In this document: piece by piece, positions 1 to 33,023 of the stretch
Numbering within the stretch: position 1 is the stretch's first letter
Layout: the number at the start of each line of letters is the position of its first letter
Source: a virus
Length of the DNA: 33,023 nucleotides
Strand: one strand, 5' to 3'
Virus record (IMG/VR): IMGVR_UViG_3300036830_000204
Location: 1-33,023 of that record
Notes under the pieces: generated by a model
What the model was told of the DNA's origin: nothing
The model's input: the letters and a program-made list of their open reading frames with translations, nothing else
The model's database searches: none
Position numbers and translations under genes: made by a program

Positions 1-127
1 GTAAGACATACTGCTGGTGCAGGCCCAACCTTACATCCTGGTGATGCTTTAACAGTTAACGGTGCTGTAGGTTCAGGAAACACAATTGTATTAGCTGGCG
101 CTACCGCTGGTGTAACCAACTACTTCT
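1..127. repeat. Terminal 127-base direct repeat (left copy), identical to 32897-33023
   Basis: Bases 1-127 and 32897-33023 are identical. Because both lie inside one continuous coat gene, this is the overlap left when a circular or circularly permuted genome is assembled, and the unique length is 32,896 bases. A length of 127 is a common maximum k-mer in short-read assemblers. Confidence 0.95.
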
Positions 128-579
128 TACCGGGCGATTTGATCTCGATTGCTGGCGTTCATAGTGTCAATCCATTGAGCCGTCAATCTACTGGTCAAGA
201 CATGCAGTTTGTTATTACTCAAGCTGCTAACTCAAGTGGTGGTGGTGCAGTAACGATTACAGTTGCTCCAAGCATCATTAGCTCCACTTCAAGCCCATTA
301 CAGAATGTTGATGTACCTGTTCCAAATGGTGCAGCAGTAACGATGGTTTCTTCTTATAACGTGAACGTCGCATATCCAGCTCGTGGCTTGGATATCGTAT
401 GTCCTCCGCTTTATAAGTTACAGGTTCCATATGCAAGCGTCGCTGTTGATCCTGAAACTGGATTGTCACTCGCTGTAACACAGACTGGCGATATTCTCGG
501 TTATCAAAACTTAATGCGTATCGACATCCTGTGCGGATTCAAATGGCATCCACAATACGCTGTTAAGTTGTTGTCATAA
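1..579 (+). CDS. Major capsid (coat) protein, P22 gp5-like; C-terminal part (gene continues from the window end)
   Basis: This is the 3' part of the coat gene, in frame from base 1 (V-R-H-T-A-G...), so the true start is not in this piece. It joins the piece at 32264-33023 through the 127-base overlap of the contig ends, giving a 403-residue protein, close to P22 gp5 (430). The segment reading GDLISIAGVHSVNPLSRQ followed by a QFVITQ strand, and the C-terminal RIDILCGFKWHPQYAVKLL end, resemble the P22 coat family. That family builds the icosahedral shell with an HK97-type fold. The stop codon overlaps the AAGGAG site of the next gene, so the two are probably co-translated. The P22 family assignment is by recognition, not by alignment score. 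Confidence 0.88.
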   Translation, partial: VRHTAGAGPTLHPGDALTVNGAVGSGNTIVLAGATAGVTNYFLPGDLISIAGVHSVNPLSRQSTGQDMQFVITQAANSSGGGAVTITVAPSIISSTSSPLQNVDVPVPNGAAVTMVSSYNVNVAYPARGLDIVCPPLYKLQVPYASVAVDPETGLSLAVTQTGDILGYQNLMRIDILCGFKWHPQYAVKLLS

Positions 580-589
580 GGAGATCAAC

Positions 590-874
590 ATGAAGAGCAG
601 ATACGATGGTGCACCTGGAAAGGATGCAGCTTTATTAAATACACGACAAGCACGATATGAAAAAGAACATTCTGCAAAGAATGCATTCGTGAAAAGAGAA
701 CAGGCAGCACTGGATAAGTATGCTGGCAAAAAACCCATGATGAAAAATGATCTTATGGAATTTAATGCCAATATGCAAAACACCGGTGCTTGGGCACAAG
801 ACTTTGGCAAGAAATTGACTAAAGGCCTTGATCCAGTTGCATTCCCTGTTGATGGACAGGGTGATGACTCCTAA
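590..874 (+). CDS. Small hypothetical protein between coat and gp4-like genes
   Basis: A 94-residue, lysine-rich, soluble protein of unrecognised family. It starts at ATG 590 behind AAGGAG, which overlaps the coat stop. The middle is strongly charged (KNAFVKREQAALDKYAGKK) and likely helical; the tail is acidic. There is no signal peptide or membrane segment. Position directly after the coat gene suggests a virion or assembly role, such as a minor capsid or head-completion helper, but nothing in the sequence proves it. Confidence 0.75.
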   Translation: MKSRYDGAPGKDAALLNTRQARYEKEHSAKNAFVKREQAALDKYAGKKPMMKNDLMEFNANMQNTGAWAQDFGKKLTKGLDPVAFPVDGQGDDS

Positions 875-895
875 TGTCTAAAAAACAATGAAAAA

Positions 896-921
896 TCGAC
901 ATGATGTAACAGTCATGTCGA
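896..921 (+). promoter_or_regulatory. Stem-loop in the leader of the gp4-like gene
   Basis: A perfect 9-bp stem (896-904 with 913-921, TCGACATGA / TCATGTCGA) encloses an 8-base loop. The core GACATGAT recurs at 938-945, immediately upstream of the AAGGAGG ribosome binding site of the gp4-like gene. It lacks a T-run, so it is not a standard terminator. An operator or translational control element is possible. Confidence 0.5.
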
Positions 922-960
922 AATTTCATGAAAAAATAGACATGATAAGGAGGCAATGGA

Positions 961-1998
961 ATGCCACAAGTTACACGCACGACTAATGACCTCATTGTCA
1001 ATTCTCTTTATCTGTTAGGTGAATTAGCAGTTGGAGAGACACCTGATAATTTCATGCTGTTAACTGGCTTGGAATTAATTAATGAGTTATTAGATAAATT
1101 TGCATCGGATAGTATTTACATACCATTTCTGACGACAATTGATTTCAATTTTATAGTCGGAATTGATACCTATTCTATTTCCGATATTATTACTGCTGAT
1201 ATCAGCGCAGATCGTGTTGTTGATTTAACTTTTGCGAATTATTTTGTTCCTGCGAATGGAAGTCCTGGTGGTGCATTACCTATCTCATTTCCATTTACGG
1301 CTGATCCTACAACTAATTTGTTGACGATGGCATCAACTGCTGCTTATCCAACAAATACACCGATCACTCTTTCAACATCAGGTTCTTTGCCGAACCCATT
1401 AATTTCTTCTACTACCTATTGGACGATTCAAGTAAGTCCAACCACACTTTATTTAGCAGCTACTTCTGCTGATGCAGTGATTGGTAATTTTATCAATCTC
1501 ACCAGTGCTGGTAGTGGAACTAATGTCATAACAGCTTCAGCATTTCCGACTCAACCTGTTAATTCTGCACTCTGTTATCCATTACGCATTATTAACAAAG
1601 CTACTTATTGGAACGTAGTACGACAAACGAATTTGCAATCTCGTCCCGGATTTATTTTCTTGAATAAACAAGCTCAGGAATCTTTTATTACGGTCTATCC
1701 GGTTCCTGATCAACCGTATGCTTGTAAGATTCAAGTGAAGTGCATGATCAATGAATTATCCAATATGGAAAGCTTAATTGAGCTTCCTCCTAATTATTAT
1801 GGATTGATGAAACGTGCTCTTGCGCGAACATTTAAATCTTACTATCCATCAGGAAACTGGACACCTGAGATGGAGCAAGAATATTGGGATTATTACAATA
1901 TGATGAAGAATACCAATGAGACAGATTTGACAATTAGACCATCTGTCACAATGACTGCTCCAGAACCATTCTATTGGCCAAATATATTGAGTTACTAA
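961..1998 (+). CDS. Head completion / tail accessory factor, P22 gp4-like, with an inserted module
   Basis: A 345-residue protein in the P22 gp4 position (coat, then gp4, then gp10). gp4-type proteins bind under the portal and close the filled head. The N-terminus (TTNDLIVNSLYLLGELAVGE, then LELINELLDKF) and the C-terminus (ELPPNYYGLMKRALARTF) have the helical pattern of the family, where a 'lin-Ab-lin-eLN-ll-' opening and 'lp-y-eal-yNLA--l-' closing helix are usual. P22 gp4 is only about 166 residues. The excess is explained by a beta-rich insert at about residues 111-193 carrying LPNPLISSTTYW and LYLAATSADAVIGNF, which recurs in two other virion proteins here. The start is ATG behind AAGGAGG. 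Confidence 0.72.
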   Translation: MPQVTRTTNDLIVNSLYLLGELAVGETPDNFMLLTGLELINELLDKFASDSIYIPFLTTIDFNFIVGIDTYSISDIITADISADRVVDLTFANYFVPANGSPGGALPISFPFTADPTTNLLTMASTAAYPTNTPITLSTSGSLPNPLISSTTYWTIQVSPTTLYLAATSADAVIGNFINLTSAGSGTNVITASAFPTQPVNSALCYPLRIINKATYWNVVRQTNLQSRPGFIFLNKQAQESFITVYPVPDQPYACKIQVKCMINELSNMESLIELPPNYYGLMKRALARTFKSYYPSGNWTPEMEQEYWDYYNMMKNTNETDLTIRPSVTMTAPEPFYWPNILSY

Positions 1999-1999
1999 T

Positions 2000-3895
2000 A
2001 TGCCTATTGAAAACTTTGAAATAGTAGGCAGTTACAACAATCAGCGGTTCACCAATATTGATGCTGAACGCACGATCAATATGTTTGAGTATATTGATCC
2101 GAAGGGTAAAAAAGCGCATTCATTAATATCAACTTCAGGATTAGAAAATACAGAATTAACTTTTACGGGAGCTGGCCCTAATGACGGTTTTCGTGGTGAA
2201 TTTGTATTAAATAATTTTGAATATTTTGTCATTGGCCCAAATATTTATCGACGTGATATTAATAATAATATTACAAAATTAAATTCATCTCCTTTGCCTA
2301 CATCAACTGGTTATGTTGGAATTGATGCAAATAATGCGTCAACTGGCGAACAAATTATTTTTGTTGATGGGCAGATCGGTTGTGTATGGGACACAGGCAC
2401 AGATCAATTTACACCTGATTTAAGGGCAGTTGATCCTGCATTTCCTGTAGCACCTATTGATGTGTGCTTCATTGATGGTTTTATTGTGGTCGCTGCGGGT
2501 GGAACAAATAATTTCTTTCTCTCAGCATTTAATAATATTTACAGTTATTCTCTCGTATCAAATACATTTACGGCTGATCCTGGGCCTGGGCCTACTGCTG
2601 ATCAATTAACAGTTTCAACTTATATTCCAACGGGAATGCCAATTGATTTTGTAGCAGGTGGTGGATTACCTGCGCCATTAGTTGCAGGTACGACATATTA
2701 TGCTATTCACATTGATAACACGCATATCAAAGTAGCAACGACATTTGCTAATGCTGTTGCCGGAACTTTCATTGATATCACAACGGCTGGCACGCCTCCT
2801 AATACGATTAGAAATCTAGCATCACCTAATTTACCGGGACAATTACAACAAGGTGCAATCAATTCTCATCCGGGTGATATTGTTGCTTGCCGAACATTAC
2901 ATCGTCGCGTCTTTCTGTTTTCTAATTTCTATACCGAAGTGTGGGAAAATGCAGGGATTGGAACAAACTTACCATTGCGAAGAAATAATGGTTTGCTGAT
3001 GGAATATGGAACGCCTGCTGTGGGTTCGATTGTAACTGGTTTTGATAAGATGATGTTCTTATCGCAAGATCGTGATGGATTAGGTTCAGTGATGCAAGTT
3101 ATTGGTACTGAATCGATTCCAGTTTCTAACAGAGCATTGGATTTCCAGTTAGCGCAATATGCTTCGAATAATCAAATTTCAGATGCAAAAGGTATTTTTG
3201 TTAAAGAGAATGGAATTATTTTCTATCGCCTTAATTTTACGGCTGCAAATCATACTTATGTGTATAACGTTACCTTAAGCAGTCCTCAAGCTGAAGAAGG
3301 TAAACTTTGGCATGAAGAACAAATTTTAAATGGTAATCGACATCCCGCACAAACACATGGGTATTTCAATGGAAATAACTTCTATGGAGATTATCGTCGC
3401 CCTGTTCTATATCAAGTGTCTCCATCATTTGTTACGAATGACGGCGAAGCAATCCCACGCATTAGGATTGGACGATCATTTGTTCCCGCAACCTATAATC
3501 GATTACGCATTGACAGATTTATGTTAGATGTGATTCAAGGCCAAGCATTGGTTGATAATATCAGTGGATTGCTAACCTTATTGGCTGAAAATGGAAATAC
3601 TATTACCGCAGAGAATGCTGAGGATATTTTGTTGGAAAGCAGTTCTATTTTGCCAGTTTATTCTCTGGCTCATCCAATTGTATTTTTATCGATTTCAAAA
3701 GATGGCGGTGTGACTTATGGATATCGTCAAAATGCGCAAATGGGTGCGATTGGACAACGAACCTTTAGAACAGTCTGGCGTAAATTAGGGACAATACCTA
3801 GAGGCCAAGGGTTTGTACCTAAGATTGAATTCTTTAATGAAGTACCATTTGTTGTATTGGGCGCTGCATGGTCATTTGAAGTGATGCCAGAGTAA
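2000..3895 (+). CDS. Packaged DNA stabilisation / tail hub protein, P22 gp10-like
   Basis: A 631-residue protein directly after the gp4-like gene. The N-terminus (MPIENFEIVGSYNNQRFTNI, then ERTINMFEYIDPKGKK) and the C-terminal segment (SISKDGGVTYGYRQNAQMG, then RTVWRKLGTIPRGQGFVPKI) match the layout of P22 gp10, a beta-propeller tail hub of 472 residues that stabilises packaged DNA. The extra length comes partly from an insert at about residues 189-272 with GGGLPAPLVAGTTYYAI and VATTFANAVAGTFIDITTAG, the same module seen in the gp4-like protein and in the fibre at 7411. There is no obvious ribosome binding site and only 1 base lies between the previous stop and this ATG, so translation is probably coupled. 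Confidence 0.8.
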   Translation: MPIENFEIVGSYNNQRFTNIDAERTINMFEYIDPKGKKAHSLISTSGLENTELTFTGAGPNDGFRGEFVLNNFEYFVIGPNIYRRDINNNITKLNSSPLPTSTGYVGIDANNASTGEQIIFVDGQIGCVWDTGTDQFTPDLRAVDPAFPVAPIDVCFIDGFIVVAAGGTNNFFLSAFNNIYSYSLVSNTFTADPGPGPTADQLTVSTYIPTGMPIDFVAGGGLPAPLVAGTTYYAIHIDNTHIKVATTFANAVAGTFIDITTAGTPPNTIRNLASPNLPGQLQQGAINSHPGDIVACRTLHRRVFLFSNFYTEVWENAGIGTNLPLRRNNGLLMEYGTPAVGSIVTGFDKMMFLSQDRDGLGSVMQVIGTESIPVSNRALDFQLAQYASNNQISDAKGIFVKENGIIFYRLNFTAANHTYVYNVTLSSPQAEEGKLWHEEQILNGNRHPAQTHGYFNGNNFYGDYRRPVLYQVSPSFVTNDGEAIPRIRIGRSFVPATYNRLRIDRFMLDVIQGQALVDNISGLLTLLAENGNTITAENAEDILLESSSILPVYSLAHPIVFLSISKDGGVTYGYRQNAQMGAIGQRTFRTVWRKLGTIPRGQGFVPKIEFFNEVPFVVLGAAWSFEVMPE

Positions 3896-3906
3896 AAGAG
3901 GTAAAT

Positions 3907-4194
3907 ATGGCTAATAGTATTGACCAGTTGAATTATTATGATCCATTGATAAAACCTCATTCACTAAAAATGAGTGAAGAATGGATTTCACAAATGAGTT
4001 CATTCATTGATGTATTGAATGGCTATTTAACGCCATATGGAATATTAACGCCACAAGTAACGACTGAACAACGTAATTCAATCCAGTCGCCAGTTTTGGG
4101 GCAATTAATATATAATACTACGACGAATGAGTTACAGGTTTATCAAATTAAGACTGGCACTCCTGCATGGAGAGCAGTTACAACAGTACCTTAA
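3907..4194 (+). CDS. Small fibre-like virion protein
   Basis: A 95-residue protein with an aromatic helical N-terminus (DQLNYYDPLIKPHSLKMSEE) and a C-terminus (RNSIQSPVLGQLIYNTT...LQVYQ...WRAV). That ending resembles the short beta unit common in phage fibre proteins ('G-liYnttt--lqvY----W--v'). It sits where P22 encodes the trimeric tail needle gp26, but it is far shorter than gp26 (233 residues) and shows no long coiled coil, so it should not be called a needle on position alone. Start ATG behind GAGG. Confidence 0.7.
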   Translation: MANSIDQLNYYDPLIKPHSLKMSEEWISQMSSFIDVLNGYLTPYGILTPQVTTEQRNSIQSPVLGQLIYNTTTNELQVYQIKTGTPAWRAVTTVP

Positions 4195-4219
4195 TTTATC
4201 ATCATAAGGATATGATGCT

Positions 4220-4831
4220 ATGGGAATGGGACGTGGTGGTTCAATGGGTGGTTTGGGTGGCTTTTTAGGAGGCTTATTCGGTGATTCCGGAAGTCCCTAT
4301 AAAGATGCTATGAAAGAATATGAAAGATGGGCAGGCAAAGGCGAAGCAGCTCAAAATCCATTTCTTGACATGGGTAAGGGAGCTATTCCTGGATTTCAGG
4401 AATGGACTAATTCCATGAAAGACCCCTCCGGTTTTATCAATAAATTGATGGGTGGCTATCAAGAATCTCCTTATGCTAAATTTCAGCAAGAACAAGCCAT
4501 GCGTTCAGCCCAGAATATGGGATCAGCATCAGGATTAACAGGTTCAACTCCTCTTACACAATTTGCTCAACAAAATGCTAGTGACATTTCATCAAAGGAT
4601 ATGAATCAATGGCTACAAAACGTATTGGGAATAAATACTCAATATGGCCAAGGACTCAATCAACAGATTGGTTATGGTTCTCATGCAGCTGATATGCTGA
4701 CTCAGATGTTTGGAGATATGGGTAGGCAAATGGGTGAAGGTGCTTATGGTCAGCGAGCAGGTCAATTACAAGATAGATCAAATATGATTGGTGGTTTATT
4801 TGATATATTCAAAAATGGATTATTTGGATAA
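4220..4831 (+). CDS. Probable DNA ejection (injection) protein, gp7-like by position
   Basis: A 203-residue protein, very rich in Gly, Met, Gln and Ser. A glycine/methionine repeat opens the protein (MGMGRGGSMGGLGGFLGGLF) and is followed by long amphipathic helices with many glutamines. The composition and position (after the tail hub, before two more helical proteins) fit P22 gp7, one of three proteins carried in the head and ejected with the DNA into the cell envelope. P22 gp7 is 229 residues. The opening glycine stretch could act as a small membrane-active segment. The start is ATG behind AAGGA. Assignment rests on context and composition rather than a recognised domain. Confidence 0.65.
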   Translation: MGMGRGGSMGGLGGFLGGLFGDSGSPYKDAMKEYERWAGKGEAAQNPFLDMGKGAIPGFQEWTNSMKDPSGFINKLMGGYQESPYAKFQQEQAMRSAQNMGSASGLTGSTPLTQFAQQNASDISSKDMNQWLQNVLGINTQYGQGLNQQIGYGSHAADMLTQMFGDMGRQMGEGAYGQRAGQLQDRSNMIGGLFDIFKNGLFG

Positions 4832-4840
4832 GGATTAATT

Positions 4841-6163
4841 ATGGCACTCCCATTACCAAGAGTTGTTGCTGATGTCGGCCCCGGCGGTGGTATTGTGACT
4901 GCTGCGCGAGGTATTAATGCTTTGCGTGAAAGTGACTTAGACAATCAGATTAAAAAAGTTCAGGCACAATATGCTCCTTTGACGACACAAGCCGAAGCTG
5001 CATCAAAACTTGCCTATGCCAATTTAATGGCTCCTCAGTTTTTGTCAAAATTGATGGGACATCCTGAGATTTTAGCGAATATGTCGGAAGATCAAAGGAA
5101 TCAGGCATTAAAGATGATTTATAACGCTGGAACTGGTCAAGGAACTGGTGCCAATTTTATGAATAAAATGCCTCAATCGGGTGCTCAAGATGACTCGTTA
5201 TTTGGGATGTTGAAGAATAAACTGGGTTCTATTTTTAATCAAAGTCCACAACAAGGACAACAATCTCAAGCTCAAGCCCCCCAGAATGCATTAATGAGCC
5301 AACCACAACAACAGCAATTTAATCCTCAAGATGTTCAAGCTGCTGTACAGGCTTATCGAAATAGCCCAGAAGCACAACAGAAAGCGCAAACTGAGGGAAT
5401 GTTTACTATTCCAAATCAGAATGAATTAATGAATTGGTATAAACAGCAAGGAAATGCTCCTGTTGCCCAGCCAGCTATGGAAAAACCTGCTGTCACTTCA
5501 AAATCATGGCCTGAAAAATATGGTGAATTTAAAGGAATTGAAAAAGAAGGTGAAAAGCTAGGTGAATTACGTGCTGCTGCTATTGATGAATTTGGTGAGC
5601 AATATCAGCAAGCTATTCAGGCTGAACAACCTGTACAGCATCTAATGGATATGACTCAAAATCCCGTATTTATTAATATGCGGAACAAAATTCCATTCTT
5701 TCAGGATAAACAACTAACAGCATTAGCCAAATTGGGAACACCTGAAGAACAACGATTAGTCGGTGATTTTGTTACGACTGCAACCAATGCAGTAGCTAAT
5801 ACGGTTAATAATTTCCGTGGAAGAATTTTAGATAAAGAAATCACTATGGCAAATCAAATGAAGATTTCGCCAAATGATACGTGGAATGTCATGGTAGGAA
5901 AATTAGGTTCTATTGCAACTTTCAATGAGATGACTAAAGAGCGAGCTCGTATTGCTGGTCAACTTATGGAAAAGAAACACATGAATCGTGCAGATGCTGT
6001 TGAGAAAGCTGATAGCATGGTGGACGGTAAGGCTATTAGAAAGCAAATGGAAGGTAAATTAAATCCAAAACCATCTGATGCTGATATTGATTATATGGCT
6101 GAAAAATACAAGATTTCTGCTGATGAAGTTAGGAAAAGATTAAAAGCGAAAGGAATTTTATAA
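4841..6163 (+). CDS. Probable DNA ejection protein (gp20-like by position)
   Basis: A 440-residue helical protein. The N-terminus (MALPLPRVVADVGPGGGIVT) is followed by amphipathic helix (LDNQIKKVQAQYAPLTTQAE), a glutamine-rich linker at about residues 130-180 (QSPQQGQQSQAQAPQ), and a helical C-terminal half with many charged residues. P22 gp20 is 471 residues and is similarly low in beta structure. Such proteins are packaged in the virion and are thought to form a channel across the envelope. The stop overlaps the next ATG by one base (TAATG), so it is coupled to the third ejection-type gene. Confidence 0.65.
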   Translation: MALPLPRVVADVGPGGGIVTAARGINALRESDLDNQIKKVQAQYAPLTTQAEAASKLAYANLMAPQFLSKLMGHPEILANMSEDQRNQALKMIYNAGTGQGTGANFMNKMPQSGAQDDSLFGMLKNKLGSIFNQSPQQGQQSQAQAPQNALMSQPQQQQFNPQDVQAAVQAYRNSPEAQQKAQTEGMFTIPNQNELMNWYKQQGNAPVAQPAMEKPAVTSKSWPEKYGEFKGIEKEGEKLGELRAAAIDEFGEQYQQAIQAEQPVQHLMDMTQNPVFINMRNKIPFFQDKQLTALAKLGTPEEQRLVGDFVTTATNAVANTVNNFRGRILDKEITMANQMKISPNDTWNVMVGKLGSIATFNEMTKERARIAGQLMEKKHMNRADAVEKADSMVDGKAIRKQMEGKLNPKPSDADIDYMAEKYKISADEVRKRLKAKGIL

Positions 6164-7392
6164 TGCCTATAGATTTTTTAGCTGATGACATGATGCCTAA
6201 TCAAGCAACTAAAATGCAGAATATGCCACGTGATTTCTTGCAAGATGAAATGCCGCAACGTGAAGATTTAAAAACTGCTGCAATGTATGCGATTCCAAGA
6301 GTTGCTAGTGACATTGGTCAAGGAGCTTATCAGTTCGCACAAAATATTCCTGATTATTTATCTAAAGGAAAATCTGAAATTCCTGCTGCAATGGGATTAA
6401 TTAAAAATGATCCATTACGTGCTGGGAAACAAGCTTTGGCAGGTATTTCTGAATTAGGACAAAATGTTTTTAATGCACCTCATGACATTATTAATTATTT
6501 ATCGCAACGTTTAAATTTAGTTCCTGAAGATATTAATAAAATGGTTCAGATGGGAAGAATGCCATCTAATACTGAAAACATGATTAATCAAACTTTTGGT
6601 GAAGCAAAAGAACCGGGTGAGGCATTAATTCGTGGATTACCAAGAAATGCACTTAATATTTTAGGTGGCGCTGGTGCTGCAAAAGTTTTAAATCCTATGC
6701 GATTTAGTTCTTCTGGGATTGCGAAAAATATATTGAAGGAAGAAGCAAAACAAGTTTCATCGCATACTAATCGATATAATCAGATTTGGAAACAAGCTGA
6801 TAAAACAGGATTTAATCATGTTCCGATTGATGCAAATGTTTTAAATAAAAATTTAGAAGTGATTGCAAAATATAAAACACCAAAAGAATTTAATGCATTA
6901 AAAGAATTTATTGAAAATCCAACGTTGGAAAAAGCACAACGTGCGCAAAGTGATATGGGTGTGATTTCTCGAGCATTAGAGAAAAAATCTCGTACCTCAG
7001 CATTGCTATCTGAAGAGAAAGCTATTTATGATGCTGCCAAAGAAGCAGAAAAACATATTGAAAGTAATATGTTTAAAAACTTTGGCGGAGAAACAAATGC
7101 TAAGTTAAAAAATCAATACGATAAATTAACAAAAAGTTATCGTGAGAATGTTGTTCCTTATCGATATCATCCTGCTATTCAGGCCTTCAAAAATAAGGAA
7201 ATGACAGCACCAGAATTAGTTAATGCTTTATCACGTGGAAGTTTTGCTGCTAAGAAAGGCGGAAAACATCCTGCACTTAAAGTGAATAAATTAATATCAC
7301 CAATGAGTTTAATAGGTACTGGTGGTTTGCTTGGATATCTTTACAATGATTTGACAGGGACGAAAGCTACTCAGCCACCACCCCAACGATAA
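6163..7392 (+). CDS. Probable DNA ejection protein (gp16-like by position)
   Basis: A 409-residue, Lys/Asn-rich helical protein translated from an ATG that overlaps the previous stop, with AAAGGAA upstream. It begins with two similar short motifs, PIDFLADDMM and PRDFLQDEMP (residues 2-11 and 22-31), an internal duplication. It has a small hydrophobic stretch at about residues 162-178 (ALNILGGAGAAKVL), a long charged helical region, and a second hydrophobic segment near the end (MSLIGTGGLLGYLYNDL). Position third in the ejection block corresponds to P22 gp16 (609 residues). No enzymatic motif is visible. Confidence 0.6.
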   Translation: MPIDFLADDMMPNQATKMQNMPRDFLQDEMPQREDLKTAAMYAIPRVASDIGQGAYQFAQNIPDYLSKGKSEIPAAMGLIKNDPLRAGKQALAGISELGQNVFNAPHDIINYLSQRLNLVPEDINKMVQMGRMPSNTENMINQTFGEAKEPGEALIRGLPRNALNILGGAGAAKVLNPMRFSSSGIAKNILKEEAKQVSSHTNRYNQIWKQADKTGFNHVPIDANVLNKNLEVIAKYKTPKEFNALKEFIENPTLEKAQRAQSDMGVISRALEKKSRTSALLSEEKAIYDAAKEAEKHIESNMFKNFGGETNAKLKNQYDKLTKSYRENVVPYRYHPAIQAFKNKEMTAPELVNALSRGSFAAKKGGKHPALKVNKLISPMSLIGTGGLLGYLYNDLTGTKATQPPPQR

Positions 7393-7410
7393 TATCAAAA
7401 GGAATTTGAT

Positions 7411-9288
7411 ATGACGCAAGTTTTTACATTAGAGCCAAATCCGCATTGGGTGATTATTGATAATTTCTCAAAGTTACCAAATGGTGCTGCGATCTATACT
7501 TATCGTTCATTAAATCCAACTGAATTTAAACCCGCTTTCCAAGATGCAGGTGGTACGATTCCTTATGGGCAACCCATTGTTGGTTTTGGCAATGGAACTA
7601 TGCCACCTATTTTTTGGGAGTTTGATGATACCGCTCCCGAAGAAACCTATTACATCCAAGTTTGGAGCGCTCCTCAAGATGCTGGTGGTGTCTTCCTGTG
7701 GGACTTTGATGGATTATCAGGTGGAACAGGTGGTGGGGGCGGAACGATTATCACTAATAATGATGTTGAGAATTTGGTTGTTAATGGTCAATTTTATCGT
7801 AATGCAGGGGATCAAGTTGGCGCACCTTCTATTGCGACACAAATCACTCTCGCTCCTAGCAATAATGCAGGAATAGGCGGATATGCTAATAGCGTAAATG
7901 ATGGGGCACCTGCGCCTGATATCATTTTTGCGAAAAACAATCAAACTGATAGTGACAATATTAATTTTGTTACTGTTACACCAATTGGAAGTGCGAATAT
8001 CGCTCCTAATCCTACACCTCAAATATTTGTGAGATACAACTGTACAGTTGGTGGAACAGGTCAGACTTACAAATACATTCAATTTCCAATTGTGAAAGGA
8101 TTACAGAATTTAAGTGGTTCAACAATTAGCGTTCAGATGTATGCAAAATTAAATTCAGGTAACACAACTGATGTCACCATGTCATTGCGCCAATTCTTTG
8201 GTAATGGTGGTTCACCCTCTGCCGATGTTGTCACTCCGATTGGTGGTGGCCCAATAAATTTAATCTTAAATACATGGACAAAAATTGTTATCAATTCACA
8301 AGTCATCCCAAGTATTGCTGGAAAAACATTGGGTCAATGTGGAAATGATGCGTTATTCATGCAAATTAATTTTCCCTTGTCCAATGCAATTAATTTAGAT
8401 TTTATTCTTCCTTCAATGTATTTAGGTGCACTTACTTCTAATTTTGATTTCCATACATTGGATCAAGTAGATTCAATTGTTAATTCGCCACGCACTGGTG
8501 ATGTTAGGACTTCAATTGCAAGTTATATATTAGGATGGGTGCCAATGAACAATGGCACGATTGGTAATGCATCTTCTGGTGCAACTGCACGTGCTAATCA
8601 AGATACCTTCCAGTTATTCGATCTTATATGGCGTAATTTCCAAGCCAACCAAGGCTTAGCCCCTATGTTTAACGGGACAACGCCAATTGCATATGGCGCA
8701 GATTCAGTAACGGATTTTACTGCCAATCGTAAATTATCACTTACTAAAAACTTAGGTAGAGTCATGGCGGGCGCATTGCCTGTAGTTGCCAGCCAAGCTT
8801 TCACTAGAAGTGGTAATTTATTACAAGTTACTAGCAGTGATGGGTTTTATACAGGAATGGCGGTAAAGGTTTCTGGTGGTGGATTGCCATCTCCATTAGT
8901 TGCAGGAACTATCTATTTTGCAATAGTGATAGATGCTACTAATATTTCACTGGCGACAAACACTGCAAATGCATTAGCTGGTACTGCAATTACATTAACA
9001 ACGGCAGGAACAGGTACATTAACCTCAAACATTCCTGAGACATTAGGTAATTTCATTGGTGAAGAAGTACATCTTCAAGCCACAAATGAAGTAGGAGTTC
9101 ATGCCCATACTACCCAAGCCGGATTTTTTGTGTTGGATGGCGATCCTGGAGATGTATCATTGCCAGGCGGTGGTACAAATACTTCACGTACAAGGAATAG
9201 TACCGCAAATAATCAATCTGCGGCTTCTCAGGTACCAATGAATATTATGCAACCAACTGTTTATATGAATGTGTTCATTAAGCTATAA
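7411..9288 (+). CDS. Tail fibre protein with collar-like C-terminal domain
   Basis: A 625-residue beta-rich protein. Its N-terminal ~100 residues (FTLEPNPHWVIIDNFSKLPN...YYIQVWSAPQDAGG) are probably the virion-attachment region, followed by a glycine hinge (GGTGGGGGT, about residues 105-113). The middle resembles a carbohydrate-binding-like beta sandwich. At residues ~464-540 lies the shared LPSPLVAGTIYFAI module. The C-terminus (GEEVHLQATNEVGVHAHT with an HAH motif, ending MQPTVYMNVFIKL) is typical of phage tail-collar/fibre tips, where a histidine motif often coordinates metal. The next three fibre genes follow on the same strand. Confidence 0.8.
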   Translation: MTQVFTLEPNPHWVIIDNFSKLPNGAAIYTYRSLNPTEFKPAFQDAGGTIPYGQPIVGFGNGTMPPIFWEFDDTAPEETYYIQVWSAPQDAGGVFLWDFDGLSGGTGGGGGTIITNNDVENLVVNGQFYRNAGDQVGAPSIATQITLAPSNNAGIGGYANSVNDGAPAPDIIFAKNNQTDSDNINFVTVTPIGSANIAPNPTPQIFVRYNCTVGGTGQTYKYIQFPIVKGLQNLSGSTISVQMYAKLNSGNTTDVTMSLRQFFGNGGSPSADVVTPIGGGPINLILNTWTKIVINSQVIPSIAGKTLGQCGNDALFMQINFPLSNAINLDFILPSMYLGALTSNFDFHTLDQVDSIVNSPRTGDVRTSIASYILGWVPMNNGTIGNASSGATARANQDTFQLFDLIWRNFQANQGLAPMFNGTTPIAYGADSVTDFTANRKLSLTKNLGRVMAGALPVVASQAFTRSGNLLQVTSSDGFYTGMAVKVSGGGLPSPLVAGTIYFAIVIDATNISLATNTANALAGTAITLTTAGTGTLTSNIPETLGNFIGEEVHLQATNEVGVHAHTTQAGFFVLDGDPGDVSLPGGGTNTSRTRNSTANNQSAASQVPMNIMQPTVYMNVFIKL

Positions 9289-9310
9289 TCGGTACGTTAA
9301 CAAATGGAAT

Positions 9311-9322
9311 TTGTGATCACAA
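9311..9322. repeat. 12-bp perfect palindrome before the second fibre gene
   Basis: TTGTGATCACAA is its own reverse complement and lies 20 bases upstream of the ATG at 9342. It is flanked by AAT/TTT, which lengthens the imperfect dyad. It resembles abutted CRP half-sites but lacks the 6-base spacer a CRP site needs. It may be a regulator site or a weak RNA hairpin. Confidence 0.4.
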
Positions 9323-9341
9323 TTTAAAAGGAACTTAACTC

Positions 9342-10406
9342 ATGAGCTTTCAACAATATAATGTTTACCCTGCCTTAACTCCTGTACGACTCGTAGCGAC
9401 GACAAACCAAGCAGGTACCTATTACAATGGCCCTTTAAATAATGGCGTAAAAGCTACATTCACTTATGCTACAGGCGCTTTGACGATTGATAGCGTGGCA
9501 GTAGAAGTAGGAGATAGTGTCGCATTGGTAGGTCAAACTAATGATAACGAAAATGGTATCTATGTTTGTACTCAAGCTGGTGCAACTGGCGTATCTGCAA
9601 TCCTCCAGCGTCGTGGGGATATGCAATGTATCGAACAATTGAAAGCAGGTCTTTGGACATCTGTTGGTGCTGGTACCGTAAGTGCAGGTTCCATATTCGT
9701 AGTGGCTGAACCTCTCCCAGCTATTTTCGGTGTGGACGATCTTATATTAACAGCAGCAATTCCAGCAGGTTCAGGAACTGCGGCAGCCAAAGCGGCATCA
9801 GATAATGCACAGCCAACGGTTGCCTCTGTTGATGGCGCAACGACTGCGAACGCATTAGCCGTATTTGCTGATACCGCTGGTACAGTCAAAGATGCTGATG
9901 CTCCTGTCACCTTAGGCCAAAATCTGGCAATCACTGGTACATTAATTGTATCTGGCGCAATTTCTTCTACTGCTGGAAACATTACCTCTGGTTCATCAGG
10001 TGACGCTGGTACTTTCATCTCTTTCCCAGCAACTGCTGCTAACGGAACATTCATCTTCGCTGCTGCTAATGCTGGTGGCGCGTTCAATACGACCATTAGT
10101 AATGGCACGATGGCTCAAAGCACTGTCTACACGATTGCTGATATCGGAGCTGCTACGGGTGGTATTCCTGTTGCAACCGGTGCAGTAAGAATGAAGATGG
10201 TAGCTGATGCGGCTGCGGCTGGTGGTTCTGCGACACAAAACATCGTAGATGCTTTCTGTACGGCTGCGAGCGTGGTATTAGCTGTATGGCAAACCCAGAC
10301 CAATCCTGCTGTGATTCAACGTGTTGTCCCAGGCGCTGGTTCCTTCGATATCATTTCAGATGTCGATGCAGGCGCAGGTACTGTTAATTATGTAATTATG
10401 AAGTAA
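9342..10406 (+). CDS. Fibre/adhesin virion protein
   Basis: A 354-residue, alanine/threonine/glycine-rich beta protein. Residues ~14-130 form a module common in phage fibres: VRLVATTNQAGTYYNGPLNN, then LTIDSVAVEVGDSVALVGQT, then NENGIYVCTQAG and an ILQRRGDM strand. The same module occurs in the fibre at 12726 (residues ~101-229), in the form ...RILVKNQTLTEHNGVYVLTT.... The central region is Ala/Thr-rich with low-complexity turns. The C-terminus (FDIISDVDAGAGTVNYVIMK) is a short beta segment. No enzymatic motif is visible. It could be a capsid decoration or side-fibre protein rather than the receptor-binding fibre. Start ATG behind AAAAGGAA. Confidence 0.72.
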   Translation: MSFQQYNVYPALTPVRLVATTNQAGTYYNGPLNNGVKATFTYATGALTIDSVAVEVGDSVALVGQTNDNENGIYVCTQAGATGVSAILQRRGDMQCIEQLKAGLWTSVGAGTVSAGSIFVVAEPLPAIFGVDDLILTAAIPAGSGTAAAKAASDNAQPTVASVDGATTANALAVFADTAGTVKDADAPVTLGQNLAITGTLIVSGAISSTAGNITSGSSGDAGTFISFPATAANGTFIFAAANAGGAFNTTISNGTMAQSTVYTIADIGAATGGIPVATGAVRMKMVADAAAAGGSATQNIVDAFCTAASVVLAVWQTQTNPAVIQRVVPGAGSFDIISDVDAGAGTVNYVIMK

Positions 10407-10413
10407 TGAAATA

Positions 10414-10438
10414 AGGGGAGGACATGAAGTTCTCCCTT
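10414..10438 (+). terminator. Possible weak terminator or attenuator hairpin
   Basis: A 9-bp stem with two G-T pairs (414-422 with 430-438 of this kilobase, core GGGAGGA / TTCTCCC) has a 7-base loop and is followed by TTAATTAAA. The tail is only moderately T-rich, so termination may be partial, which could lower expression of the following fibre genes. Confidence 0.4.
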
Positions 10439-10473
10439 AATTAAAGGCTCAACCAAATGATAAGGAAATCATT

Positions 10474-10794
10474 ATGGCAACTCCTAATGTCAATATTCCT
10501 CCTTTAGATCCTAATCTTTATACCGCCCAGGTTCGTACTTTGGGTGGCCCGGCTCGAACTGGCACCGTTACCTATGATACCGGTTTTACCAATTCGACTA
10601 CTCCTGCTGGTGTTTTTGAATTTTCTCGATGGATCTATGTTGGTGTAACAGGTGATCTTGCTTATACAAAATGGGATGGCACAACTGAAATACTTCCTAA
10701 TTTAGCGGCTGGCATCTGGCATCCTATTTATGCTAAGAACATTTTGACCGCAGGATCAACAATTGCTGCCAATATGTTGAGATGGGGTAGTTAA
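10474..10794 (+). CDS. Spike-base-like small virion protein
   Basis: A 106-residue protein. The central pattern FSRWIYVGVTGDLAYTKWDG, then LPNLAAGIWHPIYAKNIL and a short Thr/Ala strand, resembles small phage and gene-transfer-agent spike-base proteins ('ralyVGtaGdv-v-----g---f-nvpaG-i-Pv----v---gTtA'). These sit at the base of receptor-binding spikes. The match is by pattern memory, so moderate confidence only. It is preceded by AAGGAAA and overlaps the next small gene by one base (TAATG). Confidence 0.62.
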   Translation: MATPNVNIPPLDPNLYTAQVRTLGGPARTGTVTYDTGFTNSTTPAGVFEFSRWIYVGVTGDLAYTKWDGTTEILPNLAAGIWHPIYAKNILTAGSTIAANMLRWGS

Positions 10795-10943
10795 TGTCCT
10801 ATTTCTTAGGAAGCATTCCCATTATGTATTATCCCTTGGCTGCGGAAGAAGTTCCTTTTCCTCCTCATGGGTTTTTATTGATTACGGATGGATCGGATTT
10901 TTTGATGTCTGATAACACTCCTCTTCTGACAGCAGGCGCATAA
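10794..10943 (+). CDS. Small hypothetical virion-cluster protein (49 aa)
   Basis: A 49-residue open frame beginning at the ATG that overlaps the previous stop (TAATG) and ending 2 bases before the next ATG. The sequence opens MSYFLGSIPIMYYPLAAEEV and ends TPLLTAGA. The tight coupling on both sides and the absence of any other gene here support it being translated. It is unrecognised. The aromatic/proline-rich start and the GFLLITDGSDFLM segment may be an adaptor strand associated with the neighbouring spike-base-like and fibre proteins. Confidence 0.6.
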   Translation: MSYFLGSIPIMYYPLAAEEVPFPPHGFLLITDGSDFLMSDNTPLLTAGA

Positions 10944-10945
10944 CT

Positions 10946-12694
10946 ATGTCATTAACATTAGAGCAAATATATGCGTTAAATCCATCGACAACGGTAAATA
11001 ACACTGACTTATTTTATCTGGTTCAGTCTCCTTATACGCCTGGCTCTGATTCTGCGATCCTTGGTTTAGATTTAAAAACTGCATTCGGTGCAGGTACAGT
11101 CACCTCAATTACAGCAGGGACTGGCTTAACTGGTGGCACAATTACCACATCTGGAATAATAGCATTAGCTGTTCCCGTGACAGCCGCAAATGGTGGTACA
11201 GGAATTGTTAATCCTGGAACCATTACGGTTGGTGCCAATTTTGCAATGTCAGGGGCATTTGCCTTTACAGGTACATTGACTGGTATTACAACCGTCACCT
11301 TTCCAACCACAGGAACACTCGCAACTACTAGCCAATTACCAACTCCGGCTGCTTTAACTCGAGTTGATGATACGAATGTCACGCTTACTTTAGGTGGCAC
11401 TCCAGCCACATCATTGCTCCAGGCTGTATCTTTAACATTGGGGTGGTCTGGAACCTTAGCTGGAACAAGAGGAGGCACAGGCGTTAATAATGGCGCCAAT
11501 ACGGCGACTTATGCAGGTAATCTTAATTTTGCTGGTTCCTTTACTACATCTGGTGCCTTTGCGGTTACCCAAACTTATACAGGCATAACAAATGTTACCT
11601 TTCCTACATCCGGAACATTGGCTACTACCTCTCAATTATTGACTTCACCTTTGACAACTAAGGGTGACATATGGGTTTATTCTACAACAAATGATCGATT
11701 ACCCGTTGCAACTGGCGATGGGAAAATTCTACAAGTGAGTTCGGGTGCTTCAACCGGACTTGCTTATTCAACTCCTACTTATCCAAGCGTAAGCGGTACT
11801 TCGGGAAAATTTTTAATCTCAGATGGGACTAATAATGTTTATTCAACATCAACTATTCCAACAAGTGCAGGTGCGACTGCTAATAAAGTTTTATTAAGTG
11901 ATGGTACGAATTATGTATTATCAACTCCCACATTCCCTAATGCATCCGCTTCCTCTGGAAAATTTATACGATCAGATGGGACTAATTGGATAGCATCAAC
12001 GCCAACATTACCAACGAGCGCCGGTTCTGCAGGTACAATACTTCGATCTGATGGAACTAATTTTTTAAGTTCTACATCAACCTTTGCAGACACTTATAGT
12101 GCAAGCACATTACTTTATTCAAATGGTGCAAATACTGTTACGGGATTAGCAACAGCCAATAATGGCATATTAGTGACAAATGGTAGCGGTGTTCCAAGTA
12201 TTGGTAATACAGTTGGTGCTGGCCTTACGATGCCTAGCATTACTTTTAATTCAACTACTGGCATAGTGGGAACAACCACTAATGATAATGCTGCGGCAGG
12301 TAGTGTTGGAGAAATAATTAATTCAGGTTTTGTAATTAATGTTGCTATGACAAGTGCTGTTTCTAAAACTATTACTAGTATTAGCTTAACAGCAGGTGAC
12401 TGGGATGTTCATGGTTTATTTCAAACAGCTGTTAATGTAGCAACAACACAAAGTTTTGTGACTGCTGGTATTAGCACTACTAACAATACACTTCCAACAC
12501 CATCAGATATTGCTACGACAGGAATTGTGACACTTCCTTATGCTGCATTAACTGGATTTAGTGTGGCTGCGCCTCTTCAGGTTGCAAGATTATCTTTGGC
12601 TTCTACCACAACAGTTTATTTGGTTGCGCAGGTTGTTTATGGTGTTAATACATTAACAGGTTCCGGAATAATATGGGCACGAAGAGCAAGATAA
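10946..12694 (+). CDS. Long repetitive tail fibre with GDWDV-type C-terminal domain
   Basis: A 582-residue Thr/Ser/Gly-rich fibre. The N-terminus (SLTLEQIYALNPSTTVNNTD) is probably the attachment region. Two copies of a ~35-residue unit (SGAFAFTGTLTGITTVTFP...GTLATTSQL at ~102-131, and again at ~202-231) are followed by four ~25-residue units centred on SDGTN at about residues 292, 318, 343 and 368, each ending in STPTFP-like turns. This is typical of a trimeric beta fibre shaft. The C-terminal ~130 residues (from VGEIINSG, with SLTAGDWDVHG, then STTTVYLVAQ, ending GIIWARRAR) match the end of the next fibre and are the likely receptor-binding tip. The start follows the previous stop by two bases and has a weak ribosome site, which suggests coupling. 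Confidence 0.82.
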   Translation: MSLTLEQIYALNPSTTVNNTDLFYLVQSPYTPGSDSAILGLDLKTAFGAGTVTSITAGTGLTGGTITTSGIIALAVPVTAANGGTGIVNPGTITVGANFAMSGAFAFTGTLTGITTVTFPTTGTLATTSQLPTPAALTRVDDTNVTLTLGGTPATSLLQAVSLTLGWSGTLAGTRGGTGVNNGANTATYAGNLNFAGSFTTSGAFAVTQTYTGITNVTFPTSGTLATTSQLLTSPLTTKGDIWVYSTTNDRLPVATGDGKILQVSSGASTGLAYSTPTYPSVSGTSGKFLISDGTNNVYSTSTIPTSAGATANKVLLSDGTNYVLSTPTFPNASASSGKFIRSDGTNWIASTPTLPTSAGSAGTILRSDGTNFLSSTSTFADTYSASTLLYSNGANTVTGLATANNGILVTNGSGVPSIGNTVGAGLTMPSITFNSTTGIVGTTTNDNAAAGSVGEIINSGFVINVAMTSAVSKTITSISLTAGDWDVHGLFQTAVNVATTQSFVTAGISTTNNTLPTPSDIATTGIVTLPYAALTGFSVAAPLQVARLSLASTTTVYLVAQVVYGVNTLTGSGIIWARRAR

Positions 12695-12725
12695 TTAGAA
12701 ATTATTAATTTATAAGGATTTGATC

Positions 12726-14201
12726 ATGGCTGGAGTGAAAATATCAGGATTGCCACTTGTTCCTTCTGCACAATTAACAGATTTTCTTCCTATAGTTCAA
12801 TCAGCAACTACTCAAAAAGAAACATTACAACAAATCCTTACTTTATTTAATTCTAATATTCAATTATTAAGCGCAGCTCAAGTATCAGGATTACCTGCAA
12901 CACTCAATGGACTATTGCCTTTATCGGGTGGCACTATGACCGGTCCATTAATCTTAAGTGGCACCCCTGTATTACCGCTGGAAGCTGCTACTAAAGCTTA
13001 TGCTGATTCCATTGCTGCAGGCTTTACTGTCATACTTGCAGCTGATGCAGGGACAACCGCTAATCTTAATGTTACTCAAGCCGGAGCGGGAATAGGGGCT
13101 ACTTTAACTGATGCATCGGGCACGTTTGCCGCCTTTAGTGTAGATGGTATCAGTCCTTCGTTAAACAGTCGTATATTGGTTAAAAATCAAACATTAACCG
13201 AACATAATGGTGTATATGTTTTAACCACTAATGGCGATGGTGTGTCTGTTCCTTATGTTTTAACCCGATCAACAGATTATGATACCGCGCTAGAAATTAA
13301 ACCTGGAACCTTAGTGGCTGTTAATAATGGTACAGTAAACGCTAATACGTCTTGGTTGGAAACGGCAACCGTCGTAACAGTTGATACTGATCCTGTTTTA
13401 TTCAGCCAATTTACTTTTTCTCCTGGATCATTTTTTTTAATATCAAATAATTTATCAGAAGGTGTACAAGCCACTAAATTGGTTAATTTAGGATTAGGCA
13501 CACCTACTGGCACTGGTAATGTAGTATTACAAACCTCTCCTACTTTAATCACGCCTGTGTTGGGCAATGCCGAAGCAGATACTTTACAGTTAAATAATGC
13601 TAGCGGAATATTAGATATCAATGGCAATATTCTATTAGCGATTAACCCCATACCCGTATCAGTCAATTATTTATCCATCAATAATCAAGTCACTGGATTT
13701 CCGCCTGGATTTATTGCAGCCGGAACCGATGCTGATATAGGGATTATTTTATTTTCCAAAGGAACAAGTGGCATTTATCTCAAAGGTTTTAGAGATGGAA
13801 GTGCTGCCCAAACTGATTATGTAGGAGAAACTTTATCAAGTGTTGTAACTCAAGGCAGTCCCGTAGTACAAATCCGTAATACAGCAATTAATGTAACAAG
13901 TATTTCATTATCTCCTGGTGATTGGGATGTATGGGGAAATGCAACTATTGTTACATCAGGAACTACTCCAAATGGGTTTTTCTCATGGATTAGTACTATT
14001 TCGGCTACTTTGCCTAGCATGGAGCTTAGATCAGGAATAAACTTAGCGAGTGGATCAATTGCTAATGGTACAGGAATAACTGCATCCACTATACGTGTAA
14101 ATGTTAGCAGTACCACAACTGTATATCTTGGTAGTTATTTAACAAATTCTTCTGGTAATGGAACTGTTTGTGGTCAGTTATATGCAAGAAGAAGAAGATA
14201 G
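12726..14201 (+). CDS. Tail fibre with shared adhesin module and GDWDV-type tip
   Basis: A 491-residue fibre. ATG 12726 is chosen over an upstream TTG because AAGGA lies 8 bases before it. Near the N-terminus is a classic fibre repeat (LPLSGGTMTGPLILSGTP, then LEAATKAYAD, about residues 64-95). Residues ~101-229 form the same module as the protein at 9342 (RILVKNQTLTEHNGVYVLTT, then PYVLTRSTDYDTALEIKPGT). The C-terminal ~127 residues, from VGETLSSVV through SLSPGDWDVWG and SSTTTVYL to YARRRR, match the tip of the preceding fibre. The two fibres therefore share an end but differ in shaft, as expected for alternative or paired receptor-binding proteins. Confidence 0.83.
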   Translation: MAGVKISGLPLVPSAQLTDFLPIVQSATTQKETLQQILTLFNSNIQLLSAAQVSGLPATLNGLLPLSGGTMTGPLILSGTPVLPLEAATKAYADSIAAGFTVILAADAGTTANLNVTQAGAGIGATLTDASGTFAAFSVDGISPSLNSRILVKNQTLTEHNGVYVLTTNGDGVSVPYVLTRSTDYDTALEIKPGTLVAVNNGTVNANTSWLETATVVTVDTDPVLFSQFTFSPGSFFLISNNLSEGVQATKLVNLGLGTPTGTGNVVLQTSPTLITPVLGNAEADTLQLNNASGILDINGNILLAINPIPVSVNYLSINNQVTGFPPGFIAAGTDADIGIILFSKGTSGIYLKGFRDGSAAQTDYVGETLSSVVTQGSPVVQIRNTAINVTSISLSPGDWDVWGNATIVTSGTTPNGFFSWISTISATLPSMELRSGINLASGSIANGTGITASTIRVNVSSTTTVYLGSYLTNSSGNGTVCGQLYARRRR

Positions 14202-14228
14202 TGTTATTAATTTTTAAGGAAAATATTT

Positions 14229-14435
14229 ATGTCAAATGAAATTATTGAAAATCTTAATTTTGAAAAAGTAGCATTAAATGATTCTTATATTGTTGCCCTT
14301 CAACAAATTCTTGAGCTTAGAAAAATAATATTAACGAAAAATAAAATGATTGAAGAACTTAATGCAAATATTAAAGAATTATTGACATGGAAAAATTTGC
14401 ATCAAGATAATATACCTAATGATTCAAGTAGTTAA
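14229..14435 (+). CDS. Small coiled-coil protein at the end of the fibre block
   Basis: A 68-residue acidic/lysine-rich protein, ATG behind TAAGGAAAA. A heptad-like helix runs from IVALQQILELRKIILTKNKM to IEELNANIKELLTWKNLHQ. It could be a fibre chaperone or trimeric adaptor. It has no membrane segment, so it is not a spanin. Its function is unknown. Confidence 0.65.
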   Translation: MSNEIIENLNFEKVALNDSYIVALQQILELRKIILTKNKMIEELNANIKELLTWKNLHQDNIPNDSSS

Positions 14436-14439
14436 CCTT

Positions 14440-14607
14440 TTAACGAATAAACATCTTTTTGGGTTTTATCTTTTTTGATTGATGTCCAAAAGATTTAGCA
14501 ATATCAATGGCCATCTGTGTAGCTTTACGCTCATGATGGCCAGTATATTTAATTTCTCTCATTGGCTTTGGTACCAATGGCCTACTCTTACCTAATATCA
14601 CACCCAT
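14440..14607 (-). CDS. Small basic hypothetical protein, opposite strand within the late region (55 aa)
   Basis: A 55-residue open frame on the minus strand: it begins MGVILGKSRPLVPKPMREIK and ends KPKKMFIR. The ATG (14607-14605) has AAAGG 6 bases upstream on the minus strand. The middle (YTGHHERKATQMAIDIAKSF) followed by a lysine-rich tail resembles the 'mhe-k-kQaiAiA-s-a-k' small basic phage proteins (compare the one at 27443). Such proteins could bind nucleic acid. It lies between two plus-strand genes, so it is transcribed against the late unit. Confidence 0.55.
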   Translation of the reverse strand: MGVILGKSRPLVPKPMREIKYTGHHERKATQMAIDIAKSFGHQSKKIKPKKMFIR

Positions 14608-14689
14608 AGATTACCTTTAATTATTTGACCAAATAAATTAAAATGATGATGTTTTCTTATTCACTTTCATTCAATAAGGATATTATACA

Positions 14690-14818
14690 ATGAAAAAAGA
14701 TAAATCTAAACATACTAAAAAATCTGCTAAGCACATGAAGAAAGAAAGCCCTAAACATGAAAAAGATGAAAAGAAAGAAATTAAAAAGTTATCTAAAATG
14801 CATAAAATGAAATATTAG
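14690..14818 (+). CDS. Very small lysine-rich protein (42 aa)
   Basis: A 42-residue protein, over 40% lysine, opening MKKDKSKHTKKSAKHMKKES. ATG 14690 has AAGGA 9 bases upstream, and a good terminator follows the stop directly. Such extreme basic composition suggests binding to DNA or RNA or to an acidic partner. No family is recognised. Confidence 0.6.
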   Translation: MKKDKSKHTKKSAKHMKKESPKHEKDEKKEIKKLSKMHKMKY

Positions 14819-14824
14819 TTGATA

Positions 14825-14857
14825 ACCGCTATTATTCATTGATAGCGGTCATTTTTA
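14825..14857 (+). terminator. Rho-independent terminator of the late region
   Basis: A perfect 8-bp stem (ACCGCTAT 14825-14832 with ATAGCGGT 14842-14849) has a 9-base loop and is followed by CATTTTTATTT. It follows the small lysine-rich gene and separates the rightward late genes from the convergent leftward genes. In the other direction the hairpin lacks a T-run. Confidence 0.82.
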
Positions 14858-14882
14858 TTTACATCTAATTTATAAAATAAAT

Positions 14883-15107
14883 TCATTGTTGAAATTTTTT
14901 TATCTGCTTAATACATTGATCACGTAATATCTCACCATGTAAATGCATTACATAACAACATTGTGCACGCGGATGTTGAGCAAATGTTTTATGGCATCTT
15001 TCGCATTCAATAATGGATTTTGAAATAATTAAACCTTCTGATGAGGTTTCAGTTGTAGTTGAAATAGAATTATGAAAACAAAATAACTGCTTTAATCGAG
15101 TTAACAT
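14883..15107 (-). CDS. Small zinc-ribbon-like protein
   Basis: A 74-residue basic protein, last gene of the leftward unit. It has cysteine/histidine pairs CFH near residues 10-12 and CERCHKTF at about 36-43, then HPRAQCCYVMHLH. The arrangement suggests a zinc knuckle, broadly like short phage proteins of the DUF1660 kind, but the spacing is not standard. Its start overlaps the previous stop by one base (TAATG). Confidence 0.6.
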   Translation of the reverse strand: MLTRLKQLFCFHNSISTTTETSSEGLIISKSIIECERCHKTFAQHPRAQCCYVMHLHGEILRDQCIKQIKKFQQ

Positions 15108-15391
15108 TATTTATTATCCGTAAATTCAATATCGGTAATCATGGGTTGTTTAGAAATAAATTCAATTATTGAATCAATAAATGAATTTACTTTAATTTCT
15201 ATTTCATTATTTCCTTCTGATGTTATTTTCATTAATTGAAATGCACATGTCAGATTTGCACTTAATATTAAATTAATTAAATCACTCGTATCTTCTTCTT
15301 TATCGGATAATTGCTTTAATAAGAATAAATATGATGTTTTGATTAATTCTTTTGATAATTCATTTGTAAGTTGTTTAAAATAATCATTCAT
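15107..15391 (-). CDS. Hypothetical helical protein
   Basis: A 94-residue, mostly helical, acidic protein opening MNDYFKQLTNELSKELIKTS and containing LINLILSANLTCAFQLMKIT. No motif is recognised. It is coupled at both ends: its ATG overlaps the stop of the zinc-ribbon gene upstream, and its stop overlaps the ATG of the next gene. It resembles the protein at 15513 in length and helical layout, so the two may be distant paralogues. Confidence 0.65.
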   Translation of the reverse strand: MNDYFKQLTNELSKELIKTSYLFLLKQLSDKEEDTSDLINLILSANLTCAFQLMKITSEGNNEIEIKVNSFIDSIIEFISKQPMITDIEFTDNK

Positions 15392-15516
15392 TAATAATAT
15401 CTCTTAAATAGTAATTTACATTTCATGCAACTAAAGTTCCCAGATGCAAAATTAAATTTGACTTTTTCTGATTTACAACCGGGACAAATAGTTTTTAGTT
15501 TAACTTTTCTGTTCAA
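15391..15516 (-). CDS. Very small zinc-ribbon protein, TTG start (41 aa)
   Basis: A 41-residue frame with two clean CxxC knuckles: TICPGCKSEKVKFNF, then GNFSCMKCKLLFKRYY. The TTG start (15516-15514) overlaps the stop of the upstream gene and has AGGAAAG a few bases before it. Its stop overlaps the next ATG (TAATG). The coupling on both sides and the knuckle spacing support a real gene. It is probably a nucleic-acid-binding or regulatory ribbon; partner unknown. Confidence 0.68.
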   Translation of the reverse strand: MNRKVKLKTICPGCKSEKVKFNFASGNFSCMKCKLLFKRYY

Positions 15517-15830
15517 TTCAACTTTCCTTTTTCTTCAACAGAATCTAGCATTTTCATCATGGTTTTATGATGACTTAATAATAATTTCTCCATGCTAATG
15601 TCATAACCATTCATTCCTTTGAATAAAGTTTTACAAGTTGTTAGCATGTTTCCATCTAATACAGCTAATGTAGCAACAATAATATTAATTACTGTATCAG
15701 TATCAATTTGTTTTGGATCGCCTTTTGAAACAATATTTAATTGACGTGTTAATTTACGTTTCATAAAGGCAAATGTGTCTTTAGAAATAATGGTACATAT
15801 ATCTTGAAATTGTTTATCGGATAATTTCAT
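15513..15830 (-). CDS. Hypothetical helical protein
   Basis: A 105-residue protein. ATG 15830 is preferred over an upstream TTG because AAGGA sits 6 bases before it. It opens MKLSDKQFQDICTIISKDTF, with further helices VINIIVATLAVLDGNMLTTC and LLLSHHKTMMKMLDSV. The VINIIVATLAVL stretch is hydrophobic but short and flanked by acidic residues, so a buried helix is more likely than a membrane span. Family not recognised. Confidence 0.65.
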   Translation of the reverse strand: MKLSDKQFQDICTIISKDTFAFMKRKLTRQLNIVSKGDPKQIDTDTVINIIVATLAVLDGNMLTTCKTLFKGMNGYDISMEKLLLSHHKTMMKMLDSVEEKGKLN

Positions 15831-15839
15831 TAACAATCC

Positions 15840-16220
15840 TTAATTAATAATAATGGGATGAATAGTATGCTGATACTTTAAATCAAATTTTTCGTAATGC
15901 TTGGTATCTTCAAGAAGAAGATAATCTGAATTATAATGGCCTTGATTTGGTATATCCAATCCACATTGAACATTAATCCAATCAGCAAGATTATAGGCAT
16001 CAGCATATGGAATATTTAATTTTTCCGAAACATAATCACCTGATTTGACTCTTTCCATATCAAAGAAGAATGCACCTACTCTTTCTAATGCGACAAATAA
16101 TTTTGAATGGATAAAAAATGAAATTAATTTGAATTGTGTGCCATTACCAAGATTAATAAACTTAACTACAGGTTTTTCATTGACAATAATCTTTTTCCAA
16201 ATAACTTTTACTTCACTCAT
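15840..16220 (-). CDS. Hypothetical protein
   Basis: A 126-residue mixed alpha/beta protein (MSEVKVIWKKIIVNEKPVVK; later RVGAFFFDMERVKSGDYVSE and YADAYNLADWINVQCGLDIP). ATG 16220 is chosen because GGGAG lies 8 bases upstream; an earlier in-frame TTG overlaps that site. Its leader shares a 12-base block (TTGGGAGTTACA) with the gene starting at 18904. No known family is recognised. Confidence 0.65.
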   Translation of the reverse strand: MSEVKVIWKKIIVNEKPVVKFINLGNGTQFKLISFFIHSKLFVALERVGAFFFDMERVKSGDYVSEKLNIPYADAYNLADWINVQCGLDIPNQGHYNSDYLLLEDTKHYEKFDLKYQHTIHPIIIN

Positions 16221-16252
16221 GTCTGTAACTCCCAAGTTTTTAACTGAATAAA

Positions 16253-16420
16253 TTACTTTTTATTCATGCCGTATAATGCGTATGCCATCGTAATCAAATG
16301 ATAAAGAATAGTACTGATCCATGAACTTTTATCACAATCCTTAATAACATTGAATCGACATAACGCATCATCCAACAAAGTAAGACCTTCTTTGATTAGC
16401 TCATCCTTAGGTACTTCCAT
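16253..16420 (-). CDS. Small hypothetical protein (55 aa)
   Basis: A 55-residue frame with ATG 16420 behind GGAGAGG, opening MEVPKDELIKEGLTLLDDAL. The C-terminal half (WISTILYHLITMAYALYGM) is a hydrophobic stretch, long enough to be a membrane segment or a buried helix. It lies between two leftward genes in an otherwise empty interval. Function unknown; an N-in small membrane protein is possible. Confidence 0.6.
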   Translation of the reverse strand: MEVPKDELIKEGLTLLDDALCRFNVIKDCDKSSWISTILYHLITMAYALYGMNKK

Positions 16421-16430
16421 ATTCCTCTCC

Positions 16431-16805
16431 TTATTTCATAATTTCCCAATCATTACTGCATAGACATTTAAAGGTTGGCATAAACTCATACTCAACCTGT
16501 CTACACATCGCCAAGTTGCCATTATCCACAAAGATAAACGAATCTAGTGTTTCATCACGGGTAATAGCTTTCTTTTGTTTCAACTCTTCTAATGCTTCCA
16601 AGAAAGAAAGTTTTCTACCATCACCATCTACTACTAACCAATCTTTGGAAAGTAGTAGGTTGGCATTACCATAGAAAGAAATGTTCTCACCCCGAAATGT
16701 TTTAATCGCATCATTAATCAGACGCAAATGCATGTAGGGTTCCCATTCCTTGCGTCTAATCTTTTTACCTGCTAACAATTCCTTGTGCGCTTTATCGAAA
16801 TTCAT
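16431..16805 (-). CDS. Tandem Tad2-like (DUF2829) protein, putative anti-Thoeris factor
   Basis: A 124-residue protein. The N-terminal half (MNFDKAHKELLAGKKIRRKE, then LSKDWLVVD) follows the DUF2829/Tad2 pattern: 'F--A---l--Gk-irR--W ... dll--DWevv'. Tad2 proteins sequester the cyclic ADP-ribose signal of Thoeris defence. The C-terminal half repeats the pattern (FLEALEELKQKKAITRDE, then FIFVDNG, then SNDWEIM), so the protein appears to be two fused Tad2-like domains, at residues ~2-60 and ~67-123. The second copy lacks the usual Trp after the Arg. ATG 16805 is chosen because the site AGGA is 9 bases upstream and MNF is the usual family start; an ATG 6 bases earlier is also possible. Ligand binding is inference. 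Confidence 0.72.
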   Translation of the reverse strand: MNFDKAHKELLAGKKIRRKEWEPYMHLRLINDAIKTFRGENISFYGNANLLLSKDWLVVDGDGRKLSFLEALEELKQKKAITRDETLDSFIFVDNGNLAMCRQVEYEFMPTFKCLCSNDWEIMK

Positions 16806-16823
16806 TTTCATTTATCCTGTCAT

Positions 16824-17303
16824 TCAGAATGGTATAGAATCATTTATAAACTCATCTGCTGGCTTACCAATCACATTGGACTTGCCAATGATATAATCCT
16901 CAATTACATTCTTATCAGGATATTTGGAACCTACTGGTTTACCATTTAGCTTATCAAAAGGTATTTCATTACCTTGCTGAGTTTTAACCTTAACTCTTAC
17001 ATGTTGGTTAGAAGCATCTTCTGGTGTAAACTTTTCATCCAGATATAGTTGTTCCTGACCAGAAGAGTCGCAGAAATGTTTTAATTTCCATAACATCTTC
17101 TCAGTGAAAACTAAAAAGTCCCTTATATCATGCGCATTACCTGCTTTGTCAAATACTGCAAGTGTCATATCAGCCATCACATTATTGGATTTGGACAGAG
17201 AACGGGTGGCAACTTTCACCACCGCGTCATATTCACCGTCTTCCAGAAGATTAAATCTTGCCTTCATCACATCTTCTTCATTTAGTGCTTTGTATAAACT
17301 CAT
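16824..17303 (-). CDS. Probable single-stranded DNA-binding protein (DUF669-like)
   Basis: A 159-residue protein. The core (FNLLEDGEYDAVVKVATRSL, then MADMTLAVFDKAGNAHDIRD, then FLVFTEKMLWKLKHFCDSSG) resembles DUF669 phage proteins that sit beside Sak4-type ATPases. The C-terminal tip FINDSIPF resembles the acidic DDDIPF tail by which SSB proteins recruit partners. Its start overlaps the stop of the Sak4-like gene by four bases (ATGA), a sign of paired production. Known Sak4 proteins are stimulated by a cognate SSB. DNA binding here is inferred, not shown by a recognisable OB-fold signature. Confidence 0.72.
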   Translation of the reverse strand: MSLYKALNEEDVMKARFNLLEDGEYDAVVKVATRSLSKSNNVMADMTLAVFDKAGNAHDIRDFLVFTEKMLWKLKHFCDSSGQEQLYLDEKFTPEDASNQHVRVKVKTQQGNEIPFDKLNGKPVGSKYPDKNVIEDYIIGKSNVIGKPADEFINDSIPF

Positions 17304-18151
17304 GCTGCTTCTCCTTGAATAGTAGATTTAAGATATTGAATGCATTTTTCCATTGCTTCCCGTGGCATTTCTGACCATTCTTCGGCAGAAGCCTTACTTT
17401 TCCACTTGCTATATACTTCCTCTGGTGTTTTAAGTAATTCGATTAATCTGGTTAGCTCTTTTACTTGTTCAACGGTAGCTAATTCCTGTGGTTTAGCATC
17501 ACGTTCTAATACTTCTCTTCCAAATCGATTAGCAATTTCATCATAACTAAATGGAAATGTATCAGTATCAGGGAATGTCTCAATACGTGACTTCTTCACA
17601 ATTCCAATACGTTTATCCCCACGTTTCTGTATTTCAAATACTAAATCAAACAAGTAATCTAACTTCTTGTAGCAATCAAAGGTTTGGCCTAATACCGCCA
17701 GGTTCTGACCATATTCATTCTTACTATGTGAGGTGATGATCACATTCATGTCTATGCGAAAGAGCAGGTTAAGCAACTGTTTCATGCGCTTATTGGCTTC
17801 ACCATAATGTCTGCCAAACTCTGTTCCTACTTTCTTCTCCGCCTTCTCTAATAAATCATTGTAAAGGTTAGTCAATGAATCAATGACCAATGTCTTATAA
17901 TCATGCTTGATGGTCAGCAATTGCTTTAACTCATTGACCATTTCCTCAAAATCTACTGTCATGAGTACCACACCACTGGCCTTATCAATTGCTTTAACAT
18001 ATTGAGGTTTGTTGGTAGAACCTTCTGTATCAATGATGTAGGGCTTCGGAAATTGTATCGCTGCCATTGTCTTACCCACACCTGCTGATCCATAGAATAA
18101 AGCTTTTAATCTTTGTTCTATCATTGCTGGTTTCTTTGCTCGTAAAGCCAT
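17300..18151 (-). CDS. Sak4-like RecA-family ATPase
   Basis: A 283-residue ATPase. The Walker A motif GSAGVGKT is at residues 21-28 and Walker B TLVIDSL at about 87-93, with IIDTEGS (39-45) and the sensor-like VIITSHSK at 137-144. This is the shortened RecA-core layout of phage Sak4 single-strand annealing proteins. ATG 18151 is chosen because AGGAG lies 8 bases upstream; an upstream TTG overlaps the site. It is co-translated with the SSB-like gene. The pair would promote annealing and recombination during phage replication. A general phage AAA/RecA-like 'nucleotide-binding protein' label would be the cautious alternative. Confidence 0.8.
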   Translation of the reverse strand: MALRAKKPAMIEQRLKALFYGSAGVGKTMAAIQFPKPYIIDTEGSTNKPQYVKAIDKASGVVLMTVDFEEMVNELKQLLTIKHDYKTLVIDSLTNLYNDLLEKAEKKVGTEFGRHYGEANKRMKQLLNLLFRIDMNVIITSHSKNEYGQNLAVLGQTFDCYKKLDYLFDLVFEIQKRGDKRIGIVKKSRIETFPDTDTFPFSYDEIANRFGREVLERDAKPQELATVEQVKELTRLIELLKTPEEVYSKWKSKASAEEWSEMPREAMEKCIQYLKSTIQGEAA

Positions 18152-18178
18152 GTTATATACTCCTATCAAATGTTGTGC

Positions 18179-18280
18179 TCAGTTAAGAGCGTTCAGATAA
18201 ATCCTTCGGAGACACTCAATGAATGCCTCCTGAGTATTTATCTCATCCGTGGCAATCTCTACTGCAAAACCATGAATCAC
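18179..18280 (-). CDS. Possible very small protein, GTG start (33 aa)
   Basis: A 33-residue frame overlapping the end of the previous gene and ending 28 bases before the Sak4-like ATG. It reads VIHGFAVEIATDEINTQEAF with an amphipathic ending (IECLRRIYLNALN). The start has no clear ribosome binding site, so it may depend on coupling to the upstream gene, or it may be a chance frame. Listed for completeness. Confidence 0.25.
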   Translation of the reverse strand: MIHGFAVEIATDEINTQEAFIECLRRIYLNALN

Positions 18281-18509
18281 AACAGCTTGCTTTTACCCAA
18301 TGGTCATCTCTTTCATCTCTTAATGTTTTATCGCTACAACCTTCGCAATAAATGAGCTGATCTTCCCAAATCATGTTTTCGCATGCTTCTATACATGCTT
18401 CTTTTGTTCCCATATGTTCTGGATAATGTTCGTAAAGATATTTTTCAGCCGCAATCAGATCAAGAAATGTCACTGAATCATTACCATGTATGCCATAAAT
18501 GGTTCTCAT
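18243..18509 (-). CDS. Small cysteine-rich (zinc-finger-like) protein
   Basis: An 88-residue protein. ATG 18509 has AAGGAG 6 bases upstream. The C-terminal third carries a dense Cys pattern, CEGCSDKTLRDERDDHWVKA followed by CCDSWFCSRDCH, suggesting two zinc sites, somewhat like a MYND or knuckle arrangement. The N-terminal part contains EKYLYEHYPEHMGTKEACIE. Its start lies 2 bases after the upstream stop. Function unknown; it could bind protein or nucleic acid. Confidence 0.66.
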   Translation of the reverse strand: MRTIYGIHGNDSVTFLDLIAAEKYLYEHYPEHMGTKEACIEACENMIWEDQLIYCEGCSDKTLRDERDDHWVKASCCDSWFCSRDCHG

Positions 18510-18511
18510 GA

Positions 18512-18904
18512 CTATCTCCTTACCCAATAAGCTTCGCCATTGTCGTAATGAGTTCGTCTAATTAATCCTGCTTCTTCCATATCTTCTGAATAAACTTCAT
18601 CACATTCGCTATCTAAAAGATGTTGGATATGATCGATATATTCATTAAACACAGCTTCAGTTCGAATAGGATTTTCACAAGCCCACTCATATTCCTCACT
18701 GTCAGTGACATGAGAAAGAATAAGTTTTTTGTCAGATAATGAGAAAGTAGCTGGATCAATGGCATAGCTGCCATCAGAGTAATGTCCATATTCTCGGATG
18801 AGATTATGTAGCAATCTGGTCAAAGATAGTCCTTTCATGGTGTAGATACCTTCCTTAGTATCTTGAACAACTAAACGTAATTGATGTATATTACTTTTAT
18901 TCAT
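18512..18904 (-). CDS. Hypothetical acidic protein
   Basis: A 130-residue acidic protein with ATG 18904 behind GGGAG; its leader block TTGGGAGTTACA is shared with the gene at 16220. It opens MNKSNIHQLRLVVQDTKEGI, has a helix LSLTRLLHNLIREYGHYSDG, and ends EEAGLIRRTHYDNGEAYWVR. The many acidic residues in the middle (DSECDEVYSEDMEEAG) could mimic DNA, but this is speculation. Family not recognised. Confidence 0.65.
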   Translation of the reverse strand: MNKSNIHQLRLVVQDTKEGIYTMKGLSLTRLLHNLIREYGHYSDGSYAIDPATFSLSDKKLILSHVTDSEEYEWACENPIRTEAVFNEYIDHIQHLLDSECDEVYSEDMEEAGLIRRTHYDNGEAYWVRR

Positions 18905-18975
18905 CTTTGTAACTCCCAAAGTTATTGATGATTAGTATCAGTGGGGATTGCCGTCTCCACTGCTACGCTTTAAAT

Positions 18976-19230
18976 CTATTTTATAAAAAACATTACTATC
19001 CCTAATATTGTTGTCATTGATCCAAATCCTGTTACCAATGCCTTGATCATGAATTCTTTAAGGTCTGTCTTTAATCTATATTCCATAGCAATCAAATCTT
19101 CTTTAGTAGCAATATGTGTATTAATCATATTTACCATTTCTTCTGCTTGCACATCTGCAATCCTTGCTGCCATACCTGCTTCCTTTAACTTGTTTGCATA
19201 AGTAATTGGATTAAATGTTATTGAAGCCAT
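18976..19230 (-). CDS. Small coiled-coil protein with C-terminal membrane segment (DUF1640-like)
   Basis: An 84-residue protein. The first part (FNPITYANKLKEAGMAARIA, then ATKEDLIAMEYRLKTDLKEF) matches the pattern of DUF1640/CCDC90-type proteins, in which a short '--kLk-aG----qA-a-ae-' helix is followed by 'ATKeDl--le-rl' coiled coil. The end (IKALVTGFGSMTTILGIVMF) is a membrane helix. The role of phage copies is not established. It could affect the membrane late in infection, but there is no lysis gene beside it. RBS GAGGAG overlaps the upstream gene's end. Confidence 0.68.
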   Translation of the reverse strand: MASITFNPITYANKLKEAGMAARIADVQAEEMVNMINTHIATKEDLIAMEYRLKTDLKEFMIKALVTGFGSMTTILGIVMFFIK

Positions 19231-19233
19231 AAC

Positions 19234-19404
19234 TTACTCCTCATTGTTGTTGTCAGTAGCTTTTATCTTCTTCTGCATACTTTTCTCTAATATATCTTTC
19301 ACTATATCTTGTAGATTGACACGCTTCCTCACTGCAAGCACCTTGAGCTCTGTCCAGCACTCAAGGGACACGCTTGTTGTTACTTTCTTCTCTTCTTTGC
19401 TCAT
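19234..19404 (-). CDS. Ribbon-helix-helix regulator (56 aa)
   Basis: A 56-residue protein with ATG 19404 behind AAGGGG. The strand KVTTSVSLECWTEL is followed by helices KVLAVRKRVNLQDIVKDILE, the compact ribbon-helix-helix layout of Arc/CopG-type DNA-binding proteins. These act as dimers whose N-terminal strand enters the major groove. It directly follows a second, similar regulator and precedes the DUF1640-like gene, whose ribosome site lies inside its 3' end. Confidence 0.7.
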   Translation of the reverse strand: MSKEEKKVTTSVSLECWTELKVLAVRKRVNLQDIVKDILEKSMQKKIKATDNNNEE

Positions 19405-19435
19405 GACCCCTTCCTTATTTCCTGATTAGATGATG

Positions 19436-19609
19436 TTATGATACCAAGACATCACTTGATGTCAACTTATTTTCACACTTTTTTTTATATTTTTCTAAAC
19501 AATCATTGATTAACTCTTGAAGGGACATATCTCGATCAACTGCTCTTTTTTTAAGAAAAGACCACGTTTGTCTATCTAATCGCAAAGTAAGAATTTTCCT
19601 ATCTTGCAT
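19436..19609 (-). CDS. Ribbon-helix-helix regulator (57 aa), first gene of the leftward unit
   Basis: A 57-residue protein opening MQDRKILTLRLDRQTWSFLK, then KRAVDRDMSLQELINDCLEK. The ILTLRLD strand and the two helices fit the ribbon-helix-helix fold. ATG 19609 has AGGAGAG upstream; longer in-frame starts extend into the promoter and are rejected. It resembles the next gene in layout (strand-W-helix-helix), so the two may be paralogues. Being first behind a promoter that carries a palindrome suggests self-regulation. Confidence 0.74.
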   Translation of the reverse strand: MQDRKILTLRLDRQTWSFLKKRAVDRDMSLQELINDCLEKYKKKCENKLTSSDVLVS

Positions 19610-19642
19610 TCTTTCTCTCCTGTTATTGATGTATTTATATAT

Positions 19643-19679
19643 AATAAGTAAAGATATCACTTGCTTATTAAAATGACAA
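19643..19679 (-). promoter_or_regulatory. Leftward promoter with overlapping operator-like palindrome
   Basis: On the minus strand, TTGTCA (19679-19674) and TATCTT (19656-19651) are 17 bp apart, a good sigma-70 pair, which would start transcription about 35 bases before the first regulator. An inverted repeat (AATAAGTAA at 19643-19651 and TTGCTTATT at 19661-19669, 8 of 9 positions matching) covers the -10 and spacer. On the plus strand TATAAT lies at 19640-19645 but lacks a matching -35. Confidence 0.6.
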
Positions 19680-19688
19680 GGAGTCATC

Positions 19689-19808
19689 ATGGAAAAGTAT
19701 CACCAATACAGTGCCATCAAAAGAATAATTGATGAATATTTTAATATGAAGGATGATAAGAAATATGAAGATTTTATTAAGAAATTAGTTATGATACTGG
19801 GGATATAA
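19689..19808 (+). CDS. Small leader-position protein (39 aa)
   Basis: A 39-residue protein, ATG 19689 behind AAGGAG, first gene on the rightward side of the divergent control region. It reads MEKYHQYSAIKRIIDEYFNM and ends IKKLVMILGI. It is mostly helical and charged. A strong terminator begins 8 bases after its stop, so it may be the only product of a short transcript unless termination is overcome. Function unknown. Confidence 0.62.
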   Translation: MEKYHQYSAIKRIIDEYFNMKDDKKYEDFIKKLVMILGI

Positions 19809-19815
19809 AAAACAA

Positions 19816-19842
19816 GGGGAAGTTAGACGCTTCCCCGTTTTT
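19816..19842 (+). terminator. Rho-independent terminator before the replication genes
   Basis: GGGGAAG (19816-19822) pairs with CTTCCCC (19830-19836) around a 7-base loop and is followed by GTTTTTGTT. It lies between the 39-residue gene and the helicase operon, where it could limit or time read-through. Confidence 0.85.
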
Positions 19843-19922
19843 GTTATTCCATTAACGATTATCAAGGCAATTTTAAAGGACTTGCACGGATTTGCAAAGA
19901 CTTTTTGCCTTCTGGAGTAAGA

Positions 19923-20249
19923 ATGAAACCGATTGCCCCTCAAGGGGAATGGCTAAGAGATAGGCTTTTAGCTGATCACAAAGAAATCATTTTTATTTTT
20001 ATGGGGACTAAAGCCGAAGAGCGAGCAAGAGGCTTCCTGCCTGAGCTTCCTTACACGATATACCTTCCGTTCAGAACTTCCCCTTATGCCTATACATGGC
20101 CAGTCAATGGCTGTGAGGTTTATCTCACTGATACTGATTTATCTTCAGGATTATTTTTAAAAACATTTGTGATGTGCCTGTTCATGCATGGCGCAACGCT
20201 TATTCATTACTTATCCAAAAAATATTCTCAAACATTCAGAAGGAGCTAA
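19923..20249 (+). CDS. Hypothetical protein upstream of the helicase
   Basis: A 108-residue protein with ATG 19923 behind TGGAG. It opens MKPIAPQGEWLRDRLLADHK and contains EIIFIFMGTKAEERARGFLP and a C-terminal hydrophobic helix (LKTFVMCLFMHGATLIHYLS). The stop is 3 bases from the helicase start, with the helicase's ribosome site inside the 3' end, so the two are one unit. No family is recognised. It could assist helicase loading by position, but there is no motif for that. Confidence 0.62.
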   Translation: MKPIAPQGEWLRDRLLADHKEIIFIFMGTKAEERARGFLPELPYTIYLPFRTSPYAYTWPVNGCEVYLTDTDLSSGLFLKTFVMCLFMHGATLIHYLSKKYSQTFRRS

Positions 20250-20251
20250 CA

Positions 20252-21274
20252 ATGCATAAGGATGCCGATAATTCATTTATATTTTCAGAAGAAGAAATCG
20301 AAGCAAAACGCAAATCCCATAATATCACGCCAATTAAGCCTATTAAACAGATAGAACCTTTGACAATGGAGATGATTCAGCTTGAAAACCCTCCTCCAAA
20401 GCAATATGCGCTTTATCCTATTCTACCCGTGCAAGGTATTGCATTAGTTTTTGCAGCGGCTGGAGTAGGAAAGACTATGTTTACACTTAATCTTGCCTAT
20501 GCCATTGCAGGTGGAGGCAATTTTCTTGGATATACTGCTCCCAAGCCACGCAAGATACTTTATATCGATGCAGAAATGGCCTATGTGGATATACACAGTA
20601 GACTTATGCAAATCTCAGTACAGCAAGGAAAACTCGACATTCCTGGTAATTTTTTCATATATACGCCCGATAGAATGATGGCAAAAGATGAAACCATTCC
20701 AATTCGTATGCCAAAAATATGCTCGCCAGAAGGACAAGCATTTTATTCAGATGTAATTGAACGTCACAACATTGATGTCATAGTTTTTGACAATCTTTCC
20801 ATGCTAACTACGGTTAATCTTGATACAGGGGAAGATTTGCATTTATTTACAGATTGGCAGCTACATCTGCGTGCCCGTGGAAAGACTATGATCAATGTAC
20901 ATCATGCAGGTAAGGACAAAAATGGTTATCGTGGATCATCAAAGCTAATTGACCATGTTGATACAGCCATTTCTCTTCAAGCCATTGATGATTCACTTCC
21001 TGAAAATGCTGATGATTCTCTTATGGGAAAACGTTTCAAGGTAGTTTATCAAAAAAATCGTTCCTTTTTTGGCAAAGAATCTCTTCCTTTTGAAGTGACT
21101 TTTCATAATGAGAAATGGTCATGTCGAACTATGGAGAAATCAGAAATGGAAAGAGTAGTCGAAATGGTCAAGCTCGGAATGAATCAAGTATCTATATCCA
21201 AAGAACTTGGATGTGGTCAGTCAAAGATAGCTAAACTCATCAAGAAAGCACGCGGCTTTAAGCTCATCGACTAG
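20252..21274 (+). CDS. RepA-like hexameric replicative helicase (AAA_25 family)
   Basis: A 340-residue ATPase with ATG 20252 behind AAGGAG. The Walker A motif AAAGVGKT is at residues 68-75, a strand with KILYIDAEM at 101-109, Walker B VIVFDNLS at 176-183, and the RepA-type motif VHHAGKDKNGYRGSSKLID at 216-234. This is the layout of RSF1010 RepA-like replicative helicases, which unwind DNA at the origin. The C-terminus (MNQVSISKELGCGQSKIAKL) is a helix-turn-helix that may bind DNA, perhaps the repeats directly downstream. It is the only replication enzyme recognised; polymerase and primase would come from the host. Confidence 0.85.
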   Translation: MHKDADNSFIFSEEEIEAKRKSHNITPIKPIKQIEPLTMEMIQLENPPPKQYALYPILPVQGIALVFAAAGVGKTMFTLNLAYAIAGGGNFLGYTAPKPRKILYIDAEMAYVDIHSRLMQISVQQGKLDIPGNFFIYTPDRMMAKDETIPIRMPKICSPEGQAFYSDVIERHNIDVIVFDNLSMLTTVNLDTGEDLHLFTDWQLHLRARGKTMINVHHAGKDKNGYRGSSKLIDHVDTAISLQAIDDSLPENADDSLMGKRFKVVYQKNRSFFGKESLPFEVTFHNEKWSCRTMEKSEMERVVEMVKLGMNQVSISKELGCGQSKIAKLIKKARGFKLID

Positions 21275-21299
21275 GAATACCCTAGTGCATAATATTTTT

Positions 21300-21529
21300 T
21301 GGAATAATCACTCACAAAAACCCTCTTGAGCCCAATATCCACGGGCTCTCCAGCATTATTCCACCACTGGAATAATCTTGGAATATTCTTGGAATATGGA
21401 ATATTCCATTATTCCATTATTATTCCAATTTTATTCCATTTTTATTCCATGGAATATATATATTAATCATATAGTTATAATATATTATTCCATTTATATA
21501 ATTGCCCAGGGGGGGGTTGGAATATTCCA
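21300..21529. other. Iteron array, probable replication origin
   Basis: Fifteen copies of TGGAATA (either strand) lie in 230 bp directly after the helicase gene. Plus-strand copies start at 21300, 21368, 21379, 21390, 21397, 21450 and 21518. Minus-strand copies start at 21357, 21402, 21410, 21421, 21432, 21443, 21486 and 21523. Most of the central copies are 11 bp apart and mirror one another around a 12-bp palindrome at 21397-21408. An AT-only stretch (about 21453-21489) and eight consecutive G (21509-21516) follow. A GC-rich hairpin (21328-21333 with 21343-21348) precedes the array. Iterons beside the initiator and an AT-rich unwinding segment are typical of origins. No gene is present here. 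Confidence 0.78.
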
Positions 21530-21583
21530 GTCAAAACACAATCAAGAATATTTGTTTAATTATTAACCAAAAGGAGAGAGTAA

Positions 21584-21631
21584 ATGAAGTTCCTGGAAAC
21601 TATATTGGGTGTTACAACAGATACATTTTAG
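21584..21631 (+). CDS. Possible 15-residue leader peptide
   Basis: ATG 21584 has a strong AAGGAGAG site and encodes MKFLETILGVTTDTF. An AT-only hairpin (AATTATT 21650-21656 with AATAATT 21664-21670) follows before the next gene. It may be a leader peptide setting translation of the downstream gene, or a degraded gene start. Confidence 0.35.
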   Translation: MKFLETILGVTTDTF

Positions 21632-21682
21632 ATATGAAATGATAAAGCTAATTATTGAAGCCAAATAATTGAAGGATTACAT

Positions 21683-21895
21683 ATGCTTAACCGATCATGG
21701 AAAGATCAAAAATTGTACATTTGTGACATGATGAGGCAAATCTCGGATCATTATGGTGGAGATGATATAGAATGGCTTAGAGATTATGCTAAGTTGATTA
21801 TTGAACAGCATAAGGATGATTTCTCAAAGGCTATCTCATGCTTCGAGGATTTGCTGGAACAAACTAAGTACGCAAGGAGGCCATGTTCTACATGA
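21683..21895 (+). CDS. Hypothetical protein
   Basis: A 70-residue helical protein with ATG 21683 behind GAAGGA, reading MLNRSWKDQKLYICDMMRQI, then DDIEWLRDYAKLIIEQHKDD and FEDLLEQTKYARRPCST. It is acidic in the middle and basic at the end. Its stop overlaps the next start by four bases (ATGA). It is first in a short unit leading to the VRR-NUC nuclease. No family is recognised. Confidence 0.62.
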   Translation: MLNRSWKDQKLYICDMMRQISDHYGGDDIEWLRDYAKLIIEQHKDDFSKAISCFEDLLEQTKYARRPCST

Positions 21896-22089
21896 AACAT
21901 CCATCGGAGTTAGAGGCGCAGTATGCGTGGCAACGCAAAGGAAAGAAGTATAAGACGAAATACTTTGCTGCATTAGGACAATTATTTGGAGATGAAAGCC
22001 ATGACAAGGAATGTCAGGTTGAAACCAATAGCCACCGAGGATCAAGAACAGATCAAGCTGGCTACTTGGATGACAAAGCAAGGAATTAG
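21892..22089 (+). CDS. Hypothetical protein overlapping the nuclease start
   Basis: A 65-residue frame with ATG 21892 overlapping the previous stop and AAGGAGG 11 bases upstream. The first ~36 residues (MKHPSELEAQYAWQRKGKKY, then KTKYFAALGQLFGDESH) look like real protein. The rest runs in another frame through the first 89 bases of the nuclease gene and looks like random sequence. It may be a genuine short protein with a long overlap, a frame-shifted former N-terminal extension, or a frameshift product joined to the nuclease. Confidence 0.45.
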   Translation: MKHPSELEAQYAWQRKGKKYKTKYFAALGQLFGDESHDKECQVETNSHRGSRTDQAGYLDDKARN

Positions 22090-22381
22090 GTTTTATGCCA
22101 TACCCAATGGAGGGAAACGAAATCTATTAGAGGCGGTCAAATTGAAGCGTATGGGCACGATGCCTGGAATACCTGATCTATGTATACCCATTCCTTCAGG
22201 ATCGTACCACGGGCTTTATATTGAGCTTAAACGAGAAAAGGGTGGAAAGGTCTCTGAATCTCAAGCTGATTGGCTTGCATTCTTGAGAGAAAAAGGGTAT
22301 TACGCACAGGTTGCAAAAGGATTCGAGGAAGCAAGGGAGATGATAGTTCATTATTTCAGCTTTACTAGACCCGCTGCATAA
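22001..22381 (+). CDS. VRR-NUC domain nuclease
   Basis: A 126-residue protein with the complete VRR-NUC layout: TEDQEQIKLATWM (12-24), FYAIPNGGKRN (31-41), GIPDL (56-60), IELKRE (74-79), and SESQADWLAFLREKGYYAQV (85-104). The presumed metal ligands are D59, E75 and K77, with Q88. VRR-NUC proteins in phages cut branched or flap DNA, including Holliday-type junctions. It would resolve replication or packaging intermediates. ATG 22001 is chosen because GGAG is 9 bases upstream. Its start overlaps the preceding frame by 89 bases. Confidence 0.85.
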   Translation: MTRNVRLKPIATEDQEQIKLATWMTKQGIRFYAIPNGGKRNLLEAVKLKRMGTMPGIPDLCIPIPSGSYHGLYIELKREKGGKVSESQADWLAFLREKGYYAQVAKGFEEAREMIVHYFSFTRPAA

Positions 22382-22388
22382 ACTATTT

Positions 22389-22818
22389 CAAACAACCAAC
22401 TGCCTTGTTTGTTGAAATGATAGGTGCTTTCAAGGGCACCTATCTCAGGTTATTTATGGCAATCGCGGCGTGGACAGTGACACGCACTGCGCATATTAAG
22501 GGATGAGGTAGCTCCTCAAACTGGAACAGGTGATAGGGCTTTATTAAGCTGATGAAGTACTGATTCAGCCAGTGCAATTCTGGCTTATTCCCATTTTAAG
22601 GTAATCTTCGTCTAGAAACTAGGACACTTGCTCGAGCAGAAACGCCAGGATGAGAACAATGGCAGATTATCAATTAAATTAATGATTATTATGGGAACAA
22701 GTAACGCCTTGCCGCCTCGAACGGCTTTCTCTATCATCGCTGATAGCCAAGGTTCCCTTAGGCGCTACTTGTTCCGGTTAAGTGAACCCTGGGAACGCTG
22801 GGAGTTTATTGGATTTAG
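22389..22818 (+). ncRNA. Hairpin-rich non-coding island (possible structured RNA)
   Basis: There is no supportable gene between the nuclease and the HNH frame, but many perfect hairpins: CAAACAA 22389-22395 with 22405-22411; a 9-bp stem 22419-22427 with 22436-22444; and a cloverleaf at 22694-22775. The cloverleaf has a 10-bp stem (GGAACAAGTA with TACTTGTTCC), then 5 more pairs, and inside it hairpins 22711-22714/22722-22725, 22731-22736/22741-22746 and 22749-22752/22756-22759. A downstream GGAAC (22792-22796) can also pair with GTTCC (22771-22775), which would break the cloverleaf. This is not a tRNA. Whether it is transcribed is unknown. Confidence 0.5.
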
Positions 22819-22926
22819 TTAAGGAACTCAAGGATAATTAAGAGTCGATGCCACAAGGCCAACGTATGGGTCTATTGTGGTAATGAAGGAACGTCATTTT
22901 ACGTGTGCAGCCAATGTGCCATTTGA
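22819..22926 (+). pseudogene. Zinc-finger-like frame without a start codon
   Basis: After a TAG at 22816, a frame runs to TGA at 22926 and reads ...SRCHKANVWVYCGNEGTSFY, then VCSQCAI. The cysteines (C-H, C-G, CxxC) look like the end of a zinc-binding protein, but no ATG, GTG or TTG opens it. It may be a remnant, the 3' part of a gene interrupted upstream, or a chance frame. It overlaps the HNH frame. Confidence 0.35.
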
Positions 22927-23218
22927 TATAACTTATAAAGATATTCCTATTCCTGAATTTTGCCCTGTACTGGGAATTAAATTGGTTAAAAATACCCCTC
23001 GTGTGAAATTTAATAGTGCAACTATTGATAGAATTAATCCATCATTAGGATATGTAAAAGGAAATGTGATAATAATATCGTGCAAAGCTAATCAGATTAA
23101 AAATAATGGAACACCTGATGAAATACTGAAAGTTGGATTTTATTTCAAAAATTTATTAGGAGGTATGGATGAGCCCGGAATCAAGACAAAAGTTGAAAGG
23201 ATTACTTGTTACCCATGA
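22883..23218 (+). CDS. HNH endonuclease (small, phage type)
   Basis: A 111-residue protein from ATG 22883. PFDITYKDIPIPEFCPVLGI, then KLVKN, then SATIDRINPSLGYVKGNVII and ISCKANQIKNNGTPDEILKV match a widespread phage HNH family ('cPvLGipL ... sPtlDRIdp-kGYvkGNv-visw-AN-iKs-aT--El'). Such enzymes nick or cut DNA and are often homing endonucleases. The usual N-terminal zinc region is missing, and the start has a poor ribosome site, so the copy may be N-terminally truncated. Its 3' end overlaps the lysozyme by 50 bases. It sits next to a structured non-coding island, as mobile endonucleases often do. Confidence 0.75.
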   Translation: MKERHFTCAANVPFDITYKDIPIPEFCPVLGIKLVKNTPRVKFNSATIDRINPSLGYVKGNVIIISCKANQIKNNGTPDEILKVGFYFKNLLGGMDEPGIKTKVERITCYP

Positions 23219-23594
23219 AAATTATAGACAGTTTCCATACACAGATACGACAGGGCATCTTACTATCGGTATTGGGCGCAATCTTATTGACCGAGGCATT
23301 AGTACGACAGAAGCATTTTATCTTCTTGATGATGACATCCTTTATTTTAGTAGTAAGCTTACTCATTATCTTCCGTTCTTTATCGACCTTAGTGAAAATC
23401 GCCAGATTGCACTCATCAACATGTGCTTCAATCTTGGGGTGCAAGGATTTCTGGGATTTAAAGGCATGATATTAGCACTCGAAGCGCATGATTATGAACG
23501 TGCAGCGAAAGAGATGCTAGATAGCAAATGGGCGATACAAGTAGGTGAGAGAGCCACGCAATTAGCAGCCATTATGCGCACCAATGAATTGTAA
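23169..23594 (+). CDS. T4-type lysozyme (endolysin, GH24)
   Basis: A 141-residue muramidase. The catalytic triad is in T4 lysozyme spacing: E17, D26 and T32 within LLVTHENYRQFPYTD, then TTGHLTIGIGRNL. The later helices (NRQIALINMCFNLGVQGFLG) match the family core. It cleaves the glycan of peptidoglycan for lysis. ATG 23169 follows AGGAGGT by 4 bases. There is no signal peptide, so release needs a holin, but no clear holin is encoded nearby; the only membrane-segment candidates seen are the small proteins at 16253 and 18976 on the other strand. Confidence 0.9.
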   Translation: MSPESRQKLKGLLVTHENYRQFPYTDTTGHLTIGIGRNLIDRGISTTEAFYLLDDDILYFSSKLTHYLPFFIDLSENRQIALINMCFNLGVQGFLGFKGMILALEAHDYERAAKEMLDSKWAIQVGERATQLAAIMRTNEL

Positions 23595-23646
23595 AATTAT
23601 ATCAATTTAGCCATACTGTACGAAATTATTGCAAAGGAATTGCATA

Positions 23647-24111
23647 GTGGAATTTCGACCGGGACAACCAACTTATCTTGATGATGCTCTCATTGAGAAG
23701 ATTATTTCAAACATTCCTCGTGTATTTATCATGAAACACGTTGCTCAATTATCCAGCATTCCCAACCAAACGCTTAATACATGGATGATGCGTGGGAAGA
23801 AGGAAATTGAGGCTGAGATCGAATCTATTTACACCAAACTTTACATTGCATATCACGCTAAATTAAGCGAAGCGCTTTCTGGATTACTTGAAGAACTAAA
23901 AAAATGTCGTCCAAATTATGGCGCAATTGTCTGGATATTGGAGCATTGTTATAAGAAGGAATTTATGACATTGCCAGAAGATGTTCAGAAAATTATCGAT
24001 TGGGTGAACAATCATATCAAGCCGATGTTAGAAAAAGGAGGTTCTATTAATGGCGAACAAATCAAAGAAATGGATTCAGAAGGCGATCAAACATCCGGGT
24101 GCCTTACATAA
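23647..24111 (+). CDS. Probable terminase small subunit
   Basis: A 154-residue protein from GTG 23647, chosen because AAGGA is 8 bases upstream. The N-terminal region (IMKHVAQLSSIPNQTLNTWM at about 29-48) is a helix-turn-helix, followed by a long coiled helix (MRGKKEIEAEIESIYTKLYI) and a conserved-looking GAIVWILEHCYKKEF segment, which corresponds to the 'a--w-Ler--p-rw' motif of small terminases. The C-terminus is acidic. Small terminases recognise the packaging start site on phage DNA. The large subunit is 0.6 kb downstream. Assignment rests on architecture and position. Confidence 0.68.
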   Translation: MEFRPGQPTYLDDALIEKIISNIPRVFIMKHVAQLSSIPNQTLNTWMMRGKKEIEAEIESIYTKLYIAYHAKLSEALSGLLEELKKCRPNYGAIVWILEHCYKKEFMTLPEDVQKIIDWVNNHIKPMLEKGGSINGEQIKEMDSEGDQTSGCLT

Positions 24112-24238
24112 GGAATTACATGTTCCTATAGGTAAAAAGATACCCGAAGCGAAGCTTGAAAAAGCTTCCCATTCATCTAATCCCAGAATGAGAAAACAAG
24201 TAAATTTAGCACGGACTTTGCGTGGATTACGCAAATAA
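24050..24238 (+). CDS. Small conserved phage protein
   Basis: A 62-residue basic protein with ATG 24050 behind AAGGAGG. It reads MANKSKKWIQKAIKHPGALH, then KELHVPIGKKIPEAKLEKAS and ends LARTLRGLRK. This 'kkWIqkAi-kPGaLh--l-vp-gkkIP' pattern is common in small proteins of tailed phages, usually near terminase or structural genes; role not established. It overlaps the 3' end of the small terminase by 62 bases in another frame. Confidence 0.72.
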   Translation: MANKSKKWIQKAIKHPGALHKELHVPIGKKIPEAKLEKASHSSNPRMRKQVNLARTLRGLRK

Positions 24239-24283
24239 TGGATCTAGTTTGTTTAAATAACGAATTTAAAAAGGAACTTTAAC

Positions 24284-24466
24284 ATGAGCAAAGAAGTCAA
24301 TGAAAAGGCATGTTTTCTGGATATGCCAAATGGTTTGGAAGATAAATCATCCTATTTGCAGAAATTTGTCAAAGCACCTAAATTCGATTATCCGATGAAA
24401 GCATCATCGGAAGGGAAGGAAGTGCCAGTTAACAATGAAGCCATGAAGATATCATTAGGTTGTTAA
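24284..24466 (+). CDS. Hypothetical protein
   Basis: A 60-residue protein, ATG 24284 behind AAAAGGAA, reading MSKEVNEKACFLDMPNGLED and later KAPKFDYPMKASSEGKEVPV. It has no recognised motif. The three TTGACA repeats begin directly after it. Position between the terminase subunits hints at packaging, but nothing in the protein proves this. Confidence 0.6.
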   Translation: MSKEVNEKACFLDMPNGLEDKSSYLQKFVKAPKFDYPMKASSEGKEVPVNNEAMKISLGC

Positions 24467-24467
24467 G

Positions 24468-24520
24468 GTTGACAAAGTCATCGAGTATAGTTGACAAACT
24501 AATGGCATAAGGTTGACAAA
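24468..24520. repeat. Three GTTGACAAA direct repeats, exactly 22 bp apart
   Basis: GTTGACAAA occurs at 24468-24476, 24490-24498 and 24512-24520. The last overlaps the ATG of the NrdR-like gene. Although TTGACA is a consensus -35, no matching -10 lies 16-18 bp downstream of any copy. Two helical turns between copies suits a protein that binds side by side, for example a packaging recognition site for the small terminase. Confidence 0.65.
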
Positions 24521-24699
24521 TGGATTGTCCTGGTTGCAAATATTCTGATACACGGATTATTGATACGCGTCAAAGCAGTGAGCATACTGTAAGGCGTAGA
24601 CGTCAATGTATGCGTTGTGGATTAAGGGTCACCACTGAAGAACAGGTCAGTGTGCCTCGTAAGAAGAAGGAAGTTCAGCGTGAATCTCGGGCACGGTGA
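24520..24699 (+). CDS. NrdR-like zinc ribbon protein (59 aa)
   Basis: A 59-residue protein with four zinc ligands: MDCPGCKYSDTRIIDTRQSS (C3, C6), then RRRRQCMRCGLRVTTEEQV (C30, C33). This closely follows the N-terminal zinc ribbon of NrdR ('M-CP-C---dt-ViDsR---dg-siRRRReC--C-kRFtT-E'), the repressor of ribonucleotide reductase genes, but without the ATP-cone domain, so it is DNA-binding only. ATG 24520 has AAGG 7 bases upstream. Its end overlaps the large terminase by 20 bases. It may bind DNA at or near the packaging site or alter nucleotide metabolism; the first is suggested by context only. Confidence 0.8.
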   Translation: MDCPGCKYSDTRIIDTRQSSEHTVRRRRQCMRCGLRVTTEEQVSVPRKKKEVQRESRAR

Positions 24700-26290
24700 T
24701 AAAGACAAGATTAAGCAAGCATTAAGTATCTGTGAGCGCTTTGTAGACTCCTACAATAAGCGTACTCAACGCCATATTACATTTGAACCATCAAGGACGG
24801 TGATTCATGCAAGCGATCAGGACAAAATATACATTCCTTCTCCAACTGGTAAACTTTTTCATGCTAGCAATGGTTTTGTTGATCTCGTTATCGGCCCATA
24901 TGGTTCTGGGAAATCTACCATGTGCATCCAGCGAATCATCGAGTCCACTTGTCGTATGCCATTCTGGTATAACGGAAGAAGAAGAGCGAGATGGGCAGTG
25001 GTCAGAAACACAAGCGGTGAATTATATTCCACCACCCTACAAACCTGGCTTACATGGTTTGGTGACCTTGGCGATATTAGAAAGAGACAGAAACCCCTCC
25101 TTACTTATGAACACGTTTTTAATGACGGTAATGGCATAATTGAATTAGACATTATTTTTATTGCCCTTGATCGACCTGAAGATGTTCGTAAAATCAAATC
25201 TCTTGAATTAACTGGAGCCTATCTTAATGAGCTTTCTGAGCTTCCTCAAAATGTCCTATCACATTTTAAAGGTCGTGTTAACGGGCGTTATCCTTCTCGT
25301 AGTTTCTGTGCTGAGCCTTATTGGTCTGGCATTATTGCTGATACAAATCCACCTGACGAAGACCATTGGATATTTAAGGATTTCGAAGTCAATCAGACTC
25401 CGAGTTATCACATCTTTCATCAGCCTTCGGGGTTAATTGAAGATGAACATGGAAATTTTGTTAAGGACAAAGATGGAAATTATCTACAGAATGTTAATGC
25501 CGATAATGCTAAACATCTCAGTGATGACTACTATCCCAAACTTGCTGAGAAGCAGACAGAAGGTTTCATCAAGGTATATTGCGGTGGAAAATATGGACTT
25601 GTGGAGTCGGGTAAGCGCGTTTATCCAGAGTTCAATTATGACATACACTCTGTTCCCAAGCTCGAAGCGATCCAAGGTGATTCATTATATCTTGGATGGG
25701 ATTTTGGTCTTACCCCTGCTTGCGTTGTGGTACAAGTTACCGCCAGAGGACAAGTAAGATGCTTAAAAGAGTATGTAGCAGAAGATATCGGTATTAAGAC
25801 TTTTGCAAAGAATATTGTTATACCTAGACTCGCAATCGATTTTCCTTATTGCAAGATATCTGACTGGGCTGAAGGTGATCCAGCAGGTGCAAAGGGTGAT
25901 GAGATTATGGAAGAGCTTAGTTGCATTGGGGAGCTTTGTTCTCTCGGGATTCCCACACGTGCTGCTACCACAAACGATCCTGATGTGAGAATTAATAGCG
26001 TGCGCTATTTTCTTAACCTTATGATCGATGGTCAGCCAGCATTTTTGATTAGCCGTGAGGATTGTCCTATCTTGGTAAAAGGCTTTATGTCTGGCTATCA
26101 CTTTAAGCGCCTATCGATATCAGGCGATGCAAGATATCAGGATAAACCGAATAAAAACAAATACTCTCATCCTCATGATGCATTACAATATCGGCTTATG
26201 CCTTTTGCTAGTGAGAGATTGGTGGATAGAGCTCCTAAACCAAAGGTTGATCCATTTGCTAATAATACCGTATTTAGGTGGACGAATTAA
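24680..26290 (+). CDS. Terminase large subunit
   Basis: A 536-residue packaging motor. The ATPase domain has Walker A GPYGSGKST at about residues 72-80, Walker B TGAYLNEL at 178-185, and a coupling motif ADTNP at 220-224. The nuclease domain has LGWDFGLTP (first Asp at about 341), DWAEGDPAG, and near the C-terminus a HPHDALQYRL segment, which supply the metal-binding acids. GTG 24680 is chosen because AAGGAA lies 8 bases upstream; it overlaps the NrdR-like stop. It pumps DNA into the head through the portal at 29030. Its stop overlaps the next ATG (TAATG). Confidence 0.88.
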   Translation: MNLGHGDKDKIKQALSICERFVDSYNKRTQRHITFEPSRTVIHASDQDKIYIPSPTGKLFHASNGFVDLVIGPYGSGKSTMCIQRIIESTCRMPFWYNGRRRARWAVVRNTSGELYSTTLQTWLTWFGDLGDIRKRQKPLLTYEHVFNDGNGIIELDIIFIALDRPEDVRKIKSLELTGAYLNELSELPQNVLSHFKGRVNGRYPSRSFCAEPYWSGIIADTNPPDEDHWIFKDFEVNQTPSYHIFHQPSGLIEDEHGNFVKDKDGNYLQNVNADNAKHLSDDYYPKLAEKQTEGFIKVYCGGKYGLVESGKRVYPEFNYDIHSVPKLEAIQGDSLYLGWDFGLTPACVVVQVTARGQVRCLKEYVAEDIGIKTFAKNIVIPRLAIDFPYCKISDWAEGDPAGAKGDEIMEELSCIGELCSLGIPTRAATTNDPDVRINSVRYFLNLMIDGQPAFLISREDCPILVKGFMSGYHFKRLSISGDARYQDKPNKNKYSHPHDALQYRLMPFASERLVDRAPKPKVDPFANNTVFRWTN

Positions 26291-26574
26291 TGTTTAAGAA
26301 AGTAATAGAAGGTAAAAATCAATTGAGAGATATAAATGTGGCTATTTCGGTTCAAAGTGGAAATACTTTAAAAGAGACAGCTAAAATTTATGGTCTTAGT
26401 ACTCCAGAAAGATCACGTCAGATTCATGGAAGAATGATGAGAAAAGTATTAGGACAATTAGATAAATATCAAGCAGGGTGTTATGCGAAAGTTAATCAAT
26501 GTAAAGAATATTTAGATTGTCTTATAGCTTATAGAGATTTCTTTTTATCTAAAATCAATGATAGATCAAAATGA
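26290..26574 (+). CDS. Small protein with sigma region 4-like helix-turn-helix
   Basis: A 94-residue protein coupled to the large terminase by TAATG. LKETAKIYGLSTPERSRQIH (about residues 29-48) followed by a basic helix (GRMMRKVLGQLDKY) resembles the DNA-binding helix-turn-helix of sigma factor region 4 ('Leeia---glS-eRvRqi---a--kl'). The rest is helical. It could bind DNA at late promoters or be a structural remnant. An alternative GTG start 12 bases upstream would extend it by four residues. Confidence 0.62.
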   Translation: MFKKVIEGKNQLRDINVAISVQSGNTLKETAKIYGLSTPERSRQIHGRMMRKVLGQLDKYQAGCYAKVNQCKEYLDCLIAYRDFFLSKINDRSK

Positions 26575-26611
26575 TAATTATATTTTATTTTCAGGATGTG
26601 AGGGATTGATT

Positions 26612-26761
26612 ATGACGATGGCAACAGAAGATAATCTTTATCTTATAGCAAAACAGGTTCAGCTTCTTGTAAAGGTTATGACAGATATTAATAAAAATCT
26701 TTCCAGAATATCAGAAGAAGTATCAGCTATTAATGAAAGGAATTATGAAGATGGAAGATAA
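26612..26761 (+). CDS. Very small helical protein (49 aa)
   Basis: A 49-residue protein starting at ATG 26612 behind GAGGG, reading MTMATEDNLYLIAKQVQLLV, then KVMTDINKNLSRISEEVSAI. The heptad spacing of Leu/Val/Ile suggests a coiled coil. An upstream ATG at 26558 lacks a ribosome site. It overlaps the next gene by 11 bases. Function unknown. Confidence 0.55.
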   Translation: MTMATEDNLYLIAKQVQLLVKVMTDINKNLSRISEEVSAINERNYEDGR

Positions 26762-26897
26762 TAGTGACAAAGCATTCGACCATCAAGTTGAACCACAAAT
26801 CGGTTTAACTGTTGAGAAATATACTGAAGCGAAAGACAAGATATTTAACAAGGAACAAGAAATGTTTTATCGTGCTACGGATTATAGGGGAAGTTAA
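26751..26897 (+). CDS. Very small hypothetical protein (48 aa)
   Basis: A 48-residue protein from ATG 26751, with AAGGAATT upstream, reading MEDNSDKAFDHQVEPQIGLT and ending FYRATDYRGS. It is acidic then basic, and helical in the middle (VEKYTEAKDKIFNKEQEMFY). The stop abuts the next ATG (TAAATG). No family is recognised. Confidence 0.55.
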   Translation: MEDNSDKAFDHQVEPQIGLTVEKYTEAKDKIFNKEQEMFYRATDYRGS

Positions 26898-27080
26898 ATG
26901 AGCCATGCGGAGATGGAAGTAATGATTAAATGCTGGGGAAAGAATGAAAATGAGCATCTTACTATTATTAATGGAAGTGATGATAAGCATATTTATGTAA
27001 CGACAGATTCTGATCAAAGACAGATTGAAATTAATATTGAAGAATTGAAGCTTGCTTTGAGGAAGATGACAGCTAAATGA
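26898..27080 (+). CDS. Small hypothetical protein (60 aa)
   Basis: A 60-residue protein whose ATG directly follows the previous stop, with GGGGAAG upstream. It reads MSHAEMEVMIKCWGKNENEH, then LTIINGSDDKHIYVTTDSDQ and QIEINIEELKLALRKMTAK. Beta strands then a C-terminal helix are likely. Function unknown. Confidence 0.58.
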   Translation: MSHAEMEVMIKCWGKNENEHLTIINGSDDKHIYVTTDSDQRQIEINIEELKLALRKMTAK

Positions 27081-27106
27081 TTTATTAAACAACAGGAGAA
27101 AAGGTA

Positions 27107-27361
27107 ATGGATTACGATTTTAGTGGATTATGTGCAGATCAATTAGAGAAATTAACAAAACGTTTACAATCGCTTAATAAAGCCTTTGTGAAGGAATATA
27201 AATTAACATTGAACGTGATTAACAATCCAGTTGCCAATGAACATCGTAGTGAAACTTTGATTGAGATTGAAGATTTATTGCGAGATCAGATTGGTAAGAC
27301 TGAGATATTTTACACTGAAACTTTGAATAAAGTTCAGCGTTCATTAAGCAAATATTTATAG
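27107..27361 (+). CDS. Small hypothetical helical protein (84 aa)
   Basis: An 84-residue helical protein, ATG 27107 behind GGAGAAAAGG, reading MDYDFSGLCADQLEKLTKRL, then QSLNKAFVKEYKLTLNVINN and later LIEIEDLLRDQIGKTEIFYT. It shows heptad-like leucines at both ends. No known family. It is part of the run of small genes between terminase and portal. Confidence 0.6.
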   Translation: MDYDFSGLCADQLEKLTKRLQSLNKAFVKEYKLTLNVINNPVANEHRSETLIEIEDLLRDQIGKTEIFYTETLNKVQRSLSKYL

Positions 27362-27442
27362 GTGATGAATGCTTAAACGATGGATGATGATATTTGTTGG
27401 TTAGGTAAAGATGGAAAACTTTATTATTACTCGGAGGTTTTT

Positions 27443-27595
27443 ATGCCATTGGTCAAGGGAAAGAAAGCAAGTAGCAAAAAAGGGTTCAGCGAAAATATTA
27501 AACGTGAAATGCATGAAGGCAAGCCACAGAAACAAGCTGTTGCGATTGCTTATTCAGAAGCACGTCGTGGAAAGAAAAAAGGTAAAAAGAAATAA
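27443..27595 (+). CDS. Small basic protein (DUF6496-like)
   Basis: A 50-residue protein, about one third Lys/Arg, with ATG 27443 behind CGGAGG. It reads MPLVKGKKASSKKGFSENIK, then REMHEGKPQKQAVAIAYSEA and ends in a run of Arg/Lys. The 'vMhe-k-kQAiAIA-seA' motif is frequent in small phage proteins of the DUF6496 kind, of unknown role. A frame extending to ATG 27380 exists but has no ribosome site. Its stop overlaps the next ATG by one base. Confidence 0.68.
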   Translation: MPLVKGKKASSKKGFSENIKREMHEGKPQKQAVAIAYSEARRGKKKGKKK

Positions 27596-27765
27596 TGATT
27601 ATTCATTTTGATTTTAACCGTAACATTCTTACGAAAAATGAACCGTTTTATCCAGAAGGTCATAAAAGATTATTTTATACTGAGCAGGATAATGGTGATT
27701 TTGTTGCGGTGTTTTTTGGGGAGCCACATGTGATTGATTTGAATATAAAGGAAGAATATAAATGA
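27595..27765 (+). CDS. Small hypothetical protein (56 aa)
   Basis: A 56-residue protein opening MIIHFDFNRNILTKNEPFYP, with a hydrophobic strand DFVAVFFGEPHVIDLNI. The ATG overlaps the previous stop (TAATG) and its stop overlaps the next ATG (ATGA). Mixed beta structure is likely. Function unknown. Confidence 0.55.
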   Translation: MIIHFDFNRNILTKNEPFYPEGHKRLFYTEQDNGDFVAVFFGEPHVIDLNIKEEYK

Positions 27766-27836
27766 GCGCATGTTGGTACTTTCATAAAGATTTTAACCCA
27801 TGTCCTTATTGCCAACAAAAGGAAAATAGACAATGA
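27762..27836 (+). CDS. 24-residue protein with a CxxC knuckle
   Basis: A 24-residue frame overlapping both neighbours by four bases (ATGA on each side). It reads MSACWYFHKDFNPCPYCQQK and ends ENRQ. The Cys/His set (C4, H8, C14, C17) could bind one zinc ion by itself. The double coupling is the main evidence that it is translated. Confidence 0.5.
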   Translation: MSACWYFHKDFNPCPYCQQKENRQ

Positions 27837-28330
27837 GTTTGTGTGGATTAGGATTGTCTTGCGAACCACTTCCTTGTGAACACGGAAAGGAAGTGAGAAA
27901 AGAACAATGTCATTTATGTGATATTAAAAGGCAGATAACGGCATTGACTGATATGTATAAGTCATTGTCTGTTCGAGTAGTAGCTCAACATGAATTTAAG
28001 TTAAATCAGGTTGATGCTAACAAAATAATGGATAAAAAAGTTGATGATATCATTTCAAAATTAGAAGCTTGGAATGACGATTTAGAATATCTTGATTCAT
28101 TATCTTTGCCAAAAAGAATAAATAAATTGGAAGAAATTATTAAAGACAATCCTGGCTTAATAAGCAGGATAGGCATTTTAGGTCAAGCTCTTCATGAATT
28201 ATCAGAGGAGAACCATAAATTAAGAAAAATTCCTCACAAATGCCCTCTTTGTGAAGAATGTGGTGTCGCAGGGGAATTAGTATTAACGCATTGCCAAGCA
28301 TGTGAAGGAAAAGGCATTGTATGGGGTTAA
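27833..28330 (+). CDS. Zinc-finger protein with coiled-coil middle
   Basis: A 165-residue protein. The N-terminus has cysteines (LCGLGLSCEPLPCEHG, then QCHLCDIKRQ); the middle ~70 residues are a likely coiled coil (DKKVDDIISKLEAWNDDLEY, later LHELSEENHKLRKI); and the C-terminus has CPLCEECG...HCQACEGKGIVWG, resembling half of a DnaJ-type zinc region (CxxCxGxG). Two zinc ends on a helical rod suggest a bridging or chaperone role, but none is known. It is translationally coupled to the 24-residue gene before it. Confidence 0.62.
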   Translation: MSLCGLGLSCEPLPCEHGKEVRKEQCHLCDIKRQITALTDMYKSLSVRVVAQHEFKLNQVDANKIMDKKVDDIISKLEAWNDDLEYLDSLSLPKRINKLEEIIKDNPGLISRIGILGQALHELSEENHKLRKIPHKCPLCEECGVAGELVLTHCQACEGKGIVWG

Positions 28331-28339
28331 AAAGTCTTA

Positions 28340-28348
28340 TGTTATAAT
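28340..28348 (+). promoter_or_regulatory. Possible extended -10 promoter
   Basis: TGTTATAAT (TGn at 28340-28342, TATAAT at 28343-28348) lies 30 bases before the next ATG. No good -35 is seen at the usual distance, which an extended -10 can tolerate. Confidence 0.45.
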
Positions 28349-28377
28349 TATCGGATTATTAGACAAGGAGCGTCAAA

Positions 28378-28638
28378 ATGTCATTATACCAGAATTTAGT
28401 GTTTGAAGTTAACCTTCCCGGTCAGCCAGAAGATGGCTCTCAAGTTCGTTTCGTTCGCGTTAAATGCCAAAATACATTAGCTGAAGTAACAGCCGCAGGA
28501 TTTATGGATGCAGCTATTAAATCGCAAGGATTGGCGTTATATGAGTCTGATTTTGTATTTGTGGCGGCATCAGATGGCAATCAGATTTATAAGCCCGTGA
28601 TTTCAGCAGGAAGTGTGACGCTAACAGCGCTCCCCTAA
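28378..28638 (+). CDS. Small hypothetical protein, possibly virion-associated
   Basis: An 86-residue protein with ATG 28378 behind AAGGAG. It reads MSLYQNLVFEVNLPGQPEDG, then SQVRFVRVKCQNTLAEVTAA and SAGSVTLTALP at the end. The beta-rich, Gly/Ser/Thr composition and the unusually codon-optimal look compared with the small genes before it suggest a well-expressed structural protein. It follows a possible promoter and precedes a 390-base non-coding segment. No recognised family. Confidence 0.58.
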   Translation: MSLYQNLVFEVNLPGQPEDGSQVRFVRVKCQNTLAEVTAAGFMDAAIKSQGLALYESDFVFVAASDGNQIYKPVISAGSVTLTALP

Positions 28639-28647
28639 TTCCGGGTG

Positions 28648-28698
28648 TCTTTCCTTCACCTCCTGTTCTGACGCGCCCTTCCGTCAGGGAATGAAAGA
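28648..28698 (+). promoter_or_regulatory. Compound hairpin after the small gene
   Basis: CTGACG (28668-28673) pairs with CGTCAG (28682-28687), and outside it TCTTTCCTTC (28648-28657) pairs with GAATGAAAGA (28689-28698) at 9 of 10 positions. GGGGC follows rather than a T-run, so it is a poor terminator. It could protect or process the mRNA end. Confidence 0.45.
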
Positions 28699-28709
28699 GG
28701 GGCATAAAT

Positions 28710-28753
28710 ATTTCTTACCAATTGGGTAGGAATTGGTAAGAAATTGGTAATTG
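28710..28753. repeat. 14-bp inverted repeat plus third partial copy
   Basis: ATTTCTTACCAATT (28710-28723) and AATTGGTAAGAAAT (28731-28744) are perfect complements around GGGTAGG. AATTGGTAA then recurs at 28742-28750, 11 bp after its first copy at 28731. This is a strong candidate operator; as RNA it would be a very stable hairpin. Confidence 0.62.
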
Positions 28754-28920
28754 AAGCTCAGAAAGACTACGTAATGGCGCCTATAATCGTAGATCGAAGA
28801 GTCTCTGATTGTCCCTATGGGCAGGTCTGAAAATCGCTACCTAGAAATAGGGGAAAGTTAGGTTCAGGCTAAGCAGAGAGGTCGGGAGTGAAAAGCTCCC
28901 CAGTTACCAAAGTTAAATGT
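28754..28920 (+). ncRNA. Non-coding segment with small hairpins (possible structured RNA)
   Basis: No open frame of note. It contains CCTA-GAAA-TAGG (a GNRA-type tetraloop hairpin near 28841-28852), GGGAG...CTCCC near 28883-28899, CCC-TAT-GGG near 28813-28821, and a CTACG...CGTAG dyad near 28767-28792. The density of short stems and the higher GC suggest an RNA element, but no known class is recognised. Confidence 0.4.
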
Positions 28921-28951
28921 TATGTCAATGGAAAATGATATAACCAATTGA

Positions 28952-29027
28952 TTATCTGATTAAAACAGAATGATTCTGTTAAATGATCAGATAACCTCTG
29001 TTAAATGTTCATAACCAAGGATGGTTA
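28952..29027 (+). promoter_or_regulatory. Cruciform and ribosome-site hairpin in the portal leader
   Basis: TTATCTGAT (28952-28960) pairs with ATCAGATAA (28986-28994) outside a second perfect stem AACAGAAT / ATTCTGTT (28964-28971 with 28973-28980). Then TAACC (29012-29016) pairs with GGTTA (29023-29027), placing the portal ribosome site AAGGA (29017-29021) in the loop. GTTAAATG also repeats three times between 28914 and 29007. Together these may limit portal synthesis. Confidence 0.55.
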
Positions 29028-29029
29028 AC

Positions 29030-31231
29030 ATGGAACGTGATCCAAATGATGTGAATCAAGAGCTTCCTCCTGAACAATTAAATGAGATGGAAGAGAAGCG
29101 ACTGGCTAGGCTTGATGAAGCGGGCATCAATGAAAATGATGTGCTAGAACAGGCTGGCAAGCACATGAATATTTGGCAATCCTACATGGGTGAAAATATC
29201 ACTCGTGGTAAGGATGACGTGAACTTTGTTATTCGTGATCAATGGACAGCCGTAGAAAGATCAGAATTTACGCGACTTTTCAAGCCTGCGATGACATTTA
29301 ATAAACTCTACGATAATGTCAAGAAAATAGCTGGCGAACAGCGTAAAAACAAACCAGACATAATAGTCCGATCCCTAACAGGGAAAGCCACCCAGGAACA
29401 AATAAACCTCCGAGCAGACTTAGTAAGAACAATATCATACCAGTCCCAGAATGATCTTGTGTATCAAACAGCATTTAAAAGTGCCCTCATGATGGGATTT
29501 GGAAGTTTTCAAATCTGTTTAGATTACGAATCACCCAAATCGTTTAATAAAATTATACGTTACGAGATGATCCCTGATCCCACGCGAACAGCTTTTGATC
29601 CTACTGCGTTGAAGCCCCATAAAGGCGACGGGAACTATTGTGCCAGATATTATGTCTTCACGCGAGACGAATTTTTTGCAACTTACCCATATGTGACCAA
29701 TCCTGTATCATATGTTGACCCTTATATGCTCTTGGACTTCCAATGGCAGACCCGAGATACGATCACGGTTTGTGATTATTTTGTGAAAGAATGGTACCCA
29801 TTAAATATTTATTTGGTTCAGCAAGGTGAAAAGAAGTTTTCTGTCACTGAAGATGAATGGAAGGATTTACAGGAAGAATATAAGAAGCAACTCGAGATTG
29901 TAGAAGGTCGAGAAGAGGCCAAAAAGATCATCGAGAAGATGGAGCCAAGGAAAATTTCTGAAAGGCAAACCCAAGATTACCGAATTATGCATTATCGTAT
30001 GATTCGTAATCAGATTATTGATTTCTCTGAATGGCCTTCAAAACAATTGCCTATTATTTTTGTGGATGGCGATTCGTATTATATTGAAGGACGTCAATAT
30101 ACGAAGAGTTTTATACATGAAGCTCGTGATGCTCAAAAATGCGTTAATTATTTCGGATCGGAAATCGCAGCTGAAGTTAAGAATCGTCGCCGTGAACAAT
30201 GGCTGGGAACCCCCGATAATATTGCTGGCTATGAACAAGATTGGCGCAACCCTGAATTACAAATGGGCATATTACGCGCTAACCCAGACCCTAAGACAGG
30301 CCAGATGCCGCAAAAGCAACCACCATGGGACTTATCTCCTGCCATTATGCAAAATTTTCAGCGTGCCACACAGGATATTAGAGAAATATTGGGATTTTCT
30401 GAAACAGAAGCACTTCAAGGTCGCGATATCTCTGGCAAAGCAAGACGTGAGCGTAAATTAGAAGGTTCGATGTCAGCCTATGTTTATTTTGACAACATGA
30501 ATCAAGCGGTTGAGCAAGGCGGACGAGTAGTGAATGATCTTCTCAACTATATCATTGGTGAAGATGAACGAAATTTTGTCGTCAGTAAGAAAGATGGAAA
30601 AACCGATACCGTTACCATTAATGAGAGGTCATCAGATGGCACGATTAAAAATGATATTGGAACTGGTGATTTTGATGTTGAAATTGATACCGGGCCTTCT
30701 TTTGCTGTTCAAAAAGAAATTGCGCTGGAATTTCTGCAAACTACGCTTGCTGCAAATCCCCAAGCATTCCCCATCATTGCTGACCTTTGGGCTAAGAATT
30801 TGGACGTGCAGTTTATGCCTCAAATTGCGGAAAGGTTTAAGACAATGGTACCGCCTGAGATTTTGGCAAAAGAAGAAGGAAAGCAACTCCCTCCTAAGCC
30901 GCCTTCTCCGCAAGAACAAATGATAGAAATGGAGATGAAGGCTAAACAAGCTGATATTCAAGCCAAGATTCAGAAGATTCAGAATGAGAAAGAAGAACTG
31001 GAATTAAAACGGCAGCAACATATTCTTGAGCAAGTGGAATTATTGTTGCGTGCTAAGAAAGATGAACGTGATGCTGCATTAAATGTTTACGATCATCAAT
31101 TGAATTTGCATAAGACAAAGATTGCTCATGGTTTGGATCACAAAAAGGCTGATCAAGATTTTGATCACAAAATAGCATCACTTTTGTCTGATTTACATAA
31201 ACATGAATCATCTACTACTAAAAAAGATTAA
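29030..31231 (+). CDS. Portal protein, P22 gp1-like
   Basis: A 733-residue portal, close to P22 gp1 (725). ATG 29030 is chosen because AAGGA is 8 bases upstream and an earlier ATG overlaps that site. The N-terminal region has VIRDQWTAVERSEFTRLFKP, then TFNKLYDNVKKIAGEQRKNK. The middle has KSFIHEARDAQKCVNYFGSE. The C-terminal ~130 residues are a long coiled coil (EEKEELELKR-like repeats), consistent with the P22 'barrel' that projects into the head. A dodecamer of this protein forms the DNA entry channel and docks terminase, then the gp4-like protein. Confidence 0.9.
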   Translation: MERDPNDVNQELPPEQLNEMEEKRLARLDEAGINENDVLEQAGKHMNIWQSYMGENITRGKDDVNFVIRDQWTAVERSEFTRLFKPAMTFNKLYDNVKKIAGEQRKNKPDIIVRSLTGKATQEQINLRADLVRTISYQSQNDLVYQTAFKSALMMGFGSFQICLDYESPKSFNKIIRYEMIPDPTRTAFDPTALKPHKGDGNYCARYYVFTRDEFFATYPYVTNPVSYVDPYMLLDFQWQTRDTITVCDYFVKEWYPLNIYLVQQGEKKFSVTEDEWKDLQEEYKKQLEIVEGREEAKKIIEKMEPRKISERQTQDYRIMHYRMIRNQIIDFSEWPSKQLPIIFVDGDSYYIEGRQYTKSFIHEARDAQKCVNYFGSEIAAEVKNRRREQWLGTPDNIAGYEQDWRNPELQMGILRANPDPKTGQMPQKQPPWDLSPAIMQNFQRATQDIREILGFSETEALQGRDISGKARRERKLEGSMSAYVYFDNMNQAVEQGGRVVNDLLNYIIGEDERNFVVSKKDGKTDTVTINERSSDGTIKNDIGTGDFDVEIDTGPSFAVQKEIALEFLQTTLAANPQAFPIIADLWAKNLDVQFMPQIAERFKTMVPPEILAKEEGKQLPPKPPSPQEQMIEMEMKAKQADIQAKIQKIQNEKEELELKRQQHILEQVELLLRAKKDERDAALNVYDHQLNLHKTKIAHGLDHKKADQDFDHKIASLLSDLHKHESSTTKKD

Positions 31232-31265
31232 TACGAAACACTATATGTAGTGATGTTTGCATTCC

Positions 31266-31311
31266 TAGTTAGGAATAAACTATTCCTAACTACTATTCCA
31301 GGATGGAATAG
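31266..31311. repeat. Two adjacent palindromes with the iteron core GGAATA
   Basis: TAGTTAGGAATA (31266-31277) and TATTCCTAACTA (31281-31292) are perfect 12-bp arms. CTATTCCA (31293-31300) and TGGAATAG (31304-31311) are 8-bp arms around GGA. The heptamer TGGAATA is the same as in the origin array at 21300-21529. A short GC hairpin (31313-31316 with 31324-31327) follows before the scaffold gene. Confidence 0.6.
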
Positions 31312-31365
31312 GGGCGGACGAAGCGCCTTACCTTCGGGGCAGAAGAATTGCCATGTGGAGTCAAT

Positions 31366-32211
31366 ATGGATAGCAATCAGGACATGTCGGGGAACGACAC
31401 GGAAAATGTGAGTGGTGAAGCGTTAGAAAGTTTAGGAATGTCCACGGAACCAGCCAATGATGAAAGTCAGGAAGCGGGAGGACATGAAAGTGCAGAAGAT
31501 GATGGTGAACATTCTTCTAAGAAACGTCCCACTGGTTGGGAAAGATTAAAGAAGAAAACACGCCAGCAAGAAAGGGATATTCAAGAACTGCACGCGAGGA
31601 TCGCCGAAATGCAATCTCAATTACAACCTAATCAATCTATGCAACAACCACAACAGAGTCCCTATGATTCTGGTAACCCAATGCAGCAACAACAGCCGCA
31701 ACAAGGTGCCGGGAACATGGATATGATTCAGCAGGCAGTCAGCTATGCGCTTCAACAGAAGGAAATGGAAGAGCGTAAAGCTAGTGATGCAAAAGCCCAG
31801 CAACATATTATTAAGCAGTATCAGGATTTAAATAAGCATTTAGATACCACTGCTGATAAATATGATGACTTCGATGAAGTCGTACGCGGGGAAGCACCAT
31901 TTACAGCAGCCATGCGTGACATAGCCCTCACATTGCCCAAAAAGGGTGCCGGAAGTGCAGGAGAAGTCCTGTATCGTCTTGGCAAGAATCCTGAAGAATT
32001 ATCTCGTATTGCAAAACTCCACCCAGTAGATCAAGCAGCGGAATTAATCGCACTGAGTCATGCTTTGATTTCTGGTGGTGAGCAAAAGCAATCTGCTCCG
32101 CGCCCACTAGGGAATATCAAGTCAAATCCAGTCGTAAATTCCGTTGGTGTCAATGAAAAGACCCCGGTATCTGACATTAGAAGTCGGATGAAGCAAGGCA
32201 CGTTTAAATAA
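31366..32211 (+). CDS. Scaffolding protein, P22 gp8-like
   Basis: A 281-residue protein, close to P22 gp8 (303), between portal and coat as in P22. It is very acidic at the start (SQEAGGHESAEDDGEHSSKK), then a coiled-coil helix (LKKKTRQQERDIQELHARIA), a glutamine/methionine-rich middle (SMQQPQQSPYDSG, later MQQQQPQQG), and a basic C-terminus (VSDIRSRMKQGTFK) likely to bind coat. Scaffold proteins template the procapsid and leave before DNA fills it. ATG 31366 is chosen because GGAG lies 6 bases upstream; an earlier TTG is rejected. Confidence 0.83.
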   Translation: MDSNQDMSGNDTENVSGEALESLGMSTEPANDESQEAGGHESAEDDGEHSSKKRPTGWERLKKKTRQQERDIQELHARIAEMQSQLQPNQSMQQPQQSPYDSGNPMQQQQPQQGAGNMDMIQQAVSYALQQKEMEERKASDAKAQQHIIKQYQDLNKHLDTTADKYDDFDEVVRGEAPFTAAMRDIALTLPKKGAGSAGEVLYRLGKNPEELSRIAKLHPVDQAAELIALSHALISGGEQKQSAPRPLGNIKSNPVVNSVGVNEKTPVSDIRSRMKQGTFK

Positions 32212-32263
32212 GATTTATCGTGTCTAAAACGGATTTATTAACTCTAGGATGGAGTGACTGGCA

Positions 32264-33023
32264 ATGCCAAATCAATTTATTACCACACAGTTGGTATCGA
32301 ATACCGCTTTAGCAATGTTTGCAAATAATTCACCATTTGTCATGACTGGATCAAGGATTTATCAAGATGACTTCCAAAATTCAGGCTACAAAATCGGCGA
32401 TACTTTGCAAGTACGCAGACAGAATAACTTTATCGTTGGCGATGGCTCAACTGCTGTACCCCAAGATATTATCGAAACCGTTGAGAATATCACTATCGCT
32501 CATCAATACCATGCACTGATCGCTTATACCGTTCAGGATTTAACATTACGTATTGAAGACTTCTCTCGTATGTTTATCCAACCTGCTATTCAGAACATTA
32601 TCACTCAGATGGAACGTGATATTTGTGCGCAGGCTGAACAAGAGCTTTATTTCTTCCAAGGTTCCGCAGGATCACCGATTAACTCCTTCTCAACTGTGGA
32701 TTTAGCTGGTGCTAAATTGTTGGAACAGGGCGTGAATATTGCATCTGACGCATATCTTGCCATGACAGTAAGAGACGGCTCCTCACTAAAAGCTGCGCTG
32801 TTAAACAATTTCACACCTGTCTTCAACGAAGAAATTGTTCGTCAATCTGCAATCGGTCATTTGTCATACTTCGATATTTTCCAATCTCAAAATATCGTAA
32901 GACATACTGCTGGTGCAGGCCCAACCTTACATCCTGGTGATGCTTTAACAGTTAACGGTGCTGTAGGTTCAGGAAACACAATTGTATTAGCTGGCGCTAC
33001 CGCTGGTGTAACCAACTACTTCT
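32264..33023 (+). CDS. Major capsid (coat) protein, P22 gp5-like; N-terminal part (gene continues at the window start)
   Basis: The 5' part of the coat gene, ATG 32264 with GGAG upstream: MPNQFITTQLVSNTALAMFA, then NNSPFVMTGSRIYQDDF, KIGDTLQVRRQNNF and HQYHALIAYTVQDLTLRIED. This matches the N-arm and core opening of the P22 coat family. The final 127 bases are identical to bases 1-127, and the frame continues there to the stop at 579. The complete protein would be 403 residues. It directly follows the scaffold gene. Confidence 0.9.
   Translation, partial: MPNQFITTQLVSNTALAMFANNSPFVMTGSRIYQDDFQNSGYKIGDTLQVRRQNNFIVGDGSTAVPQDIIETVENITIAHQYHALIAYTVQDLTLRIEDFSRMFIQPAIQNIITQMERDICAQAEQELYFFQGSAGSPINSFSTVDLAGAKLLEQGVNIASDAYLAMTVRDGSSLKAALLNNFTPVFNEEIVRQSAIGHLSYFDIFQSQNIVRHTAGAGPTLHPGDALTVNGAVGSGNTIVLAGATAGVTNYF
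32897..33023. repeat. Terminal 127-base direct repeat (right copy)
   Basis: Right copy of the assembly overlap described for bases 1-127. It should be counted once when the genome is circularised. Confidence 0.95.

Follow-up and report, generated by a model that had tools for sequence, protein, structure and literature searches.

Some phages use the Tad2 fold to sequester a bacterial alarm molecule. Phage sponge proteins have been described as oligomers built from single-domain chains; one Thoeris signal was the first ligand known, and several are known by now. The known Tad2 proteins (PF11195, formerly DUF2829), such as SPO1 gp34.65, ModTad2, SptTad2 and HgmTad2/AcrIIA7, consist of one domain which carries a WNGK and an SxxD motif and whose strands 2 and 3 are separated by a variable insert. 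The G-W-N-G-K loop and the S-x-x-D before the last helix were found in SPO1 Tad2, ModTad2, SptTad2, AcrIIA7/HgmTad2 and six sampled phage members. The gcADPR pockets of Tad2 involve the strand 1-2 loop, the strand 3-4 loop, strand 4, the strand 4-helix 3 loop and helix 3, and the WNGK loop, which connects strands 1 and 2, belongs to the region described as pocket-lining (PMC12043709).

Compared with these proteins, the protein studied here has two minimal repeats, lacks WNGK, and apparently has one Tad2 unit split across the chain. It is encoded in the window, which is the virus record IMGVR_UViG_3300036830_000204 at its full length of 33,023 bases (Table 1), and it shares with Tad2 the frame F-x-x-A...L...K-[IV]-x-R...W and DW-[ED]-[IV]. 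The preliminary description had placed the gene at 16431-16805; the ORF is real but reaches 16811, 16805 being the second ATG (M3), an alternative start at which the homologues begin. The dN/dS values of 0.12-0.18, obtained for window pairs with unsaturated dS, indicate that the ORF encodes a selected protein and is not a chance frame. PF11195, whose curated cut-off is 25 bits, matched the window protein twice, with 39.9 bits and an E-value of 6e-10 for the whole protein, and half 2 by itself stayed below the cut-off (16.7 vs 25 bits). In the homologues, the second halves of L005 and L009 matched PF11195 positions 2-72 of 73 and that of L079 positions 1-73 of 73, and the second half of L005 alone reached 33.2 bits. 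When the family profile was compared with the PDB, half 2 led to SPO1 Tad2 and SptTad2 and half 1 to ModTad2, with weak E-values (0.006-0.14). The NCBIfam profiles gave no match to the window protein, and neither did BLASTP between its two halves; the repeat was faintly visible by BLASTP in L001 and is otherwise shown by profiles and models. Taken with the homologues, these profiles and models back the two fused Tad2-type repeats and the asymmetry first described, and the window protein almost certainly contains a tandem Tad2-like repeat.

Table 1. Features of the tandem gene and its surroundings in the window, with the further contigs that carry the full tandem.
Feature	Position	Strand	Basis
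Tandem Tad2-like CDS (126 aa)	16431..16811	-	ORF list; PF11195 in two stretches; homologues
Half 1, minimal Tad2-like repeat (residues 3-64)	16620..16805	-	PF11195 30.5 bits alone; H-E-E-E-H-E in model
Half 2, minimal Tad2-like repeat (residues 65-126)	16434..16619	-	PF11195 16.7 bits alone; H-E-E-E-H-E in model
Front of half 1 (residues 3-33), putative first piece of well-kept unit	16713..16805	-	54% identity; structural match starts at residue 1
Middle (residues 34-90), putative second, degenerate unit	16542..16712	-	37.5% and 36% identity; opposite join 13.9 bits
End of half 2 (residues 91-126), putative second piece of well-kept unit	16434..16541	-	Structural match ends at 126/125
Upstream neighbour, DUF669 / phage SSB-like	16824..17303	-	Pfam and PHROG matches; synteny in relatives; same operon
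Sak4-like ATPase / recombinase, same operon	17300..18169	-	AAA_24, phrog_124; synteny
55-aa ORF directly 3' of the tandem gene	16253..16420	-	Homologues in same place in L001, L004, L079, L088
17 further contigs with full tandem			L001, L004-L009, L013, L014, L044, L046, L050, L079, L087, L088, L091, L048 (record G409)

The predicted fold of the window protein and of its L005 homologue is that of Tad2. AlphaFold2 gave pLDDT 86 and pTM 0.67 for the former (9 sequences) and pLDDT 92.4 and pTM 0.73 for the latter (13 sequences), and in both models each half showed the order helix-strand-strand-strand-helix-strand (H-E-E-E-H-E). In VIA-align, SPO1 Tad2 matched the window model with Z 10.9 (1.5 A, 64 residues) and the L005 model with Z 10.8 (1.4 A, 62 residues), and the solved Tad2 chains ranked first, far above the first unrelated entries, which reached Z 4.1 and 2.6 in the two models; over the known Tad2s, the likeness came to Z about 10-11 and 1.4-1.8 A over 61-64 residues. 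Plain Foldseek gave weak E-values, 5e-3 at best, with probability 1.00.

The overlay on Tad2 agrees with a Tad2-like element order in each half, but not with two independent beads. One solved Tad2 chain spanned residues 1..126 of the window model and 1..125 of the L005 model, a match judged from its first and last aligned residues only. Since the match takes in the last strand of half 2, half 1 alone cannot account for it, and a single chain spanning the whole protein in both models indicates segment exchange between the repeats. On these models, the two repeats are most likely intertwined. Helix 1 and strands 1-2, at the front of repeat 1, would join the two strands, the helix and the last strand that make up the back of repeat 2, so that the joined pieces would rebuild one Tad2-type unit and the remaining pieces would make up a second, degenerate one. 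On the likeliest reading, the well-kept unit would correspond to residues about 1-32 and 91-126, of which the latter hold the F-M-P-[ST] and DWE motifs, and the middle of the chain to the degenerate unit. Against an exchange, AlphaFold2 with 9-13 related sequences can wrongly swap segments between repeats, and the N-G or D-G turns that link strands 2 and 3 are tight, which fits hairpins formed inside one repeat. Weighing these points, we lean slightly towards segment exchange between half 1 and half 2.

Alternatively, two ordinary Tad2 domains might be arranged as beads in a covalent dimer, two chains of which would form a Tad2-like tetramer trapping the Thoeris signal. Profiles recognise a minimal repeat in each half, and stand-alone versions of 57-62 aa exist (L015, L094, L095) which presumably fold alone. 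However, this arrangement is hard to reconcile with the superposition of a single Tad2 chain from the first to the last residue in both models, and neither half has the WNGK loop, and we consider it possible but rather doubtful.

Sequence conservation in the family ran crosswise in the manner of the predicted exchange, of which it gives an independent hint. On the canonical Tad2 profile, the front of half 1 joined to the back of half 2 (taken together with the strand before it) scored 29.4 bits on average, compared with 23.5 for half 1, 17.5 for half 2 and 11-12 for the opposite join, and this join outscored both own halves in all 15 members; the scores are additive (the sums are about equal), and they therefore show which segments have been kept, not that the segments touch. 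With PF11195, the same join in the window protein reached 33.8 bits over positions 1-72 and the opposite join 13.9. Mean pairwise identity was 54% for the front and 37.5% for the back of half 1, and 36% for the front and 43% for the back of half 2. Thus the second half, called divergent in the preliminary description, has decayed in its front and has been kept in its back, and the back of half 1 has decayed as well. The crosswise pattern was absent from G006b, an independent tandem protein.

In a tree of the halves and the single-domain proteins, half 1 formed one group (100/95) and half 2 formed one group (71/80), which is most simply explained by fusion or duplication that occurred once, before the phage group spread. 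The homologues and the tree show that a minimal Tad2-like domain was duplicated or fused before this radiation. In the tree, which has few columns, both halves came out nearer the short stand-alone versions than canonical Tad2, a placement with weak support. These short stand-alone proteins (57-62 aa; L015, L094, L095 and, in part, phrog_6670) have the same repeat length and motif frame, and differ in having one unfused repeat instead of two. Escherichia phage N4 gp49 (phrog_872) is a longer protein with one PF11195 domain, and Pfam finds nothing Tad2-like in its first 80 residues. A parallel in layout, G006/L098 (IMG/VR 3300003321_000433), also combines two minimal PF11195 repeats in a single ~114-aa frame, but it is related to the tandem protein only at family level, comes as two adjacent genes, and its second gene is without crosswise decay. 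These two genes (L098 4998-5342 and 5347-5688), with two minimal Tad2-like repeats each, lie on an unrelated 32-kb virus contig. With tandem genes of its own in G006, the two-repeat arrangement recurs and is not unique; the architecture, considered new for the family at first, is new within the databases searched except for this unrelated contig. A further observation concerns Lactobacillus phage Lpa804 (L023), in which adjoining, mostly unannotated ORFs each start with a short Tad2-like stretch and resemble an array of paralogues.

The tandem proteins depart from the known Tad2s in motifs linked to ligand binding. WNGK was absent from both halves of all 15 aligned tandem proteins, and SxxD was missing from half 1 of every member and, with TFKC in its place, from the window protein. 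A looser form, [ST]xx[DE], was kept in half 2 of 8 of the 15 members (for example, SWKD in L008 and TYRD in L044), and here too the back of half 2 stands out as the conserved portion. The invariant residues, in window numbering, were M3, F5, R19, K21, W23, E42, S55, W58, F70, L77, P112 and W122. With WNGK missing in all members and SxxD lost in the window protein, the sequence gives no backing to the anti-Thoeris type assigned at first, and the Thoeris signal is an unlikely ligand of the tandem protein. By analogy with Tad2, the protein may bind a small nucleotide signal and self-assemble as Tad2 does; its pocket would be unlike the known ones, and the signal would hence probably not be 1''-3' gcADPR. 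In a further reading, which we regard as speculative, duplication would have freed the middle of the chain for a new surface or pocket, the ends would rebuild the Tad2 unit, and the result would be a sponge for some signal not trapped by any known Tad2.

A Tad2 fold could also serve to bind a protein instead of a nucleotide, as in AcrIIA7, a PF11195 protein listed in the PDB as a type II CRISPR-Cas inhibitor. The AcrIIA7/HgmTad2 structures (8kbi series) matched our models with Z about 10, and the known small-molecule loop motif has been lost. However, AcrIIA7 was also solved with cADPR and cGG and so binds nucleotides too, and no link to Cas9 was seen here; this explanation appears improbable.

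The operon runs leftward, with 12 bases between the DUF669/SSB-like gene and the tandem gene downstream of it, and in most relatives the tandem gene follows directly after sak4-ssb in the early operon, before a region of variable small genes. Such a position in the early operon is a usual one for accessory counter-defence genes. Relatives other than L001, L004, L079 and L088 carry different genes at the site of the 55-aa ORF, and in L001 a 267-aa protein with a long Ala/Tyr/Asp repeat run is encoded between ssb and the tandem gene (4198-5001). The tRNA and Rfam searches across the window gave nothing. The conserved site after sak4-ssb would also be explained if the protein assisted phage DNA replication or recombination instead of acting in counter-defence, and the gene was indeed present in six of the nine records of at least 32 kb found via terL (G003, G004, G005, G007, G409 and G411). 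However, the other three (G406, G407 and G408) are near-complete and have sak4 and ssb yet no tandem gene, and proteins of the Tad2 fold are known above all as signal traps, which makes a helper role quite unlikely in our judgement. We give about an even chance to the explanation we prefer, namely the tandem architecture with an early counter-defence role of the sponge type and a ligand other than those of known Tad2s. The protein is a conserved, uncharacterised two-repeat branch of Tad2, probably acting in counter-defence and probably with an exchanged fold. As a conserved two-repeat branch without the key ligand-loop motif, it is a candidate for a new signal, and it may illustrate how a homo-oligomer becomes a single chain in nature. 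With 126 aa it is compact, and its structure and binding are directly accessible to testing.

The distribution of the tandem was examined in viral and cellular sequences. The full tandem protein was found in 18 IMG/VR contigs, the window included, by pattern-and-tblastn scans, so that the two-domain protein first noticed here has 17 further members (Table 1); a tandem relative in L012 is cut short. Identity to the window protein was 31-74% in the aligned set. The single-domain protomer, a feature of the Tad2 anti-Thoeris sponge, is replaced in all 18 contigs by two repeats per chain. Searches of cultured phages by tblastn, with the window, L044, G006b and L005 proteins as queries, yielded no full-length relative, and plasmids yielded none either. 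Two pattern-limited scans of GTDB genomes gave no tandem relative and only two single-domain Tad2 proteins, and in 398 genomes drawn from the phylum of G001, PF11195 occurred in 10 genomes and never twice in one frame. Among the BFVD viral predicted structures there was no full-length twin, the best TM-score by query length being 0.40 among the matches listed, and a literature search of limited coverage found no paper on a tandem Tad2. A degenerate tandem DNA pattern gave 11 matches across all viral contigs, all of which were due to chance; this pattern fixes one codon of the first motif, requires GKK and would not recover the family of the window itself, and rare tandem forms may therefore exist.

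The nearest cultured terL genes among the matches listed were 33-40% identical. In addition to the six terL-found records, the window, G008 and G417 have the tandem gene, the latter two having been found through the tandem gene itself. A separate single-domain Tad2-like gene was present in G406, G407 and G408, and in many loci such a gene lies between terL and portal. Both tandem and single-domain Tad2-like genes occur in G004, G008, G409, G413 and G414. On contig 3300047388_000335 (L008/L011), the tandem gene is found at both ends in slightly different copies, and the contig may overlap at its ends or be misassembled. The window has no single-domain Tad2-like gene downstream of terL; in L040/L041, L046, L050, L053, L056, L057, L061, L062, L065 and L075, a gene of this kind is located there, in the late module.

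Follow-up and report, generated by a model that had tools for sequence, protein, structure and literature searches.

The SaPI Rep and SCCmec Cch2 proteins read, by means of a C-terminal domain, iterons that lie directly downstream of their own genes, and SaPI Rep apparently binds as two hexamers (PMC7581432). The winged helix of phage P4 alpha binds origin repeats (PMC4234260), and SV40 large T antigen is a helicase that recognises its own origin, with two opposed hexamers at neighbouring positions (PMC9894130). In RSF1010 the iterons are read by a separate protein, RepC (PMC4234260, PMC8965321). For the Vibrio PLE RepA_N initiator and its ori, covariation between the DNA-binding domain and the origin iterons was described, along with their exchange as a module (PMC8263062). 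A RepA-like helicase of Lactococcus phage F13, GP46, was demonstrated to unwind DNA in the 5'-3' direction; neither an iteron nor a C-terminal domain of GP46 is mentioned there (PMC8965321).

The window (the whole 33,023-bp stretch of viral DNA analysed here) harbors an array of short repeats at 21300-21529, next to the gene of a RepA-like helicase. A preliminary description of this DNA knew of no described phage origin of this form, which was too strong a statement, as SaPI Rep and Cch2 with their C-terminal origin-binding domain and downstream iterons, as well as the P4 alpha winged helix, were already known. The open-access literature searched did not yield any account of a RecA-fold helicase that carries an origin-binding helix-turn-helix (HTH). 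Like SaPI Rep and Cch2, the window encodes a replicative helicase to which a DNA-binding domain is attached at the C-terminus, an attached domain being found in P4 alpha as well, and has short iterons directly 3' of the gene. However, SaPI Rep and Cch2 are of the DUF927 or D5/Primase_Cterm type and Cch2 works 3'-5', whereas the window protein combines an AAA_25/RSF1010-RepA RecA-fold motor (presumably 5'-3') with a small tri-helical HTH. P4 alpha, a primase-helicase with a winged helix, binds origin repeats, as is proposed for the window helicase, but it is a larger fused protein with a Toprim primase and a different helicase family. The best reading, by analogy, is that the window system would work mechanistically like SaPI Rep, Cch2 and P4 alpha, although it is not a member of these families, as its motor is a RecA-fold RepA-type helicase. 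F13 GP46 is also a phage RepA-like helicase, of 298 aa. The Vibrio PLE system shares the covariation of DNA-binding domain and iterons and the module exchange, yet RepA_N is an initiator without helicase activity that uses few, ~30-bp semi-palindromic iterons. SV40 T antigen resembles the proposal made below in being a helicase that recognises its own origin, but belongs to the eukaryotic SF3 helicases, has its DNA-binding domain at the N-terminus and shows no homology to the window protein.

A RepA-type helicase with a C-terminal HTH

The proposed self-targeting initiator is a RepA-type (AAA_25, RecA-fold) helicase of 340 aa, counted from the ATG at 20252 (20252-21274, plus strand). Its core matched Pfam AAA_25 (E=4.5e-23), and only AAA_25 and DnaB/KaiC-like matches were obtained, none of the D5, Primase_Cterm or DUF927 type. 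The PDB sequence match was RSF1010 RepA (1g8y, E=4e-7) and the top Foldseek matches were 1olo, 1g8y and 1nlf (best 1olo, E=2e-9); the nearest solved relative, by sequence and by fold, is the hexameric RSF1010 RepA. From its homology the window helicase is presumably a hexamer with 5'-3' unwinding activity. In the AlphaFold2 model the core was obtained with modest confidence (pLDDT 68), and the C-terminal tri-helical HTH (residues 298-335; 21143-21256, plus strand), with helices at 298-307, 312-319 and 323-335, reached a pLDDT of about 87. The third helix is the recognition helix (21218-21256, plus strand). The domain was also recovered by PDB matches of the window helicase (2w48, 7bhy) and by Pfam HTH matches in its relatives, and these last ~40 residues resemble SorC/DeoR-type HTHs. 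RSF1010 RepA belongs to the same helicase fold family (1g8y), and RSF1010 also has iterons and hairpin sites by its origin. However, RSF1010 RepA is without an HTH: its match extends to profile position 258, whereas the HTH lies at profile positions 289-328. Where RSF1010 has a separate iteron-binding protein, the window helicase carries an HTH of its own, which covaries with the iteron word. No primase partner of the window helicase was identified; in the related contig L008, a 62-aa frame (5504-5692) resembles a stand-alone CHC2-type primase zinc finger, which we take to be a possible missing primase part.

The iteron array and its grid in related phages

All fifteen TGGAATA heptamers that had been noticed in 21300-21529 are exact copies at the reported positions. 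Seven lie on the plus strand (starts 21300, 21368, 21379, 21390, 21397, 21450 and 21518) and eight on the minus strand (21357, 21402, 21410, 21421, 21432, 21443, 21486 and 21523), in two facing arms. An outlying plus copy (21300-21306) is found at the same place in L008, 21 bp after the stop codon. The left edge is formed by an outward-pointing minus copy (21357-21363) in the same 11-bp register as the left arm; its position and orientation are kept in relatives, a feature not stressed before. The left arm (21368-21396, plus) consists of the three iterons at 21368, 21379 and 21390, and the right arm (21410-21449, minus) of the four at 21410, 21421, 21432 and 21443, with 11-bp spacing in both. 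Between the arms lies the palindrome TGGAATATTCCA (21397-21408), which is made of two overlapping opposed iterons and of which a second copy is present at 21518-21529. As described earlier, the arms mirror each other to within one base, with every right-arm site displaced by exactly 1 bp from where mirroring around the TGGAATATTCCA centre would place it. An outward-pointing plus iteron (21450-21456) closes the right arm and is followed by the AT-only stretch (21453-21489, AATATATATATTAATCATATAGTTATAATATATTATT, not assigned to a strand), a proposed DNA unwinding element, and by the distal iterons at 21486 (minus) and 21518 (plus)/21523 (minus), with the 8-G run (21509-21516) between them (21486-21529). 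Multiple short repeats and an AT-rich region beside an initiator gene, as in iteron origins, are thus present, whereas the tandem, single-orientation form typical of plasmid iterons is not. Elsewhere in the window, a stray opposed heptamer pair, TATTCCA-N3-TGGAATA (31294-31310), lies just 3' of the portal gene and might be a short hairpin or due to chance.

Across the whole 33,023-bp record TGGAATA occurs 28 times, compared with 8.5 expected. Within 320 bp after the helicase stop codon the top 7-mer has 15 copies, whereas the best 7-mer reached a maximum of 6 copies in 500 dinucleotide shuffles and of 4 in 201 other segments of the record. A chance cluster or a simple tandem repeat without function was considered, as a scan of the viral collection for phased TGGAATA triplets returned 12 loci and the reversed, scrambled heptamer used as control also returned 12, so that three-copy 11-bp tandem runs alone are background. 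However, loci with many copies in both orientations were obtained only with TGGAATA (L008, L009 and L013) and none of the control loci had both orientations; together with the copy number, the conservation in L008 and the same-place arrays in every relative, this leaves a chance origin a negligible probability.

Helicase homologues were obtained from viral-contig scans (L008/L031, 63% identical to the window helicase; L029, L030, L055/L058, L056, L057, L133 and L134, 45-49%), and L155 was added through a terminase-based scan, in which just three of 79 new loci had a homologue detectable by the window helicase profile. All members of the family are metagenomic viral contigs. Scans of genome collections revealed no prophages or named hosts carrying a related system, and named phages and plasmids gave distant helicase matches only; no clear array followed the gene in seven such regions (Vibrio, Roseobacter, Gordonia and Streptomyces phages, Manatee Spring phage and two plasmids).

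The search for such arrays beside RepA-like helicases in other phages, proposed in the preliminary description, was positive in every relative examined: in all ten helicase relatives, as in the window, a two-orientation 7-mer array lies directly downstream of the helicase stop codon. Eight different iteron words were found in all, namely TGGAATA (window, L008), TGAATCA (L029, L133), TGAATAA (L155), GGTAATC (L030), GGGTACT (L055/L058), GGTTAAC (L056), GGTTAAG (L057) and GTGTACA (L134). The copy number of the top 7-mer ranges from 7 to 15, above the 6 and 4 copies that were the most seen in shuffles and control segments, and in none of seven records checked does the word cluster elsewhere. Of the nine loci tested first, the window among them, 8 had an AT box of 37-56 bp, and the L155 array has an AT-rich run too. 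Between the window and L008 the heptamers and the AT box are kept, while the palindrome, including its plus half, the G run and most spacer bases are not. The central palindrome and the G run, which had been listed as array features, are hence not conserved, L008 having neither, and mirror symmetry with a central palindrome was rejected as a defining feature.

Site maps (position and orientation) were then compared, with a single shift and a single strand choice for the word allowed and with spacings and orientations permuted in 300 trials. Within 1 bp, the window grid matched 9 of 11 sites in L008 and 8 of 10 in L057 (each reached in 0/300 permutations), 8 of 13 in L056 (1/300), 6 of 12 in L134 (2/300), 7 of 9 in L055 with the word read on the other strand (5/300) and 6 of 8 in L030 (23/300). 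L133 matched the window only at 2-bp tolerance (7/11, 10/300), but shared 7 of 9 sites with L055, which has an unrelated word, at a tolerance of 1 bp (0/300). Seven of the 12 sites of L155 matched the L133 grid (0/300); neither L155 nor L029 fitted the window grid. The common grid consists of an outward minus copy, two to three plus copies at 11-13 bp, a gap, three to four minus copies at 8-12 bp, usually an outward plus copy, and the AT box. Absence of conserved spacing in relatives had been named beforehand as an observation that would speak against the origin; instead, the spacing and orientation grid is largely kept despite changed words. A protein assembly of fixed geometry would need such a grid, which supports the helically phased two-arm structure suggested earlier.

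Arrays of short repeats in two orientations are also known as ribbon-helix-helix (RHH) operators and centromeres. The array might accordingly be an operator or a partition site, bound by the HTH or another regulator, for control of downstream genes or segregation of a plasmid-prophage. Promoter-like matches occur in the region, but no more of them than expected, and no ParA-type gene was present in the subset of window proteins scanned. The array adjoins a replicative-helicase gene and an AT box, its phased facing-arm layout is conserved, many RepA-like helicases have arrays in the same placement, and a similar one is found at the unrelated VirE/D5-like primase-helicase of L034. Together these observations make an operator or partition site very improbable.

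Covariation of the iteron word with the recognition helix

Judged from the sequences of the family, the iteron word tracks the HTH recognition helix and not the helicase core. Among nine helicases (36 pairs) just two pairs share a word, and these rank first and second of the 36 in identity over residues 320-334 (0.93 and 0.87; next 0.60), whereas in the core they are 0.59 identical, less than several pairs whose words differ (up to 0.66). L055 and L057, with different words, are 0.66 identical in the core and 0.20 in the helix. The helix of L155, MSQPTVHRMIKKAKK, is close to that of L029/L133, ISQ[P/S]TVNRLIKKA, and its word TGAATAA is one base from their TGAATCA. In an exploratory comparison by eye, residue 323 is Gln in five loci whose word contains AAT and Arg or Glu in four whose word does not. 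The cleanest switch was observed in L168 and L203, which belong to the same terminase-defined family but to a sister class of RepA-like helicases with a different C-terminal domain, not to the window's own class. Their cores are identical at 314 of 322 positions (97.5%) and their C-terminal domains at 57 of 73 (78%; Fisher p=9e-8 for core vs C-terminal domain), and the flanking genes are 93-98% identical. All iterons are switched (7990-8330 of L168 and 7988-8330 of L203), with ten copies of ACGGACA in one array and eleven of ACCGACA in the other, and neither word occurs in the array of the other phage. The preliminary description had suggested the helicase or its C-terminal HTH as the protein that binds; the covariation of recognition helix and word supports the HTH as the probable reader.

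These data bear on the alternative that the array is an origin whose iterons are bound by a separate initiator, i.e. the RHH-like protein (19436-19690), the 70-aa protein encoded downstream or a host protein, with the helicase only being recruited, as RepA is by RepC in RSF1010. Some RHH proteins bind short repeats, and the RHH-like gene lies nearby; moreover, RSF1010, the source of the nearest solved helicase, uses the separate RepC (PMC8965321, PMC4234260). However, the word follows the recognition helix of the helicase, and the differences between the L168 and L203 helicases lie mostly in the C-terminal domain. The contact strand of the RHH protein is nearly the same in the window (RKILTLRL) and in L133 (RKTLTLRI) though their words differ, neither the RHH nor the 70-aa protein gave a match in the phage of L056, and so frequent a change of word among related phages would not be expected if a host protein were the reader. 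No RepC-like protein was present among the window proteins scanned. A separate initiator is thus regarded as unlikely.

A candidate bidirectional origin and its genomic setting

That an origin lies next to the RepA-like helicase, as had been proposed, is strongly supported by comparison, i.e. by the same-place arrays, most of them with an AT box, and the kept grid. The array is likely to be the bidirectional origin of a phage with a P22-type portal, with the replicative helicase encoded just upstream acting as initiator through its own HTH. Following the covariation, the C-terminal HTH would bind the 7-bp iterons, which, being one helical turn apart in two facing arms, would gather helicase subunits on one face of the DNA and give rise to one or probably two oppositely oriented rings. 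The adjacent AT box would then melt and the RecA-fold rings would load on the exposed strands, leading to bidirectional forks. Head-to-head loading of two hexamers, which had been suggested from the sequence, is plausible, being compatible with the facing arms and with the examples of SaPI Rep and SV40 T antigen. Speculatively, the start might be completed by the phage SSB and by a primer, made perhaps at a hairpin, GAGCCC-AATATCCAC-GGGCTC (21328-21348, no strand assigned), which some of the relatives have kept, on one strand or the other. This hairpin, with its loop AATATCCAC, recurs in L008, in L030 and L155 on the opposite strand, and in a weaker form in L029; L008 and L155, the latter read as reverse complement, have 23 identical bases. 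Its role as primer start, by analogy to the ssi sites of RSF1010, is speculation. It was also considered as an intrinsic terminator, but the terminator scan gave no match there, and an Rfam search returned nothing.

The cumulative GC-skew minimum of the window falls at 21506, inside the array, but is confounded by a switch in gene strand about 1.5 kb upstream, and the same applies to the course of the skew, which runs from about -0.2 to about 0 in the helicase gene and becomes positive beyond the array. A minimum near the array was found in one of six relatives (G026).

We lean towards regarding these loci as an undescribed class, in which RecA-fold RepA-type helicases with a small HTH or winged helix attached would read a phased facing-arm grid directly downstream of their own gene. 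The geometry would be kept largely constant, probably by two opposed rings, and recognition helix and iterons would switch in concert. As helix and iterons would change words together, closely related phages would carry mutually incompatible origins. The family would then be a minimal one-protein answer to how a RecA-fold ring helicase is placed at an origin without a separate initiator or loader, and the fixed grid with changing words could serve as a ruler for the number and placement of the rings. Helix and iterons that covary, including the near-isogenic pair one iteron base apart, are naturally occurring data from which HTH-DNA specificity, and shifts in origin specificity between related phages, can be studied. 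For origin prediction in unannotated phages, it suggests looking just 3' of RepA-like helicase genes.

Upstream of the helicase, the window encodes a 112-aa protein (19911-20249, plus strand) with homologues in some relatives and, on the minus strand, a replication/recombination module with an SSB-like protein (16824-17303; phrog_378, E=2e-7) and an AAA_24 recombinase-like ATPase (17300-18169), of Sak4 type by resemblance. Just downstream of the array lie the genes of the 70-aa protein (21683-21895, plus), conserved in most relatives but without a match in the phage of L056, and of a VRR-NUC nuclease (21986-22381, plus), a conserved neighbour; the record also carries a P22-like portal and terminase. 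In several closer relatives the terminase is 62-85% and the portal 68-76% identical, compared with 45-48% for the helicase. VRR-NUC is also more alike than the helicase among several of them, and the 71-aa protein encoded at 27380 is 77-98% identical. In other family members (L168, L203 and L215) this locus is occupied by another RepA-like helicase and the array that goes with it. With conserved neighbours around different helicases and arrays, helicase and origin behave as a co-diversifying, exchangeable unit; from these comparisons they appear as a fast-changing cassette in otherwise well-conserved phages.

The 71-aa protein (27380-27595, phrog_2423) reaches 98% identity in G025, whose helicase is 48% identical. 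Beyond the minus-strand module, a protein with a Tad2-like (Thoeris anti-defence 2) domain is encoded at 16431-16811 on the minus strand (Pfam PF11195, E=6e-10), and the DNA at 14500-16000, at the junction of structural genes and minus-strand early genes, is very AT-rich (about 26% GC).

A set of 36 non-redundant, distant RepA-like phage helicases, whose C-terminal domains are of other kinds, contained 16 with an array at p<0.01 within 350 bp after the stop codon, where 0.4 would be expected; the window system thus appears as one branch of a wider theme of helicase plus downstream array. No RepA-like helicase and no matching HTH motif was found in L009, L013 and L034, which are unrelated phages with two-orientation TGGAATA arrays; as the L034 array follows a VirE/D5-like primase-helicase, the shared word reflects how those loci were found. 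In this unrelated phage of 65% GC (L034 147-358; L132 2404-4461), the VirE/D5-like primase-helicase gene is followed by an AT stretch and by TGGAATA in eight copies, which lie in both orientations. In L009 (3498-3705) and L013 (8336-8635), two-arm TGGAATA arrays surround AT-rich DNA near D5-like primase-helicase genes.
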